DNA of 64,000 nucleotides from Lentisphaeria bacterium (GTDB lineage Bacteria; Verrucomicrobiota; Lentisphaeria; Victivallales; Victivallaceae): positions 1 to 64,000 of the forward strand of contig JAFSTC010000047.1 of NCBI GenBank assembly GCA_017450705.1, written 5' to 3'. Position 1 is the first letter of the stretch. Each line of letters starts with the position of its first letter. Position numbers and translations under genes: made by a program. This document shows, piece by piece, positions 1-64,000 of this stretch. The notes under the pieces are model-generated. The model made no database searches, was not told the origin of the DNA, and saw only the letters and a list, made by a program, of their open reading frames with translations.

Positions 1-372
1 CACCGCTCCCCCCGTCGGCACCTCTCGGGACTGCGGGAGCCGGGGGGAAGGTAAAAACTTTTTTTCACGGGAAAAAAAGTTTTTCCATTCCCCCCCGCCC
101 CCCCCCATCCTTTTTCAAAAAAAGCGGGGTATTTGGAGGGCGGGTGGCCTGGCCTCTTGGGTTATATAAATCTTATGGGTCCTATAGGTCCCATTTTGCC
201 TATCCGGCCTATCCTCCGGCGCGTCCCCGACTTGTCCCGCCGCAGCCTTGGCGGAGGCGGAAAGATAAAAAATTTTCGATTTTTGCGCGATATCGCGTTT
301 GCAAATCTGTATCCCGCATTTTACGCTATAAGTGACACAGGTGCAGCGAATGCAGATTTTCAGGGGTGACAG
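1..372. other. Intergenic region with dispersed repeat (copy A) upstream of the GntR-type regulator
   Basis: No gene is supported here. The stretch carries a perfect A/T-rich hairpin (53-84), long C runs, the module TTTTTCAAAAAAAGCGGGG at 112-130, and a run of CTATAGG/CCTAT-like short words ending in GCCTATCCGGCCTAT at 198-212. The same modules recur at 12630-12704 and 50507-50600. Short reading frames over this repeat have a repetitive tyrosine-rich composition and no start signal, so I treat them as non-coding. A weak -10-like TATAAG lies at 327-332. Confidence 0.7.
53..84. repeat. Perfect 13-bp stem hairpin with CACGGG apex (repeat family copy A)
   Basis: Arms 53-65 and 72-84 are exact reverse complements (A5-C-T7 against A7-G-T5) around CACGGG. 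The closing C-G leaves an ACGG loop. Related hairpins with CACGNG-type apices lie at 19454-19483 and 50507-50560. It may act as a bidirectional terminator, but I infer this only from shape. Confidence 0.7.
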
Positions 373-378
373 ATGCAG
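332..378 (+). promoter_or_regulatory. Direct repeat at the regulator start, possible operator
   Basis: GTGACACAGGTGCAG at 332-346 is repeated as GTGACAGATGCAG at 366-378, 34 bp apart and two bases shorter. The second copy contains the start codon of the downstream regulator. A repeated site overlapping the translation start would suit autoregulation, but this is inference. The ribosome-binding sequence AGGGG (362-366) lies in the same stretch. Confidence 0.3.
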
Positions 379-1725
379 ATTGGCGACGCCATCGCACTTT
401 CCGACCGGGCGGCTGAGATCTACTCCATTTTAAGGGAGGAGACGCTTCAACTGCCGCCGGGGGCGTCTCTGCCTTCGATCCGGCGGATCCAGAAACGGTT
501 TCGCGTGGGACAGCGAACCGCGACGCAGGCTCACCATGCGCTGGCCGAGAGTTTCGGCACCGTCAGCTCCGCCCGACGGAAACTTCGGAAACCCGCCGCG
601 GGGAAGACCCCTCAGAAATTGCGTGACTGCGTTCTCATCATCTGCAGCTACTGTCTCGACAAATGGCTGCCCGTCATCGAAGCCTACAACCGTGGATCCC
701 GCAGTGCCGTCGTGCCCTTTCCCGTGGACGGTCCGGAGGCCTGCGTTGCCGCCGCGCAGGAGGGGAAGGGGGATTTTGTCCTGTTTCCCTCCAATCCGTT
801 TTTTTTCGGGACGCCCGAAAACTCCCTGCCGTGGGTCAATCTGGGTCAGCTGGCCGCGGAGATCGACCGAAGCGCCTTTTATCCGTCGGCGTTTCTGACC
901 GATCCGGAGGGACGGTTTTGGGGGATCGCTCCCGCACTCAACGTCATGGTCCTCGCCGGTCATCCGGATCTCATCGATCTGCGGGGAGAGGCCTGGAGTT
1001 GGCCGTCTCTGGCCCCCCGGCTGGAGGAGGCCAAAAGGAAATGTCCGGAGTTGGAGTACGCTTTTGTGCTGGACGGGTACGTGACTTTTCTTTTCGACAA
1101 CGGCATCGACATGGTCGACACCGCCACCGGCCGTCTGCGCTTCGATCCCGACAGTTTCGCCGATCCTCTTTATTATCTCAAGGACAAAATCGAGCGGCAG
1201 CTCACGCCTTGCTTTTCCGATATTTATCTCCACCACTGGGACCGGGACCGGCTCTTCCGATCCCGGAGAGCGGCCGCGGGACAGTTTTTCCTTGCCCGGC
1301 TTCCCCTCCGCGACCGGGTGTTCGCTGTGCCTTCTCCCAGTTTCCCGTCTGCCCGGCACTGTGTTCTTTCGGAAGTCTTCAGCATCTGCTGCGGCTCGCT
1401 GAATTACGACGGCGCCTGGGATTTCATCCGCTACACCCTTTCTCCGGACGTCCAGAGGATCCTCTCCCGTTCGATGATGCCCGTGCGCCGCCGTCTTTGT
1501 CCCGACTGGCTTGCCGAGGAGTTTTTTCCCGCCTTCGAATCGACGACCGCCCGGGCTGTCAGCCGCCCGGAGGATTATTTTTTCCCGTTTCAGGCACGGT
1601 TGATGCTCCAGTCGGGACTGGACATGTGGTTCCGCCACGGCGGCGAACTGCGGCCCATGCTCAAGGATCTGGAGCGTTCCTGCCAGCAGTGTGTGGATTT
1701 TACTCGACGGCGTCTGAGGCGCTGA
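373..1725 (+). CDS. GntR-type regulator fused to a solute-binding-protein-like domain
   Basis: Predicted cytoplasmic transcription regulator of 450 residues. Residues about 10-60 look like a GntR winged helix ([20 protein letters not shown], then a helix-turn-helix around [14 protein letters not shown]). The remaining 380 residues do not resemble the usual LacI-type ligand domain. They resemble an ABC-transporter family 1 solute-binding protein: the [16 protein letters not shown] segment near residue 360 matches the typical end of that fold. There is no signal peptide, so the binding fold would work inside the cell as an inducer sensor. The start is supported by AGGGG six bases upstream. It lies 28 bp ahead of a prepilin-like gene and two hydrolase genes, so I infer that it regulates them. 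The family assignment of the C-terminal part is by eye. Confidence 0.75.
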
Positions 1726-1753
1726 ACAAAATATTCAACGAAAGGAGTGCAAC

Positions 1754-2518
1754 ATGACGGAACAACGGATCATTCGGCGACGGCCGGGCAATTTCACGCT
1801 TATTGAATTGCTTGTCGTCATTGCCATCATCGCCATTCTGGCGGCGATGCTCATGCCCGCATTGCAGAGGTCGCGGGATACGGCAAAAACCATAACGTGC
1901 ATGAACAATCTCAAGCAGTGCACCGACGTTTTCTTCACCTATCGCGACAGCAGCGACGGCTGGGTCCCCGCGGCGTACGACGGCACTTACGGCTGGTACA
2001 ACTACATGGGCAACGGAGACGGCGTCACGAACCAGTATCCTTCGCGCATGTTCATGCAAGTCATCGCCAAAGCCGGGTGGTATCCTCTCGACGGCTACAC
2101 CGTGAAGCGGCAGTTTCCCAAAGCGGGGGCGTGGGGGTGTCCGTCGGACATGCGCTTCTCCGCGCCGGGGAGCCATTTCGCGTACCCGACGTATGCCTTC
2201 AGTTACGCCATGAGCTTCGGTTTGTCCACCGCGTCGCGGGGGATCAGCTACGCGGGGAATCCGACCATCCAGAAACAGCCGTTCAAAATGGACCGCATCG
2301 CCAAGGCTTCCCGTGTGGCGATGCTGCTGGACGGCTACCACTACACGGTGACCAGCTGTGCCGCGGACAATCCCCAGAGCCCGGCTTTCCGGCACAACGG
2401 CAATGAGGCGCTCAACATGGCCTTTGTCGACGGCCACGTCCTGACGTGGAAAGGGGCCCTCCCCGAATGTACTGTTTTTCCGTCAAGTGGAAGTTATCCA
2501 TGGAGCAATCTGTTATGA
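1754..2518 (+). CDS. Prepilin-like secreted protein with N-terminal methylation leader and C-terminal VDGHV motif
   Basis: 254 residues. A short basic leader ends in a prepilin peptidase site, [18 protein letters not shown], followed by the single hydrophobic helix and [23 protein letters not shown]. The C-terminus carries [17 protein letters not shown], the 'H-X9-DG' motif common in planctomycete and lentisphaeral pseudopilin-like proteins. These are expected to be exported and processed by a prepilin peptidase; their role is unknown. AAAGGAG seven bases upstream supports the start. Its stop overlaps the next gene start (ATGA), so the two are probably translationally coupled. A paralogue sits at 57277-58077, also beside a hydrolase. 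Confidence 0.9.
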
Positions 2519-5500
2519 AAAATCTTACCGTATTCTGCCTTCTTTTCGTCTTTGCCGGGGTGTCATCGCTTTGGGGAGCGGATATTCCGCTGCCGGTTGA
2601 GAAATGGAAACCGTACAACTACAAGGAAGTCCGGATGGCCGACGGCGTTTTTTCCGGGACGACCGTGTTCGTCCGGCGCAAGACCTCTCCCTTTTTGTTC
2701 TCGCCGCCGGTCGAGTTTGCGGGGAAACGCGTATTCTGCTTCGAGATGCGCTCGAAAAAGGCGGGGATCGGACGGCTTTTTTTCCGGTCCGGGAAGGAGA
2801 AATTCAGCGACGACAGACGGTGCGATTTCAAGGTGGACGGCAGCGGTCAGTGGAAAATCTATCGTCTGGAACTGCCCGAAATCGCGGCCGGTCCCGTGTT
2901 TTTCCGGCTGGACTCCATCTTTGCCGACGGCGTCGCCGTGGACATCCGGAACATCCGACTGGTCCCGCCTCCCGAACCCGCTGTGACCATGCGCCCCTCT
3001 CTGGACCGGTTCCGGGGGCGGTCCGCGGTGGTCCCCGGCGGGTCGGGGCAGACGGTCGCTCTGCCGCCGGGACCGGCGGCCGCGGTCAAACTGCCCCGCG
3101 CCTGGTTGAATTTTCCCTCCGGCACAGGGCGGTACAAAGCGGTTCTCGATGCGGGCGGGACTTTGCCGGAGGGAAGCCGGATCGAGATCTCTCCCTTCGA
3201 CGCCTTCCGGGCGCACCTTGCGCCCGTCAGCGCGCCTCTGCCGGACGGTGAGTTCAGCCTTCCCGCCTCCGCGGCGGGATTCGACGGCCGTATCGCCGTC
3301 CCCGCGCGGACCGGCGAGCTCGTCCTCAGAAGTCTGCGCATCGAGCCTGTCAGAGGTCCCGGCGACCTCTTCGGCGGGTGGCCTGCGAGATGGATCTGGA
3401 TCGGAGGAGAAAAGCACAAGTCCTCCCGGGTCGAGTTTCAGACGCAGTTCATCATTCCGGAGAGGCCTCAACGGGCCATTCTGCAGATCGATGCCGATGA
3501 CGTCGTCGAAAAGATCCTGCTGAACGGAAAGGATGTTCCGCCCGGCGTCAACGCGGGAACGCCCTTTGCCATGGATGAACACGAGGTCGCGCCTTTGCTC
3601 GACGCAGGCAAGAACACGCTTTTTCTCGCCGTTCGCGATCTGGGCGGTTCCCGCGGAGTCCACGGGGAGCTTGTCATGTACTTCCCCGGCGGGAAAGTCC
3701 GGCGCGTCGTCACGGGAGAAAATTTCAAAGCCCGTTTGCCGGGAGAGGCCTGGGAGGACATTGCCGTTCAGCCGGAGCCCCTGCCGCTGCGTTCGGTCGA
3801 GGGCCGGTTCATCGGCGATGTCCCGCCTCCTCCTGCGGGACAAAACGCCGTCCGGTACAGGCGCGCGGAACTTCCCGCGGCGCGGATCCGTTTCGGCGGC
3901 GGCAATATTCCCCTTCTGGAGATCGGCGGGGAGACACGGACGCTGAATCACCTGTGGAGCGACATCTCCGAAAGATGGATCAGAAATGTCCGTGCAGCGG
4001 GGATCCGCCAGTACTGGATAAGCGTCAAGTTCGGCCGTCTCGAAAAAGGAGGATACGACTGGTCGAAGCTGGACGCCCTGTGCCGCAAAGTCATCGCCGC
4101 CGACCCGCAGGCGCTTCTCTTCATCGAATTCCCCGTCGGGACCTCGGTCTACGAAAACAGCGCCATGGAGGAATGGAACAGAGCACATCCCGACGAACTG
4201 GTCATGGATGAGAACGGCAGTACGAAACTTTTCATCTTTCAGAACAAAGTCCGAATTTCCGCCGCGAGTTTTGCATCGAAACCGTGGCAGGAGGAGGCGC
4301 GGCGCATCACCCGCAGTGTCGTGGACCACGTGAAAAAATCCCCCTATGCCGGACATGTCATCGGATTTTTCCCTCTGGCGGGGCTGGGGCATGAATGGCA
4401 GTACTACGGAGCCCACAACAGGCTTTTCGTGGACTACAGCCGTCCCTTCCGCGAGGGCTTTGCCGCGTACAGAAAGAGCCGTCGCGGCGCCGGGTGCGAC
4501 ACCGCCATGCCCGGCCGGGCCGAACGCGAGGCGCCGGTTCCCTCCGAAAAGGTCAGGGATATGCGCGATTACTTTTCTGAACTGGTCAGCGGCATTCTGC
4601 TGGATCTGGCGCGGGAGATCAAGAAAGCCTCCGGCGGGCGGTCTCTCTTCGGCACCTATTACGGCTACCCGCTCTACATCGCCCGGCCCGACTGGAACGA
4701 AACCGGGGGATTCATGCTCGAACGACTGCTCGACTCCCCCGATGTGGATCTGCTGGTGTCTATCTTCCGCTACGACAACAGGGATCCGGGCAAGGAGTCC
4801 GGGACGATGACCGTTCCCGGCAGTTTCCGTCTGAGAAACAAAGCCGTCGTTCTCCAGGCGGACCACCGCACCCATCTTGCCGTGCGCAACGCCTTCGGCG
4901 AGCCGGCCGACGTCAACGGCTCCATCGAGGTCGTCAAACGGGAGATCGCCTGGTGTCTCGTCCTCGGCGCCGGATTGGAATTCGGCTATTTCAACCATGG
5001 CTGGATCGCCGGCGATCCCCGGCTCATGCAAGTCGTTGCCGCCGGTGAGCGGACGATGCGGCAAATGGCTGCCGTGCCCGGAGGGCACCTCCTGAAAAAG
5101 GCGGCGGTCGTCTTCGACGAGGAGGAGGTCCGCAGGACCGCCCAGCGGACCCGTGTGCATTTTGCCGCCCGTCAGCAGCTCAGGGTCATTCCCCACGCCG
5201 GGTTCGGCTTCGATCTCTTTTTAAAGGAGAAAAAAGCGGAAGTCCTGAAGGACTATCCTCTGGTGATCTGCTTGAACTTCAAAGACGACAAGTGGTCGGA
5301 ACCTCTCCGGAATGCCGGATGCCGCGTCGAATGCCTGTCCGCCGGGGATCCCCCCGATGCCGAAGCGTGGCGGAAACTCGCCGCGGCAAGCGGCGTTCAC
5401 ATCGTCAACGACGATTGCGGCGATACCACGCTTGCGGGAAACGGCATCATCGCCGTTCATACGGCGGCGGAGGGCGGCGCGCGCGTGCTTCGTCCCGCTC

Positions 5501-5616
5501 CCGGAACGAAACGTCTCCGGGAGATTTTTACGGGAGCCGTCGTGCCGGTTGAAAACGGAGCGGCCCGCGTCACGCTCTCTCCCATGAGCACCGGTGTGTG
5601 GGCGGAGGAAAAATGA
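2515..5616 (+). CDS. Large secreted glycoside hydrolase-like protein (GH42/beta-galactosidase-like)
   Basis: 1033 residues from the ATG at 2515, which overlaps the previous stop. It opens with a clear signal peptide ([21 protein letters not shown]). Residues about 25-460 look like beta-sandwich carbohydrate-binding modules, one near 290-410 with the pattern seen in GH2/GH78 accessory domains ([15 protein letters not shown]). A TIM-barrel-like part begins near residue 470 ([17 protein letters not shown]). [16 protein letters not shown] near 615-630 may hold the acid/base glutamate. The last 170 residues resemble the flavodoxin-like and beta domains that follow GH42 barrels. An alternative in-frame ATG at 2500 would add five residues before the signal. 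Family placement is tentative and the substrate unknown. Confidence 0.7.
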
Positions 5617-7799
5617 GTCAGTCTGTCGAATGCGGTCCTTCCTCGCCGGGAATCGAATTTCCCTGGTTCCCGACGCGCTGGCAGGCGGTGATCTGGCGCA
5701 ACGCGGCTTTTTTCCCGGCGGAGAAGATCGCGTCTCTGCTCCGTTGTCCGGTCGAAGAATACCGGCGGGCCGCGGAGGAGTTGGGACTGGGCGGGATCCG
5801 TCCCGATCCGCAGTGGCGGAAACAGGGATATCTCTCCATCATCAAAAGCAACTGGGATCTGCTGGACTGTCCCCAACTGCTGGAGCTCCTGGAGTGGGAC
5901 GCGGAACGTCTCAACCGCTGTCTCCATGAGGAGGATTTCCTCTTTGCCAAACTGGGCAGGAGCAAACCCGCGTGTCCGCCCGTGTTCTGGGAGCCGCTGA
6001 CCGCGCCGCAGCGGGAGGCGACGGCCCGGTTCCGGAAGATCGTCGACCGGTTCGATTTCCGGTACAGGGAACCTCCCTTTTTCTTCATGGACCCGGAACA
6101 TCTGCCCATGCCGCCCGTTTCGAAGTCCGGACCGGATGAACGTTTCAATTTCATCCACGGTTATTTTTCCGGCTGCGGCGATGTGTTCGACGATTACCCG
6201 GAGCGGGATCCGCTGCCGGAGGGGCTGCTGGCCCGCTACGCCGCATTAGGGGTCCGCGGCGTCTGGCTCCATGCCGTTCTGTACCGGTTCCACCCCGTTC
6301 CCGGTGCGGAAAAGTTCTCGGGAAACTGGCGGAGGCGTCTGGAAAATCTGAATGCCATCGCCCGAAAGTGCAGACAGGCCGGTGTGCCGCTCTACCTTTA
6401 TCTTAATGAACCCCGGGGCATCGGCTATGATTTTTTCAAGGCCCGTCCCGACTGGACCGGAGCGGATTGTCCGGCGAAACTGACGTACTGCTGCTGTACG
6501 AGCGTTCCCGCCGTGCTCGAATGGACCCGGGAGGCGGCCGAGGCGGTTTTTGCCGCCGCGCCCGATTTGGCGGGAGCCTTCCTCATCAACATGTCCGAGA
6601 ACGCGACCCATTGTGATTCCCGCGCCGGCAAAGCCGGGTGTCCGCGCTGCGCCTCCCGGGATACGGCGGATATGATAGCCGAGTGCATCCGGGCTTTGGA
6701 GGAGGGGATCCACGCCGCCAATCCCCGGGCGCGGGTCATTGCCGAAGACTGGGCGTGGCAGCAGTGGACGCCCGACGGCCGTCACGACCGGAACTGTCTG
6801 CCTTTCAAGCTGCGGGTCCTCTCGCGGCTTCCGGAAAACGTCTCTGTGATGTGCATAAGCGAGTGGGGCCAGCCTGTGAAGCTGGGATCTGTTGACACCA
6901 GCGTGGCGGACTACTCCATCAGCCACCCCGGGCCGAGTCCTGATTCCGCGGCCCTGTGGGAAGCCGCCCGGGCCCGGGGACTCGAACGCGCCGCCAAGGT
7001 GCAGATCAACAATTCGTGGGAGCTTTCCGCACTGCCCTACATCCCCGTTCCATACCTCATCCGGGAACATCTCGACAACATCGGCAAATGCGGCGTGGAG
7101 GGGCTGATGCTCAGCTGGACACTGGGCGGCTACCCCGGAGGCAACCTCGAACTGCTGCGGCATACGCCCGAAGAACTGGCGGAGAGGGACTTCCCCGGCG
7201 CGGCGGAACTGGCGCTGCGCGTCTGGAAAATGTTCAGCGACGCCTTCAGGATGTTTCCCTTTTCCATCGTGGTCGTCTATTTTTCTCCGATGACTTCCGG
7301 ACCTGCGGCACCGTTTTTCCTCGAAAAAACGGGACGCAAAGCCACCATGGTGGGGTTCCCCTGGGACGATCTGACCGGCTGGCGCAGCTGTTATCCGGAG
7401 CCGTTGTTCGAAGAGCAGTTCGAAAAGATGCACCGTCTGTGGCAGCAGGGGGTGGCTTTGTGGCGCGAAAATGCGCCTGGGACGCCTCAGGCGCATGAAC
7501 TTGCCGTGATCTCCGAGGCCGCCGGATGTCACATCAACAGCACATGGAACCACATCCGCTTCGTCCGCAGGCGCGACGGGGGGGCGTCGGGAAAGGAACT
7601 CGAGGAGATCGTGGACGACGAGATCCGCTGCGTCGAACGCCTCCTGACGCTGGTCCGCGGAGATTCGCGTCTGGGCTTTGAGGCCAGCAACCATTACTTC
7701 TACACGCCGCTGTCTCTGGTCGAGAAGATCGTCAGCTGCGAAGAACTCAAACGTACTCTCCGGCGAAATAAGGGAGGAAATTTTGCAAAGGGGACTTGA
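5613..7799 (+). CDS. Putative cytoplasmic glycoside hydrolase with GH20-like barrel
   Basis: 728 residues from ATG 5613, overlapping the preceding stop as ATGA, with GGAGG just upstream. There is no signal peptide. Residues about 10-60 (FPTRWQAVIWRNAAFFPAEKIASLL) look like a small helical domain. The middle is barrel-like: GVRGVWLHAVLY, then AGVPLYLYLNEPRG. INMSENATHC followed by CPRC resembles the GADETWHLASCPRC segment of the GH20 enzyme at 52962-54188. Here Ser-Glu replaces the Asp-Glu catalytic pair, so activity may differ or be lost. It is the last gene of the first glycan locus. Function is inferred from these motifs only. Confidence 0.6.
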   Translation: MSQSVECGPSSPGIEFPWFPTRWQAVIWRNAAFFPAEKIASLLRCPVEEYRRAAEELGLGGIRPDPQWRKQGYLSIIKSNWDLLDCPQLLELLEWDAERLNRCLHEEDFLFAKLGRSKPACPPVFWEPLTAPQREATARFRKIVDRFDFRYREPPFFFMDPEHLPMPPVSKSGPDERFNFIHGYFSGCGDVFDDYPERDPLPEGLLARYAALGVRGVWLHAVLYRFHPVPGAEKFSGNWRRRLENLNAIARKCRQAGVPLYLYLNEPRGIGYDFFKARPDWTGADCPAKLTYCCCTSVPAVLEWTREAAEAVFAAAPDLAGAFLINMSENATHCDSRAGKAGCPRCASRDTADMIAECIRALEEGIHAANPRARVIAEDWAWQQWTPDGRHDRNCLPFKLRVLSRLPENVSVMCISEWGQPVKLGSVDTSVADYSISHPGPSPDSAALWEAARARGLERAAKVQINNSWELSALPYIPVPYLIREHLDNIGKCGVEGLMLSWTLGGYPGGNLELLRHTPEELAERDFPGAAELALRVWKMFSDAFRMFPFSIVVVYFSPMTSGPAAPFFLEKTGRKATMVGFPWDDLTGWRSCYPEPLFEEQFEKMHRLWQQGVALWRENAPGTPQAHELAVISEAAGCHINSTWNHIRFVRRRDGGASGKELEEIVDDEIRCVERLLTLVRGDSRLGFEASNHYFYTPLSLVEKIVSCEELKRTLRRNKGGNFAKGT

Positions 7800-7825
7800 T
7801 AACTGCGAAAAAGAGGCTTATATTA
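7797..7825 (+). promoter_or_regulatory. Sigma-70-type promoter for the nusA operon
   Basis: TTGATA at 7797-7802 and TATATT at 7820-7825 are separated by 17 bp. The -35 box begins in the stop region of the preceding gene. Transcription should start near 7832, giving a leader of about 130 nt before nusA. Confidence 0.75.
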
Positions 7826-7874
7826 TCGTCATGCAGGTTACATAACAACAACGGAAAGCGGTCTGCCTGGAAGA

Positions 7875-7907
7875 AGTGGGATATTTCTCCCGCTTTTTTG
7901 TTTTTTT
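7875..7907 (+). terminator. Intrinsic terminator or attenuator in the nusA leader
   Basis: Stem AGTGGGA (7875-7881) pairs with TCCCGCT (7888-7894), with one G-T pair, around a six-base loop. It is followed by TTTTT, G and seven more T. It lies after the promoter at 7797-7825 and before nusA (7966), so it would act in the leader rather than at the end of the upstream gene. Feedback control of nusA by termination is known in other bacteria; applying it here is inference. Confidence 0.65.
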
Positions 7908-7965
7908 GCGAAGTGCGTTTTCGGAGCGGGACGGTTTTCCAAAGAAAAGAAGGAGGGATGGACAA

Positions 7966-9213
7966 ATGGCCAATGAACTGCTTACGATCCTCGAGTACAT
8001 CGAACAGGAACGCGGCATCAGCCGCGACAACCTCATCAAGGCGCTGGAGAGCGCCATCCTCACGGCGTCGCGCAAGAGCATCCACCCGGCCAGCGACCTC
8101 ACGGTGAAGATCGATCCCCGCACGGGGCAGATCAAGGCCTGGGCAAAGCTGGAGGTCGTTGCCTCCAACCCCAACAGCGACCAATTGATCATCGACCGCG
8201 CCAAAGAGCGCTTCCCCGACGTCAAGATCGGCGACACCGTGGACTGGGAAGTCACCCCCCGGAACTTCGGGCGCATCGCCGCCCAGACCGCCCGGCAGGC
8301 CATCGTGCAGCAGCTCCGCCGCGCCGAGAAGGAGAACGTCCAGGAGGAATTCGCCGACCGCGTCGGCCAGATCATCAACGGCACCGTGCGGCGCTTCGAG
8401 GGCGGCAGCATCATCATCGACTTCCAGAAGGCCGAGGGCATCATGCCCGCCAAGGAAAAGGTCCGCGACGAGCAGTACATGCCCGGCGACCGCATCAACG
8501 TGCTGCTCCAGAAGGTGGACATCAACAGCGCCGGTCCCAGTTTGATCGTTTCCCGCGCCTCCCCGGACTTCGTGGTGAAGCTCTTCGAGCGCGAAGTGAG
8601 CGAGATGCACGACGGCATCGTCAAGATCGTTGCCTGCGTCCGGGAGCCGGGCCGCCGGACCAAGATCGCCGTCACCTCCTCCGATCCCCGGGTGGATCCC
8701 GTGGGCGCCTGCGTGGGCATCCGGGGCATCCGGGTCCGCCGGGTCACCGATGAGCTGGACAACGAGCGCATCGACATCGTCCCCTACGACGAGGACATTG
8801 CAAAATATGCGGCCAACGCTCTGGCGCCGGCCAAGGTCCAGAGCGTCGAGGTCGACGAGGAGAAGCACGAACTCCTGGTGACCGTCTCCGACGACCAGTC
8901 CAAGATCGCCTTCGGCCGCCGCGCCCAGAACGTGCGTCTTTCGGCCAAGCTCATCGGCTGGAACATCTCTCTGCGCAACGCCGACGAGGCTCCCGCGCAG
9001 GCTGTTCCCTCCATCGACGAACAGATGGCTGCCGCCGCCGAGAAGCTCTCTTCCGATCTGGGCGTCTCCGTGGAGACCGCCCGCCGCCTGGTCGAAAACG
9101 GATTCGTCACCATCGACGGCGTCAAGTTCGCCGATCCCGCAACGCTGACCGCCATCGAGGGCATCGACGCCGAAGAACTGAACGCCGCTCTGGAGCGGCT
9201 CGCGAAGGACTGA
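7966..9213 (+). CDS. nusA: Transcription termination/antitermination factor NusA
   Basis: 415 residues from ATG 7966, chosen because AGGAGGG (7951-7957) lies eight bases upstream and MANELLTILEYIEQERGISR matches the family start. Order of parts: N-terminal RNA polymerase-binding domain (1-125), S1 domain (about 130-200, IINGTVRRFEGGSIIIDF), then two KH domains (about 200-345, including DPVGACVGIRGIRVRRV). A short helix-hairpin-helix tail (LGVSVETARRLVENGF) follows. NusA binds RNA polymerase and nascent RNA and controls pausing, termination and antitermination. It heads the conserved block nusA-infB-rbfA-nrnA; rimP is not upstream. Confidence 0.97.
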   Translation: MANELLTILEYIEQERGISRDNLIKALESAILTASRKSIHPASDLTVKIDPRTGQIKAWAKLEVVASNPNSDQLIIDRAKERFPDVKIGDTVDWEVTPRNFGRIAAQTARQAIVQQLRRAEKENVQEEFADRVGQIINGTVRRFEGGSIIIDFQKAEGIMPAKEKVRDEQYMPGDRINVLLQKVDINSAGPSLIVSRASPDFVVKLFEREVSEMHDGIVKIVACVREPGRRTKIAVTSSDPRVDPVGACVGIRGIRVRRVTDELDNERIDIVPYDEDIAKYAANALAPAKVQSVEVDEEKHELLVTVSDDQSKIAFGRRAQNVRLSAKLIGWNISLRNADEAPAQAVPSIDEQMAAAAEKLSSDLGVSVETARRLVENGFVTIDGVKFADPATLTAIEGIDAEELNAALERLAKD

Positions 9214-9233
9214 CGCGCGAAGGAGGGGGGAAT

Positions 9234-11336
9234 ATGCCGAAAAATACGATGACCGTCAAGGACTTTGCGGATAAATACAAAGTCTCGCAGCAGGAGATCA
9301 TCCGGGAGCTGAACGGCCAGGGCATCGAAACGCCCAAGGCCGGCGCCAGCAAGATCCCCGAGGATATGATCGAGCTGATCGACGCCTATTTCGACGACCT
9401 GTACACCGTGGAAGCGGCGGTCTCCTCCGCCGTGGCGAAGCGTGTCTCCGGCAGCGGGGACTCCGGACGCAAGGGCGCCCAGAAGCGCTCCGGCACGGAG
9501 ACCGTTCCGCAGACCAAAAACGCCAAAGGCAAGGGCAAAGGCCGCGCCGACGCCTCCGGTCAGGCTCAGGATAAAGTCGTCCGGCTGACGCCGCCGTTCC
9601 TCGTCAAGGATCTGGCCGAGGCCCTGGGCAGGAAGCCCAACGAACTCATCATGGACCTCATCAAGCTGGGCGAACTGGCCGGGATCAACCAGCCCGTGAG
9701 CGAGGCCAACGCCCGCAAGCTCTGTTCCGGCTGCGGCTACGCCTTCGAGATCGGCAGCGGGGAAGCCCCCGCCGCGGAGAAGGAGGCCGCCCTCGCGCCG
9801 GAGGACGACCCCGCGCTTCTCCGCGAGCGTCCCCCCGTCGTGACCTTCATGGGCCACGTGGACCACGGCAAGACTTCTCTTCAGGACGCCGTGCGCCACA
9901 CCAACGTCACCGCCGGGGAGGCCGGCGCCATCACCCAGCACATCGGCGCTTCGACCATCGAGTACAACGGCAAGAAGATCACCTTCATCGACACCCCGGG
10001 ACACGCGGCGTTTTCCAGCATGCGGGCCCGGGGGGCCAACGTGACCGACATCGTCGTTCTGGTCGTCTCCGCCTCCGAGGGCTTCAAGCCCCAGACCGTG
10101 GAGGCCATGAACCACGCGCTGGCGGCCAAGGTGCCCATCATCGTGGCCATCAACAAAATCGACCTGCCGGACGCCGATCCCGACAAAGTCCTGCTCCACA
10201 TGCAGCAGAACAGCCTCACCAGCGAGGACTGGGGCGGCAACGTGGGCACGGTCCGGGTCTCCGCCAAGACCGGCGCGGGGCTCCCCGATCTCCTCGAGCG
10301 CATCCTGATGGAGGCCGAGATGCTGGAGCTCAAGGCCAACCCCGACCGCAAGGCCGCGGGCGCAGTTCTGGAGGCCCAGCTGGAGCAGGGGCTCGGCCCC
10401 ACCGCCAGCATCCTCGTCCAGGACGGCACCCTGCATGCCGGGGACATCGTCCTCGTCGGCGAGCACTACGGCAAAGTCCGCACGCTCATCGACGACAAGG
10501 GCGCCCGGGTCAAGTCCGCCGGGCCGGGCATGCCCGTGAAGGTCGTAGGCCTCTCCGGCGTCCCCGAGGCCGGGGACAAGCTGGAGGTCTGCGCCAACGA
10601 GCGCGAGGCCCGCGAAAAGGCCCAGCAGCGCATCGCCGACAAGCGGGGCCAGATGGCCGCCTCCAGCGGCATCTCCTCCGTCGAGGACCTCTTCAGCCGT
10701 CTGAACAGCGAAGACAAGAACAAGCACAATCTCAACATCGTCATCAAGGCCGATGTGCGGGGTTCCGGCGAAGCCATCGCCCAGTCTCTGGGGGAACTGC
10801 CCTCCGAGAAGATCAAGGCCGAGGTCGTTTCCAACGGCGTGGGGCCCATCAGCGAGGGCGACATCGAACTTGCCGCCGTCACGGGCGCCATGGTCGTTGG
10901 ATTCCACGTGCGGGTCAACCCCGGCGTCAACGACCTGGCCAAGAAGCGCGGCGTGGAGATCCGGCTTTACAGCATCATCTACGAACTGCTGGAGGACATC
11001 ACCGACGCTCTCGCGGGCAAACTGGAGCCCGAGAAGCGCGAAAAGACCCTGGGCCAGGCCCGGATCCTTCAGATCTTCGAGCTCTCCAAGGGGCCCAAGA
11101 TCTGCGGATGCAAGGTCGAGAGCGGCGTCGTCAAGGTGGGCGCCAAGGCCCGCGTCCGCCGCAGCAAGGAGCTGATCTACAACGGCGAAGTGGCCAGTCT
11201 GCGGCACTTCAAGGACGACGTCCGCGAAGTGAAGGCCGGGCTCGAATGCGGCATCCGGCTGGACAACTTCATCGATTTCGCCGTGGGCGACGAGATCGAG
11301 ATCTACGAGATCGAACTCAAGAAAGCGACCCTGTGA
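9234..11336 (+). CDS. infB: Translation initiation factor IF-2
   Basis: 700 residues, starting 20 bp after nusA with GGAGGGGG as ribosome-binding site. IF-2 is a GTPase that brings fMet-tRNA to the 30S subunit and promotes subunit joining. An N-terminal IF2_N segment (VKDFADKYKVSQQEIIRELN) and a short charged linker precede a second IF2_N-like segment near 120-150. The G domain follows at about residue 200: GHVDHGKTSLQD (G1), DTPGHAAFSSMRARGA (G3) and NKID (G4). The C-terminal domains carry VGPISEGDIELA and end in the tRNA-binding C2 region. The N-terminal part is short compared with the 890 residues of E. coli. Confidence 0.98.
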   Translation: MPKNTMTVKDFADKYKVSQQEIIRELNGQGIETPKAGASKIPEDMIELIDAYFDDLYTVEAAVSSAVAKRVSGSGDSGRKGAQKRSGTETVPQTKNAKGKGKGRADASGQAQDKVVRLTPPFLVKDLAEALGRKPNELIMDLIKLGELAGINQPVSEANARKLCSGCGYAFEIGSGEAPAAEKEAALAPEDDPALLRERPPVVTFMGHVDHGKTSLQDAVRHTNVTAGEAGAITQHIGASTIEYNGKKITFIDTPGHAAFSSMRARGANVTDIVVLVVSASEGFKPQTVEAMNHALAAKVPIIVAINKIDLPDADPDKVLLHMQQNSLTSEDWGGNVGTVRVSAKTGAGLPDLLERILMEAEMLELKANPDRKAAGAVLEAQLEQGLGPTASILVQDGTLHAGDIVLVGEHYGKVRTLIDDKGARVKSAGPGMPVKVVGLSGVPEAGDKLEVCANEREAREKAQQRIADKRGQMAASSGISSVEDLFSRLNSEDKNKHNLNIVIKADVRGSGEAIAQSLGELPSEKIKAEVVSNGVGPISEGDIELAAVTGAMVVGFHVRVNPGVNDLAKKRGVEIRLYSIIYELLEDITDALAGKLEPEKREKTLGQARILQIFELSKGPKICGCKVESGVVKVGAKARVRRSKELIYNGEVASLRHFKDDVREVKAGLECGIRLDNFIDFAVGDEIEIYEIELKKATL

Positions 11337-11337
11337 C

Positions 11338-11703
11338 ATGCCGGAAAAAGTCGATCGTCTGGTCCGGGTCAACGAGCTCCTCAAGCGGGAACTGGCCGAC
11401 GCCATCGGGCGGGGGATCATCTCCTCCCCCGGCGTGCTGGCCTCCGTCACCGAGGTCAACTCCAGCGTGGATCTCCGGAACGCCACCGTGTATGTGAGCA
11501 TCTTCGGCGGCACCCCCGAGCAGCAGGAGAACGTCATGCACGAGCTCGTCCGCGCCCGGGCGGAGTTCCAGCATGTCATCGCGCAGAAGCTGGGCTTCAA
11601 GCACACCCCCGTGCTGTTCTTCAAGCGCGATCTGCGCCGCGAAAAGGGCGACCGCGTGCTGGAGCTTCTCAACGAGGCGGAAAATGGCCGTCAGGATCCC
11701 TGA
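11338..11703 (+). CDS. rbfA: Ribosome-binding factor A
   Basis: 121 residues, starting two bases after the infB stop. RbfA is a small KH-fold protein that binds the 30S subunit and helps mature the 5' end of 16S rRNA. Family features are the N-terminal RLVRVNELLKRELADAIGRG, the middle VNSSVDLRNATVYVSIFG and the C-terminal HTPVLFFKRD. Its 3' end overlaps the start of the next gene by 20 bp. Confidence 0.95.
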   Translation: MPEKVDRLVRVNELLKRELADAIGRGIISSPGVLASVTEVNSSVDLRNATVYVSIFGGTPEQQENVMHELVRARAEFQHVIAQKLGFKHTPVLFFKRDLRREKGDRVLELLNEAENGRQDP

Positions 11704-13540
11704 GGAAATCGTCTCCGCCCTGCTGGCCGGGGAGAAGTTTGTGATCTTCACCCACGTCCGGCCCGACGGGGACGCCGTGGGATCGGCCTTCGGGCTGCGC
11801 TCTTTTCTCCGCGATCTGGGCAAGACCGCCGACGTCGTCCTGCCCGATGATCCCCCCGCCCGGTACGCAAAGCTCGGGACCGGGGACGCCCTGCGCCGCG
11901 CGGACGTTTCCCTTTACGACACCTTCGTCGCCGTGGACTGCGCCGTCAGATCCCGCATCGCCGACGGCGGCGCGCTGGCGTGTCTTGCGGACGAGTCCCG
12001 GTTCTTCGACCTGGACCACCACTTCACCAATTCGGTGAAGGCCCCCGTCTTCGACTTCGTCGACCCCAAAGCCTCCAGCGCCAGCGAGATCGTCGCCGCT
12101 TTGGCCTTCCAGTCGGGGAAGCCCGTCTCGCGCCGCACCGCGGAGTTCCTCTTATCCGGAATGATGACCGACACCGGCGGCTTCAAATTCTCCAACACCA
12201 CCGGGGACGTCCTCCGCATGGCCGCAAAACTCCTGGACGCCGGAGCGGAACTCGAGAAACTCGTCAACATCCTCTTTTTCAGCAAGCCCGCAAAACAGCT
12301 GCGCTTCGAAAGCGACCTCGTCGGAGAAATAAAGACCGCCTGCGGCGGCAAGTTCGCCTACGCCTACGTTTCCCCGGAACTCCTGAAAAAACATGACTTC
12401 TCCCTCAAGGAGGACGAGGGCATCATCGACATCCTCCGCGGCATCGACGGTGTCGTGATTGCCATGCTGGTCCACCGCTCCTCCGACGGCTTCAAAATCT
12501 CCCTGCGGAGCAAGGACCCCCGCTTCCCCGTCGCCCCCATCGCCGCCCGTTTCGGCGGCGGCGGTCACCTCATGGCCGCCGGAGCCACCCTCGACCTCCC
12601 CGACTTCCCCTCCGTCGAAGCCGCCGTCCTCCCCCGGGCCCCCTTCCTTTTCGAGAAAAGCGGAGTGTTTTGGGTCTGGGGGCGTCGGGGCCTATCCGGC
12701 CTATTCTGCCCGCTTTTTATTGATAAAACGGTGAATTTTTTTGCGGAAGACTTGAAAAACCCCGCTTTCTGCCTTATAGTAGGTGAGGGCAGGGGCCCGT
12801 GCGGGGAAATGACGAACATGATCTCACAGTTTGACACGCATATTTCGGCGGAAAGCCGTCACTTTTCGACGGGCGTCCGTCATTTGCCGCCGTGCCGCCG
12901 CCGCTTCACCCTGATCGAAGTCCTGGTTGTGATCGGCATCGCGGGTTTGCTCCTGACGCTGATGGGACCCGCCTTCAACCGCATGACCCGGGGCAACGAC
13001 GTGGAGAGCCACGCCTCCGGCCTCAAGCTGGGCATGGAGCGGGCCGCTTCCCTCGCCGCCGCCTCCCGCCGCCATGTCGCCGCGCTTCTGCCCTGCGGGA
13101 TCGGCAATACGTCCGACCCCGTCTACAAGTACCAGCGCGGCGGCTACCGGCTGGCCTACGTGGCGGTGGACGACTCCGGCGCTTTCGCCTTCGACGGCTG
13201 GGTGCCTGATTCCGAGTGGCGCAATCAGGGCCGGGATGCCTATCTTGTCGAGATCGTCGAGGGCTCGACGGGAACACCCGCCAAGGCTACGGCCAACAGT
13301 ACGGGCAAGATGACCGACAGCGATTTCTCGAAGGCTTTCGAGGGGGCCTCCCGCCTCAACAATGTGACCGGCGCTCCCTGCGGTTCCTGCCGGGGGATCA
13401 TCTTCTCTCCCTACGGCGGAGCCGTTGTTTCCTCCTCCCAGACGGAGCTGAAGTTTTACGTCACCGGAACGAATTTTTACGACCGGGTCGCCCTGCGGCT
13501 CAATGTGTTGAGCGGTAAAGTGGAGTTCGTCGAACCATGA
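11684..13540 (+). CDS. nrnA: DHH-family oligoribonuclease/pAp phosphatase (NrnA-like); frame runs on into a prepilin gene
   Basis: Residues 1-315 are a DHH phosphoesterase of the NrnA/MgpA type, which degrades nano-RNA and dephosphorylates pAp. Motifs are HVRPDGDAVGSA, DLDHHFTN and the DHHA1 glycine motif RFGGGGHLMAAGATL. The start at 11684 overlaps rbfA, as is usual for this block. The normal family length is about 320 residues, but no stop occurs near 12650. Instead the frame passes through a copy of the dispersed repeat (12630-12704) and a promoter-like stretch, and continues in frame through the prepilin gene to 13540, giving 618 residues. Either the protein has a long extra tail, or a sequencing or frameshift error hides a stop. 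The tail from about residue 316 has no recognisable domain until the prepilin leader. Confidence 0.85.
   Translation: MAVRIPEEIVSALLAGEKFVIFTHVRPDGDAVGSAFGLRSFLRDLGKTADVVLPDDPPARYAKLGTGDALRRADVSLYDTFVAVDCAVRSRIADGGALACLADESRFFDLDHHFTNSVKAPVFDFVDPKASSASEIVAALAFQSGKPVSRRTAEFLLSGMMTDTGGFKFSNTTGDVLRMAAKLLDAGAELEKLVNILFFSKPAKQLRFESDLVGEIKTACGGKFAYAYVSPELLKKHDFSLKEDEGIIDILRGIDGVVIAMLVHRSSDGFKISLRSKDPRFPVAPIAARFGGGGHLMAAGATLDLPDFPSVEAAVLPRAPFLFEKSGVFWVWGRRGLSGLFCPLFIDKTVNFFAEDLKNPAFCLIVGEGRGPCGEMTNMISQFDTHISAESRHFSTGVRHLPPCRRRFTLIEVLVVIGIAGLLLTLMGPAFNRMTRGNDVESHASGLKLGMERAASLAAASRRHVAALLPCGIGNTSDPVYKYQRGGYRLAYVAVDDSGAFAFDGWVPDSEWRNQGRDAYLVEIVEGSTGTPAKATANSTGKMTDSDFSKAFEGASRLNNVTGAPCGSCRGIIFSPYGGAVVSSSQTELKFYVTGTNFYDRVALRLNVLSGKVEFVEP
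12630..12704. repeat. Dispersed repeat copy B at the nrnA 3' end
   Basis: From TCCCCCGGGCCCC at 12630 the sequence closely follows the second half of the repeat at 50554-50604, including TTTTCGAGAAAAGCGG. It then reaches GCCTATCCGGCCTAT (12690-12704), identical to 198-212. The hairpin half of the element is missing here. The repeat lies exactly where the nrnA stop codon would be expected. Confidence 0.65.
12752..12780 (+). promoter_or_regulatory. Sigma-70-type promoter for the pseudopilin cassette
   Basis: TTGAAA at 12752-12757 and TATAGT at 12775-12780 are separated by 17 bp. The predicted start of transcription, near 12787, is about 30 bp ahead of the prepilin start. This favours separate expression of the prepilin rather than a fusion with nrnA. 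Confidence 0.7.
12818..13540 (+). CDS. Prepilin-like protein, GspH/FimT type (Verru_Chthon cassette D-like)
   Basis: 240 residues from ATG 12818, with GGGGA ten bases upstream; ATG 12809 in the same frame is an alternative. A 30-residue basic leader ends at RR/RFTLIEVLVVIGIAGLLL, a prepilin peptidase site with the conserved glutamate at +5 of the hydrophobic helix. The following ASGLKLGMERAASLAAASRRHVAAL is typical of GspH-type minor pseudopilins. It is the first of four overlapping pseudopilin genes. It shares its frame with the upstream nrnA sequence without an intervening stop. Confidence 0.8.
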   Translation: MISQFDTHISAESRHFSTGVRHLPPCRRRFTLIEVLVVIGIAGLLLTLMGPAFNRMTRGNDVESHASGLKLGMERAASLAAASRRHVAALLPCGIGNTSDPVYKYQRGGYRLAYVAVDDSGAFAFDGWVPDSEWRNQGRDAYLVEIVEGSTGTPAKATANSTGKMTDSDFSKAFEGASRLNNVTGAPCGSCRGIIFSPYGGAVVSSSQTELKFYVTGTNFYDRVALRLNVLSGKVEFVEP

Positions 13541-14211
13541 GACGTTTCAAATTCAACATGGTCGAGATCGCGCTGGCCGTCGCCGTGATCTCCATCGGGC
13601 TCTCCGCCGTTCTGGTCCTCTTCCCCGTGGGCATCAACGCCACCCGCGCCGCCATGGACGAGAACCGCAGCAGCGACGCCGTCGAGTACGTGACCCGCTA
13701 TATCCGCGGTCAATTTCTTGCGGGGTGGAGGACCAACAGCGCACAGTCCTCTTTCTCCGGTTTCCTTGATACCGAATACAAGACATCCGAATCCGAGCCG
13801 TCCGATGGTCTCAAATGGGCGGCATCGCCGGTCGCCAATTTCCCCGAACTGTACAGGGCCAGCAATTGCGGATCGGGCGTCTACAAGTTCACGAGCACCG
13901 GAGATGATACCTTCTCCGCCGTCGTCAAGGTGTGGATGCCCGCGAACGATCTTACTGCCGACTATGACAAGGACAATCAGAAGTCCGCCTGTCCCATCTA
14001 CATCCCCAATACGGCTCCCGGCAAAAACAATGCGCCGCAGCGGGTCGCGGGCGATGGGATCGTGCTTCCCGACGGGGAGAATTTCGGCAGCATCGTCCAG
14101 TCGGTCCTGGTGGAGATCTCCTGGCCCGGGGATCTGCCCGCCGCCGACCGGGTGAACAAACGCGTCTTCCGCGTGGACGTTTACAACCCGTACTACGGGA
14201 TAGCTCCCTGA
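13537..14211 (+). CDS. Prepilin-like protein, PilV/GspI type (Verru_Chthon cassette B-like)
   Basis: 224 residues. It overlaps the previous stop as ATGA. The leader is very short: MRRFKFN, then MVEIALAVAVISIGLSAVLV. This keeps the +5 glutamate but has Asn-Met in place of the usual Gly-Phe. The sequence LFPVGINATRAAMDENRSSDAVEYV after the helix is like the minor pseudopilins of the PilV/GspI class. Its likely place is the tip of a pseudopilus together with the neighbouring gene products. Confidence 0.75.
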   Translation: MRRFKFNMVEIALAVAVISIGLSAVLVLFPVGINATRAAMDENRSSDAVEYVTRYIRGQFLAGWRTNSAQSSFSGFLDTEYKTSESEPSDGLKWAASPVANFPELYRASNCGSGVYKFTSTGDDTFSAVVKVWMPANDLTADYDKDNQKSACPIYIPNTAPGKNNAPQRVAGDGIVLPDGENFGSIVQSVLVEISWPGDLPAADRVNKRVFRVDVYNPYYGIAP

Positions 14212-14226
14212 TGCCGGAGGTGTGAC

Positions 14227-15042
14227 GTGAGAAAGATCCGGAAAAACAGCTTCACCCTCGTCGAGATCCTCGTCGCCATGGCGGTCTTCAGCATCCTGCT
14301 GACGCTGATGGTGCAGTTTTTTGCCAGCGCCCGCACCCTCTGGACCGCCAACGAAAAGCGCACTTCCGTCTACGCCGACGCCTCCATCGCCATGAACCTC
14401 ATGTCCGCCTTGCTCCAGACCACCTTCTACAGCGAGGCGGGAACTGAGTTCGGCACCCCGTTCGAGATCACGAACCCCGATTCGAGCCGGCCGGCGACCG
14501 GCTGGAATTCTTCTCTCATGTTCGTCAGCAATTCGAACATGAAACTCTCCGACAGCGGCACGATCCGCTATTTGATGTTCAAGCGCGGAACGGGAAATCA
14601 CAATGATCCCGATCCCGGTAACAACAGACCGACTGTTCTCCAACTTCGCATCTTCTGCGACACCGACCCCGATTTCGCCCAGTGTTTCCAGCCCTTCGGC
14701 ACGGCGCCCCTGCCTTTGGACGGAACTGAAGCCGGCGCGAGGACGCGTATCAACAATTTCCTCAACAACACGGCGACCGATGCGGCACATTTGAAGCCGA
14801 TCTTGCGAAACGTCACCGGACTGCGGTTCATCCCGCTGAACCGCAGCGGGGCTCAGAGCGGGACCACCGCCACGAGGACGCCCGTCGCGATCGAGATAGA
14901 ACTCTCTCTCATGGCCGACCAGGCCACGGCCGAAGAGTGGGCCGGCATGACCACGGGGCAGGCAAAGGACGATTTCCGGACTAAAAACGAGTACACATTC
15001 CGCAGAACGGTGTGGCTCGGCGACAGGACTTTCAACCAATGA
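14227..15042 (+). CDS. Prepilin-like protein, GspJ/PilW type (Verru_Chthon cassette C-like)
   Basis: 271 residues, with a GTG start at 14227 and GGAGG six bases upstream (14216-14220). Leader MRKIRKNS/FTLVEILVAMAVFSILL is a standard prepilin site. VQFFASARTLWTANEKRTS then resembles GspJ/PilW minor pseudopilins, which sit near the pseudopilus tip. Its stop overlaps the start of the large GspK/PilX-like gene. Confidence 0.8.
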   Translation: MRKIRKNSFTLVEILVAMAVFSILLTLMVQFFASARTLWTANEKRTSVYADASIAMNLMSALLQTTFYSEAGTEFGTPFEITNPDSSRPATGWNSSLMFVSNSNMKLSDSGTIRYLMFKRGTGNHNDPDPGNNRPTVLQLRIFCDTDPDFAQCFQPFGTAPLPLDGTEAGARTRINNFLNNTATDAAHLKPILRNVTGLRFIPLNRSGAQSGTTATRTPVAIEIELSLMADQATAEEWAGMTTGQAKDDFRTKNEYTFRRTVWLGDRTFNQ

Positions 15043-18000
15043 AAAAGTTTCACGCTTCCTCCCATGAAAACGGTGTGGCGCTGATTTTCGCCCTCGGACT
15101 GCTCACGCTTCTTTCGGTGCTGGGTGTCGCTTTCGTCACCAATTCCCTCAACGCCCAGAAGGTCGCCGCCAACATCGGCGCCCGCGACGAGGCGCAGCAG
15201 CTTCTGGACTCCGCCGTCAACCGCGTCATGATCAGTCTGATGACCGTGCTCCGGCAGGATAAGAATGTCTCCGATTATTCCATCATCTACAGCACCAATG
15301 ATGGAAATCCCCGCACGCCCACCACGGCGCTGGAAACGAGAGACCAGCTCGATGACGCCCAGAGCTCCAAGCTCAACGTCGTTCTGCCCGGTCAGCCCAA
15401 GTATGATGGCAGCAAAAGCCAGGCCGGCTGGGTGTATCTCCGGGATGCCGACGGAAACATCACCGGGCGCATGGCCTATCAGGTGCTCCCCACCGGCACG
15501 TCCAGCATGAGTCTCGATCAGGTGCTCAAAGGCATTTACAACCCCGTTTCGGGAAATCCCCCCGCCGTCGGTTCTCCCGCCGCGTGGGCCCGCCGGATCG
15601 GCTTCGACATCCGCGAGTTCAACGTCGGTCTCGCCAACAACGATCCCGCCACCTTTGCGAAGGAGTGGAAATTCGCCTCCGGTTCCGGCTATGACGACCT
15701 CCCCGGGGACGCCAGCGTGGATATCGTCGCCTCCTTCGACAACTTCTTCGAGGGCAACCCGTTCAAACAGATCATCGGCGATGCGGATGAAAAGAAGGTG
15801 TGGCTCCGGCGCTGGTTCTCCGAATCCAAAAACGCTTCTCCCGAAGCTTTCCTCTACGCGGGCTCGGCCGAAACGAAGATGGGGGACGCCGCCCTCTATC
15901 ACCGCTTCAATCTGGGCCCCCTCTCCGGCACCGTCGCCGACCCGTGGTACGCCCGCTTCAAGACCTATTCCGACTCGTCCGGCGGCGCGGCGGTCGTGAA
16001 CAGGGAGCCGATCATCGAGGAGCTCCTCGGCCAAAGTTCCAAAGTCCGTGCCGAGGACAAACGGCAGGTTTTCTGTCCCGAGGACACCGCGACCCGCCAG
16101 GGCGTCTGTCTGCCCTATCTGACGCGGATCTGCGCCGATCAGGGCTCCTTCAGCTCCAGAAAGGAGCGCCGGCAGCAGATCGCCGCCAATCTCAACGACT
16201 ACTGCGACGGCGACAACATCCCCACCAGCGATGTCCCCGCCGACGAGTGGAGCAATGACAAGAAGCCGGCCTGGACGGGCAATGAAAAGACCCCTTATAT
16301 CAACGAGTTCGTCGTCGGGATGAAACTCGTGTGCGAAAAGGTCGGGACCCTCGGCAATTTCAAGGTCACCGCCACGCCGCGGCTTCTGACCGAGCTCATC
16401 AGCATCTACAAGGATCCCGCCGCCGCGGCCTCCTTCCAGTCCTGGCTCAGCGACATCGTCGTCAATGTGACCGCAAAAGTTACCGGCACGGCCGCCTACG
16501 GCGAGACCACCGGTGATTTTACCGATCTGGAAGTTTCCTTCTCGATCAAGACCGCCGACGGCAGTTTCGTGTTTCCGAAGACCGAAAGCATACCCGCCTT
16601 CTCCGCCGGGTACAGTGTCGTGAAGCAGGACGGAGCCTCTCTGGCTCCCGTCACCGTCGCGTTCGATCAGGCCATCGCCGCCAAATTGGGGATCGGGACC
16701 GGGGCGCTCCTCAGCGTCACCTACTCGAAAATCGAGCTGAAGATCACCGGTATGTCCTGTAAACTCCAGAGCGCCGTTCTGCGGGATGGCGACAACAACG
16801 GCATCGATTTCGTCCGCGGTCCCGGGGCCGTCACCGCCTCTTCCGATGTTTCTTTCGAACTGAACACGACCGATCTCAAGCCCAAGGGCGTCACCGCCGC
16901 CGATGCCAACGTCGTCTACCTCTCCGGCATGGAGGCCCGCGATCCCCGGCAGAATCTCAATTTCAACAGGGCCCCGACGACCGGAGATTTCAAGGCCGAC
17001 ACCAGCGACTGGAAATGTGTTCCGGTCGTCCAGTCCAAGGCCGCCGCCGGGAGCGTCGCCGAGGACATGATCGGTTCCATAAAGGTCGATTCCTCTTCGG
17101 GAGATGCCGGCGGCAGCTGCAACAGTTGTTCCAGCCCCGCCGCACCGTTCTCCGGGGAGGATAAGTTCTCCGGCGCGGAGCTGGGCGACGCGGGCATCGA
17201 CTACGACAAGGAAAAAACCTCCGATCCCGCATGGAAAGGCGACGGAGACGACGAGCATATCTCCACGGCCTTTATCCGCAACGCTCCCATGCAGAGCCTC
17301 TGGGAGCTGGGCGCCATCCACCGCGGTTCCGCCTGGGAGACCATCAACATCAAGCGCGCCGTCATGGGTTCCGGTTCCTCCCAGCACAGGATCGACCTTA
17401 CCGACAACAGAAACGGGGATCTCACCGCCTCCGGCGTGGCTTATGAAAACGGCGACGGCGTCATTCTCGATCAGGTCAAACTGACCGGCGCCGCCTACAC
17501 CTCCGGCAAACTCGATGTCAACATGATTTTGACCAGTGCGACTCCCGCCGTCCCGGGATATGATGTCAACTGGGACAAGAGCATCGTCAAAGCCCTCTTC
17601 TGCGGCATAAGACACGGTCAGCAGCTCGGCGACATCTATCCCGCCAATCCCGCCGAGACCGGGACCCCCATCGGCTGGGGCGACGTGTCCGATGACCCCC
17701 ACATCACCCGGGCCCGGACCGTTCCCGAGGGGACCTCGTCGGCCAACTCCGGCAAGTACATCTCCCGCGCCGATTTCATCGAAGGCTCCACCGATCCCCG
17801 CTCCGGAGATGCCCGCGTCACCATCGCCAACGGCTTCGGGCTTGTCTCCGGCTGGAGCGGCCTCGCCGACGCCCAGCAGGAGGAGATCATCGGCAAGACC
17901 GCCAATCTCCTCACCGCAGGCGCCACCGCCCCGACGACCATCCAGGCCGTCGTCGTCGTCCAGACCATCAAATCCATCGTTCCTCCGAACAGCGGAAATA

Positions 18001-18293
18001 TCACCGTTTTCCGGCAGGCCTACAAGAAAAACGGTGATGCTGTGACGAACGGCAACGTAAATGTTCCGACAGGGCTGGACTATGAAGCTGTTTCCGGAGA
18101 CGCCCCCGGCATCCGGATCAACGGCAGACGGAATTTCCGGCTCGGCTCGTTCGTCGATAACACCGATAACAACAAAATCAAGTATGTCTACTTCGACGAG
18201 ATAACCAGCGAGCTCCGCGCCCTCGTCACCGTCAAGCGTGTGAACTTCAACGGCGAGATGCGCTTCCTGCTCTACAATGTCCGCTATCTCTGA
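15039..18293 (+). CDS. Large PilX/GspK-like protein (Verru_Chthon cassette A-like)
   Basis: 1084 residues from ATG 15039, which overlaps the previous stop (ATGA). The N-terminus (HENGVALIFALGLLTLLSVLGVAFV, followed by QKVAANIGARDEAQQLLDSAVN) matches the PilX/GspK start, which lacks the classic FTLIE. A GspK protein is about 300 residues, so this one is over three times longer. A very large partner is the hallmark of the 'Verru_Chthon' cassette A family in Verrucomicrobia. A short cysteine cluster (CNSCSS, near residue 695) is visible in the middle. It may cap the pseudopilus; the extra 800 residues have no domain I recognise. Confidence 0.7.
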   Translation: MKKFHASSHENGVALIFALGLLTLLSVLGVAFVTNSLNAQKVAANIGARDEAQQLLDSAVNRVMISLMTVLRQDKNVSDYSIIYSTNDGNPRTPTTALETRDQLDDAQSSKLNVVLPGQPKYDGSKSQAGWVYLRDADGNITGRMAYQVLPTGTSSMSLDQVLKGIYNPVSGNPPAVGSPAAWARRIGFDIREFNVGLANNDPATFAKEWKFASGSGYDDLPGDASVDIVASFDNFFEGNPFKQIIGDADEKKVWLRRWFSESKNASPEAFLYAGSAETKMGDAALYHRFNLGPLSGTVADPWYARFKTYSDSSGGAAVVNREPIIEELLGQSSKVRAEDKRQVFCPEDTATRQGVCLPYLTRICADQGSFSSRKERRQQIAANLNDYCDGDNIPTSDVPADEWSNDKKPAWTGNEKTPYINEFVVGMKLVCEKVGTLGNFKVTATPRLLTELISIYKDPAAAASFQSWLSDIVVNVTAKVTGTAAYGETTGDFTDLEVSFSIKTADGSFVFPKTESIPAFSAGYSVVKQDGASLAPVTVAFDQAIAAKLGIGTGALLSVTYSKIELKITGMSCKLQSAVLRDGDNNGIDFVRGPGAVTASSDVSFELNTTDLKPKGVTAADANVVYLSGMEARDPRQNLNFNRAPTTGDFKADTSDWKCVPVVQSKAAAGSVAEDMIGSIKVDSSSGDAGGSCNSCSSPAAPFSGEDKFSGAELGDAGIDYDKEKTSDPAWKGDGDDEHISTAFIRNAPMQSLWELGAIHRGSAWETINIKRAVMGSGSSQHRIDLTDNRNGDLTASGVAYENGDGVILDQVKLTGAAYTSGKLDVNMILTSATPAVPGYDVNWDKSIVKALFCGIRHGQQLGDIYPANPAETGTPIGWGDVSDDPHITRARTVPEGTSSANSGKYISRADFIEGSTDPRSGDARVTIANGFGLVSGWSGLADAQQEEIIGKTANLLTAGATAPTTIQAVVVVQTIKSIVPPNSGNITVFRQAYKKNGDAVTNGNVNVPTGLDYEAVSGDAPGIRINGRRNFRLGSFVDNTDNNKIKYVYFDEITSELRALVTVKRVNFNGEMRFLLYNVRYL

Positions 18294-18296
18294 ATC

Positions 18297-19502
18297 ATGA
18301 ACGCCTATCCCTACTGGAAGAGAAACCTTACCGTCGTCTGGATCTCCCAGTTCCTCGCCATGATCGGCTTCGGGTGCTGCATGCCCTTCATCCCGCTGCT
18401 CCTGCGGGAAAATCTCCACGTGGACAACGAAAAGCTCCGCGGCCTCTACGTCTCGCTCTACTACCTCGCCGGCATGTCCAGCTTGTGCGTCGCCAATATC
18501 ATCTGGGGCATCCTCGCCGACCGCTTCGGCCGCAAACTCATGCTCCTCCGCGCCAGCTACGCCGCCGCCCTCTTCTATCCCCTCCTGTCGCTGGCCCCCA
18601 ACTTCGGCGTCCTCGTCCTCATCCGCTTCATCTGCTCCTTCTTCTCCGGCACCGTCTGCCCCGCCCAGACCCTCCTCGTCAGCACCACGCCTCCCGAAAA
18701 ACACGGCTTCGTCCTCGGCGCCGTCAGCACCTCCATCTGGAGCGGCAACATGCTCGGCTACCTCGCAGGAGGCCTCATCGTCCACTACGCCGGATTCAAG
18801 ACCGCCTTCTTCACCTGCGGCGCCATCTATCTTTTGAGCGGCGCCCTCGTCCACATCTTCGTCAAGGAGAATTTCGACTACTCCCCGGAGAAGAAGAAAA
18901 AGGTCCGCTTCTCCTTCAAGTACCTTTCCACCCCCGCCGTCTTCTGGCTCCTCGTCATGTTCCTCCTCATGGGCATCGCCCGCCGCATCGAACAGCCCTT
19001 CATCGCCATGCAGGTCGAACTCGTCCACGGCACCGACGGCGCCGCCTTCTACACCGGGATCATCTCCGCCGCCGCCGCCGTCGGCGGCGTCCTCTCCGGC
19101 GTCGCCATCGGCTGGATCTGCGACCGCATCAACCCGCAGAAACTCATCGGCCCCATCCTCGTTTCCACCGCCGCCTTCACCCTCGGTCAGGCCTTTTCCG
19201 TCAACGTCGAAATGCTCACCGTCTCCCGCTTCCTCACCTATTTCGCCGCCGGCGGGCTCCAGCCCGTGCTCCAGGTCATCCTCGCCAAGACCACTTCGCC
19301 CGAACTCCGCGGCACCTTCTTCGGCTGGTCCGGTGGCATCAACACCGCCGGCGGCATCGTCTGCTCCTTCATCAGCGGCGGCCTCGTCCTCCTGTCCGGC
19401 GTCCGCAGCATATTCGTCACCGGCGCCCTCCTCACCCTGCTCATTTTCCTGCCCTACTTTCTTTTCACGAGAAAAGAAAGTAGGCAAAGAAAAGCGGTGT
19501 AA
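18297..19502 (+). CDS. MFS transporter, multidrug-efflux type
   Basis: 401 residues with about 12 membrane helices and the MFS motif A, GILADRFGRKLML, between helices 2 and 3. A shorter counterpart, GWICDRINPQKLIG, lies in the second half. It is close to the DHA1 family (MdtG-like). The substrate cannot be told. It begins three bases after the pseudopilin cassette and may be cotranscribed with it. Its last residues (FTRKESRQRKAV) and stop codon are encoded by a dispersed repeat (hairpin 19454-19483 and copy 19477-19516), so the native C-terminus may have been replaced. Confidence 0.88.
   Translation: MNAYPYWKRNLTVVWISQFLAMIGFGCCMPFIPLLLRENLHVDNEKLRGLYVSLYYLAGMSSLCVANIIWGILADRFGRKLMLLRASYAAALFYPLLSLAPNFGVLVLIRFICSFFSGTVCPAQTLLVSTTPPEKHGFVLGAVSTSIWSGNMLGYLAGGLIVHYAGFKTAFFTCGAIYLLSGALVHIFVKENFDYSPEKKKKVRFSFKYLSTPAVFWLLVMFLLMGIARRIEQPFIAMQVELVHGTDGAAFYTGIISAAAAVGGVLSGVAIGWICDRINPQKLIGPILVSTAAFTLGQAFSVNVEMLTVSRFLTYFAAGGLQPVLQVILAKTTSPELRGTFFGWSGGINTAGGIVCSFISGGLVLLSGVRSIFVTGALLTLLIFLPYFLFTRKESRQRKAV
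19454..19483. repeat. Perfect 12-bp stem hairpin with CACGAG apex (repeat family copy D)
   Basis: CTACTTTCTTTT (19454-19465) pairs exactly with AAAAGAAAGTAG (19472-19483) around CACGAG. It lies inside the 3' end of the MFS gene. The arm composition and apex match the hairpins at 53-84 and 50507-50560. Confidence 0.75.
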
Positions 19503-19516
19503 GCGCTTTTTTTCAA
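19477..19516 (+). repeat. 40-bp repeat, copy 1, with terminator-like hairpin
   Basis: Identical except for one base to 19579-19618. AAAAGCG (19490-19496) pairs with CGCTTTT (19504-19510) around a seven-base loop and runs into T's up to 19513, so it looks like an intrinsic terminator for the MFS gene. The TAA stop of that gene lies inside the loop. Confidence 0.7.
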
Positions 19517-19534
19517 AAAAAGCTCGGCAAAAAA

Positions 19535-19565
19535 TCCCGTGGGCCAAGTGTGCCGCCGAGACGGT
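19535..19565 (+). repeat. 31-bp repeat, copy 1
   Basis: Begins TCCCGTGGGCCAAGTGTG and ends CGAGACGGT. Its partner at 19938-19968 differs at two bases. The pair is in direct orientation, 403 bp apart. Confidence 0.75.
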
Positions 19566-19578
19566 CTCCACGAAAAAA

Positions 19579-19618
19579 AAAGTAAGCAAAGAAAAGCGGT
19601 GTAAGCGCTTTTTTTCAA
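19579..19618 (+). repeat. 40-bp repeat, copy 2, with terminator-like hairpin
   Basis: Second copy of 19477-19516 with one mismatch, 102 bp downstream. AAAAGCG at 19592-19598 pairs with CGCTTTT at 19606-19612 and is followed by further T's. Confidence 0.7.
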
Positions 19619-19937
19619 GGCTCTGTTCCCCATACGGGTAGTTTAATGCGGGCCGCCTTTTGAAATACGGGCCGCCCAGCCGGGGAAGAGACAACCGCTT
19701 CGCGGTTTTCCCTCCCCGGACCCCTCCTTTTGTTCCCTCCTGCGGCGAGCGCGGGCCTCGGGGTAGTTTCCTTCTGAAGTTGCGCGCCTGCGTTCGGCCG
19801 GGCTTTGCCCGTCCTCACTCGCGGCTTAGTGCTCGACCTACGTTCATCTGCGCTCAAATACTTGAGCGCATCCGGCTGCCCTTCGGTTGCCGGTCCATTC
19901 ACATCCGGTCTGCGCGCTCGGCGGCGACCGCCTCGCG

Positions 19938-19968
19938 TCCCGTGGGCAAAGTGTGCCGTCGAGACGGT
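19938..19968 (+). repeat. 31-bp repeat, copy 2
   Basis: Second copy of 19535-19565, beginning TCCCGTGGGCAAAGTGTG. The two copies bracket most of the non-coding stretch between the MFS gene and prs. Confidence 0.75.
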
Positions 19969-19988
19969 TTTGTCCCGCGGCCTTTGCA

Positions 19989-20024
19989 GTATTCATAGTA
20001 TTCCCAGTATTCGTAGTATTCATA
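19989..20024 (+). repeat. Four tandem 9-bp units GTATTCNNA
   Basis: GTATTCATA, GTATTCCCA, GTATTCGTA and GTATTCATA follow each other without gaps. This is an A/T-rich island in very GC-rich surroundings, 45 bp before the prs promoter. Confidence 0.85.
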
Positions 20025-20068
20025 GTCCCCTGTTATCCGCCCGCGGGTGCCGCCCGCCCGCCCCGGCA

Positions 20069-20096
20069 TTGACTTTTCGGGAAGGTGTGCTATATT
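20069..20096 (+). promoter_or_regulatory. Sigma-70-type promoter for the prs operon
   Basis: TTGACT at 20069-20074 and TATATT at 20091-20096 are separated by 16 bp; TATTAT at 20093-20098 is an alternative with 18 bp. Transcription from about 20103 would produce a leader of about 310 nt before prs. Confidence 0.75.
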
Positions 20097-20102
20097 ATAG
20101 GC

Positions 20103-20415
20103 AAGACGTTGTATGAAGGACTGTCTTTACAGTCCCGGGACCTCGATCCCGCGGGCGTGTCCGTGTGAGCGGGCAGGCCTGTCGAAGGCGGGATCGAAGG
20201 CTGCGACGCGGGGGGGCTCCGTGAAAAAGCGGGGCGATTCCGGCGTTGCGGCTGTACCGAGGGGTTTCCGGAAGCGGGCCGGTATTTTGCCGGGCGTCGG
20301 TTGACGTTCGGGACCGGATTGGCTTCTTTGACCCTCGCGGGGGCACCCGGAGGCTGGCGCGATCCTTTTTGCGGCAGTCCGGAAAGAGTGCAATTTTTTA
20401 CTGGGGGTTGAAAAA
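20103..20415 (+). ncRNA. Long structured 5' leader of prs, or an unrecognised RNA
   Basis: No open frame here looks real. The stretch can form GACTGT/ACAGTC (20119-20124 with 20129-20134, loop CTTT) and a longer stem TCGATCCCGC/GCGGGATCGA (20143-20152 with 20188-20197). I compared it by eye with tmRNA, RNase P RNA, SRP RNA and 6S RNA hallmarks and found none. It could be a regulatory leader or a stand-alone RNA. Confidence 0.35.
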
Positions 20416-21372
20416 ATGGAAGAAGCCAAACACATCCGAGTCTACTCCGGGTGCGCGCATCCGCAGTTGTCCCAGCAGATCGCCGAGTATTTGGGCATCG
20501 AGCTCGGACGTGTTCACATCACGCATTTCCCCGACGGGGAGATCTTCGTGCAGTTCGAAGAGAACGTGCGGCGGGCCGACGTGTTTCTGATCCAGCCGAC
20601 GTGCAATCCTCCCAACGACAACATCATGGAGCTCCTGATCATGATCGACGCGGCCCGGCGGGCCAGCGCCGCGCGGATCACGGCGGTGTTGCCGTACTTC
20701 GGGTATGCCCGGCAGGACCGCAAGGACCGTCCCCGGGTGCCCATCACGGCGAAACTGGTCGCCAATCTGCTGACCGTGGCGGGCGCGGACCGGGTGCTGA
20801 CGGTGGATCTCCATGCGCAGCAGATCCAGGGATTTTTCGACATCCCTGTGGATCACCTCTATGCCCGCCCCGTGATGGTTCCTTATTTGAAATCCCTGAT
20901 CGGCGACAACGGCGTCGTGGTGGCGCCGGATTCCGGCAGCGCCAAGATGGCCATGGTCTACGGCGACATGCTGGAGGCGGGTCTGGCGGTGGTGACCAAG
21001 CGCCGGATCAACGCGACCACGGTGGCCTCCAGCCATCTGGTGGGCGACGTCAAGGACCGCATCTGCGTCATCACGGACGATCTGACCAGCACGGCCGGGA
21101 CGCTGTGCGCGGCGGCCAAGATCCTCAAGGCCAACGGCGCGACCCGGATCTACGCGGCGGTCTCCCACTGTCTGCTCAACGACGTGGGCAAGGCCAAGCT
21201 GCTGGCCACGCCCGAGATCGAGCAGCTGGTCACGACGGATGCCGTCCCCGTGCCCGACACGCTGGACGGCAAGATCAAGGTGATCGGCATCGCGCCGCTG
21301 CTGGGCGAAGCGATCCGGCGCATCCACGACGGGAAGTCCATCTCCTCGTTGTTTTACATAGACAAACACTGA
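20416..21372 (+). CDS. prs: Ribose-phosphate pyrophosphokinase
   Basis: 318 residues, the usual length. Makes PRPP from ribose 5-phosphate and ATP for nucleotide, histidine and tryptophan synthesis. Visible motifs: RVHITHFPDGEIFVQFEENVR near the N-terminus, TVDLHAQQIQGFFDIPVDHL, and the PRPP-binding loop DDLTSTAGT near residue 220. GGGGG lies upstream of the ATG. It heads a long run of same-strand genes and has its own promoter and leader. Confidence 0.97.
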   Translation: MEEAKHIRVYSGCAHPQLSQQIAEYLGIELGRVHITHFPDGEIFVQFEENVRRADVFLIQPTCNPPNDNIMELLIMIDAARRASAARITAVLPYFGYARQDRKDRPRVPITAKLVANLLTVAGADRVLTVDLHAQQIQGFFDIPVDHLYARPVMVPYLKSLIGDNGVVVAPDSGSAKMAMVYGDMLEAGLAVVTKRRINATTVASSHLVGDVKDRICVITDDLTSTAGTLCAAAKILKANGATRIYAAVSHCLLNDVGKAKLLATPEIEQLVTTDAVPVPDTLDGKIKVIGIAPLLGEAIRRIHDGKSISSLFYIDKH

Positions 21373-21418
21373 GCAAACCCTTGACGGAACAGGATAAACC
21401 AACAAAGAAAGGAAATCC

Positions 21419-22078
21419 ATGAGCAAGGAAACGCATAAACTCGCGGCCCAGACGCGGACCGCGTTCGGAGACAACGCCTCCCGTCGTCTCCGCAGGGCCG
21501 GGATGATCCCGGCTGTCGTCTACAGCAAGGGGGTGGAGCCCCGGTCTCTCCAGGTCAGCGCCGACGAGTGGAAGGTCATCTCCGCTCACGGGACCCAGAT
21601 CATCACGCTGGTCGAGGGCGACAAGGAGACCCCGGTGCTGATCCGCGAAGTCCAGTTCAACCACCTCAAAAACTACGTTGTCCACATCGACTTCCAGCAG
21701 GTCGACCTGAACAAGGAGATCAGCGCCAAGGTCGTGCTGCACGCCGTCGGCGACTGCTACGGCGCCGCTCACGGCGGCATCCTGGAGCAGGAGCTCCACG
21801 AGCTGGAAGTGCTCTGCCGTCCGGCGGATCTGCCCGAGCTCATCAAGGTGGACGTTGCCTCTCTCGACATCGGTCAGGCGCTCTCCGTCAAGGACCTGGT
21901 CCTGCCCGAGGGGGTCCGCACCAACGTCGACCCGGAGGAGATCGTCTTCCACGTGGTGATGCCGCAGATCGAGGCCGAGCCGGAGCCCGAAGAGGCCGCG
22001 GCCGAGCCTGCCGAGCCGGAAGCCATCAACGAGAAGAAGACCGAAGCCCGCGCTGCGGAAAAGGCCGAGAAGAAGTAA
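21419..22078 (+). CDS. rplY: Ribosomal protein bL25, Ctc-type long form
   Basis: 219 residues: an N-terminal 5S rRNA-binding domain (RRLRRAGMIPAVVYSKG) and the C-terminal TL5 domain typical of the long Ctc form. An acidic, Ala/Glu/Pro-rich tail starts near residue 180 (EAEPEPEEAAAEPAEPE) and ends lysine-rich. prs-rplY-pth is a common gene order. AAAGGAAA supports the start. Confidence 0.95.
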   Translation: MSKETHKLAAQTRTAFGDNASRRLRRAGMIPAVVYSKGVEPRSLQVSADEWKVISAHGTQIITLVEGDKETPVLIREVQFNHLKNYVVHIDFQQVDLNKEISAKVVLHAVGDCYGAAHGGILEQELHELEVLCRPADLPELIKVDVASLDIGQALSVKDLVLPEGVRTNVDPEEIVFHVVMPQIEAEPEPEEAAAEPAEPEAINEKKTEARAAEKAEKK

Positions 22079-22087
22079 TCCCGTCGT

Positions 22088-22738
22088 ATGGACGTCACCC
22101 GCAGCAGTGTTTCGCCGGTCGAGCTCGTGGTCGGCCTCGGGAATCCGGGGAGCGAGTACGCGAACAGCCGGCACAATGCGGGATTTATGGTGATCGAGCG
22201 GCTGCTCGCCGGGTTCCCGGCGGGGAGATTCGAGGAGACCCGGATCTCGGAAAGCCGTCTGTTTTCAGGCAAGTTCAGGGGCCGCAGTCTCTATCTGCAG
22301 ATGCCTTTGACTTACATGAATTTGAGCGGAAACGCAGTCGGCGGGTTCTGCCGCAAGGCCCGGATCGGGGCGGACAGGGTGCTGGTCATCCTGGACGACA
22401 TGGATCTGGAGCCCGGCAGGATCAGACTGAAAGGTTCCGGTTCGGCGGCGGGGCATCACGGATTGGAGTCCGTGATCTCCGCGCTGGGGACCAGCGAAGT
22501 CAAGCGGCTGCGCATCGGTATCGGACATCCCGGTCCCGGAAAGACGGTCGATTACGTCCTCTCCGGCTTCGAGGGTGACGAGGAACGGAAGTTCTCCGCC
22601 GCGCTGGATACGGCGGCGGAAGCGGTAAAAATGGTGTTGAGCGCCGGTATGGACAGGGCCATGAACAGGTATAACGCCCGTCCCGAAGATCCGGCTGCCG
22701 ACGACAAAACTTCAACAAAAAAAGAGGTTCTATCTTGA
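22088..22738 (+). CDS. pth: Peptidyl-tRNA hydrolase
   Basis: 216 residues. Releases tRNA from peptidyl-tRNA dropped from ribosomes. Motifs: VGLGNPGSEYANSRHNAGF with the catalytic His near residue 31, MPLTYMNLSGNAVG, and DDMDLEPGRIRLKGSGSAAGHHGLESV. The last motif has His-His where many homologues have His-Asn. The N-terminus is about ten residues longer than in E. coli. The stop overlaps the TTG start of rpsF. Confidence 0.95.
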   Translation: MDVTRSSVSPVELVVGLGNPGSEYANSRHNAGFMVIERLLAGFPAGRFEETRISESRLFSGKFRGRSLYLQMPLTYMNLSGNAVGGFCRKARIGADRVLVILDDMDLEPGRIRLKGSGSAAGHHGLESVISALGTSEVKRLRIGIGHPGPGKTVDYVLSGFEGDEERKFSAALDTAAEAVKMVLSAGMDRAMNRYNARPEDPAADDKTSTKKEVLS

Positions 22739-23055
22739 AAAAGTACGAAGCGGTATTCATTCTGGACATCCGCAAGGCGGATGATGAGGGCAATGCTTTC
22801 ACCAAGGAGTTCGGCGAATTGATCGGGTCCCTGGGCGGCAAGCTGGAGTCCGTGACGCCCATGGGCCGCCGTCAGTTCACCTACGAGATCGACAAGCGCC
22901 GCGCCGGTCTCTACTTCGATTTCGTCTTCGAGCTGGCCGCCGCCAAGGTCAAGGACATCAAGGAGAAATACAAACTTGACCAGCGCGTCCTCCGCAACAT
23001 GATCATCATCTATGATCGTCCGGCGGACGCCAACGGCAACAAGCTGGCCGACTGA
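22735..23055 (+). CDS. rpsF: Ribosomal protein bS6
   Basis: 106 residues with a TTG start that overlaps the pth stop by four bases (TTGA). GAGG lies seven bases upstream, and no other start fits MKKYEAVFILDIRKADDEGN. It begins the standard cluster rpsF-ssb-rpsR-rplI-dnaB. Translational coupling to pth is likely. Confidence 0.95.
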   Translation: MKKYEAVFILDIRKADDEGNAFTKEFGELIGSLGGKLESVTPMGRRQFTYEIDKRRAGLYFDFVFELAAAKVKDIKEKYKLDQRVLRNMIIIYDRPADANGNKLAD

Positions 23056-23108
23056 AGTTTTTCGCCTTCGCCGCAGAGCGACAACCCCGAAAACCGGAGC
23101 TTGAAACT

Positions 23109-23708
23109 ATGGCAAGTCTGAACAAAGTGTTCCTGCTGGGCAACCTGACCCGCGATCCCGATCTGCGCGGTCTGCCCAGCGGACAGAACGTGTGCGAGCT
23201 GGGCATCGCCGTCAGCCGCCGTTACGTCAACGGAAGTGGTCAGGAGGTCGAAGACACCTGCTTTGTGGACGTGGTCGTCTGGGGCCGCGCCGCCGCCAAC
23301 TGCAAGCAGTATCTTGTCAAGGGCTCCCAGGTCATGGTGGAGGGCCGCCTGCAGCTGGACCGCTGGGAGGACCGCAACGGCGGCGGGCAGCGTTCGCGTC
23401 TGCGCGTCATCGCCGAGCAGGTCCAGTTCATGAACCGCCGTCCCCAGCCGGACAACCCCTATTCCCAGCCCGACGGGAATTATCCGCCGCCGGCTCAGGG
23501 AGGGAATTATCCGCCGCCGCGGAACGACGGGAACGCTGCTCCGCGTCAGGGGGGGAATTATCCGCCGCCGCGGAACGACGGGGCACCCTTCGGCGACAAT
23601 CCGGGGAACTACGGCCGTTCGGCCCGTCCCGCCGCGCCGCCGATGCCCGACCCCTCCGCGGGAGGGGAGGCCGGGCCGGAGTCCGGCGTCGACGATATCC
23701 CGTTTTGA
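23109..23708 (+). CDS. ssb: Single-stranded DNA-binding protein
   Basis: 199 residues. OB fold in the first 110 residues (MASLNKVFLLGNLTRDPDLR, FVDVVVWGRAAANCKQYL). A flexible linker has three GNYPPP units, and the tip DDIPF is the protein-interaction tail used by replication and repair partners. The linker repeat is also visible in the DNA as three copies of an 18-bp word at 23475, 23502 and 23553. It lies between rpsF and rpsR, as in many bacteria. Confidence 0.97.
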   Translation: MASLNKVFLLGNLTRDPDLRGLPSGQNVCELGIAVSRRYVNGSGQEVEDTCFVDVVVWGRAAANCKQYLVKGSQVMVEGRLQLDRWEDRNGGGQRSRLRVIAEQVQFMNRRPQPDNPYSQPDGNYPPPAQGGNYPPPRNDGNAAPRQGGNYPPPRNDGAPFGDNPGNYGRSARPAAPPMPDPSAGGEAGPESGVDDIPF

Positions 23709-23778
23709 AATGCAGATAAATTAACATAAAAACAGTTCGACAGATCGAACGGAAACAAAAAGAACAGGAAGGATTCTC

Positions 23779-24015
23779 ATGCAGGGTCAGAGAAGACAGG
23801 GAGGGCGCCGCCGCGGTGCGGCCAAGCCGAAAGTTTGCCGGTTCTGTGAATCGAAAGTCAACTACATCGATTTCAAGGACGCCGAAACTTTGATGAAGTT
23901 CCAGACCGAAAAGGGCAAGATCCTGCCCCGCCGCATCACCGGCAACTGTCTGGATCACCAGAAAAAGCTCGCCATCGCCATCAAGCGTGCGCGCATCATC
24001 GCGCTGGTCTACTGA
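23779..24015 (+). CDS. rpsR: Ribosomal protein bS18
   Basis: 78 residues. [24 protein letters not shown] and [17 protein letters not shown] are diagnostic. A Cys-x2-Cys pair and a later Cys/His pair suggest the zinc-binding form. AGGAAGG is upstream. It binds next to bS6 in the 30S subunit, whose gene is two places upstream. Confidence 0.97.
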
Positions 24016-24033
24016 TTGACGGAGGAGGATAAC

Positions 24034-24486
24034 ATGGCTCAAGTCAGTTTGATTCTTCTCGACGACGTCGAGAAACTCGGTCTCGCCGGCGACGAAGTGC
24101 ATGTCGCCCCCGGGTATGCCCGCAACTACCTCATCCCCCGCGGTCTGGCCGCCAAGGCCACCCCGGGCACGCTGCGTCTCATCGAGTCCCGCAAGGCCCT
24201 CATCGCCGAACGCCGCGCCCAGGCGCTGGCCGACGCCAAGGCCCTGGCCGAAAAACTCGCCGCGGTGGAGATCTCCATCCCCATGCAGGCGACGGAAGAC
24301 GATCAGCTCTTCGGCTCCGTCACCGCGCGCATGGTCGCCGACGAGCTCAACCACCTCGGTTTCGCCGTCGAGCACAGCCGCATCACCATCGATCCGCCGA
24401 TCAAGACGCTGGGCGGTTACGACGTCGCCGTGAAGCTCCATGCCGACGTCGCGGCCACCGTCAAGGTCTGGGTGGTCCGTGGCTGA
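24034..24486 (+). CDS. rplI: Ribosomal protein bL9
   Basis: 150 residues from ATG 24034, chosen over an in-frame TTG at 24016 because GGAGGA lies just upstream and MAQVSLILLDDVEKLGLAGDEVHV is the family start. The N-terminal rRNA-binding domain keeps GYARNYLIPRGLA, and a long helix joins the C-terminal domain. The 3' end overlaps the likely dnaB start by eight bases. Confidence 0.96.
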   Translation: MAQVSLILLDDVEKLGLAGDEVHVAPGYARNYLIPRGLAAKATPGTLRLIESRKALIAERRAQALADAKALAEKLAAVEISIPMQATEDDQLFGSVTARMVADELNHLGFAVEHSRITIDPPIKTLGGYDVAVKLHADVAATVKVWVVRG

Positions 24487-25954
24487 TCCTGCGGACACCG
24501 CGGTCTCCGGCGTTCCGGCGGGCTCTCAAAAAGCTGCCTCCGGCGCCGGGACCGGCAAGGATGCCCGTCCGGCGGACCTTCTGCCCGACCGGGCGCGGCC
24601 CCATGCCGTCAGGATGGAAAAAGCCGTCCTCGGCGCCATGCTCAAGGAACCGGAGAGCTGCATCGATCTCGCGGTGGAGCAGTTCAACCGGACCGACGTG
24701 TTCTACATGCCCGCCCACCGCGAGATCTATCGCGTCATCCTTGCCCTCCAGCAGAGCAAGGACCGGGCTGTGGACGTCCTCACCGTCGCGCAGAGACTGC
24801 GCGAGGAAAACAAACTCGAGGCCGTGGGCGGCGAGATCTACCTCGCCGAGCTCATGGACTGCGTCGCCACCACGGTCAATCTGGAGTCCTGGTGCCAGAC
24901 GCTCCTCAAATACGCCACGCTGCGCCGCATGATCGACGTCTGCGGCAACGGGCTCATGAAGTGCTACGACGCCGACGCCGACGCCTCCCGCGTCGTCGAG
25001 GAGATCGAGTCGGACATCTACAACGTGCGGGGCGAAGAGGCTTCCCGCTCCATCGTCAGCATCACCGAACTCGTTGCCGACCAGTTCGACGAGCTCATGA
25101 AGATCCTCAACGGGGAGCACGAGGTCGGCATCCCCACGGGGTTCGCTCCCATCGACGACTGCACCGGCGGACTCAAACCGGGGGAGATGTTCGTTCTGGC
25201 CGCCAGGCCCTCCATCGGCAAGACCAGTCTCGCGCTCAACGTGCTGCGCAACGTCGCCATGAACCGGGAGAAGCCCCGGCCCGTGGCCTTCTTCAGTCTC
25301 GAAATGACCGCCGAACAGATCGCCCGGCGCATCCTCTGCACCGAGTCCCAGATCCCCGAAAGCGTCTTCTGGAACAGAAGCTTCCAGTACAGCGACCTCT
25401 CGCGGATGACCGGGGCGGTGGATGCCATCCGCAAGGCCAGCATCTACATCGATCCCACGGGCGGGCTCACCATCGCCGAACTGCGGGCCAAGGCCCGGCG
25501 GCTCAAGGCCCAGAAAAAAATAGAACTGATCGTCATCGACTACCTGCAGCTCATGCACGCCGACGGGCGGGTGGAGAGCCGTCAGCAGGAGGTCGCGGAG
25601 ATATCCGGCGGGATCAAGAAGCTGGCCAAGGACCTGAACATTCCGATCCTGGTGCTGGCCCAGCTCAACCGCGAGATCGACAAGATGACGGGCGCCAACG
25701 CCCGGCCGAAGCTGGCCCACTTGCGCGAATCGGGGACCATCGAACAGGACGCGGATATCGTGAGTTTTCTCCACCGCAACCGCGAGGAGAGCAAGGGGGC
25801 CCAGGCCGCCACCAGCGTGGAGGCTGAGTGGATCATCGAGAAAAACCGTAACGGACGGACCGGCAACTTCAAGCTGCTGTTCTATCCGGCGCGGATGGAG
25901 TTTCTGCCGGCGGCGCCGTGCAGCGAGGAGTTTGCGCCGCAGGCGAAAAATTGA
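24479..25954 (+). CDS. dnaB: Replicative DNA helicase DnaB
   Basis: 491 residues if the GTG at 24479 is used; it overlaps rplI. The first 40 residues are an unusual Ala/Gly-rich extension. The DnaB N-domain begins near RPHAVRMEKAVLGAMLKE, which rules out the internal ATG at that Met. Walker A is ARPSIGKTSLALN and Walker B LIVIDYLQLM. LAQLNREIDKM and the arginine-finger region LRESGTIEQDADIVSFLHR follow. DnaB unwinds DNA at the replication fork. The start remains uncertain. Confidence 0.95.
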   Translation: MADPADTAVSGVPAGSQKAASGAGTGKDARPADLLPDRARPHAVRMEKAVLGAMLKEPESCIDLAVEQFNRTDVFYMPAHREIYRVILALQQSKDRAVDVLTVAQRLREENKLEAVGGEIYLAELMDCVATTVNLESWCQTLLKYATLRRMIDVCGNGLMKCYDADADASRVVEEIESDIYNVRGEEASRSIVSITELVADQFDELMKILNGEHEVGIPTGFAPIDDCTGGLKPGEMFVLAARPSIGKTSLALNVLRNVAMNREKPRPVAFFSLEMTAEQIARRILCTESQIPESVFWNRSFQYSDLSRMTGAVDAIRKASIYIDPTGGLTIAELRAKARRLKAQKKIELIVIDYLQLMHADGRVESRQQEVAEISGGIKKLAKDLNIPILVLAQLNREIDKMTGANARPKLAHLRESGTIEQDADIVSFLHRNREESKGAQAATSVEAEWIIEKNRNGRTGNFKLLFYPARMEFLPAAPCSEEFAPQAKN

Positions 25955-26027
25955 AGGGAACCGCGGTCCCGGCCGGGCTCCGGATGCGAAGGACGGATCC
26001 GGCGGGGACTTCCGAGGGGGGATGCAG

Positions 26028-28355
26028 ATGATGAAAATGACTCTGAAATGGTTGACGGCGGGCGTGATCCTGCTGGGGGCCGCATTTTCGGACGCGGCCG
26101 AGGTGAACAAGGTCACCTTCCGGCAGAAAGGCGACAGCCGTCTCTCCGAAGTCCAGCTTTCGAGCCAGGTGAAGCTGCATCCCGGGGTGCAGTACACCCG
26201 GGAGTCTCTGGATGCCGACATCAAACGTCTCCACGCCACCGGGAATTTCTCGGACGTCACCGCGGAGACCCTCCCCGCCGGCAAGGACCGGGTCGATGTG
26301 GTCTTCACCGTCGTTCCCCGTCCGCGGATCGCCGAGATCCGGTTCAGCGGGAACGCGAAGTTCCCCGCCCACGAGCTGGGAAAGGAGATCGCCATTTCCG
26401 AGGGGGCCATCCTCAACGACCTGGCGCTCCGCGACAGCATCGCCAAGCTGAGAACGTTCTACCGGGAGCGGGGATACCGCGACGTGGTCATCCCGCCCCC
26501 CGCCATCGTGCCCGCCGGGGAGGGGACGGTCAACGTCACCATCAAGATCGAGGAGCATCTGCGGCTCAAGGTCCATGACGTCTTCTTCGCCGGGACCTCC
26601 GTCTTCTCCCAGTGGGATCTGCGCCACAGCATCGCCACGCGCTTCAGTTATCTCAACTGGGTGCCTTTCCTCAACGACTATTTCAACCAGGGGCTTCTCG
26701 ACAGGCCCGAACTCGAGCTGGACAAGGCCCGGCTCCGGGACAAGTATCACGATGCCGGATATCTGGATTTCAAGATCGACAAGATCGACCTCGTTCCCCT
26801 CAAGGACGATCCGGAATACGTGGACGTGACGTTCCACATCACCGAGGGCAAGCCCTACACGGTGGGCAAGGTCGAGGTGGCCGGCGTCACGGTGTTCAAG
26901 CACGGCGAGGCCGCCGGCCGCATCCGCCTCAAGAGCGGGGACACCTTCAGCCGGGCGAAGGAGGAGTCCAGCGCCCGGGGCGTCTCGTCGCTCTATGAGA
27001 CGCTGGGCTACTGCGACGTGGCCTGCCGCGCCGTGCGGTCCGAGGATTTCGAGAAGAAGACCGTCGATCTCAAGTTCGAGGTCGGCGAAGGGCGCAAGTA
27101 CCACGTCCGCGACATCATCATCGTGGGCAACACCGCCACCAGGGACAAGGTGATCCGCCGGGAGCTGGCCATCCAGCCCGGAGACCCCGTGGACCGCAAC
27201 CGCATCGCCGTCAGCCGCCAGCGTCTGCTGGGCATGGGGTACTTCACCAAGGTGGAAGCCGCCGCCGTGAACGCCGATGCGCTGGATGAGAAGGACGTCC
27301 GCATTTCCGTGCAGGAGAAGGATTCCCGCTATCAGTTCCGCATCGGCGCCGGCGCTTCGGACGTCAACTCCGTGTTCGGCATGGCCGAGATCTCCACGGA
27401 TAATTTCGACGTGCTCAATCCCAAAGACTGGTTCTACGGCGGCGGCCAGAGGCTGAGGATCCGGGGCGTGTACGGGTTCGAGAACGCCGGTTTCAACGTG
27501 GACTTCGTCGAACCTTGGCTTTTCGATCTGCCTCTGCGCTTCGAACTCTCCGGCTACATGAACCTCACCGAGTACGACAACTGGAACGAGTGGCGCGTCG
27601 GCGGGCGCACCTCTCTGCAGCGCAAGATCTTCGACGATTTCACCTCGATCGCCGTGGGCTACAAGTTCGAGGTGGTCCGGGTCAACGAGGTGAGTTCCCG
27701 GCTCAAGGACTATTTCCACGACAACGGTCTGGACGGGACATTCCGCGTGAGTCAGCCCTCCATCAGCCTCAACCGGGATACCCGGGACAGCCTGACCGAT
27801 CCCACCGAGGGTTACAACATCAACCTCTTTGCCTCCATCACGCCCAAGGCGCTGGGGTCCAGCGCCGACTACTACCGGCTGGAGGCCAAGGGAAGCTACT
27901 ACGTGAACTTCTTCGACCGCGCCATCGTCGCCATGGTGGGCGCCCGGATCGGCACGGTCGCGTGCTTCGACCGCAACGAGGACGTGCCGGTGTTCGAGCG
28001 CTACTTCCTGGGCGGCAGCGGGTCGCTGCGGGGCTTCGACTACCGGACCGTCAGCCCCACCTACCGGCGGGAAAATATCGGCGGCCAGACGATGCTGCTG
28101 GTGACCTCCGAGGTGACCCATCCCATCTGGGGACCGGTCCGCGGCGCGGCCTTCATCGACATCGGCAACGCCTGGCGCAACTCCTACAGCATGGGATTCA
28201 GTGGCATCAACATGGGCGCGGGCTACGGTCTGCGGATCAAGATCCCCCAGCTCAACGTGCCCATCAAACTGGATCTGGCCTATCCGATCCTGAACAATCA
28301 GGATGCGGAGTCCAACAAGCTGCGGATCCATTTCAACGTGGGATTCACCTTCTGA
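26028..28355 (+). CDS. bamA: Outer membrane protein assembly factor BamA
   Basis: About 775 residues. I chose ATG 26028 because AGGGGG lies seven bases upstream; ATG 26022 and 26031 are in the same frame. A signal peptide (TLKWLTAGVILLGAAFSDA) is followed by about five POTRA domains (25-420, such as PRIAEIRFSGNAKFPAHELG) and a C-terminal 16-strand barrel. The barrel shows FLGGSGSLRGFDYRT, the conserved lid-loop motif, and ends in FNVGFTF with the terminal Phe of outer membrane proteins. It inserts beta-barrel proteins and proves a didermic envelope. Confidence 0.95.
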   Translation: MMKMTLKWLTAGVILLGAAFSDAAEVNKVTFRQKGDSRLSEVQLSSQVKLHPGVQYTRESLDADIKRLHATGNFSDVTAETLPAGKDRVDVVFTVVPRPRIAEIRFSGNAKFPAHELGKEIAISEGAILNDLALRDSIAKLRTFYRERGYRDVVIPPPAIVPAGEGTVNVTIKIEEHLRLKVHDVFFAGTSVFSQWDLRHSIATRFSYLNWVPFLNDYFNQGLLDRPELELDKARLRDKYHDAGYLDFKIDKIDLVPLKDDPEYVDVTFHITEGKPYTVGKVEVAGVTVFKHGEAAGRIRLKSGDTFSRAKEESSARGVSSLYETLGYCDVACRAVRSEDFEKKTVDLKFEVGEGRKYHVRDIIIVGNTATRDKVIRRELAIQPGDPVDRNRIAVSRQRLLGMGYFTKVEAAAVNADALDEKDVRISVQEKDSRYQFRIGAGASDVNSVFGMAEISTDNFDVLNPKDWFYGGGQRLRIRGVYGFENAGFNVDFVEPWLFDLPLRFELSGYMNLTEYDNWNEWRVGGRTSLQRKIFDDFTSIAVGYKFEVVRVNEVSSRLKDYFHDNGLDGTFRVSQPSISLNRDTRDSLTDPTEGYNINLFASITPKALGSSADYYRLEAKGSYYVNFFDRAIVAMVGARIGTVACFDRNEDVPVFERYFLGGSGSLRGFDYRTVSPTYRRENIGGQTMLLVTSEVTHPIWGPVRGAAFIDIGNAWRNSYSMGFSGINMGAGYGLRIKIPQLNVPIKLDLAYPILNNQDAESNKLRIHFNVGFTF

Positions 28356-29161
28356 TGGGCGCAGAAGAAAAATACGCTCCCGGCGCGGAGGGGCTGATGG
28401 CCGTGCTCCGGCGTCTGCGGGCGCCCGACGGCTGCCCCTGGGACCGGGCGCAGACCCGGCACACCCTGACCCGGCACCTCGCCTGCGAGTGCGCCGAACT
28501 CATCGACGCCGTGGACCGCGAGGATCCCCCCGCCATCTGCGACGAGGCCGGAGACGTGCTGATGAACCTCTTCCTCCAGATCCTCATCGCCGAGGAGCGC
28601 GGAGAATTCACCCTCGCCGACGTCTGGAAAAACGAGATCGGCAAGATGATCCGCCGCCATGCCCACATCTTCGGGGACGAGACGGCTTCCACCCCGGAGG
28701 AGGTCACCGCCCTGTGGGAAAAGATCAAGCGCCGCGAGCGGGCGGGCAAGCCCGAACCCGAGTCCGTTCTGGACGGGGTGCCCCAGTATCTCTCGGCCCT
28801 TGCCCGGGCGGAGAAACTTCAGAAGAAGGCGGCTGAGACCGGCTTCGACTGGACTGACGAGACCGGCGTGCTGGCCAAGATCCGCGAGGAGGTGGAGGAG
28901 CTTTCCCGCGCCATGGACTCCTGTGACGCCGACGCCGTCGACGAAGAGCTGGGGGATCTGCTGTTCTCGGCGGTCAATCTCATCCGCTTCCGCAAGCGGG
29001 AGGACGCCGAATCGCTGCTGCGCCGGGCGAACCGCAAATTCGAACGGCGTTTCCGTTTCATCGAAAAGAACTTGAAAGCGGCGGGCGAGGACCCCGGAAC
29101 GGTCGGGATCGACCGTCTGGAAGCCCTCTGGCAGGCCGCGAAAACAGGAGAAAAAGAATAA
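28355..29161 (+). CDS. mazG: Nucleoside triphosphate pyrophosphohydrolase MazG
   Basis: 268 residues, starting on the last base of the bamA stop. Tandem MazG domains: residues 10-110 carry [18 protein letters not shown] and the metal-binding ECAELIDAV...DEAGDVLMN; residues 150-230 repeat it as [12 protein letters not shown]...[12 protein letters not shown]. It hydrolyses NTPs to NMP and PPi, cleaning the nucleotide pool or tuning ppGpp-type signals. The stop overlaps the arnB start by one base. Confidence 0.95.
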
Positions 29162-30306
29162 TGCGCAAAGAGTTTCTGCCCTTCACCCGTCCGGCTGTCA
29201 CCGAAGCCGATATCGCGGCGGTGGATGCCGTTCTGCGTTCCGGCTGGCTGACCAACGGTCCGGTGAACGCCGAGTTCGAAGCCGCCGTGGCCGCCCTCTC
29301 CGGGTGCCGGGGCGCCGTGGCCGTTTCCAGCGCCACGGGAGCCATGCACATTTTGCTCAAGGCTCTCGGCATCGGTCCGGGGGACGAAGTCATCACCCCC
29401 TCCATGACCTGGGTCTCCATCGCCAACATGATCGTGCTCGCCGGAGCGACGCCGGTCTTCGTCGACGTCGACCGCGAGACGCTTCTGGTGACGCCCGAGG
29501 CGGTCAAAAACGCCGTCACGGAGCGGACGAAGCTCATCGTGCCCGTGCATTTCGCCGGCGCTCCCTGCGACATCGACGGCATCCGGGCCGCGGCGGGGGA
29601 CATCCCCGTCGTGGAGGACGCCGCCCACGCGCTGGGGACCTTTTACAAGGGCCGCCACGTGGGGACCGGGAATCACGCCATCTACAGTTTTCACGCCATC
29701 AAGAACGTCACCTGCGGCGAGGGCGGCATGTTCGTTTCGGACGACCCGGAGCTCTGCGACAGGATCCGGCGCTGGAAATTCCACGGCATCGGCATGGACG
29801 CCTTCGACCGTCAGAACCGGGGCCGCAGTCCCCAGGCCGAGGTTTTGAGCCCGGGGTTCAAATACAACCTCACCGACATCTGCGCCGCGCTGGGGTACAG
29901 CCAGTTCAAGCGCTGGCGCGAGATCAACGCCCGCCGGGCGCATCTGGCCATGCTGTACCGCGAAAAGTTTGCCGCCATCCCCGAGATCCGGCCCCTCGCG
30001 GATCCCGAAGGGTACGATTTCACCCATGCGTGGCATCTTTTCGTCGTTCGCGTCGACAGTCCCTCCATCGACCGCAACACCTTCATGGCGAAGCTCAAGG
30101 AAAAGAACATCGGTACCGGACTGCACTTCCGCTGCGCCCACTTGCAGAAATATTACCGCGAGGCGTTCGGCTTCAAGCCGGGCTTCCTGCCCGCCACCGA
30201 ATACAACAGCGATCACATCTGCTCGCTGCCCCTCTTCCCGGACATGCTTGACAGCGACGTGGACGACGTGGTCTCCGCCATCCGGGAAGTCCTTGCCGGA
30301 GCGTGA
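29161..30306 (+). CDS. arnB: UDP-4-amino-4-deoxy-L-arabinose aminotransferase-like (ArnB, DegT family)
   Basis: 381 residues, the ArnB length. PLP-dependent DegT/DnrJ/EryC1/StrS enzyme, in the L-Ara4N route for lipid A modification. [46 protein letters not shown] and [15 protein letters not shown] (catalytic Lys in HAIKN) closely follow E. coli ArnB, as does [13 protein letters not shown]. The next genes are arnT and arnC homologues, which supports the substrate. arnA and arnD, which make and deformylate the sugar, are not in the window. Confidence 0.88.
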
Positions 30307-30308
30307 CG

Positions 30309-32126
30309 ATGCTGCCGGAATCCGACAGGAGAAATGTGAGATCCGGGATCGCGGAGGACTTTTTCTGGCTCTTCGCGGTCACGGCGCTTTTCATGTTTCT
30401 CGGCCGGAACGCCCTGTGGGCCTCCGAGGACCGCTGGGCGGAGATCACCCGCGAGATGATCGTGACCGGCGACTACCTGCATCCGGCGATCAACTGGCGG
30501 ATCTATTTCGACAAGCCGCAACTCTCCTACTGGTTCATCGTGCCCTGGGCGCACCTTTTCGGACTGACGGAGTTTTCCGTCCGTATCCCCAGCGCCCTGG
30601 CGGCCCTCGCCGGACTTTTCGGCACCATCCGCCTGGCCGAAAGGTTTTTCGGAAGGGAGAGCGCCCTCCTCGGCGGCTGGATGCTGCTCTCGTGCTACGG
30701 ATTCCTCTTCTGGGGACGCACCGCCGCCGCTGACATGGCCAACATGGCCGCAGGCGTCCTGGCCGTCGCCTGGTTTTGTTATGCCGAGGAGAAGCCGGTC
30801 TTCTGGAAGTATCTGGTCTTCTACCTCATCGCCTTCGGCGGCGCCCTGACCAAGGGGCTTCCCGCCGTGGCGGTCCCCGCGGCGATGCTTCTGCCGCATC
30901 TGCTGAATCACGGACGCTGGCTCAAGCATCTGAATATCTCCAACTTCTGCGCGCTGATCATCGGCGCGGCGGTCTATCTCGCCCCGTTCCTCACCGCCTC
31001 CTGCATCCCCCCGGCGGAGGGCCTTTTGCCGCCGGAAGGCGAGGTCCTCACGGGGCTGGAACTGGTATGGAAGGAAAACATCGTCCGGGCTTTCAACGCC
31101 TTCGACCACAAAGACCCCTTCTACAGCTATCTTTACAATCTGCCCCGTCTTCTGCTGCCGTGGTCGCCCTTCTTCGCGGCGGCGCTGATCGCCTCGGCTG
31201 CGGCGTGGAAGCGTCTGAGCGGGCCCTGCCGGGAGCTTCTGATCGGCATCGGCCTCGTGTTTCTCATGTTCTCCTGTTCCTCCTCGCGGAGATGGTATTA
31301 CATTTTGCCGCTGGCTCCCTTCTGCATGATTTTCACCGCTGCGGCGATCTGCCGCTGCGGCGAAAAGAGGTGGATGAAAATCATGCTTTCCGTCATGCGC
31401 TGGTGCGTGATCTTTGCCGCCTCCCTGGGGCTGGCCGCGCCGGTGATGCTGCCGGTGTTTTCCATGCTTTTCAACCATCTGCCGCCCCTGCTGGCCGTGA
31501 CGGCCGTTCCCTTTGCCGGTCTCGTGACGCTGGTCATCTGTGTAGCGGACGGCCGTCCGGGCAACGGCGTCGAGCGTTTCACGGGGCTGTCCTCGCCTCT
31601 CGGCTCCACGGTGGTCGGAACGGCGGTCCTCATGGCCGCCGTCTTCGGCGCGGTGGTCCCCAGTCTCACCTTTTACCGCACGGAAAAGACCTTCATCCGG
31701 AGCGCGGCCCCGCTCCTGGCCGGGATCCCCCTGAAGGACACGGTGTTCTACGAAACGGATTCCGCCGCGAAGTTCCAGTTCTACCTGGGCTGGAACGGTC
31801 CCGTTTCCGTCGCCTGGAAAAAGAACGGCGGACTCGCGAAGTTCATCGATTCCCGCCGGGGCGGCAGGATCGCCGTGATCTGCTACGGCCGGGAACGGGA
31901 ACTGGCCGCGCTCTCCTCCGATCTGGCCGCCGCGGGCATCCGGAAGAACAAACCCGTCCCGGCGCTGCGTGAGCCGGGGGAGGGCAAGAAGTGGGTGATT
32001 TTTTTGATCGACATCCCCGGAAACGGGGATCCGGAAAAAGCAACGCTCCCGGGCGCGTCCGGACCGGCGGAGAAAACTCCCCCCGCGGCCGCTCCGGGAC
32101 CACGTAAAACGCAGGAGAAAAAATGA
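30309..32126 (+). CDS. arnT: Lipid A aminoarabinose transferase-like glycosyltransferase (ArnT/PMT family)
   Basis: 605 residues from ATG 30309, with GGAG seven bases upstream; a GTG at 30303 overlapping the arnB stop is the alternative. Integral membrane GT-C enzyme with about a dozen helices. The N-terminal loop after the first helix (RNALWASEDRWAEITREMI) holds the acidic motif used for catalysis in this family, and INWRIYFDKPQLSYW follows, as in ArnT. It would move L-Ara4N from undecaprenyl phosphate to lipid A on the outer face of the inner membrane. The C-terminal 60 residues are Pro/Ala-rich and look disordered. Confidence 0.82.
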   Translation: MLPESDRRNVRSGIAEDFFWLFAVTALFMFLGRNALWASEDRWAEITREMIVTGDYLHPAINWRIYFDKPQLSYWFIVPWAHLFGLTEFSVRIPSALAALAGLFGTIRLAERFFGRESALLGGWMLLSCYGFLFWGRTAAADMANMAAGVLAVAWFCYAEEKPVFWKYLVFYLIAFGGALTKGLPAVAVPAAMLLPHLLNHGRWLKHLNISNFCALIIGAAVYLAPFLTASCIPPAEGLLPPEGEVLTGLELVWKENIVRAFNAFDHKDPFYSYLYNLPRLLLPWSPFFAAALIASAAAWKRLSGPCRELLIGIGLVFLMFSCSSSRRWYYILPLAPFCMIFTAAAICRCGEKRWMKIMLSVMRWCVIFAASLGLAAPVMLPVFSMLFNHLPPLLAVTAVPFAGLVTLVICVADGRPGNGVERFTGLSSPLGSTVVGTAVLMAAVFGAVVPSLTFYRTEKTFIRSAAPLLAGIPLKDTVFYETDSAAKFQFYLGWNGPVSVAWKKNGGLAKFIDSRRGGRIAVICYGRERELAALSSDLAAAGIRKNKPVPALREPGEGKKWVIFLIDIPGNGDPEKATLPGASGPAEKTPPAAAPGPRKTQEKK

Positions 32127-33094
32127 TGGACAGGGATTATTCGGTCAACTATATTTCAATCGTCGTCCCCGTGTACAACGAGGAGGGGTGTCTTCAGGAG
32201 CTCATCGACCGCACGCTGCGCACGCTGGACGGCCTCGGCAAAAAGTTCGAGTTCATCCTGATCGACGACGGGAGCCGGGACTCTTCCCGCGAGATCATTT
32301 CCCGGGCCTCCGCTTCCCGGCCCGATGAGGTCATCGGATGCATCCTCAACCGCAACTACGGGCAGCACTCCGCCATCATGGCCGGATTTTCCCTCGTCCG
32401 GGGCGACCTCGTCATCACTCTGGACGCCGATCTCCAGAACCCGCCCGAAGAGATCCCCAACCTCGTCGCCGCCGCCGAAAAGGGCAACGACGTCGTTGGC
32501 ACCATCCGCCAGCATCGTCGGGACACCCTCTTCCGCAAGGTCGCCTCGAAGATCGTCAACCGCGCCGCCCGCGCCGCCACCGGCGTCCACATGAGCGATT
32601 ACGGATGCATGCTCCGGGCTTACCGGCGCTTCGTCGTCGAGGCGATGCTCCAGTGCAACGAGCGCAGCACGTTCATCCCCGTGCTGGGCAACAGCTTCGC
32701 CCGGACCACGTGCGAGATCCCCGTGGCCCATGCCGCCCGGAAGGTCGGCGACTCCAAGTATTCCCTGTGGAAACTCATCAATCTGCAGTTCAATCTGCTG
32801 ACCTGCATGACGACCGTGCCGCTGCGCATGCTCACCTACTTCGGTCTGCTGGCCGGATTCAGCGGTTTTCTCCTGAGCCTCTACATCATCGTCCGCCGCT
32901 TCTGCTGGCCCGACGGCGACGCGTGGGCCAACAGCGGCGTCTTCACCATGTTCGCCGTGATGTTCATCTTCACCGGCATCCAGATGGTCGGCATCGGCGT
33001 CATCGGCGAGTACATCGGCCGGATCTACACCGATGTCCGGGCCAGACCCCGGTACTTCATCGAAGAAGTCCTCGGACGAAAAGAGCAGAAATAA
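32123..33094 (+). CDS. arnC: Undecaprenyl-phosphate 4-deoxy-4-formamido-L-arabinose transferase-like (ArnC)
   Basis: 323 residues, overlapping the arnT stop as ATGA. GT2 fold: SIVVPVYNEEGCL, LIDDGSRDSS, LNRNYGQHSAIMAGFS, LDADLQNPPEEIP. MSDYGCMLRAYRR and NERSTFIPVLGN match E. coli ArnC closely. Two C-terminal membrane helices follow, then GEYIGRIYTDVRARPRYF. It loads the formamido-arabinose sugar onto undecaprenyl phosphate. With ArnB and ArnT it points to cationic lipid A decoration and resistance to antimicrobial peptides. Confidence 0.88.
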   Translation: MMDRDYSVNYISIVVPVYNEEGCLQELIDRTLRTLDGLGKKFEFILIDDGSRDSSREIISRASASRPDEVIGCILNRNYGQHSAIMAGFSLVRGDLVITLDADLQNPPEEIPNLVAAAEKGNDVVGTIRQHRRDTLFRKVASKIVNRAARAATGVHMSDYGCMLRAYRRFVVEAMLQCNERSTFIPVLGNSFARTTCEIPVAHAARKVGDSKYSLWKLINLQFNLLTCMTTVPLRMLTYFGLLAGFSGFLLSLYIIVRRFCWPDGDAWANSGVFTMFAVMFIFTGIQMVGIGVIGEYIGRIYTDVRARPRYFIEEVLGRKEQK

Positions 33095-33339
33095 TGGACG
33101 TCCCCCGCAAAAAAAAGGATCCTTCCCTGCTCCTCGGCGTCGGCCTCGACAACAAGGACGGCCACAAACGCATCACCGAGGGCGACAATTTCTGCCTCGT
33201 CGGCGGCTCGGAGGAAACTCACGACCGCATGACCGAGACAGCCATCAAGTTCAACGAAAAACTCTCCCGGCGCGGCAAGAAACTCGGCGACCTCTCCCCG
33301 GAGGAGTTCCGCGACCTGATGCAGGAAGCCTCCGAGTAG
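33094..33339 (+). CDS. Small uncharacterised protein linked to the arn genes
   Basis: 81 residues, starting on the last base of the arnC stop. Soluble and charged, without membrane segment or cysteine cluster. The motif LLGVGLDNKDGHKRITEG, then GGSEETHDRMTETAIKFNE and a helical end LSPEEFRDLMQEA, looks like a real folded protein. I cannot name the family. Gene overlap suggests production with arnC; whether it serves lipid A modification or links to pepD, 13 bp downstream, is unknown. Confidence 0.75.
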   Translation: MDVPRKKKDPSLLLGVGLDNKDGHKRITEGDNFCLVGGSEETHDRMTETAIKFNEKLSRRGKKLGDLSPEEFRDLMQEASE

Positions 33340-33352
33340 AAAGTTTTTTCCC

Positions 33353-34780
33353 ATGGACCTCGTTTCTCCGGAGCCCGCCGCCGTGTGGCGGCGCTTTTCC
33401 CAGATCTGCGCCATCCCCCATCCTTCGGGACATGAGGAGAAACTGGCCCGTTTTCTCGCCGCGGAGGCGGAAGATCTGGGCCTCGCTGTCAGGATGGACG
33501 ACGCCTTCAACCTCAGGATCGACCGCAAGGCCTCCCCGGGCCGGGAAGGGTCTCCCCGGATCATCTTTCAGGCCCATCTGGACATGGTCCCCCAGGCCGC
33601 GCCCGGAAAGGTTTTCGATTTCTCCCGCGATCCCGTGACCCCCGTCGTGAAAGACGGCTTCGTCCGGGCCTGCGGCACCACCCTCGGCGCCGACGACGGC
33701 ATCGGCGTCGCCATGGCCATGGCCCTGCTGGAAGAGCCGGAGCTGGACGGCAATTTTGCCGCCCTCTTCACCGTGAGCGAGGAAACCGGGCTCGTCGGCG
33801 CGGCGAAACTTGATCCCGGCTTCCTCGACGGCGATATCCTCATCAATCTCGACCACAGCGAAGAAGGCAAGATCTGCATCGGCTGTGCCGGCGGGGCCCG
33901 GGTGCATCTGGCATTCGACACGGGTTGCGCTCCCGTTCCGGCGGGCAGGGCGGTGCGGATCGTTCTTGCCGGTCTGCCCGGCGGCCACTCCGGCGTCTGC
34001 ATCCACGAAAAGCGCGGCAACGCGCTGGTGATGCTGGCCCGGCTCCTCCGGGCCGCCCCATGCGCCGTGGCCTCCTTCGACGGCGGGACCGTGGACAACG
34101 CCATCCCCGCCCGCGCCGAGGCCGTCGCCGTCCTCGCCGATCCCGGCGCCGCGGAACAGACCCTGCGCGCCGCCGCCGATGTCTGCCGGCGGGAGCTGGA
34201 TCCCCGATTCTCCCTCGAACTTGAGATCTGCGGTCATCCCGTGCCGGAACGGGTGTGGGACGGGGCGTTCCAGGAGCGTTTCCTCGCGGCTCTCGCCACC
34301 GCTCCCGACGGCGTCGCCGACTTTGCCCCGGAGTACGGCGTCCCGCGCACCAGCGGCAACATCGCCTCCCTCCGCACGGAGAAAGATATTTTGAAACTCG
34401 TCTTCAGCACCCGCAGTCTGGACGACGCCGAGCGCAGAAAGCATACCGACCGTCTCATCGGCTGGTTTTCCGCTCTGGCCCCCCGGGTCGCGGTCACCTC
34501 GGAGTATCCCGGCTGGAAGCCGGCCGGGAACGCCCGTCTGCCCGGAATGGCCGCCCGCCTGCGCCGGGAACTGACGGGGAAGGAGACCGTGATCGAGGTC
34601 ATCCACGCGGGGCTCGAAGCCGGGCTTTTCGCGGGGAAGAACCCCCGCCTCGAAATGATGAGCTGCGGTCCGGCCGCCTTCGACATCCACACGCCGGATG
34701 AACGCCTCTCCATTGCCTCCGTTCAGGAGTTCTACCCCTTCATCAGGACCCTTGCCCTGCGGCTGATGTCTCTGAAGTGA
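33353..34780 (+). CDS. pepD: Cytosolic dipeptidase PepD (aminoacyl-histidine dipeptidase, M20)
   Basis: 475 residues, close to the family length. Di-zinc peptidase that cleaves Xaa-His and other dipeptides. Metal and catalytic motifs: FQAHLDMVPQ (His and Asp), TTLGADDGIGVAMAMALLE (bridging Asp), FTVSEETGLVGA (catalytic Glu and ligand) and LINLDHSEEGKICIGCAGG. GGHSGVCIHEKRGNA belongs to the lid domain. Its 3' end overlaps the convergent MATE gene by 38 bp. Confidence 0.93.
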   Translation: MDLVSPEPAAVWRRFSQICAIPHPSGHEEKLARFLAAEAEDLGLAVRMDDAFNLRIDRKASPGREGSPRIIFQAHLDMVPQAAPGKVFDFSRDPVTPVVKDGFVRACGTTLGADDGIGVAMAMALLEEPELDGNFAALFTVSEETGLVGAAKLDPGFLDGDILINLDHSEEGKICIGCAGGARVHLAFDTGCAPVPAGRAVRIVLAGLPGGHSGVCIHEKRGNALVMLARLLRAAPCAVASFDGGTVDNAIPARAEAVAVLADPGAAEQTLRAAADVCRRELDPRFSLELEICGHPVPERVWDGAFQERFLAALATAPDGVADFAPEYGVPRTSGNIASLRTEKDILKLVFSTRSLDDAERRKHTDRLIGWFSALAPRVAVTSEYPGWKPAGNARLPGMAARLRRELTGKETVIEVIHAGLEAGLFAGKNPRLEMMSCGPAAFDIHTPDERLSIASVQEFYPFIRTLALRLMSLK

Positions 34781-36146
34781 CGGGCGAAGTCCCGCGGCGC
34801 ATGATCCGCGAAAGAATGACGTGGAGCATCGTCCCGTTGATGAGGATCACCAGCGCCCACGAGACGGGGTAGGAGAGATAGAGGTTCGTCAGCGTCCGGT
34901 GCAGGGGGAAAACCCAGCAGACCCACAGCACGCGCAGACCGCATACCCCGCAGAGGATCACGATCATGGGCTTGATCGAGTGTCCCAGCCCCCGCAGCGT
35001 GCCGCTGATGACGTCCATGATCCCGCAGAGGAATTTCGTGGGCAGCAGAAGGTTCAGCCGCAGAAGCCCCCAGGCGATGACTGCGGGATCGCTGTTGTAC
35101 ACCCCCAGCGCCCGGCGCGCGAACAGAAGAAACAGTCCCCCCGTGAGAAACGCCGAAGCGCAGGAGCAGACGGCGCAGTAAAGGAATCCCCTTTTCACCC
35201 GGTCGTACTTTTTCGCCCCCAGATTCTGTCCCGTGAAGCTGATCGCCGTCTGAAAAAAGACCGAGGTCGCCTCGGCCACGATGGCTTCGATGCTCGCGGC
35301 CGCCGTGTCCCCCGCGATGGCCTGCCGGCCGAAGGTGTTGATGGCGCTCTGGATCGTGACGTTCGAGAAGGAGTAGCACGCCCCCTGGATGCCTCCCGGA
35401 AGCCCGATGTGAAAAATCTCCCGCAGAGAGGTCCCGTGGATCCTGATTTTGCCCCACCTCAAACGGATCGCATCACGGGACCGGTTCAGCGTCCACAGCA
35501 CCAGGAATGCCGCCAGCGCGTTGGAGATCACCGTGGCCGCCGCCACTCCCGCCACGTCCATTCCGAACGCCGCGACGAAAAGAAGATTGAGCAGCACGTT
35601 GACGCCCCCCGCCGCGAACATGAAGTAGAGCGGCCTCTTCGTGTCCCCCACGGCCCGGAGGATCGCCGCGCCGAAGTTGAAGAACACCACAAAGGGAAGC
35701 CCCGCGCAATAGATCCGCATGTAGAGCGCGGCCTTTCCGAGGATCTCCTCCGGCGTGTTCATCCACCGCAGCACGCCCGGAGAAACGAGGATCCCGGCGA
35801 CGCCCATGACGATCCCTCCGTAGAGCGCGACCGCCGCCGCCGTGTGGACGCCCCGGACCACCGCCCCCCGGTCCTTCGCCCCCGTCCCCCGGGCGATGAC
35901 CACGTTGACCCCGGAGGAAAGCCCGAAGAAGACCGCGAGGATCAGCCATACAAGCTGGCTCGTCGCCCCCACTGAAGCCAGCGCCTTCTCTCCTGCGAAG
36001 CGCCCGACGATCACGAGATCCGCGGCATTGAACAGCAGCTGGAGCACATTCGTGATCATGAGCGGGACCGTGAAAACCACGATCTTGCCGAAAAGCGGCC
36101 CCTCGCACATGTCCATGCGGTACTTCCCGCCCGCGTCCGTCTTCAT
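34743..36146 (-). CDS. MATE family efflux transporter
   Basis: 467 residues with 12 predicted helices in two similar halves. Family features are LFGKIVVFTVPLMITNVLQL and NAADLVIVGRFAGEKALASVGA at the start, and QTAISFTGQNLGAKKYDRV in the second half. It is an inner membrane exporter of cationic drugs or metabolites driven by Na+ or H+. AGGAAG precedes the start and a promoter lies at 36193-36220. It converges on pepD with overlapping 3' ends. Confidence 0.93.
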   Translation of the reverse strand: MKTDAGGKYRMDMCEGPLFGKIVVFTVPLMITNVLQLLFNAADLVIVGRFAGEKALASVGATSQLVWLILAVFFGLSSGVNVVIARGTGAKDRGAVVRGVHTAAAVALYGGIVMGVAGILVSPGVLRWMNTPEEILGKAALYMRIYCAGLPFVVFFNFGAAILRAVGDTKRPLYFMFAAGGVNVLLNLLFVAAFGMDVAGVAAATVISNALAAFLVLWTLNRSRDAIRLRWGKIRIHGTSLREIFHIGLPGGIQGACYSFSNVTIQSAINTFGRQAIAGDTAAASIEAIVAEATSVFFQTAISFTGQNLGAKKYDRVKRGFLYCAVCSCASAFLTGGLFLLFARRALGVYNSDPAVIAWGLLRLNLLLPTKFLCGIMDVISGTLRGLGHSIKPMIVILCGVCGLRVLWVCWVFPLHRTLTNLYLSYPVSWALVILINGTMLHVILSRIMRRGTSPVTSETSAAGQGS

Positions 36147-36192
36147 GGGGAGAATTCTTCCTTTGTGATCTTCCGTCGCCCTTATTACTATT

Positions 36193-36220
36193 AATGTAAC
36201 CCCGGAATGCCCTTTTTCAA
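36193..36220 (-). promoter_or_regulatory. Promoter for the MATE gene
   Basis: On the minus strand, TTGAAA (36220-36215) and TACATT (36198-36193) are separated by 16 bp. The predicted start of transcription lies about 40 bp ahead of the gene. Confidence 0.55.
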
Positions 36221-36452
36221 CCGCTTTTGTCCGACATTTTCCCGTCTCCCGTCGGGGCCCGTTTTTTCGCCGAAAAAATCGTTAATCGCCCTTTTTCGTC
36301 CGAAAAACATCAAAAAAACGCTTTTTTTTCGATTTTTGACTGGAATAATCGCGTTTAACGTGATATTTTAATAAAACGCACCCTGCGGACTTATGTCTTT
36401 TTGTGTCCGCATCGTGTGTTCCGGGTCCGCCCGGGGAACTGCTGAGAGTCAG

Positions 36453-36586
36453 GCGTCGGGGGCGCGAAAGTGCTGAAGGTGCGAAGCGTCGGAGATGCGG
36501 GAGCATCGGGGGCGCGAAAGTGCTGAAGGTGCGTGAGCGTCGGAGATGCGGGAGCATCGGGGCGCGAAAGTGCCGAAGGTGCGAAC
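36453..36586. repeat. 51-bp tandem repeat (about 2.6 units) with internal hairpins
   Basis: Units run 36486-36536 and 36537-36586 (50 bp here because one G is missing), preceded by a partial unit 36453-36485. Each full unit contains GATGCGGGAGCATC, a 5-bp hairpin, and GCGCGAAAGTGCTGAAGGTGCG. A degenerate GCG-rich continuation runs to about 36661. Both strands have open frames across it, but with pure repeat composition. Confidence 0.85.
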
Positions 36587-37057
36587 GGGCTGAAGAGGCG
36601 GGAGCGCTGCAAGGCGCGGGAGCCTCGAAAAGCGCGAGAGCGTCCAAGAGCGTGAAAGCGCCGGGCAGGGGAGAACCCCCTCCGCGATGACTGCTTCCCG
36701 GCAGTTTCCGGTCGCGAGGACCGTGTTGTTCGATATGTGTGTTTAGTGTGTTCGTCAAAACAAGAAAGGTGATGTCCGAATCAGTGTTTCGACACCGCGG
36801 ATGAGTCCTTCGATCATCGCGGAACTCCCGCAAACAGCGGGGCCGCGGCGAAAGAACGGCGATTCCGGTCCGGGGCGGAGGGAAGTGCCGCCCGCCGGGT
36901 GCGAAATCGGCAGCGGAAAAGCGTGCGAACTTCTCCGCTCCCCGGATTCCGGCAGGACAAGCGGTAGGGAAGTGAGATCCACGGATGACAAAACGGACGT
37001 CGGGCGGTCGATCCCTAAAAAAGACCGGCCGCCGCAAAGGACAATGGGGAACCAATC

Positions 37058-37393
37058 ATGGAAGTGAGAGCTTTGACAAAAAATGTGCGTATCTCTCCCG
37101 AAAAGGCGCGCCACGTCTCGCGCCTGATCCAGGGAAAGAGCGTCACCGAAGCCCTGGCGATCGTCGATCTGAGCCCGCGCAAAGCCGCCGCCCTCATCGG
37201 CAAGACCCTCCGCTCGGCTGTCGCTAACGCCGAAAACAACTGCGATGCCAATCGCAAGGCGCTGGTCGTCAAGGCGGCGCTCGTGAGCCCGGGACCGATC
37301 ATCAGACGCTTCCGGCCCAAAGCGCGTGGTTCGGCGGGGCGGATCCGGAAACGGACCAGTCACGTGGAAGTCATCCTGAGCGACATTCAGTAA
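37058..37393 (+). CDS. rplV: Ribosomal protein uL22
   Basis: 111 residues, the usual length. Sequence begins MEVRALTKNVRISPEKARHV and ends GRIRKRTSHVEVILS, the exit-tunnel hairpin end. GGGGA lies ten bases upstream. It is the first gene of this ribosomal operon, although in most bacteria rpsJ to rpsS come first. Confidence 0.97.
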   Translation: MEVRALTKNVRISPEKARHVSRLIQGKSVTEALAIVDLSPRKAAALIGKTLRSAVANAENNCDANRKALVVKAALVSPGPIIRRFRPKARGSAGRIRKRTSHVEVILSDIQ

Positions 37394-37408
37394 AAAAAGG
37401 AAGAAATC

Positions 37409-38116
37409 GTGGGACAGAAAGTTAATCCTATCGGATTGAGAACCGCCCTGACCCGCAACTGGGAATCCCGCTGGTTCGCCGACAAGAAAAACGGCGGCAG
37501 CACCCAGTTCGGCGAGTGGCTTCACGAGGATCTTGCGATCCGCAACTTCATCAAAAAGGAATCTGCCGCGGCCGCCATCGCCCGGATCCAGATCGAGCGC
37601 TTCGCCAACCGCGTCCGCGTCACCATCGCTTCCGCGCGCCCCGGCGTCCTCATCGGCAAGAAAGGCGAGAAGCTTGATACGCTCCGCGCCGACATCGCCA
37701 AGCTCGCCGCCGGCAAAGAGGTCTTCGTCGAGGTCTCCGAACTTCGCCGCGCCGAGACCAACGCTCAGCTGGTCGCCGAAAACATCGCTCAGCAGCTCGA
37801 ACGCCGCATCGGCTTCCGCCGCGCCATGAAACGCGCCATCCAGAGCGCCATGGATATGGGCGCCGACGGCATCAAGATCAACTGTGCCGGACGCCTCGGC
37901 GGTGCCGAACTCGCTCGCGAGGAGCAGTACAAAGAGGGTCGCGTTCCCCTTCATACCCTGAAGGCGAACATCGACTATGGTTTCACCGAAGCAAATACGA
38001 CCGCCGGCAAGATCGGCGTCAAGGTTTGGGTTTGTCACAAAGACTCTGCGGAGGAAGAGAATTATGCCGTTAATGCCAAAAAGGGTAAAGTACAGAAAGG
38101 TTCAGCGCGGAAGTAA
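37409..38116 (+). CDS. rpsC: Ribosomal protein uS3
   Basis: 235 residues with a GTG start. GQKVNPIGLRTALTRNWESRWF and the KH motif ARPGVLIGKKGEKLDTLR are diagnostic. The last 18 residues overlap the start of rplP by 53 bp in another frame, which gives an unusual lysine-rich tail (NAKKGKVQKGSARK). Confidence 0.97.
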   Translation: MGQKVNPIGLRTALTRNWESRWFADKKNGGSTQFGEWLHEDLAIRNFIKKESAAAAIARIQIERFANRVRVTIASARPGVLIGKKGEKLDTLRADIAKLAAGKEVFVEVSELRRAETNAQLVAENIAQQLERRIGFRRAMKRAIQSAMDMGADGIKINCAGRLGGAELAREEQYKEGRVPLHTLKANIDYGFTEANTTAGKIGVKVWVCHKDSAEEENYAVNAKKGKVQKGSARK

Positions 38117-38477
38117 CGCCGGACTCGCCACCACCAACAACAAATTGGATTTCGGCGATTTCGCGTTGCAGACCCTGACCCGCGGGTACATCACCAATAA
38201 TCAGATCGAGGCCGCTCGTGTGGCCATCAACCGTCACCTGAAACGCCGCGGTAAAGTGTGGATCCGCATGTTCCCCTACCGCTCGTTCACCAAGAAACCC
38301 CTGGAAGTGCGCATGGGCAAGGGAAAAGGCGCCGTCGAAGGATGGGTCGCCCCCGTCCTCCCCGGAAGAGTCCTTTTCGAGATCTCCGGCTGCAGCGAGG
38401 CTGTCGCCAAGGAGGCCATGAGCCGCGCCGCCAACAAACTTTGCGTGCGCTGCAAGTTCCTGTCGCGCGAAGCATAA
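38064..38477 (+). CDS. rplP: Ribosomal protein uL16
   Basis: 137 residues from ATG 38064. GGAGGAAGAGA at 38050-38060 and the family start MPxMPKRVKYRKVQRG support this site; ATG 38073 is an alternative. The gene begins inside rpsC. GWVAPVLPGRVLFEISG and the C-terminal CKFLSRE are typical. It binds near the A-site tRNA of the 50S subunit. Confidence 0.96.
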   Translation: MPLMPKRVKYRKVQRGSNAGLATTNNKLDFGDFALQTLTRGYITNNQIEAARVAINRHLKRRGKVWIRMFPYRSFTKKPLEVRMGKGKGAVEGWVAPVLPGRVLFEISGCSEAVAKEAMSRAANKLCVRCKFLSREA

Positions 38478-38490
38478 AGGAGGATCGGCC

Positions 38491-38694
38491 GTGAACAACA
38501 AAGAAATACGTGAGTTTTCCGATGCGGAACTGGCGGCCAAGGTCGTCGAACTGCAGCGGGAGAAGTTGAATCTCAAGATCCAGTCCCGTACCGGACAGCT
38601 GGAGAAGACCGCACGCGTCCGTCAGGTCCGCCGCGACATCGCCCGCTGTCTCACCGAACAGACGGCCCGGACTGCCAAAGCCGAGGTGAAATAA
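38491..38694 (+). CDS. rpmC: Ribosomal protein uL29
   Basis: 67 residues with a GTG start and a strong AAGGAGGA site. The sequence [27 protein letters not shown] is the family's first helix. The stop overlaps the rpsQ start by one base. Confidence 0.95.
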
Positions 38695-38975
38695 TGAGTG
38701 ACGAAGCTGTTGTCTCCCGCGGGATCCGCAAGGAACGGGTCGGCGTCGTGGTCAGCGACGTTCAGGATAAGACGATCATCGTGAACGTGGAGCGCCGCAC
38801 CGCGCACCCCCTCTATCACAAGGTCGTCAAGGTCAGTAAAAAATTCGCCGTCCACGACGAGAAGAACGAGGCCAGAAAAGGGGATACCGTCCGCATTGTC
38901 GAAACGCGCCCCCTCAGCCGCAGCAAACGCTGGCGCCTGGTCGAGATCGTCGCCCGCGCGGCGAGCGAAGAGTAA
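38694..38975 (+). CDS. rpsQ: Ribosomal protein uS17
   Basis: 93 residues. OB fold with [24 protein letters not shown] and [19 protein letters not shown], plus [20 protein letters not shown]. It overlaps rpmC by one base. Confidence 0.97.
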
Positions 38976-38996
38976 TTCCTCCGGAGGGTATCCATC

Positions 38997-39362
38997 ATGT
39001 TGCAGATGCAAAGTATTCTGGAGGTCGCCGATAACTCCGGCGCCAAGTCCCTGCTCATCATCACCGTCCTCGGGCAGAGACGCCGTATCGCCCGCATCGG
39101 CGATATCGTCAGCTGCGCCGTCGAGGAGGCCATCCCCGACGGGACCGTCAAAAAAGGTCAGCGCGTCCGCGCCGTCATCGTCCGCACCGTCTCCAAGATC
39201 CGCCGCCCCGACGGCTCTTATCTCAAGTTCGACGAGAACGCCGCCGTGCTGGTCGACAAGGACAACAACCCCATCGGCACCCGTATCTTCGGACCGGTTG
39301 CCCGTGAATTGCGCGACAAGAACTTCATGAAGATCATCTCGCTCGCGCCGGAGGTGCTGTAA
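38997..39362 (+). CDS. rplN: Ribosomal protein uL14
   Basis: 121 residues. [20 protein letters not shown] and [20 protein letters not shown] are diagnostic. GGAGGGT precedes the start. The next gene follows with no spacer. Confidence 0.97.
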
Positions 39363-39665
39363 ATGAGTAAATACCACGTCAAAAAAGGCGACAAGGTTGT
39401 GGTCAATTCCGGCAACTTCAGGGGTGCCGAGGCGACCGTTTCCGCCATTCTGCCCAAAAAGGACCGCGTCGTCCTGGCCCTCGCCGCTGGGACCGAGAGC
39501 CATCTCGGCAAACGTACGGTCAAGAAGAGCAAAGCCAACCCCAACGGCGGTCTCATCGAGCGTTCCGTCTCGGTCCACGTCTCCAACGTCAACCTGACCG
39601 AGGAAGCCCTCAAGGCCCGTCAGGAGGCCAAGGCCGCTCGCGCCGCAAAGGCTCAGGAGAAATAA
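39363..39665 (+). CDS. rplX: Ribosomal protein uL24
   Basis: 100 residues. KOW motif [20 protein letters not shown], then [18 protein letters not shown]. The alanine- and lysine-rich tail ([11 protein letters not shown]) is longer than the minimum for the family. It starts directly after the rplN stop. Confidence 0.96.
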
Positions 39666-39668
39666 AAA

Positions 39669-40205
39669 ATGCCGGATATGAAGAAAAAATACGTTGACGA
39701 GGTGAGAGGCGCCCTCCAGGCGAAACTCGCCCTCAAAAACGTCATGCAGATCCCGAAGATCAAGAAGATCGTCGTCTCCACCGGTGTCGGAACTGATATG
39801 GAACGCGATGCCGTCACCGAGGCCAAGAAACACCTCGGCGAGATGACCGGCCAGGAGCCCGTCATCTGCAAGGCCCGCAAGAACGTCTCCAACTTCAAGC
39901 TCCGCGTCGGCATGCCCGTCGGCGTCATGGTCACGCTCCGCGGCGCCCGCATGTACGAGTTCCTCGACCGCTTCGTCCACAACGCCCTTCCCCGTGTCCG
40001 CGACTTCCGCGGCCTCCCCAAGAAGGGTTTCGACGGCGTCGGCAACTACAACATCGGCATGCCCGACGTCTCCGTGTTCCCCGAGATCGACACCGACAAA
40101 CTGAAGTATCCCCTCGGGGTCAACATCGCTTTCGTCACCAGCGCCGGCAGCGACGCGGCGGCTTTCGAGTTGTTGAAGATGATGGAAGTTCCCTTCGAGG
40201 AATAG
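39669..40205 (+). CDS. rplE: Ribosomal protein uL5
   Basis: 178 residues. Binds 5S r[36 protein letters not shown], and [18 protein letters not shown] are diagnostic. It starts three bases after rplX. Confidence 0.97.
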
Positions 40206-40218
40206 AAAGGGTGTAAAA

Positions 40219-40404
40219 ATGGCAAAACTCAGTTTGATCGTCAAGGCTGCCCGCCCCAATAAGTTCCCCGTGCGGAACTACACGCGCTGCAAGGCCTGCG
40301 GACGTCCCCGGGCCTATATCGGCAAGTTTCAGCTCTGCCGCATCTGCTTCCGCGAACTGGCCTCCAAGGGCCAGATCCCGGGCGTGACCAAGGCGAGCTG
40401 GTAA
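40219..40404 (+). CDS. rpsN: Ribosomal protein uS14, zinc-binding type
   Basis: 61 residues, the short zinc form. [20 protein letters not shown] gives the Cys-x2-Cys...Cys-x2-Cys site, followed by [18 protein letters not shown]. Confidence 0.97.
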
Positions 40405-40424
40405 TCTAAGGAGAGCGTAAAATC

Positions 40425-40820
40425 ATGAGTATGCAAGATCCCATTGCCGATATGCTCACCCGCATCCGCAACGCCGGTGCCGCCGGTCTCAAGCAGGTCG
40501 CGATCCCCGTGTCCCGCGAGAAGACCGCCATCGCCGAAGTCCTCAAGGAAGAGGGTTACATCGCCGGTTTCGAGATCGCCGGAGAGGGCGTCGCCCGCCG
40601 GCTGGTTGTCGAACTCAAGTATTTTGACGGAAAAGCAGTGATCTGTGGTCTGGAGCGCGTCAGCAAGCCCTCCTGCCGTCGTTACTGCTCGAGCAGCGAC
40701 ATCCCCCGCGTCCGCAACGGACTGGGCACCGTCATCCTGACCACCAGCAAGGGGGTCATGAGCGGCCGCCGCGCGTCCCAGGAGCACGTGGGTGGTGAAA
40801 TCATCTGTTACGTTTGGTAA
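40425..40820 (+). CDS. rpsH: Ribosomal protein uS8
   Basis: 131 residues. MQDPIADMLTRIRNAGAAG at the start, KPSCRRYCSSSDIPRVRNGLGTVILTTSKGVM near the end, and GGEIICYVW as terminus, where most homologues end GGEVLCYVW. It binds the central domain of 16S rRNA. Confidence 0.97.
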   Translation: MSMQDPIADMLTRIRNAGAAGLKQVAIPVSREKTAIAEVLKEEGYIAGFEIAGEGVARRLVVELKYFDGKAVICGLERVSKPSCRRYCSSSDIPRVRNGLGTVILTTSKGVMSGRRASQEHVGGEIICYVW

Positions 40821-40837
40821 TATAGGAAACCGTTAAT

Positions 40838-41368
40838 ATGTCCCGCATAGGCAAAAAACCGATCACGATCCCCAGCGGGGTCAAGGTTGCGATTTCCGGC
40901 ACCGTCGTCACGGTCGAAGGAAAGGCCAAGCTCACGCTCGAGCTTCCTCCCTATGTCGCCGCTGAAGTTGCTGATAACCAGATCGTTGTCAAGCAGACCA
41001 GCGACGTCAGAGAAGCCAACGCCATGCACGGCCTCGCCCGCAGCCTGATCAACAACATGATCATCGGCGTCACTGCCGGTTTCAAAAAGGAACTGGCCAT
41101 CGTCGGCGTCGGCTACAAGGCGACGCTCGCAGGCAGCAAGCTCAATCTCTCGCTGGGCTACTCCCATCCCATCGTTTATCAGATCCCCCAGGGGGTCAAG
41201 GTCACCCTCGTCGAAAACAAGATCGTCATCGAGGGCCCCGATAAGCAGCTGGTCGGCGAGACCGCGGCCGAGATCCGGCGTTTCCGTTCACCCGAACCCT
41301 ACAAGGGCAAGGGCATCCGTTACGTCGATGAGCGCATCGTGTTGAAGGAAGGCAAGTCGGTCGGGTGA
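40838..41368 (+). CDS. rplF: Ribosomal protein uL6
   Basis: 176 residues. MSRIGKKPITIPSGVKVAIS and the C-terminal RRFRSPEPYKGKGIRYVDE are diagnostic. Residues are two similar domains, as in all uL6 proteins. Confidence 0.97.
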   Translation: MSRIGKKPITIPSGVKVAISGTVVTVEGKAKLTLELPPYVAAEVADNQIVVKQTSDVREANAMHGLARSLINNMIIGVTAGFKKELAIVGVGYKATLAGSKLNLSLGYSHPIVYQIPQGVKVTLVENKIVIEGPDKQLVGETAAEIRRFRSPEPYKGKGIRYVDERIVLKEGKSVG

Positions 41369-41398
41369 TCCCGGCGGCTTCTCTAAGGAGTGTGAAAA

Positions 41399-41761
41399 AT
41401 GTCTGTTACCGATAGAAAAACTCAGCGCGCCCGCCGCCACGCCCGGATCCGCAAAAAGATCTCCGGCACCGCGGAGTGCCCGCGTTTCTGCGTCAGCATC
41501 ACGACCAATAATATCTACTGCCAGTTCATCGACGATGTCAGCGGACGCACCGTTGCCAATACGTCCAGCCTGTCCGAAAAGTTCAAGGCCGAAAAAGCCA
41601 AACCCAATATGGCCGGCGCCGAACTCCTCGGAAAACTGGCGGCTGAAGCTGCGTTGGCGGCCAACATCACCACCGTGGTGTTCGACCGTTCCGGTTACAA
41701 ATATCACGGGCGCGTCAAGGCGATCGCCGAAGCGGCCCGCGCCAACGGTCTCAAGTTCTAA
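41399..41761 (+). CDS. rplR: Ribosomal protein uL18
   Basis: 120 residues. [20 protein letters not shown], then [19 protein letters not shown], and [20 protein letters not shown]. Binds 5S rRNA with uL5. AAGGAG is upstream. Confidence 0.96.
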
Positions 41762-41776
41762 GGGGGAACTCCAGCT

Positions 41777-42295
41777 ATGGCAAAACGTGAAATTGCAAAC
41801 GAAGCCGCGGCAAGCGAGTTCGATGAGAGCGTGATCGCGATCAACCGCAGCGCCAAGGTCGTCAAAGGCGGTAAAAACTTCAGCTTCGGGGCCCTCGTCG
41901 TCGTCGGCGACCGCAACGGCCGCGTCGGCTGCGGTTACGGCAAGGCCAACGAGGTCTCCGACGCCATCCGCAAGGGGGGCGAAGCCGCCCGCCGCAGTCT
42001 GGTCAAGGTCCCCATGAACGGTCAGACCCTGCCCCATGAGATCGAGGTCAAATTCGGCGGCGCCCGCGTTCTGCTGCGTCCCGCCAGCCCCGGTACCGGC
42101 CTCATCGCCGGCGGCGCCGTCCGCGCCATCCTCGAACTGGCCGGCGTCAAGGACGTCCTGGCGAAGTCCCTCGGCGCTTCCAACGCCACCAACGTCGCCA
42201 AGGCCGCTTTCAAGGCGATCGCAAATCTGTCCACCCGCGACATGGCCTACGCCCGCCGCGGCCTCGCGGACAGATCCTCCGCCCAAAACAACTGA
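41777..42295 (+). CDS. rpsE: Ribosomal protein uS5
   Basis: 172 residues. [38 protein letters not shown] and the dsRNA-binding fold are clear. In most bacteria rpmD (uL30) follows. Here rplO starts 15 bp later, so rpmD is absent from this place. Confidence 0.97.
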
Positions 42296-42310
42296 TAGTC
42301 CAGGAAGGCA

Positions 42311-42760
42311 TTGCAAATGAAACTTCATGATATCGGTCCCACTCCGGGATCCCACAAGCGTCGGAAACGCATCGGCCGCGGCGACAGCTCCGGCTGGGGC
42401 AAGACCGCCGGCCGCGGTGAAAAGGGACAGCTCTCCCGTACCGGCGCCGTGCATCGTCCGTTCTTCGAAGGCGGCCAGATCCCTCTGTTCCGCCGTCTCC
42501 CCAAGCGGGGATTCAAGAACCCCGACCGCATCGACTACGAGATCATCAACCTCAGCGTCCTCGAAGAGAACTTCGATGCCGGCGCCGTCGTCGATGCCTC
42601 CAGTCTCCGCGAGAAGAAACTTCTCGCCAAGGGCGACCGGGCCATCAAGATTCTCGCCAACGGCGAGATCTCCAAGGCCCTGACCGTCAAGGCCGCGAAG
42701 TTTTCCGCCGCCGCCGTCGCCAAGATCGAGGCCGCCGGCGGTAAAGCCGAAACCCTCTGA
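42311..42760 (+). CDS. rplO: Ribosomal protein uL15
   Basis: 149 residues. MKLHDIGPTPGSHKRRKRIG and RGDSSGWGKTAGRGEKGQ are the family start; GQIPLFRRLPKRGFKNP follows. It lies between rpsE and secY. Confidence 0.97.
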   Translation: MQMKLHDIGPTPGSHKRRKRIGRGDSSGWGKTAGRGEKGQLSRTGAVHRPFFEGGQIPLFRRLPKRGFKNPDRIDYEIINLSVLEENFDAGAVVDASSLREKKLLAKGDRAIKILANGEISKALTVKAAKFSAAAVAKIEAAGGKAETL

Positions 42761-42777
42761 CAAGCGGAGTTTGAACT

Positions 42778-44157
42778 ATGTGGCGGGCGTTCTTGAATAT
42801 CCTTAAAGTCAAAGAGCTGCGAAACAGGCTCCTGTTCACTGCGCTGATCATCGTCCTGGTTCGTGTGGCGAGCAACATCCCTTGTCCCGGAGTCGATCCG
42901 GCGGCTTTGGAACGCTTCATCAAGGAAGTGACGAACGCCAGCGGTTCAAACGGCGGCTTCATGGCTCTCATCGATCTGTTTTCGGGCGGCGCGCTCGCAC
43001 ATTTCGCTCTGGGAGCCCTGGGCATCATGCCGTACATCAGCGCCTCCATCATCCTCCAGCTCATGATCCCCGTGATCCCCCAGCTGGAGAAGATGCAGCG
43101 CGAGGGGGAGACCGGCCGTCAGAAGATCACCCAGTACACCCGGTATCTCACGATCATCGTCTGTCTCATCCAGGGAACGATGGTGGCTCTGGCCATGGTC
43201 AACCCGAGCAAGCTCGGTCTGCCCAATCCCGCCGAGCCCCTCTACCTGGGGAGCGTCGGCGTCTTCGTGCCGGTCACGGTGCTCGTCATCACCTGCACAA
43301 CCATGGTCTTCACCTGGCTGGGCGAACAGGTCACCGAGCGCGGCATCGGCAACGGCGTGTCGCTGATCATCACGATCAACATCGTCTCCCGGCTGCCCCA
43401 CGCCGTGATCGAACTCGTCAACATGGCCATCAAGGGCACCACGCCCGACGGGACCACGTTCAAGTCCGTTCAGCTGCTCCTGCTGCTGATCGTCTTCTGC
43501 GTCGTCACCGCCGCGACGATCATGCTCTCGCAGGGCTACCGCCGCGTTCCGATCCAGATGGTGCGCAAGACCGTCGGCAAGCAGCTCATGGGCGGCTCCA
43601 CCTACATGCCGCTCAAGGTCAACTTCGCCAACGTCATGCCCATCATCTTCGCCGGTGCGATCATGATGATCCCGGGATACCTCTTCCAGACCATGGCCGC
43701 CCGCTCCGGCGGCTTCTGGCTGAAACTTGCCACCTTCTTCCGGCAGGACGGGCCCGGCTACATGACGGTTTACAGCATCCTGATCCTGGCCTTCAGTTTC
43801 TTCTGGGTGGCCAATCAGTTCAATCCCCTGCAGATCGCCGACAACCTCAAAAAAGAGGGCGCCTACATTCCCGGCATCAGTCCCGGTCAGCCCACCGCCG
43901 ATTTCCTCGACGGCGCCATGACCCGCGTGACCGCCGGCGGCGCGGTGTTCCTGCTGGTGCTGGCCGTCTTCCCGATGTTCCTGTACAGCAGTTTCCGCAT
44001 CCCCTTCATGGTCGCCCAGTTCTTCGGCGGCACCAGTCTGCTCATCATGGTCGGCGTCGTGCTCGACACCATGAGCCAGCTGGAGTCCCATCTGACCATG
44101 CGGCACTACGAGGGGTTCCTCAAGAGCGGCAGACTGCGGAACCGCAGCGGCAGTTGA
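42778..44157 (+). CDS. secY: Protein translocase subunit SecY
   Basis: 459 residues with ten membrane helices. Channel of the Sec translocon. RNRLLFTALIIVLVRVASNI, GIMPYISASIILQLM, the plug region near residue 60, and cytoplasmic loops such as QGYRRVPIQMVRK are typical. It is the last gene of the operon; a strong terminator follows at 44209-44240. The usual downstream adk/map/infA/rpsM/rpoA genes are not here. Confidence 0.97.
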   Translation: MWRAFLNILKVKELRNRLLFTALIIVLVRVASNIPCPGVDPAALERFIKEVTNASGSNGGFMALIDLFSGGALAHFALGALGIMPYISASIILQLMIPVIPQLEKMQREGETGRQKITQYTRYLTIIVCLIQGTMVALAMVNPSKLGLPNPAEPLYLGSVGVFVPVTVLVITCTTMVFTWLGEQVTERGIGNGVSLIITINIVSRLPHAVIELVNMAIKGTTPDGTTFKSVQLLLLLIVFCVVTAATIMLSQGYRRVPIQMVRKTVGKQLMGGSTYMPLKVNFANVMPIIFAGAIMMIPGYLFQTMAARSGGFWLKLATFFRQDGPGYMTVYSILILAFSFFWVANQFNPLQIADNLKKEGAYIPGISPGQPTADFLDGAMTRVTAGGAVFLLVLAVFPMFLYSSFRIPFMVAQFFGGTSLLIMVGVVLDTMSQLESHLTMRHYEGFLKSGRLRNRSGS

Positions 44158-44208
44158 TATGTTTCCGGCCAGGGTCGTCACCGCCGGATACGGGCTTTTT
44201 GAAAACCG

Positions 44209-44240
44209 GAGCGCCCTTTTGCAGGGCGCTCTTTGTCTTT
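44209..44240 (+). terminator. Intrinsic terminator after secY
   Basis: GAGCGCCC (44209-44216) and GGGCGCTC (44224-44231) form a perfect 8-bp stem with a seven-base loop, followed by TTTGTCTTT. This closes the ribosomal operon. Confidence 0.85.
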
Positions 44241-44295
44241 GTTCCCGCCGTTCCCGGCCCGTGTTGACCGGCGATTCGGAGAAGAAGATCTGCAC

Positions 44296-44943
44296 ATGAG
44301 TAAAGTTGTTGCCATCGACGGCCCGGCCGGGGCCGGGAAGAGCACGGTCGCAAAGCTCCTCGCGGAGCGCTGCGGCTTCACCTACGTCAACACGGGCAGC
44401 CTCTACCGGGCCATCGCCTGGCGGGCCTTCCGCGACGGCGTCGATATCGGAAATCTGCCCGGAGCGTTTCTCGACTCGGTGGATCTGAGGTACGAGAAGG
44501 GTGTTCTGCTGGTGGACGGCGTCGATCCGGGACCGGCCTTGCGCACGCCCGAATGCGCCGCCGCGGCCAGCCGCATCGCCGTCCAGCCGCTGGTGAGGAA
44601 ATTCCTCCTCCCCGTCCAGCGCCGGACCGCCGAAGCCGGCTGGATCGTCATGGAGGGGCGGGATATCGGCAGCGTCATCTTTCCCGACGCCGCGTACAAG
44701 TTTTTCGTCACCGCCTCCGTGGAGGAGCGGGCCCGCCGCCGCATGGCGGAGCATCCCGACGGCAAGCTGAGTTTCGAGGAGATCAAAAAAATGATCTCCG
44801 ACCGGGACTATCAGGATTCCCATCGGGCCGAGGCCCCTCTCCGGCAGGCCGATGACGCCGTTTTCGTCGATACTTCGGAGCTGACCGTCGAGCAGGTGGT
44901 CGAGACGCTCCGCGGCTATATGAAAAAAAATCCCAGGGAGTGA
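44296..44943 (+). CDS. cmk: Cytidylate kinase
   Basis: 215 residues from ATG 44296; GGAGAAG lies upstream. Phosphorylates CMP and dCMP. The P-loop is IDGPAGAGKSTVAKLLAE, followed by YVNTGSLYRAIAWRAF. EGRDIGSVIFPDAAYKFFVTAS is the NMP-binding and lid segment. An in-frame ATG at 44233 lies inside the secY terminator and is unlikely to be used. Confidence 0.95.
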   Translation: MSKVVAIDGPAGAGKSTVAKLLAERCGFTYVNTGSLYRAIAWRAFRDGVDIGNLPGAFLDSVDLRYEKGVLLVDGVDPGPALRTPECAAAASRIAVQPLVRKFLLPVQRRTAEAGWIVMEGRDIGSVIFPDAAYKFFVTASVEERARRRMAEHPDGKLSFEEIKKMISDRDYQDSHRAEAPLRQADDAVFVDTSELTVEQVVETLRGYMKKNPRE

Positions 44944-44949
44944 GAAGCC

Positions 44950-46374
44950 ATGTACTTTGAATGTTCCTACCGGGTCCCCTACGCCGACACCGATCAGATG
45001 GGGGTCGTCTACTACGCCAACTATTTGGAGTACTTCGAGCGCGGACGGACCGAGATGTTCCGGGCCGCGGGCATGCCCTATTCGGCCCTGGAGAAGGAGG
45101 GGCTGTTCCTGCCCGTCATCGAGGCCTGCTGTTACTACCACGGTTCCGCGCGGTACGACGATCTGCTGACCTTCCGCTCCTACGTGGAGAGCCGCCAGCG
45201 GGTCAAGCTCAAAATCTGCACCGAGGTCCGCCGCGGCGAGGAACTCCTGGTCAAGGGGTATGTGATCCTCGGGTGCGTCAACGCCGACAGGAAGCCCGTC
45301 CGCATGCCGGAGCACATGGCCGCCTGCTGCGACGCGCTCCTCTGGGACGGCAGCGAAAAGAAAAGACAGTTCGTCGAGGTCGAAAACATCTATCCCCTCA
45401 AGTTCGCTCCCGTGTATCAGGAGCGCATCTGGGGCGGCACGCAGCTGACCGATGTGCTGAAGCGGGAACTGCCGCCTCACGCTGCTCCCATCGGCGAATC
45501 CTGGGAGCTGTGCGACCGCGGCGAGATCCAGTCCCGGGTCGTCAACGGCGAACTCGCCGGTTTCACCCTCTCGGAACTCGTCCGCCGCTACGGACGGGAT
45601 CTGCTGGGCGCCAAGGCCGGGCAGCTGGACCGTTTCCCGCTGCTCGTCAAAATCATCGACGCCGGGGAGAAATTGAGTCTGCAGGTCCATCCCGACGATG
45701 CCGCCTGTCAGGCCCTGGGCAACGGCGCCGAGAGCAAGACCGAGATGTGGTACATCCTCGCTTCCCGGCCCGGCGCGTGCATCCTCGCCGGTCTGGACAG
45801 TCAGTTCTCCCGGAACCACATGATCGATCTGCTGCGTTCCGGCTCCGCCGACGGGCTTCTCCAGACCCACGTTTCCCAGGCCGGCGACGCCTATTTCATC
45901 CCGGCGGGGACGCTCCACGCCATCGGCGCGGGCAACCTGCTGCTGGAGGTCCAGCAGAACAGCGACACCACCTACCGTCTTTCGGACTGGGGCCGGGTCG
46001 GCAGCGACGGCAAGATGCGGGAACTGCACCTCGAGCAGGGGATCCGCGCCGCCAACTTCGTCAACCGTGCCAGTCCCCGCATCGCCGCCGCCGTGGACCA
46101 GGTGGCGTGGAACCGCAAGATCACCATCGTCGGCAACTGCCCGTACTTCAATTTTGCCGAACTGCGGCTGGTCGAACCCTGGAACGACGACACGAAAAAA
46201 GAGAGTTTCCATTACATCACCGCGATCAGCTCTCCCGTGAGGATCGGCCGCGACGACCGACGCGTCGACCTGGCCGTCGGCGAGAGCGTCCTGCTCCCCG
46301 CCGCCTTCGGCGCCTACACCATCGAATCCCTGACCGCGGACAAGCACTGTACCGTGGTCAAAACGACCCTCTGA
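44950..46374 (+). CDS. Fusion of a YbgC-type hotdog thioesterase and type I mannose-6-phosphate isomerase
   Basis: 474 residues in one frame. Residues 1-135 are an acyl-CoA thioesterase of the YbgC/4HBT type: VPYADTDQMGVVYYANYLEY carries the catalytic Asp and GVVYYANYLEYFERGR the hotdog signature. Residues about 148-474 are a type I phosphomannose isomerase (ManA, normally around 320 residues here): YQERIWGG, PIGESWEL, the zinc ligands in LSLQVHPDD and KTEMWYIL, and AGTLHAIGAGNLLLEVQQ. The linker (GSEKKRQFVEVENIYPLKF) has no Met, so the isomerase has no start of its own. Each half looks intact. It starts six bases after cmk. Pairing of lipid thioester hydrolysis with mannose metabolism is not one I know. 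Confidence 0.85.
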   Translation: MYFECSYRVPYADTDQMGVVYYANYLEYFERGRTEMFRAAGMPYSALEKEGLFLPVIEACCYYHGSARYDDLLTFRSYVESRQRVKLKICTEVRRGEELLVKGYVILGCVNADRKPVRMPEHMAACCDALLWDGSEKKRQFVEVENIYPLKFAPVYQERIWGGTQLTDVLKRELPPHAAPIGESWELCDRGEIQSRVVNGELAGFTLSELVRRYGRDLLGAKAGQLDRFPLLVKIIDAGEKLSLQVHPDDAACQALGNGAESKTEMWYILASRPGACILAGLDSQFSRNHMIDLLRSGSADGLLQTHVSQAGDAYFIPAGTLHAIGAGNLLLEVQQNSDTTYRLSDWGRVGSDGKMRELHLEQGIRAANFVNRASPRIAAAVDQVAWNRKITIVGNCPYFNFAELRLVEPWNDDTKKESFHYITAISSPVRIGRDDRRVDLAVGESVLLPAAFGAYTIESLTADKHCTVVKTTL

Positions 46375-46383
46375 GAAAGCATC

Positions 46384-48168
46384 ATGAAATTTTTGACCGA
46401 TCTGGAAGCTTTTCTGCGCTCCAAGTTCCCCGGGTATCCCGGGGAGGCCGTCCTGGCCGCCGACCCCTGTCCTCCGGGGCAGAAGGGGGATTTCACCGTC
46501 AACTGCTTCAAAATAGCCCGCTTCTGCGGCAATCCCGCCGCGGCGGCGGCCGCCGCCGCAGGTTTCCTTGAGGATCACCCCGACGTGGAGAGCGCCGAGA
46601 CCGTCAAGGCCTTCGTCAACATCACCCTCACGCCCGCGGCGCTCCACGCCGCCGGGGCCGCCGATGCGGATTCCCTGCTGGCGCGCGCTCTTCTCCCCGA
46701 AGCTCAGCGCAGGAAGATCCTCATCGAGTTCTCCGCGCCCAACACCAACAAGCCCCAGCACCTGGGCCACGTCCGCAACAACACGCTGGGCATGTCTTTG
46801 GCCTCGCTGCTCAAGCGGGTGGGCCACGAGGTGGTCCAGATCAATCTGGTCAACGACCGGGGGATCCACATCTGCAAGTCCATGCTGGCCTACAAGATGT
46901 TCGGCAACGGCGTCACCCCGGAGTCCAGCGGGATCAAGGGCGATCATCTGGTGGGCGACTTCTACGTCAAGTTCAATCAGGCCCTGTCGGAGGAGATCAA
47001 GGCTTTGCGCGAGGCCCGTCCCGAGCTGGCCGACAAGGACAACGACGAGCTGTTTCTGGAGACATCCCTCGGGCAGCAGGCCCAGCAGATGCTCCGGGAC
47101 TGGGAGGCCGGGGATCCCGAAGTCCGCGCCCTCTGGAAAAAGATGAACGGCTGGGTCTTCGACGGTTTCGCCGCCACCTATGAGCGCATGGGGATCCGTT
47201 TCGACCACACCTATCTCGAAAGCCAGACCTATCTTTTGGGCAAGGACACCGTCAAAGCGGGGCTGGAAAAGAACGTGTTTTCCAAACGCGAGGACGGCGC
47301 GGTGGTCTGCGACCTGGGCAAGCTGGGGACCAAGGTCCTGCTCCGCAAGGACGGCACCAGCGTCTACATCACGCAGGACATCGGCACCACGCTCCTCAAG
47401 CACGACGACTACGATCCCGACACCATGATCTGGGTCGTGGGCGACGAGCAGAATCTCCATTTCCAGATGCTGTTCGCCATTTTGAAGAAACTGGGATACG
47501 GCTGGGCCGACCGGCTGTATCACCTCTCCTACGGCATGGTCAATCTGCCCTCCGGCCGGATGAAGAGCCGCGAGGGCACCGTCGTGGACGCCGACGATCT
47601 CTTCGACGAAATGACCTCCCTGGCCGCTGCGGCGTGCCGCGAACGGTACGGGGACGACATCTCCGACGGGGAGCTCGCCTCCCGGAGCGAGATCATCGGA
47701 CTGGGCGCGCTGAAGTTCATGCTGCTCAAATTCAATGCCAAGACCACCATCACCTTCGACCCCGCCGCCTCGGTGCGGTTCGAGGGCGACACCGGGCCCT
47801 ACGTGCAGTACGTGGCCGCCCGGATCAGCTCCATCACCCGCAAGGCCGCGGGCAGCGGGCTCGACGCCGTCCCCGTCAACTGGGCCCGGCTGGGGCACGC
47901 CTTCGAGCGGGAACTTGCCGTGAAGCTCTATTTCTACCCCGCCTGTCTCCGGCTCTGCGCCGAAAAGCGGGATTGCTCCGGGCTGGTGGAATACCTGCTG
48001 GATCTCTGCAAGAGTTTCAACCGCTTCTACCGGGAGTGCCCCGTCGTCGGCATCGCCAAAGAGGATCCCGAGCTGGCCGCCAGCCGTCTGGCTCTGGCCG
48101 GAACCGTCCGCCGCGTCGTGGCCGACGGTCTGGAGACCCTGACCATCGGCGTCCCCGAAGCCATGTGA
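46384..48168 (+). CDS. argS: Arginyl-tRNA synthetase
   Basis: 594 residues. Class I enzyme charging tRNA-Arg. An N-terminal ArgS additional domain (1-115) recognises the tRNA D-loop. The HIGH-type motif is APNTNKPQHLGHVRNN near residue 125, and the family's KMSKS counterpart lies at RMKSREGTVVDADDL. The DALR anticodon domain at the C-terminus includes FEGDTGPYVQYVAARISSI just before it. It ends PEAM rather than the frequent PERM. Confidence 0.96.
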   Translation: MKFLTDLEAFLRSKFPGYPGEAVLAADPCPPGQKGDFTVNCFKIARFCGNPAAAAAAAAGFLEDHPDVESAETVKAFVNITLTPAALHAAGAADADSLLARALLPEAQRRKILIEFSAPNTNKPQHLGHVRNNTLGMSLASLLKRVGHEVVQINLVNDRGIHICKSMLAYKMFGNGVTPESSGIKGDHLVGDFYVKFNQALSEEIKALREARPELADKDNDELFLETSLGQQAQQMLRDWEAGDPEVRALWKKMNGWVFDGFAATYERMGIRFDHTYLESQTYLLGKDTVKAGLEKNVFSKREDGAVVCDLGKLGTKVLLRKDGTSVYITQDIGTTLLKHDDYDPDTMIWVVGDEQNLHFQMLFAILKKLGYGWADRLYHLSYGMVNLPSGRMKSREGTVVDADDLFDEMTSLAAAACRERYGDDISDGELASRSEIIGLGALKFMLLKFNAKTTITFDPAASVRFEGDTGPYVQYVAARISSITRKAAGSGLDAVPVNWARLGHAFERELAVKLYFYPACLRLCAEKRDCSGLVEYLLDLCKSFNRFYRECPVVGIAKEDPELAASRLALAGTVRRVVADGLETLTIGVPEAM

Positions 48169-48207
48169 GACATCCCGAAAACGATTTTGACATAAAGGAA
48201 AAACATC

Positions 48208-49290
48208 ATGCCCGACGAAAAACTCAACTCTTTCGATCCCGCCCTCCGCAAAGCCGCCGTCGACCAGGCCGCGGCCGCGATGAACATCTTCAATCTCCAC
48301 TGCCACAGCTTCTTCTCGTACAACGGCTACGGCTACTCCCCCAGCTACCTCGCCGTGCTGGCCAAGGAGCGCAACTGGCGCGCTGTGGGACTGGTTGACT
48401 TCGACGTCCTCGACGGCGTGGACGAATTCCTCGCCGCCGCCAAACGCATGGGCGTCCGCGCCGTGGCGGGCATGGAGACGAGAGTCTTCGTTCCCGAACT
48501 GGCCTCCGTGGAGATCAACTCCCCCGGCGAGCCGGGGATCGCCTATCATCTGGGCTGCGGCTTCACCTCCTCCCAGGTCCCGGAGTGCGCCCGCGCCTTC
48601 GCCTCCGAACTGCGCCGCAAGGCCAACGCCCGGACCCGGAATGTCGTGGAGGCCGTCAACGCCTTCCTGCCCGAGATCGCCCTCGACTTCGACGCCGTCG
48701 CCGCCGAATTCACCCCCAAGGGCAACGTCACCGAGCGCCACGTCTGTCAGGCCTACCGGATGAAGGCCGAAAAGGTCTTCCCGCAGGATAAAGGTGCCGC
48801 CTACTGGCGGGAAAAGATCGGCGGTTTTGAGGAGAACCCCGTGAAGCTGGAGGCCCTGATCCGCTCCAAGACCATGAAAAAGGGCGGCGTCGGCTACATG
48901 AGTCCCGATCCCTCGGCCTTCCCCACGCTGGAGGAGATGAACAAATTCGTCACCTCCTGCGGCGCTCTGCCCACCGTGGCCTGGCTCAACGGTCTCTCCG
49001 GCGGCGAAGCCGATCCGGGCGCGCTGCTGGATCTCCACATGAAGTACGGCGCCCGGGCCGTCACCATCATCCCCGACCGCAACTGGAACTTCCCCGATCC
49101 CGAAAAGCGCGCCAAAATGGCCCGGGAACTGGACCGCTTCATCGCCGCCGCCGTCCAGCGCGGCCTGCCCATCCTCGCCGGGACCGAGATGAACGCCCCC
49201 GGCCAGAAGCTGGTGGACGATTTCTCCGTTCCGGAACTGGCCAAGCACCTCGACACCTTTATCGCCGGGGCCGACGCCCTCGCCAAGTAA
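48208..49290 (+). CDS. PHP-domain metal-dependent phosphoesterase
   Basis: 360 residues. The PHP motif I is LHCHSFFSYNGYGYSPSYL, with His31 and His33, then GLVDFDVLDGVDEF and GMETRVF. The metal ligands fit a trinuclear PHP phosphatase or nuclease. PHP proteins include histidinol phosphatases and nucleases; the substrate here cannot be told. The neighbouring aminotransferase, 12 bp downstream, suggests an amino acid or amino sugar path, but this is weak. AAAGGAA precedes the start. Confidence 0.82.
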   Translation: MPDEKLNSFDPALRKAAVDQAAAAMNIFNLHCHSFFSYNGYGYSPSYLAVLAKERNWRAVGLVDFDVLDGVDEFLAAAKRMGVRAVAGMETRVFVPELASVEINSPGEPGIAYHLGCGFTSSQVPECARAFASELRRKANARTRNVVEAVNAFLPEIALDFDAVAAEFTPKGNVTERHVCQAYRMKAEKVFPQDKGAAYWREKIGGFEENPVKLEALIRSKTMKKGGVGYMSPDPSAFPTLEEMNKFVTSCGALPTVAWLNGLSGGEADPGALLDLHMKYGARAVTIIPDRNWNFPDPEKRAKMARELDRFIAAAVQRGLPILAGTEMNAPGQKLVDDFSVPELAKHLDTFIAGADALAK

Positions 49291-49302
49291 GGAGGTCTCC
49301 CA

Positions 49303-50496
49303 ATGCAGCTTCTCAACGACGAAATAAAGAACGCCCTCGCCAACAGCTCCTGGATCCGCCGCATGTTCGAGGCCGGTCTGGAACTCAAGAAGAAATACGG
49401 CGAGGACGCCGTCTGCGACTTCAGTCTGGGCAACCCCGATCTGCCGCCGCCCGCCGTCGTGGGCGAGACGCTCCGGGAGATCGCCGCGAAAGCCGACGCT
49501 CCCTTCGCCATCGGCTACATGCCCAACGCGGGCTACATGAGCCTGCGCGAGAAACTGGCTTCCCTCGTCTCCCGGGAACAGGTGTGCACCGTCCCTGCCG
49601 CCAACGTCATCGTCACCTGCGGCGCCGCGGGCGGGCTCAACGTCTTCTTCCGCGCCGTGCTCTCTCCCGGGGACGAAGTCATCAGCCCCTCGCCCTATTT
49701 CGTCGAGTACAACTCCTACGTCGCCAACGCGGGGGGAAAGCTGGTCACCGCCCCCTCGAAGGAACTCACCTTCGAGCTGGACATCGACTCCTTCCGCAAA
49801 GCCCTGTCGCCCAAAACCCGCGCCATCATCATCAACTCCCCCAACAACCCCACGGGCCAGATCTACGGCCGCGAAGAGTTGGCTGCCCTCGGGAAACTCG
49901 TCCGCGAACACGAGGAAAAGACCGGGAGACCCCTCTTCGTCCTCTCCGACGAACCTTACCGGTTCCTCAATTTCGAGGGCGTCGAGATCCCGCCCGTCAT
50001 GGCGTTTTTCAAGCATGCCGCCGTCATCGGCTCCTTCAGCAAAAACCTTTCCCTCGCCGGGGAACGGCTGGGCTACATCGCCGTCTCCCCGCAGGTGGAG
50101 AACGCTCAGGAACTCATGGCCGGCCTCATCATGTGCAACCGCATCCTCGGCTTCGTCAACGCCCCCGCCCTGGGCCAGCAGATCCTCGAAAAATGCCTCG
50201 ACGCCCAGGTGGATCTCGACGTCTACCGCCGCCGCCGCGACGCCATGGCCAAAGTCCTCCGCGACGCCGGAGTTGCCTTCACGCTCCCCCGCGGGGCCTT
50301 CTACTTCTTCGCCAAGTCCCCCGTGGAGGACGAGTGCAAATTCGTCGACGCCCTCCTCGAACAGCGCATCCTCGCCGTCCCCGGACGGGGCTTCGGCAAG
50401 CCCGGCTACATCCGTCTGGCCTGCTGCGTGGACGAAAAGATCATCCTCCGCAGCGCCGCAGGTTTCGCCGCCGCCGTCCGCGGTTTGAAGAAATAG
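49303..50496 (+). CDS. PLP-dependent aminotransferase, aspartate aminotransferase fold I
   Basis: 397 residues with AAGGAGGT as ribosome-binding site. DFSLGNPDLPPPAVV, GYMPNAGYMSLREKLA, INSPNNPTGQIYGREEL and the PLP lysine in SFSKNLSLAGERLGYIA are those of class I/II aminotransferases. The sequence is of the type annotated as aspartate or alanine aminotransferase. Donor and acceptor are unknown. The dispersed repeat follows its stop directly. Confidence 0.9.
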   Translation: MQLLNDEIKNALANSSWIRRMFEAGLELKKKYGEDAVCDFSLGNPDLPPPAVVGETLREIAAKADAPFAIGYMPNAGYMSLREKLASLVSREQVCTVPAANVIVTCGAAGGLNVFFRAVLSPGDEVISPSPYFVEYNSYVANAGGKLVTAPSKELTFELDIDSFRKALSPKTRAIIINSPNNPTGQIYGREELAALGKLVREHEEKTGRPLFVLSDEPYRFLNFEGVEIPPVMAFFKHAAVIGSFSKNLSLAGERLGYIAVSPQVENAQELMAGLIMCNRILGFVNAPALGQQILEKCLDAQVDLDVYRRRRDAMAKVLRDAGVAFTLPRGAFYFFAKSPVEDECKFVDALLEQRILAVPGRGFGKPGYIRLACCVDEKIILRSAAGFAAAVRGLKK

Positions 50497-50506
50497 GGGG
50501 GAGTTC

Positions 50507-50560
50507 CGGGGGAAGGGGAAACTTCTTTTCCACGTGAAAAGAAGTTTTCCCCTTCCCCCG
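50507..50560. repeat. Long hairpin with CACGT apex (repeat family copy C)
   Basis: Left arm 50507-50530 pairs with 50536-50560, with a single bulged T at 50548. The stem is 24 bp and the loop CACGT. It is followed by TCCCCCGGGCCCC and TTTTCAAGAAAAGCGGGG (to about 50604), the second module also found at 112 and 12630. It separates the aminotransferase from the lipoprotein gene and may terminate transcription. Confidence 0.8.
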
Positions 50561-50653
50561 GGCCCCTATCCCTTTTCAAGAAAAGCGGGGTATTTTGAGG
50601 GGGGGGGGAGTTTGAGTTCCGAAAGCAGTTTGTTCAAGGAAGGAGAACGGAAG

Positions 50654-52975
50654 ATGAAACGATTGATCCCGATCGTCGCGGCGGGCCTCCTGCTCGCCGG
50701 ATGCGCCTCCAGCGAACGCATGGCCCGGCTCTCCGGCGGCGTCGTGCGGAAACACTCCGCCCCGCGGACCGAAAGACTGCGCTCCGTCCGCTTCCAGAAG
50801 GGAGCCGCCGCGCAAGTGCGACCGACCGTCCCGCAGCGCGGGGATTTTTCCGAAAAGTCCCTCATCAACATCTGGCCCTTCTTCTACCGCTCCGACGACT
50901 ATTTTTCCGCCCTGTGGCCCGTTTTCGACTACGACCCCTACGGCATGGCCGTGAGACCCCTCTGGAATCAGGAGGGCGACGACTGCTCCATCCTCTTCCC
51001 CCTCTCGTCGTGGAACACCGCCTCGAAGAACGGCTGGGCGGCGCTGTTTTACTGGGACCCGGACTTCATCGGCTTCGTCCCCCTCTTCCACCAGAGTTTC
51101 CACAAGGAGCGCGGCGGCGCGTACTACACCCCGCTTTTCATGCGCTACTGGGAGCACTCCATCCCCGGCTGGCTCGTCCCCGAAAGGGAGGACTCCTGGA
51201 CGCAGTTCATGCTGGGCTATTACCGAAAGGTGCGGAAAACCGACATCTCGAACCATCGTTATCTTGCACCTTATGATTACGCCCAACGGACCCGGGAGCG
51301 CCTCGCGTGGGAACTGCGCAACACCTCGACACCCGTTCCCGCCGACGTGAAGGCCTACCGGGCCTACCGCGACAAGGTGTTCAAAACTCTTCCCGAGTAC
51401 GACGACACATATTACGGCTTCATCCCCCTCTTTTTCGGCTGGGATCTGCGGGACGAACGGGGTCTCAATCTGGCCGGGATCCTGGGCCACTGGGAAAGCG
51501 CTCCCCAGCGCGCCTCCTGCTGGGGGTTGCTCCATCTGCTCTTCTCCTGGGGCCGGGTGAAAAACGGGCCCCTTTTCGCCACGGACAGTCGTTCCTATTT
51601 CTGCATCCCGCCCCTGCTTCTCTACGGGGGGAAGACCGCGTACAAGGGTGGCCCGGTGTGGAAAAAACTCCAAAAACTGGAGGCCGTGGGGTTCCGCCGC
51701 CACGAACCCTTCTCCAAAAATCTCCCCGAAATGAAGCGCCTCTACAAGGAGGCCGAGGGGCAGGAGATGCCTCGAGAACTGTGCAGTTACGACCTGTGGC
51801 GGCTCTGGGTGGAGGAGTACGCCGCCAAGCAGAAGATCAAGACCGAGACGGAGTCTTACGGCGGCTTTTTGCCCCTTTACTGCTTTTACGCCGGACGGAG
51901 GCACTTCTTCTGGACGGTCCCCGCGCTGCTCACCTTTGCCGACAGCAGCAAAAAGCACAGTTTCTTTTTGAGCATCCCCCTCTTCACCCTGCGGAATACG
52001 GATGAAAACGAATCGCTGACTACCACCGCGGGGCCCCTCATCTGGTACGCCAAACACCGCAAAGAGCCCCGCATCTGGCGGCCCGTGTTTTCCCGCGACG
52101 TCTTCCGGGTGAAAAACACATGGCATCAGCACACCTTCGAGGACGAGTACGCGCTCTGCGCCCTCTACTACCACGGCCGCGACGGTTTCTCCGTGGCCCG
52201 GGAGGGCGTGGACGCAAAACTTCTCGAGAGCGTGCGCAGTTCCGCCTTCGATTTCCGGCGCCGGAACGATCGGCTCCGCGGGGACGATCGGCGTCTGGCC
52301 CAACGCGAGGCGGTCAACGCCAAGTGGGCCGTGAAGACCCGGCTGGACGAATTGAAGAAGATGGTCGACGCCGAGGAGATCCGGCTCCAGCGGGAAAAAT
52401 GGAGCAAGGAGGAAAAGAAATTCCTCGCCGACCTCGCCGTCTGGGTGAGGAACGCGAAAAAACTGGGCATGACCTTCAGCCGCGCCACGCTGGAGGAAAA
52501 GAACTTCGACGCCGCCCTTGAAGCGCTCCTCGACAAGCACGCCGAAACGCGTTTCAGCGAAGACTTCGGCTCCGGTTTCTTCTACCGCAAGGAGCTGGAC
52601 GAAAACGGGGACTTCGACTGGCACATCTTCCTTTATCTGGCCTCGGGAAGCCGCAAGGGCACCCGGGAGAAGGCGCAAGTCCTGCAGTTCTTCTACCGGC
52701 GCACCCGGGAGGGGGAGCGGGAGGAAAAGGTGATCTTCCCCTTCATCGCCGTGCGGCAGGACAAGGACTCCCGCAGCGCCTCCTTCCTCTGGCGCTTGTG
52801 GGAGACCCACGAGAGCCCCCGGGGCAAAGGCGGGTATGTCCTCTTCTTCCCGTGGGGAGAACCCGCGGCGGCCCCCGCATCTCCGAAGGAAGTTTCTCCG
52901 AAACCGGTCCCGCCCTCCGGCGAAAAAGTCCGTGTCCGGCGGGAAACGCCCCGGAAGGCCGTCACAGATCGGTGA
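50654..52975 (+). CDS. Large lipoprotein of unknown function
   Basis: 773 residues from ATG 50654, with AGGAG eight bases upstream. The signal peptide MKRLIPIVAAGLLLAGC ends in the lipobox LAGC, so the mature protein is lipid-anchored. The body is rich in aromatic residues and repeats short motifs such as FYRSDDYF, LFYWDPDFIGFVPLF and YYGFIPLFFGW, so several similar beta-rich units are likely. A charged, helical stretch lies near 560-640. I do not recognise a family. The 3' end overlaps the convergent GH20 gene by 14 bp. Confidence 0.8.
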   Translation: MKRLIPIVAAGLLLAGCASSERMARLSGGVVRKHSAPRTERLRSVRFQKGAAAQVRPTVPQRGDFSEKSLINIWPFFYRSDDYFSALWPVFDYDPYGMAVRPLWNQEGDDCSILFPLSSWNTASKNGWAALFYWDPDFIGFVPLFHQSFHKERGGAYYTPLFMRYWEHSIPGWLVPEREDSWTQFMLGYYRKVRKTDISNHRYLAPYDYAQRTRERLAWELRNTSTPVPADVKAYRAYRDKVFKTLPEYDDTYYGFIPLFFGWDLRDERGLNLAGILGHWESAPQRASCWGLLHLLFSWGRVKNGPLFATDSRSYFCIPPLLLYGGKTAYKGGPVWKKLQKLEAVGFRRHEPFSKNLPEMKRLYKEAEGQEMPRELCSYDLWRLWVEEYAAKQKIKTETESYGGFLPLYCFYAGRRHFFWTVPALLTFADSSKKHSFFLSIPLFTLRNTDENESLTTTAGPLIWYAKHRKEPRIWRPVFSRDVFRVKNTWHQHTFEDEYALCALYYHGRDGFSVAREGVDAKLLESVRSSAFDFRRRNDRLRGDDRRLAQREAVNAKWAVKTRLDELKKMVDAEEIRLQREKWSKEEKKFLADLAVWVRNAKKLGMTFSRATLEEKNFDAALEALLDKHAETRFSEDFGSGFFYRKELDENGDFDWHIFLYLASGSRKGTREKAQVLQFFYRRTREGEREEKVIFPFIAVRQDKDSRSASFLWRLWETHESPRGKGGYVLFFPWGEPAAAPASPKEVSPKPVPPSGEKVRVRRETPRKAVTDR

Positions 52976-54188
52976 GGATGGCGGCGCGCCGCTCGCGGGC
53001 GAACTCCTCCCCGCCGCTCAGGCGGGCGTCCTCGAAAAATGCCTCCGTCTTTTTTTCCCAAGCCCGGCAGTCCGCCGTCAGCGCGGCAAGGGGAGGCTCG
53101 AAGTGGGACTTGACAAGTTCCGGAGCCTCCCCCGTGAATTTCGCCGAGGCGCGCAAAACGCCGCGCAGGTGGCGCAGCGCGTCCCCTCGGGCGAGGAGCG
53201 CGGCTTCTTCTTCGGCCAGGATGTCCCATTTTTTCCCCTCTTCCGCCAGCCAGTCCGGCGGCGGGAGGGGCCGGGGGGCCGCCGCCTGAAATTCCCTGAG
53301 CAGGGAGGGCCACGGCGTGTAGAGCGGCCACAGATTGGAGGGCCGTCCCCAAGTGGTCCAGATCACCGGGACGGGCTCTTTTTTCCACACGGCGATGTTG
53401 GCCAGACGGCCGGGGTGGTCGACGTCCGCCCGGGCCCAGAAGTCCTCCCGGAAGCACTGGAGCGCGGCCGCGCCCCAGACCTCGTTCCCGCCGGCAGCCA
53501 GCGCGGCGTCCCGTTCGGCGGGGGCGGCGTCGGCCCGGTAGGCCCAGTTGACGAGGATCGTTTCGGACGGCATCTTTGCTGCGAGGTCGAGCCGGGACTC
53601 CCGCCAGAACATGTCGGCCCAGATCAGGGGGCGCATGCCCGCGGCGAGGGCGCTCCGGCAGAGTTCCGACACGTGGCGCAGATAGACGGCAAGTTTCCCC
53701 TCGGGGGCGTCTTTGACCCGCTCCGCGCACCGGGGGCAGGAGGCCAGATGCCAGGTCTCGTCGGCGCCGAGGTGGATCATCCGGCTTTCGGGATGGAGTT
53801 CCAGAATCTCATCCATGAACGCCCGCAGCAGAGGCAATGTCTCCGGGTGCGAGGGGCAGAACTCGTTGCGGAAGCCGTTCTCCCGCAGGGCAGCGTATTT
53901 TTCGTGCCGCAGGACCCACTCGAAGTGGCCCAGGGTCTGCATGAGGGGGATGACGTCGAGGCCGATCTCTTTGCAGTGGGCGTTGACGCGGGCGATGTCT
54001 TTGCGCGCGAGGAGGGGCTCCGCCGCGCCGGGCCAGGTGCGCCAGTCGACCCGCAGATCGTACTCGGGGACGATGCCGTCAAACCCCAGCTCCCGGAACC
54101 AGTCGAGGTACTCGAGGAGCCGGGGCATTTCGGGAACGACGCCTTTGAAGTCCAGATGCAGATAATTTTTTTTGACCGCTTCAGCCAT
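52962..54188 (-). CDS. Glycoside hydrolase family 20-like enzyme (beta-hexosaminidase type)
   Basis: 408 residues without signal peptide. Single (beta/alpha)8 barrel. RMIHLGADETWHLASCPRC contains the GH20 pair Asp143-Glu144, which drives substrate-assisted cleavage of N-acetylhexosamine glycosides. MQTLGHFEWVLRHEKYAALRE and IWADMFWR are also typical of small GH20 enzymes. It lacks the N-terminal domain of classical family members. The start lies five bases after the stop of the secreted hydrolase gene, so the two are cotranscribed. It may act in the cytoplasm on imported fragments. Confidence 0.85.
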   Translation of the reverse strand: MAEAVKKNYLHLDFKGVVPEMPRLLEYLDWFRELGFDGIVPEYDLRVDWRTWPGAAEPLLARKDIARVNAHCKEIGLDVIPLMQTLGHFEWVLRHEKYAALRENGFRNEFCPSHPETLPLLRAFMDEILELHPESRMIHLGADETWHLASCPRCAERVKDAPEGKLAVYLRHVSELCRSALAAGMRPLIWADMFWRESRLDLAAKMPSETILVNWAYRADAAPAERDAALAAGGNEVWGAAALQCFREDFWARADVDHPGRLANIAVWKKEPVPVIWTTWGRPSNLWPLYTPWPSLLREFQAAAPRPLPPPDWLAEEGKKWDILAEEEAALLARGDALRHLRGVLRASAKFTGEAPELVKSHFEPPLAALTADCRAWEKKTEAFFEDARLSGGEEFARERRAAILTDL

Positions 54189-54193
54189 ATTTC

Positions 54194-57100
54194 CTACTCC
54201 AGCAGACAGATCTCGCCGCGTTCCGGGTGGCCCTTGCCGTCGAAGGTGTTGCGCCAGAAGACCCAGCAGTCCGGGCCACCGCCCGTGTCGTCGTCGTTCA
54301 GCCTGAAATCGAAGCCGAAGAACGCGCCCGAGCGGCCGGCGGGCCCCAGCGCCGCCAGGGGCAGCTTGATCTGGTAAGTCGTCGTCCCCTTTTGATCGTC
54401 GCGGGAGATATCGCAGGCAATATCTTGCAGTTTCGGGCGGTCCCGGCCCTCGGTGACGCGGCAGACGGCCCCGGCTTTCGTCAGGGCGGCGGTCAGGACG
54501 AAGTCGTCGTCGTCCCGGCCGGGTTTGTCGGTCAGGTGGTCCAGCAGGGGGTCGAAGGCCAGCTGCAGGCAGTCGCCCCGCTCGGGGCGCTGAGGATCCG
54601 GACTGCCGAAGTGGCGGTCGTCGCGGGCGACGGCGGTGATGTAAAGGAATTTCCCGTCATGGCCCAGCCGGAGCCGGATGGAGAGGTCGTCGTTCCCGGT
54701 CCAGGTGTTGTGGTCGAAGGGGGCGATCTGGGCGCTGCCCGCAAGCAGGAGCCCCGGGATCGTCTTCTTGCCGCCCGTAGTGCCGTCGGGGGCGAGGGGA
54801 CCCTCTATCTTGCGCACCCAGGTCCGCCGCCCCAGCGTGTAACGATACTGCCCCGTCACGGGGAAGCCCTCGAACCGGACGCGGACTTCGAGGGGCTTCT
54901 TCAATGTGAAAGGCAGACGGACCGTTGCCGTTCCGCCGCCCTGCAAAGTGAAGGGATACTTTTTGGTGAAGCCGTCGGTGGAACAGCCGGCTTCGCCCCG
55001 GCGGGTCCCTTTTGCAAAGTTGCCGACGAGGTGCATCTTGAGCGTTTTGAGCGTCTCCGGGCGGAAGATGACCTCCGCCGGGAATTCGTTGACGGCGATC
55101 CCGGCCAGAGAGGCTTTCAGCCGGGCAAAGTTGTCCTCGCCGGGAACATTGCGCCGGATATAGAGCGGTTCCTGTCTCAAGCGGGCGCGGAAGCCCTCCT
55201 TCGTCTGCGGAAATTCGAGGTCGCCTCCCAGAAAATCCCGGAAGCGCAGCGCGGAATCGGCGGGGATCAGAATCTCCGGCTCGTAGTGTTCGGTGAAACT
55301 CCACAGGGCGGCTCCGGCGCTGCCGTCGGCGTAGCGGAAGAGGAGACAGTCGCTCCTGGCATTCAGGGGGCGGGCCTCCGCAACCGTCACGTTTTCGACC
55401 ATCTGCACGGCCTCGGCGATGGCGGCGGCGGCGGGCAGGGGCTCGTTGCGGTACCAGATCCCCATGTGGTAGATGCCGCCCTCCAGCCCGGAGCCGAAGC
55501 CGTCGAAACAGAAGAAGCTGGACATGCCCAGAGCCTTTGCCTTCAGGAGACTGCGGGCGTAAAGCCGGGCGTGGGCGAGGGTGTAGTGGGGATTGTCCAA
55601 CTCCCGGCAGTCGATGAAATAACCGTATTCGGAGATGAAGATGTTCCGTCCCGAACCGTACTTCTTCAGGACGGCCGAGGCGTCGTTCCACCTCTGGGTC
55701 AGCTGCTGTTCCGTTCCGGCGGGGGGGCGGCCGGGGCCGATCCAGCGGGGGCGGGGGTAGCAGTCGAGACCGAAACTGTTGATCCCCTTCGTTGTTACCT
55801 GCCGCAGGACGCTGGCGCAGAAGAGATAGTGGAAGTGGGAGTCCACGTCGCTGGGACGGACCCCGGAGACCACGGCGCCGGGGAAGCGGCGGAAGATCTC
55901 CTCGGAGGTGATGGAGATCTGCTTCGCCGCCCGGCGGACCGGGGAGCCGAAGACGTAATACCCCCGGCACTGGTCCGGTTCTTTGCTCTTGTAGTAGCTG
56001 TTGCACCCGATGGAGGCGTCGATCTCGCCTGAGCACTCGAAGATGTCGACGTATTTCCCGTACGCGTCGAGCAGGGCGCCGACGATGGGCCGCCAGGCCG
56101 TTTCCAGCATGTTCTCGGCGGGCAGCAGACGGCCCACGGGGACCTTGAGGGCGGCGGCGCCGGCTTTTTCGGCCGGATCCAGCATCCATGCCGGGCCCCG
56201 CACGCCGAAGGAGAATTTGACCTTGCGGCCCTGAGCCTTGAGTTTTTTCAGCTCCTCCAAATGGGGAAAGCGCCAGGGCGGGGCCGTCTGCTTGAGATTG
56301 GCTATGCCGCTGCCCCGGCTGGACCAGAGGTCGCCGAAAAGCGCCGCCGTGCGGCGGTGGTGCTCCAGATTGTAGACCGCGGTGAAGCGCTCACAGCCCG
56401 GCGCAAGGGGTTTGGCGCGATGGATCACCGCCAGACGCACAAGTTCCTCCCGCACGCCCGGGTAAGAAGCGCGGACGGCGTACCAGCCGGCCCGGCCCCG
56501 GGGCAGGTCGATTTTTGTCGTGAAATCGCCCTTTTCGTCGAAGGCGGGAACGGTCTCCCGGCTGAGGAGTGTTTTGCCCCGGGCGTCCTCCACGCGGAGG
56601 AGCAGTTTCCCGGCGGGGCCGCTCGAAGTCCGGTGGAGCCGGACCGTCACGGTCACCTCCTCTCCCGCCGGGTAGACGTTGCACTCCGACGGGGGCGGCT
56701 TGATGAGTATCCAGTCGGTCTCTCCGGGTTCCCAGGGCAGGGCGGTCCTGCCCCGGTTGATCATGAGCCGGTCCACCCGCACCGGGGCATCGGCGTTGTT
56801 GCGGACGACCACGCAGTGATCCTTGGACCCGTCCGTGGTGACGGTGTAAGTCAAACGGGTCCACTCGGTCCCGACCCGTCTGCGCCGGGAACTGACGAGT
56901 TTGGCGATGCCCTGCCAGCTGTTCATCCGGGGCAGGGCGAAAAACGAGACGGGTGCGGGTTTCTCCTCGGCCCGGAACCATCCCGAGAGGGTGTAGGTCC
57001 CCGCCGGAAGCGGGACGGGCCGGGAGCTCAGCGAGCCCGCCTTCATCATCCTGACGCAGGAGGCGCTTTCATATCCGCCCGAACGGTCCCAGCGGAAAAA

Positions 57101-57256
57101 AGTGCCGTCGTTGACGTAGGGAAAACCCCAGGTCCCCCGGGAGTAGCTGGTCCACTCCCGTTCGAAATCCGGATCGCCCGGCAGCAGATTGACTCCCGCG
57201 CCGCAGACTTCGAAAAGTGCGGCGGCGGCCAGCAGGATCGCGGCGGCTCTCTTCAT
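54194..57256 (-). CDS. Large secreted glycoside hydrolase-like protein with C-terminal CBM9-like domain
   Basis: 1020 residues from ATG 57256, with GGAAGAGAG upstream. Signal peptide MKRAAAILLAAAALFEVCG. Residues 25-170 look like a carbohydrate-binding jelly roll (NLLPGDPDFEREWTSYSRGT). A barrel-like catalytic part spans about 280-620. Candidate acids are FECSGEID near 410 and ISEYGY near 540, the spacing expected for clan GH-A. The last 190 residues (RLGHDGKFLYITAVARDD) resemble a CBM9-like sugar-binding domain. The family is not certain. It lies between a prepilin-like gene and GH20 in one operon. Confidence 0.75.
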   Translation of the reverse strand: MKRAAAILLAAAALFEVCGAGVNLLPGDPDFEREWTSYSRGTWGFPYVNDGTFFRWDRSGGYESASCVRMMKAGSLSSRPVPLPAGTYTLSGWFRAEEKPAPVSFFALPRMNSWQGIAKLVSSRRRRVGTEWTRLTYTVTTDGSKDHCVVVRNNADAPVRVDRLMINRGRTALPWEPGETDWILIKPPPSECNVYPAGEEVTVTVRLHRTSSGPAGKLLLRVEDARGKTLLSRETVPAFDEKGDFTTKIDLPRGRAGWYAVRASYPGVREELVRLAVIHRAKPLAPGCERFTAVYNLEHHRRTAALFGDLWSSRGSGIANLKQTAPPWRFPHLEELKKLKAQGRKVKFSFGVRGPAWMLDPAEKAGAAALKVPVGRLLPAENMLETAWRPIVGALLDAYGKYVDIFECSGEIDASIGCNSYYKSKEPDQCRGYYVFGSPVRRAAKQISITSEEIFRRFPGAVVSGVRPSDVDSHFHYLFCASVLRQVTTKGINSFGLDCYPRPRWIGPGRPPAGTEQQLTQRWNDASAVLKKYGSGRNIFISEYGYFIDCRELDNPHYTLAHARLYARSLLKAKALGMSSFFCFDGFGSGLEGGIYHMGIWYRNEPLPAAAAIAEAVQMVENVTVAEARPLNARSDCLLFRYADGSAGAALWSFTEHYEPEILIPADSALRFRDFLGGDLEFPQTKEGFRARLRQEPLYIRRNVPGEDNFARLKASLAGIAVNEFPAEVIFRPETLKTLKMHLVGNFAKGTRRGEAGCSTDGFTKKYPFTLQGGGTATVRLPFTLKKPLEVRVRFEGFPVTGQYRYTLGRRTWVRKIEGPLAPDGTTGGKKTIPGLLLAGSAQIAPFDHNTWTGNDDLSIRLRLGHDGKFLYITAVARDDRHFGSPDPQRPERGDCLQLAFDPLLDHLTDKPGRDDDDFVLTAALTKAGAVCRVTEGRDRPKLQDIACDISRDDQKGTTTYQIKLPLAALGPAGRSGAFFGFDFRLNDDDTGGGPDCWVFWRNTFDGKGHPERGEICLLE

Positions 57257-57276
57257 GGCGCTTTTCTCTCTTCCGG

Positions 57277-58077
57277 TCAGCGCTGGTATTCGGCGTAGGC
57301 GTAGCGCGTCCCGGGGACGGCGGGCCGCCAGACGGTCTTCCACTGGAGGAGCGCCTCACGCGAGGCGTTGCTCACGTGGCCGTCGACGTAGAGGATGTTG
57401 GAGCTCTGGTTGTGCCGCGTGGCGAAGGTGCCGTGGTTGATATCCGAGAAGGTGTGCGCGTTGGCGTTGATGTAGTAGAAGCCCTTGCCGTGTTCGGAAG
57501 CATCGACGGAGGCGCAGTCGGTGTCCAGCAGCGTTATGGTCACGGAGGGGAAGCGCAGCTGCGACATCTTGGCCCCGGCCTTCACCGGAGAGCCGAGCTT
57601 GCTGTTGAAGCCCGCGGTGCAGTCCTCGGGATTCCCGGCGAAGTTGAGGGGCCCGCCCAGGATGACGCCGTAGCTCACGTTGTAGAGCTGGAAACTGTTC
57701 TTGTAGACGAAGGTCCCGGCAGGACACTGCAGCAGAGAATCGGCCTTGCCGATCCGCAGGACGTTTTTGCACGTGGAGGGGTATCTCACGTCGCCGATGT
57801 GCCCCTGATCGCGTTCGATGTAGGCGCTCCAGTGGTACACGCCCTCGCGGTGCATGTACTGGCCGTTGTTGTCGACGTAGGCCGCGAAATAGTTGCCCAG
57901 CTGCTTCAAGTTGGAGGTGCAGTTGATCGTCTTGGCCCGGTCCCGGGCCTGCTGCAGCGCGGGCATGAGCATGGCCGCCAGAATGGCGATGATCGCGACC
58001 ACGACCAGCAGCTCGATCAGCGTGAAACGCCGGGCGCGGGTCCGGAAAACGGCGGCGGAAGAGACGTCTTTTTTCAT
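57277..58077 (-). CDS. Prepilin-like secreted protein with VDGHV motif
   Basis: 266 residues; I prefer ATG 58077 because AGGGGG lies five bases upstream (ATG 58080 is the alternative). A 17-residue basic leader precedes the prepilin site [22 protein letters not shown], and [24 protein letters not shown] follows. [15 protein letters not shown] near the C-terminus is the H-X9-DG motif. It is a paralogue of the protein at 1754-2518. It is the first gene of the minus-strand operon and probably exported through a pilus or type II-like machine. Confidence 0.9.
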
Positions 58078-58122
58078 CATAACCCCCTTGAATGAAGAAC
58101 GGTTCGCAGGCCTTCCCCGGAT

Positions 58123-58150
58123 AATATAGTCCGCGAAAGGGCATTTTCAA
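58123..58150 (-). promoter_or_regulatory. Promoter of the prepilin-hydrolase-GH20 operon
   Basis: On the minus strand TTGAAA (58150-58145) and TATATT (58128-58123) are separated by 16 bp. The AraC gene is divergent, so the 178-bp gap probably holds the shared operator. Confidence 0.7.
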
Positions 58151-58208
58151 AACTTTTTCCCGGGAATTACCCGTAAAAAACAAATCAAAACAAGGCTTTT
58201 CTTAAGAT

Positions 58209-58236
58209 TTGACATTTTTCCCATCCGTGCTACATT
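58209..58236 (+). promoter_or_regulatory. Promoter of the AraC-type regulator
   Basis: TTGACA (58209-58214) and TACATT (58231-58236) are separated by 16 bp; the gene starts 22 bp downstream of the -10 box. GGAGG lies at 58243-58247. Confidence 0.7.
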
Positions 58237-58258
58237 AAGGTCCGGAGGTGCGAAGATC

Positions 58259-59092
58259 ATGCGTTCGGTCTTTCAGGATCTGAGACTGGAGATACTCTCC
58301 GCCCGGGAGAAGATGCTGGACACCAGCTGGCGGACCGAAAACTTCGACCGGCGTTACCGGATCGTGCCCCACACCCGTTTCTATCTGCCGCTCTCGGGCG
58401 AGGCCTTCTACGATTTCCGGGGGAGACACTACGCCATGCGCCGGGGCGTCATGCAGCTTCTGCCGCCCTTCGCCGAGGTCAAGGCCCGCTGCGACGGCGA
58501 GTGCTATCTGGGCTGGATCAATTTTCACTGTTACATCGGAGAGGACATGATCGACGTCTTCTCCCTGTGGCCGGTCCCGTGGGAGCTGCCCGTGGACGAT
58601 CAGGAGTACCGGCTCCGGCTTTTCCGGATCATCCGCCGCTGCGTCGGCGAGGCGAAACACGCTTTCCGCGAGATTCCCCCGGGGGCCCTCTTCGAGGCGG
58701 AGGCCGCCCTGCGGCTGCTGATCCATCCCTTTCTGGAGCAGATCGAACGGGCCGCTCCCCGGCAGGCGGATCCCGGGCGGCTGCTGACGCTTCTCAGGTA
58801 CATCGACGATCATCTGGACCGTTCCCTGACGCTGGGACATCTGGCCGGGGTCATGCACTGCCACCCCAACTATCTGGCCGCGCAGTTCTCCCGCCGGATG
58901 GGGCAGTCCCTGGGCCGCTACTGCCGGATGCGCAAATTCGACCGCGCCGTTGAACTGCTGAACACGACGGAGATGAACATCGCCGAGATCGCCGACGCCC
59001 TGGGCTACGCCGACGTCAACAATTTCTCCCGCCAGTTCCGGGGGTGCTGCGGCCTGTCGCCCCGGAATTACCGCCGCACCCTGCCGCCGTAA
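58259..59092 (+). CDS. AraC family transcription regulator
   Basis: 277 residues. Residues 30-120 look like a cupin-type sensing domain (TRFYLPLSGEAFYDFRGRHY). The C-terminal 100 residues hold the two helix-turn-helix units: LTLGHLAGVMHCHPNYLAAQFSRRMG, then MNIAEIADALGYADVNNFSRQFR, the AraC signature. It is divergent from the prepilin-hydrolase operon, so it most likely activates it in response to a sugar. The start has GGAGG eleven bases upstream. Confidence 0.93.
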   Translation: MRSVFQDLRLEILSAREKMLDTSWRTENFDRRYRIVPHTRFYLPLSGEAFYDFRGRHYAMRRGVMQLLPPFAEVKARCDGECYLGWINFHCYIGEDMIDVFSLWPVPWELPVDDQEYRLRLFRIIRRCVGEAKHAFREIPPGALFEAEAALRLLIHPFLEQIERAAPRQADPGRLLTLLRYIDDHLDRSLTLGHLAGVMHCHPNYLAAQFSRRMGQSLGRYCRMRKFDRAVELLNTTEMNIAEIADALGYADVNNFSRQFRGCCGLSPRNYRRTLPP

Positions 59093-59143
59093 CGGCACGC
59101 CCGGCCGGGACGGCGGCGGGAAAAGAAGATTTTCCGTGCCGAC

Positions 59144-59172
59144 TTGAAAAAGGCGGCTTGCGCGCGTATATT
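59144..59172 (+). promoter_or_regulatory. Sigma-70-type promoter for rimO-pgsA
   Basis: TTGAAA (59144-59149) and TATATT (59167-59172) are separated by 17 bp, 57 bp before rimO. Confidence 0.75.
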
Positions 59173-59228
59173 TTAAGCGTGAGGGCGTTTGCAACAGCGA
59201 TATTTGCGGCGGAGGGCCGTAGGAAAAG

Positions 59229-60569
59229 ATGAAAAAAAATGAAACTTGCGGGGAGAAGCGCTTTTTTCTGGTTTCCCTGGGGTGCCCGAAAAATCTGGTG
59301 GATTCCGAGATCATCTCGGGAAATCTCCTCAGTTCCGGCTGGACGCTGACCGCGGATCCCGAGGACGCGTCGCTTTTCGTCATCAACACCTGCGCCTTCA
59401 TCCCCTCCGCCCGGCAGGAGGCCGCGGAGGAGATCGCTTCGGCCGCGGCGTGGAAGGAGGCGGCTCCCGGACGCCGGATCATGGTCTCGGGGTGTCTCAC
59501 CCGTTACGATTCCCGCGTCCGCGAGGAATACCCCTGCGTGGACTTCTGGACCGGTCCCGGCGACGTGGCCCGGGTCGCCGAGATCATCGGCGGCGCGTCG
59601 CCCGCTCCGGAATGCGCCTACTGTCACGACGAAAAAACGCCGATGCTCCAGCTGACGCTGCCCCATGTGGCCTACCTCAAAATAGCCGACGGCTGCGGCA
59701 ACGGCTGCGCCTACTGCATCATCCCGCGTCTGCGGGGCGCTCTGCGGAGCCGTCCGGCAAAATCCGTGCTGAACGAGGCGCGCACTCTGGTCGCCAACGG
59801 CGTCAGGGAGATCGTTCTCGTGGCGCAGGACACCACCGTCTACGGTGCCGACCGTCCCGGATCGGGGGAGACGCTGGCCGGGCTCCTCGCACAGATGGAC
59901 CGCCTCGACGGCGATTTCCGGGTCCGTCTGCTCTACACGCATCCGGCGCACTACACGGAGGAGCTCATCGGCGCATTGAGTTCCTGCGAAAAAGTCTACC
60001 CCTATCTCGACATCCCGCTGCAGCACATTTCGGACCGGATCCTTTCGGCCATGAACCGGCACATCACCTCCGGGGAGATCAGAGCGCTGCTGAAAAAACT
60101 CCGGGCGCGGATCCCCGGCCTTGTTTTGCGGACCACGTTCATCACGGGGCTTCCCGGCGAGACGGAGGAGGAGTTCCGGGAGCTGGAGGATTTCGTCCGG
60201 GAGCAGAAGTTCGAACGCATGGGCGTCTTCCCCTACGCCGCCGAGCCCGGGACCCGGGCGGCGGCCATGCCCGATCAGGTCCCTGCCGCCGTGGCGGAGG
60301 CCCGGGCGCAAAAGCTCATGAAAGCCCAGAACGCCCGGATGAAGCGCCTCTGCGGCCGTCTGGCCGGGCAGGAGATGCGCGTTTTGGTCGATCATGTCGA
60401 GGACGGCGTCGCCGTGGCCCGGGGGGTCTGGGATGCGCCGGACATCGACAATGCGATATTGATCCCGCATGTCGGGAAGAGTTCCGTCGGCAGCTGGCAA
60501 CTGGTCCGCGTCGTCGGAAGGCAGGGGTGCGATCTGGTGGCCGAAAGAATACGGAGGGGCGCAAAATGA
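59229..60569 (+). CDS. rimO: Ribosomal protein uS12 methylthiotransferase RimO
   Basis: 446 residues. Radical-SAM enzyme that adds a methylthio group to an Asp of uS12. The N-terminal cluster uses Cys19, Cys55 and Cys89 (LGCPKNLVDSE, NTCAFI, VSGCL). The radical-SAM site is CGNGCAYC with Cys156, Cys160 and Cys163. The C-terminal TRAM domain starts near 375 (EMRVLVDHVEDGVAVAR). The gap between the first two domains is short. Its stop overlaps the pgsA start as ATGA. Confidence 0.95.
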   Translation: MKKNETCGEKRFFLVSLGCPKNLVDSEIISGNLLSSGWTLTADPEDASLFVINTCAFIPSARQEAAEEIASAAAWKEAAPGRRIMVSGCLTRYDSRVREEYPCVDFWTGPGDVARVAEIIGGASPAPECAYCHDEKTPMLQLTLPHVAYLKIADGCGNGCAYCIIPRLRGALRSRPAKSVLNEARTLVANGVREIVLVAQDTTVYGADRPGSGETLAGLLAQMDRLDGDFRVRLLYTHPAHYTEELIGALSSCEKVYPYLDIPLQHISDRILSAMNRHITSGEIRALLKKLRARIPGLVLRTTFITGLPGETEEEFRELEDFVREQKFERMGVFPYAAEPGTRAAAMPDQVPAAVAEARAQKLMKAQNARMKRLCGRLAGQEMRVLVDHVEDGVAVARGVWDAPDIDNAILIPHVGKSSVGSWQLVRVVGRQGCDLVAERIRRGAK

Positions 60570-61180
60570 ACATGCGGAATATTCCCAATATCCTCACGGT
60601 GAGCCGCATAGCCGCGGTTCTGGTTTTCGTTGTCCTGGCGACGTTCGCCGAAAGGACGTTCATGTCGGACGAGGCGGTGCGCCTGGTGCGTCTCGTCGCG
60701 TACATTCTGGCGATCCTCGCCGGGGTGACGGATCTCCTCGACGGCTACATCGCCCGGCGGTACAATTTCGTCAGCGACTTCGGCGCGCTGATGGATCCCC
60801 TCGCGGACAAAATTTTCGTGACGGGGACCATGCTCATGGCGGTGGAGTACGGCCTCATGCCGGCGTGGATCGCCGTCGCGGTCCTCTGCCGCGAGTTCAT
60901 GGTGACGGGCCTGCGGACCCTCGCCGCGAAAAAACAGGTCGTGATCTCCGCGGACCGCTGGGGTAAGCTCAAAACCGCTCTGCAGATGCTCATGCTGATC
61001 ATTGCCGGCGCGGCCTGGGTGATCGACGGCGGCGCGCAGTACATGCACACGGCCAAATGGTTCGGCATCCGGCTCTGGTATCTGTGGATCGTCTATCTCT
61101 CCGGGATCGTCCTCGTGACGATCGGTTCCGGCGCGGGATATTTTTTCAAGTACCGGAAACTTTACCTGCCGGAAAAGTGA
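60566..61180 (+). CDS. pgsA: CDP-diacylglycerol-glycerol-3-phosphate phosphatidyltransferase
   Basis: 204 residues from ATG 60566, with GGAGG nine bases upstream. Integral membrane enzyme that makes phosphatidylglycerol phosphate. The CDP-alcohol motif DLLDGYIARRYNFVSDFGALMDPLADK (split here as DLLDGYIARR and FGALMDPLADK) has the metal-binding aspartates at 56, 59, 77 and 81. NIPNILTVSRI is the family start. rimO-pgsA is a known gene order. Confidence 0.95.
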   Translation: MNMRNIPNILTVSRIAAVLVFVVLATFAERTFMSDEAVRLVRLVAYILAILAGVTDLLDGYIARRYNFVSDFGALMDPLADKIFVTGTMLMAVEYGLMPAWIAVAVLCREFMVTGLRTLAAKKQVVISADRWGKLKTALQMLMLIIAGAAWVIDGGAQYMHTAKWFGIRLWYLWIVYLSGIVLVTIGSGAGYFFKYRKLYLPEK

Positions 61181-61190
61181 CCCCGGTACG

Positions 61191-61220
61191 GACGGACACG
61201 GACGGACACGGACGGACACG
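61191..61220 (+). repeat. Three exact tandem copies of a 10-bp unit GACGGACACG (left side)
   Basis: Units at 61191, 61201 and 61211, directly after pgsA and ahead of the four-helix-bundle gene. The same unit occurs on the right side at 61861-61870, and inverted versions lie at 61884-61924. Confidence 0.95.
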
Positions 61221-61254
61221 CGGATGGTCGTGTGGTCCGTTTTGAGGTGATGTG

Positions 61255-61845
61255 ATGCCGGAGATCCTTTTGCCGCACGGCGGTTTCGAAGAGTTGAAGA
61301 GTTTTCGCCTGGCGCGGCTGACTTTCGATATCACGGCGCGCTTTGTCGAAATGTACGTCGACGCCGGATCGCGCACACGGGACCAGATGGTTCAGGCGGC
61401 GCGGAGCGGCGTGCAAAACATTGCGGAGGGGTCCGAAGCGGCGGCGACGAGCCGCAGGACGGAATTGAAACTCACCAATGTCGCGCGAGCTTCGCTTGTC
61501 GAACTGCAGTTGGACTATCAGGATTTTTTGCGGCAGCACGAATGGCCGGAATGGAGTAAGGATCACCCGGCGCTGGTCGACTTCAAACGGCGGCGGATTT
61601 CCGACATGACGGCTTTTCGGGCGTGGGTGCGGGACACCCGTGAAACCATGCCGCGGACGCACCGGGCGGCGATTGTCGCCAACGGGGCGTTGTCTTTGCT
61701 GAATTTGACGGTTTTTCTGCTGATGAAACAGCTGGCGGCCCAAGCCGCCGCCTTCGAACGGGAGGGCGGTTTTACCGAACGGCTTTACCGGGTACGGCAA
61801 AAAAGCGCCGGGATGAAGACGGATCACACGGATAAACACGGATAA
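61255..61845 (+). CDS. Four-helix-bundle protein (S23-like) with 'suffix' domain
   Basis: 196 residues from ATG 61255, with GAGGTGA five bases upstream. Residues about 20-90 resemble the bacterial four-helix-bundle family that includes the S23 proteins encoded in rRNA intervening sequences (RLARLTFDITARFVEMY, ARSGVQNIAEGSEAAATSRR). The following LTNVARASLVELQLDYQDFLRQHEW resembles the 'four helix bundle suffix' domain. Function is unknown. The last residues (DHTDKHG) and the stop are encoded by the right-hand 10-bp repeat, so the gene and repeats form one unit. Confidence 0.82.
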   Translation: MPEILLPHGGFEELKSFRLARLTFDITARFVEMYVDAGSRTRDQMVQAARSGVQNIAEGSEAAATSRRTELKLTNVARASLVELQLDYQDFLRQHEWPEWSKDHPALVDFKRRRISDMTAFRAWVRDTRETMPRTHRAAIVANGALSLLNLTVFLLMKQLAAQAAAFEREGGFTERLYRVRQKSAGMKTDHTDKHG

Positions 61846-61924
61846 ACACGGACAAACACCGACGGACACGCGGGGCGGGCGACCGTCCGTGTCGGTCTGT
61901 GTCAGTCCGTGTCAAGTCCGTGTC
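61831..61924. repeat. 10-bp repeat array, direct then inverted (right side)
   Basis: Direct units in 10-bp register: GATAAACACG twice (61831, 61841), GACAAACACC (61851) and GACGGACACG (61861). After a GC-rich spacer come inverted units CGTCCGTGTC (61884), GGTCTGTGTC (61894), AGTCCGTGTC (61904) and an 11-bp AAGTCCGTGTC (61914). The outer units are thus in inverted orientation to the left array. Confidence 0.9.
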
Positions 61925-61940
61925 CGACAGGAGGTGATGA

Positions 61941-62753
61941 ATGATCGATTACGGCTTGAAAGACCGCGTGGCTCTGATCACGGGGGCGAACAATCCGCGG
62001 GGGATCGGGGCGGCGGCGGCCCTGGCCTTCGCCCGCGAAGGAGCGAAGGTGGTCCTGGTCTACAAAAAAGTGCTCCGGCCCTTCGACAAAAGCAAAACCG
62101 GCGCAAACGGCGTCGACCGTTACTACGAAGCCAATGCCGGAAACGCCGATGTCGTCGCGGAGCGGCTTCGGAAGATCCATGCCGACTTCATCGTGCTGGA
62201 GAGCGATATCTCCGACGAGGCGGCCGTCGGGCGGATCTGGGCGGCCGTGGAGGAACGGTACGGAAAAGCCGACATCCTCGTCAACAACGCGGCCGCGGAC
62301 GACGAAAACGGCTTCGACACCATCGAAAAAATCACCACGGAAGTGATCGACGGCACCTTTGCGGTCAACGTCCGGGGCAGTCTCCTGATGATGCGGGAAT
62401 TCATCCGCCGCCGGGGCAGCGGCGGACGGGTCGTCAATATTTCCACCGACGCCGCGCAGATCTTTGCCGGCCAGATCGCCTACGGTTCGAGCAAGGCGGC
62501 TCTGGAGGCGCTGACCCGCAGCGTCGCCCTCGAGGCGGCGAAGTACGGTATAACGGTGAACTGCGTCGCGCCGGGCCCGACCCAGACGGGATGGATCGAC
62601 GCCGAGCTGGAGAAAGCCGTCGTGCCGCTGATCCCCCTGGGGGAACTGATCCGTCCGGAGGACATCGCCGAGACGATCCTGTTTTTGGCCAGCGCTCAGG
62701 CGCGGATGCTCACGGGCCAGGTCGTCAAGGTCTCCGGCGGACACGCGCTCTGA
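61941..62753 (+). CDS. Short-chain dehydrogenase/reductase (FabG-like)
   Basis: 270 residues. Rossmann fold with TGANNPRGIG at 14-23, NNA at 115-117, and the catalytic Ser168, Tyr181 and Lys185 (YGSSK). The insert after strand 2 (KKVLRPFDKSKTGANG) is longer than in FabG. C-terminal VKVSGGHAL is typical. An AGGAGGTG site precedes the start. The substrate is unknown; it may be a 3-oxoacyl or sugar alcohol. Convergent with the aldo/keto reductase. Confidence 0.9.
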   Translation: MIDYGLKDRVALITGANNPRGIGAAAALAFAREGAKVVLVYKKVLRPFDKSKTGANGVDRYYEANAGNADVVAERLRKIHADFIVLESDISDEAAVGRIWAAVEERYGKADILVNNAAADDENGFDTIEKITTEVIDGTFAVNVRGSLLMMREFIRRRGSGGRVVNISTDAAQIFAGQIAYGSSKAALEALTRSVALEAAKYGITVNCVAPGPTQTGWIDAELEKAVVPLIPLGELIRPEDIAETILFLASAQARMLTGQVVKVSGGHAL

Positions 62754-62771
62754 ACTCCGGCGCACCGGTGC

Positions 62772-64000
62772 TCAGGCGAAGAACTCCTCGCAGCAGCCGT
62801 CGACGGCGGCCCGGCGTCGGCCGGCCATCCGCTTGTAGGTGTCGCCGATCTTTTTCAGCTCATCGGGGATCTTGATCTTCTGGGGACAGGCTTTGAGGCA
62901 CTTGCCGCACCCGACGCAGGCGTCGGCCCGGGAGTCCTCGTCGATGGCCCCGTAGTTGTTGACGAAGAGGAAACGGTTGCCGCTGAGCTTGTACTGGTTG
63001 TACAGACCGAAGATCTTGGGGATCTCCACGCCCGCCGGGCAGGGCATGCAGTACCGGCAGTCGGTGCAGGGAACGGCGAGGCTCTTCCGATAGGCGACCA
63101 GCGCCCGGTCGAGAACTTTCCTGTCGGCGTCGGTGAGGGGCCGGAAGTCGCTGAAGGTTTTGATGTTGTCCTCGAGGTGCTCCATTTTGGTCATGCCCGA
63201 GAGGACGACCAGCACGTTGGGGAGCGAACCCACGTAGCGGAAGGCCCAGGCGGCGTTGGAGGCATTGGGATCTGCGGCTTTGAGGATCTTCGTCGCCTCG
63301 GGATTCAGCGAGGCCAGCGCGCCGCCGCGCAGCGGCTCCATGACGATGACGGGGATGTTGTTTTTCGTGAGGATCTCGTACTGCTCCTTGGAGCGGTAGA
63401 GAGTCCAGTCCAGATAGTTGAGCTGGATCTGCGCGAAGTCCCACTTGTGGGCGGCGACGACTTTTTTCAGCAGTTCCGGGGTGTCGTGGAAGGAAAATCC
63501 CAGACGGCGGATCTTGCCCTCGGCCTTCTTCTTGCTCAAAAAGTCGTACACCTTGAACCTCACCGCCTTCTTCCATGAATTCTCGCTGACGTTGTGGAAC
63601 ATGTAGAAGTCGAAGTAAGGCGTCTTGCACTTTTTCAGCTGGTCGTTGAAGATGCGCTCGAGGTCCTCCTCTTTCCGGAGCATGCCCAGAGGCATCTTGC
63701 TGGTGAGGAAATAGGACTCCCGGGGATATCTCGACAGCAGATCGCCTGCGCATCTTTCGCTGAGACCGCCATGGTACATGTAGGCGGTGTCGAAGTAGTT
63801 GCATCCGGCCTTCATGGCCCGGTCGAACATCTTCGCGGCGGCGTCGTAGTCGATCTCGGGCCCCCCCTGCGCCCGGCGGGGCAGGCGCATCATGCCGAAG
63901 CCCAGAAGCGGCACGGTCAGGTCGGTGTCGCGGTATTTCCGCCGCACGACCTTGCCGTCGGCGGATTTCGTTTCGGCGGCGGCCAGCCGGCTCACCGGAG
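62772..64000 (-). CDS. Aldo/keto reductase with C-terminal 4Fe-4S domain (5' end outside the window)
   Basis: At least 409 codons. The barrel keeps LLGFGMMRLP, the catalytic AGCNYFDTAYMYHGG (Asp and Tyr), KMPLG and HDTPELL. A C-terminal ferredoxin-like part has CTDCRYCMPCPAGVEIP and CVGCGKCLKACPQKIKIP, fitting two iron-sulfur clusters. A GTG at 63995 could start the protein, but the residues upstream continue in frame (PVSRLAAAE...) and resemble the end of a Tat signal, so I treat the gene as truncated by the window edge. Confidence 0.9.
   Translation of the reverse strand, partial: PVSRLAAAETKSADGKVVRRKYRDTDLTVPLLGFGMMRLPRRAQGGPEIDYDAAAKMFDRAMKAGCNYFDTAYMYHGGLSERCAGDLLSRYPRESYFLTSKMPLGMLRKEEDLERIFNDQLKKCKTPYFDFYMFHNVSENSWKKAVRFKVYDFLSKKKAEGKIRRLGFSFHDTPELLKKVVAAHKWDFAQIQLNYLDWTLYRSKEQYEILTKNNIPVIVMEPLRGGALASLNPEATKILKAADPNASNAAWAFRYVGSLPNVLVVLSGMTKMEHLEDNIKTFSDFRPLTDADRKVLDRALVAYRKSLAVPCTDCRYCMPCPAGVEIPKIFGLYNQYKLSGNRFLFVNNYGAIDEDSRADACVGCGKCLKACPQKIKIPDELKKIGDTYKRMAGRRRAAVDGCCEEFFA

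Follow-up and report, generated by a model that had tools for sequence, protein, structure and literature searches.

RAYTs (TnpA-REP), the proteins associated with REP sequences and REPINs, belong to the HUH tyrosine transposases and act on hairpins formed by palindromes. Avd, which is related to the S23 family of four-helix proteins, is an accessory protein of diversity-generating retroelements (DGRs). Of the DGR reverse transcriptases, 62% co-occur with an Avd_like domain (PMC8934634). Within the S23 family, the 428-nt rRNA element of Coxiella carries GACAGAT heptamers in tandem immediately upstream of the S23p start, in a number that varies between strains, as well as terminal inverted repeats, and its S23 protein was reported as probably not made (PMC4990558); a Xanthomonas family member was reported to form a homopentameric ring (PMC4990558). 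Heptamer repeats have also been described in Beggiatoaceae, where the TAACTGA arrays, for which no protein was named, were proposed to regulate translation, their author suggesting in addition that the mobile element might be a protein that binds the repeats (PMC4679880). In the open-access literature, which our search covered, we found no paper that ties four-helix genes to dispersed tandem repeats.

Results

Direct and inverted arrays frame a four-helix gene between pgsA and an SDR gene

We analysed a 64,000-nucleotide stretch of DNA from a Lentisphaeria bacterium, hereafter the window, in which the first-pass annotation had seen a four-helix-bundle gene framed by 10-bp, partly inverted repeats. 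Searching for the core CACGGAC with at most one mismatch, we located all the units of this layout (Table 1), including three exact GACGGACACG units at 61191-61220, left of the gene, and four inverted units spaced by 10, 10 and 11 bp. The Tandem Repeats Finder scores of the left and right direct arrays (66 and 63, respectively) were not reached in any of 1000 dinucleotide-shuffled versions of the respective stretch, and a two-unit pattern matches eight times in the window, always in the four-helix block, versus 0.67 expected, ruling out chance or low complexity as the source of the arrays. As the annotation had also stated, the stop codon of the gene (TAA, 61843-61845) falls within the right direct array and in its register, and the block sits cleanly between its neighbours: the pgsA stop codon lies 5 bp upstream of the left array and the Shine-Dalgarno sequence of the SDR gene (AGGAGG, 61929-61934) directly 3' of the inverted array, so that neither neighbour is disrupted. 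An Rfam scan returned no rRNA match and only two irrelevant matches under threshold, and a known RNA family was therefore dropped as an identity for the block. Elsewhere in the window, positions 36456-36660 contain tandem repeats of a 50-bp unit, adjoined by an 18-bp array; they have no relation to the four-helix element.

Table 1. Position of the features discussed in the text, numbered along the window
Feature	Coordinates	Strand	Details
Gene-less GAATACT-type array, AGTATTCNN x4	19987..20026	-	unit identical to that of the sister four-helix gene on contig C30
pgsA, left neighbour	60569..61180	+	TIGR00560, 137.8 bits (cut 109.1)
Left direct array	61186..61222	+	core units at 61187, 61197 and 61207, the first being TACGGAC; spans the three exact GACGGACACG units
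Shine-Dalgarno-like GAGGTG of the four-helix gene	61244..61249	+	read in the sequence
Four-helix-bundle gene with suffix domain, 196 aa	61255..61845	+	alternative start GTG at 61252
Right direct array, four units	61827..61863	+	units start at 61827, 61837, 61847 and 61857; encloses the stop codon of the gene
Right inverted array, four units	61885..61924	-	units (reverse complement of CACGGAC) start at 61885, 61895, 61905 and 61916
SDR-family oxidoreductase, right neighbour	61941..62753	+	Shine-Dalgarno AGGAGG at 61929-61934

The encoded protein is predicted to adopt the S23 four-helix fold

The window protein scores above the NCBIfam cut-offs of the four helix bundle suffix domain (TIGR04258, 61.9 bits, cut 40) and, just, of TIGR02436 (27.5 bits, cut 24), and under the gathering score of Pfam PF05635 (25.4 against 33.8 bits). 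Its AlphaFold2 model, built from an alignment of 58 sequences, has a pLDDT of 92.8, and the top three solved structures retrieved with it by Foldseek are chains of 2rld, from the S23 family (probability 0.99-1.0, target TM 0.51-0.62, but a modest E value of 0.04-0.14). This model thus predicts an S23 four-helix fold for the window protein; a sequence search of the PDB gave no match. The invariant residues of the family cluster around RT-DQMVQAARSG--NI-EGS.

We found no transposase match for the window protein in NCBIfam, Pfam or PHROGs, and no recombinase motif is known in it. A phage-family identity was dropped, given no PHROGs family for the window protein and no phage record containing a canonical relative, as was a defence-gene identity, for which PADLOC gives only a weak match (E 0.011). 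TIGR04256 (GxxExxY) has no match in the window's own genome.

Each four-helix gene of the genome has its own dispersed repeat

The window's genome encodes two further four-helix genes, three in all, whose repeats differ from that of the window gene, one being framed by GAATACTNN (9 bp) and the other by GATGAGA (7 bp). All three repeats recur away from their genes, at places with no four-helix gene: ACACGGACNN is found at several such sites, and the genome contains in all 30 triple-unit matches to GAATACTNN and 34 matches to GATGAGA, versus zero for the reversed-pattern controls. One gene-less array lies in the window itself (Table 1). The gene-less ACACGGAC arrays of this genome (L022-L026, L028) are mostly found next to a second dispersed repeat with a AAACTTCTTTTC...GAAAAGAAGTTTTCCCC hairpin.

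Repeat and protein co-vary across phyla

Of 60 related genomes, 42 contain TIGR02436 matches; across species genomes, our scan recovered at least 568 relatives spread over many phyla, and we kept 80 of them. Repeats beside other family members, which the first-pass annotation had left to be searched for, are present both within this genome and across phyla. Arrays occur at 103 of 154 four-helix genes, a figure that pools subfamilies and includes a same-genus subgroup entirely devoid of arrays (e.g. L044, L046-L050), versus 12 of 132 windows shifted within these loci (Fisher P = 5e-25) and 1 of 29 pgsA control loci; about one-third of the relatives display no array at the threshold used.

The units consist of a conserved core of 6-7 bp and a variable spacer of 2-3 nt. 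Four seed letters are identical between neighbouring units by construction, and agreement in the core reaches 0.72-0.93 at the two letters just before this seed, versus 0.27-0.44 over most of the spacer length. Four units is the commonest array length (43, 72 and 14 arrays of three, four and five units, respectively), and the usual layout is a direct array followed by an inverted one. Often, one array or both fall within the ORF itself, between helix 3 and the suffix, and in relatives they often overlap the start codon. The complementarity between direct and inverted spacers is at chance (0.270 versus 0.276 in the null), which argues against a selected perfect hairpin, whether of RNA or single-stranded DNA; arrays of recognition sites fit better.

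Suffix-type genes have units of 9-10 bp and canonical genes mostly of 7 bp. When mapped on a protein tree built without the linker columns, in which columns are few, many forks are unresolved and the branch of the window protein is long, the unit class requires 17 changes (38.4 in shuffles, with a minimum of 34 over 300) and the repeat period 4 (16.7 in shuffles), versus 29 for the host phylum (32.7 in shuffles), which is barely clustered. Unit sequence and length thus track the branch of the protein and not the host phylum. This co-variation demonstrates that the repeat travels with the protein, is by itself no proof of recognition, and could reflect the mere co-inheritance of linked DNA. Two genomes (G022 and G025) contain arrays of a class with no cognate gene found. 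The suggestion that the 10-bp period, being one helical turn, would let one protein face contact every unit does not survive this comparison, since relatives use periods of 7, 8 and 9 bp and the period follows the protein clade.

Relatives occur as discrete insertions at plasmid and other loci

On cyanobacterial and Bacteroidota plasmids, short arrays, mostly of 7 bp, are present on both sides of all 14 canonical genes (14/14), and in 10 of the 14 the two sides share an inverted word of 12 bases or more, versus 16 of 300 mispaired controls; in a Pseudanabaena plasmid element, the arrays are direct rather than inverted. Three of the plasmid loci have a counterpart empty in other plasmids, with a flank identity of 88-98%. 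At sites 1 and 3, the insertion starts and stops at the arrays and possible target duplications of 7-8 bp (GTAATNAA and GRTTCTA) were read by eye, site 2 being less clean. Between two copies at one site (L332 and L344), the arrays differ by whole units. At two plasmid insertion sites, other plasmids hold apparently decayed or different remnants (L349, L350), and several plasmid elements lie between operon mates, among them cas6/cas4 and cas10/cmr3 in CRISPR-Cas gene rows (L327, L335, L336).

TACGGA cassettes that are 87-96% identical over ~690 bp turn up in unrelated contexts, one genome having two of them. Behind a VOC/glyoxalase gene (G021, L072, contig C16), two TACGGA four-helix cassettes stand in a row with a third cassette, presumably RhuM-like from our reading of its translation. 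Between the cassettes at this position (L072, L288, L071) lie 40-bp copies of the VOC 3' end together with a shared 31-bp stretch, the four-helix cassette measuring 687 bp and the RhuM-like one 1112 bp; in two genus-mates (G004 and G022) the VOC site has no four-helix cassette. Because 40-bp duplications frame the cassette and the RhuM-like cassette shares its site, another recombination system may have placed it there. The VOC site is the clear insertion of the suffix branch, the clean empty sites on plasmids belonging to the 7-bp canonical branch. Gene-less array pairs are also dispersed with homologous interiors, some downstream of terminators or between genes; for instance, one genome (G016) has many places where a homologous interior is flanked by a pair of GAATACT arrays. 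In another genome (L276; G008, contig C47), a 1.4-kb segment with two ORFs lies between two inverted TACGGA arrays, one of the ORFs being weakly similar to phage replication-initiation proteins.

For the copy in the window, no empty site was found among 29 genus-mate pgsA loci, and none of the 29 has the SDR gene near pgsA, indicating that the pgsA-SDR junction itself is not conserved. The proposal of a mobile cassette thus holds for the class, from the near-identical cassettes in unrelated contexts and the empty sites of relatives, and lacks an empty site for the window copy.

Discussion

We consider it probable that the block at 61186-61926 represents a single copy of a minimal mobile element, with end arrays recognised by its only protein. 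Four-helix genes of this class are associated with arrays of fixed architecture that co-vary with the protein, they are found as discrete insertions at sites empty in relatives, and cognate arrays are dispersed away from them; that the class is real and mobile we state with good confidence, and it looks like a widespread and mostly overlooked kind of tiny mobile element across many phyla. Recognition of the repeat by the four-helix protein is plausible and would fit both the co-variation and the conservation of cores relative to spacers, whereas the notion that this protein drives the movement is put forward as a hypothesis. The element would comprise one protein, an S23/IVP-family four-helix bundle, and ends made of about four 6-7 bp cores at a fixed pitch, laid out direct and then inverted. 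The protein, whose relatives form pentameric rings, would bind the arrays at both ends and pair them, and the movement would be completed by host or other enzymes; we infer the binding, the end pairing and this role in movement. Gene-less arrays would be non-autonomous derivatives, as REP/REPIN sequences are of RAYT transposases. Several points speak against this reading: the missing empty site of the window copy, the 40-bp duplications at the VOC site, the third of relatives with no array at our threshold, the arrays of G022 and G025 with no cognate gene found, the lack of a known recombinase motif, and the Coxiella S23 protein reported as probably not made (PMC4990558).

The position of the arrays over start codons or within the ORF could also be read as autoregulation, the protein binding them as operators or RNA sites at its own start and at its linker or 3' end, with gene-less arrays forming a regulon or by-products and mobility being incidental. 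Such a role would agree with the regulation of translation proposed for the TAACTGA heptamers (PMC4679880), but we judge it unlikely: the ends of the element match the arrays at empty sites, gene-less pairs with homologous interiors are dispersed to places that include terminator-downstream and intergenic positions, and the direct/inverted pairing at both ends exceeds what an operator needs. Alternatively, the repeats might be independent, selfish or grown by slippage, and the four-helix genes passengers of other systems such as 3'-end cassette hot spots or homologous recombination between arrays. The VOC 3' end does behave as a hot spot for both four-helix and RhuM-like cassettes with their 40-bp duplications, and array copy number varies by whole units between two copies at one site; however, the class of repeat follows the protein clade across phyla, cores persist while spacers diverge, and arrays are rare in shifted windows and pgsA flanks, so that this scenario appears quite improbable to us.

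We give still less credit to an RNA-based copying, in which the protein, like Avd, would bind the transcript of the element and a reverse transcriptase acting in trans would copy it into new sites. The fold family shared with S23 proteins, the frequent company of Avd_like domains and DGR reverse transcriptases (62%; PMC8934634) and the shortness of the element speak for it, but the element encodes no reverse transcriptase, and the non-complementary direct and inverted spacers bear no sign of a selected RNA hairpin. Returning to the mobile element with protein-recognised ends, a broader generalisation, which we advance tentatively as a possibility, is that minimal elements of many phyla are moved by a four-helix protein reading about four cores per end, a new type of recombination factor with rRNA intervening sequences and cyanobacterial heptamer STRRs as special cases of such elements. 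No function is known for S23/four-helix proteins, and no source for the 7-10 bp short tandem repeats of bacteria; if the two belong to a single element, each question could be tested and many intergenic regions rich in repeats could be annotated.

Among known systems, the 23S rRNA intervening sequences of Coxiella and Leptospira contain an S23p ORF of the same protein family as the window gene, and the heptamers and terminal inverted repeats of Coxiella fit the canonical branch of the relatives studied here. These sequences lie in rRNA genes and are excised as RNA by RNase III, whereas the present elements occupy ordinary intergenic sites (that of the window, between pgsA and the SDR gene and with no rRNA match by Rfam, is not in a 23S rRNA gene), have units of 7-10 bp that follow the protein branch, and are accompanied by dispersed gene-less copies. 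Avd partners a reverse transcriptase in DGRs, while the window element contains no such locus. The cyanobacterial STRR heptamers and, from their published description, the TAACTGA repeats form direct heptamer arrays too; unlike in the TAACTGA account, heptamer arrays here frame four-helix genes on cyanobacterial plasmids, and we take these arrays to be the published STRR families. REP/REPIN sequences with their RAYT are likewise short dispersed repeats tied to one gene, with the same repeat flanking the gene and gene-less copies outnumbering it. Unlike a RAYT, the window protein is a predicted helical bundle with no transposase match, and its spacers do not pair; dispersed gene-less copies of the element's own repeat are common to the REP/RAYT system and to the window's genome.
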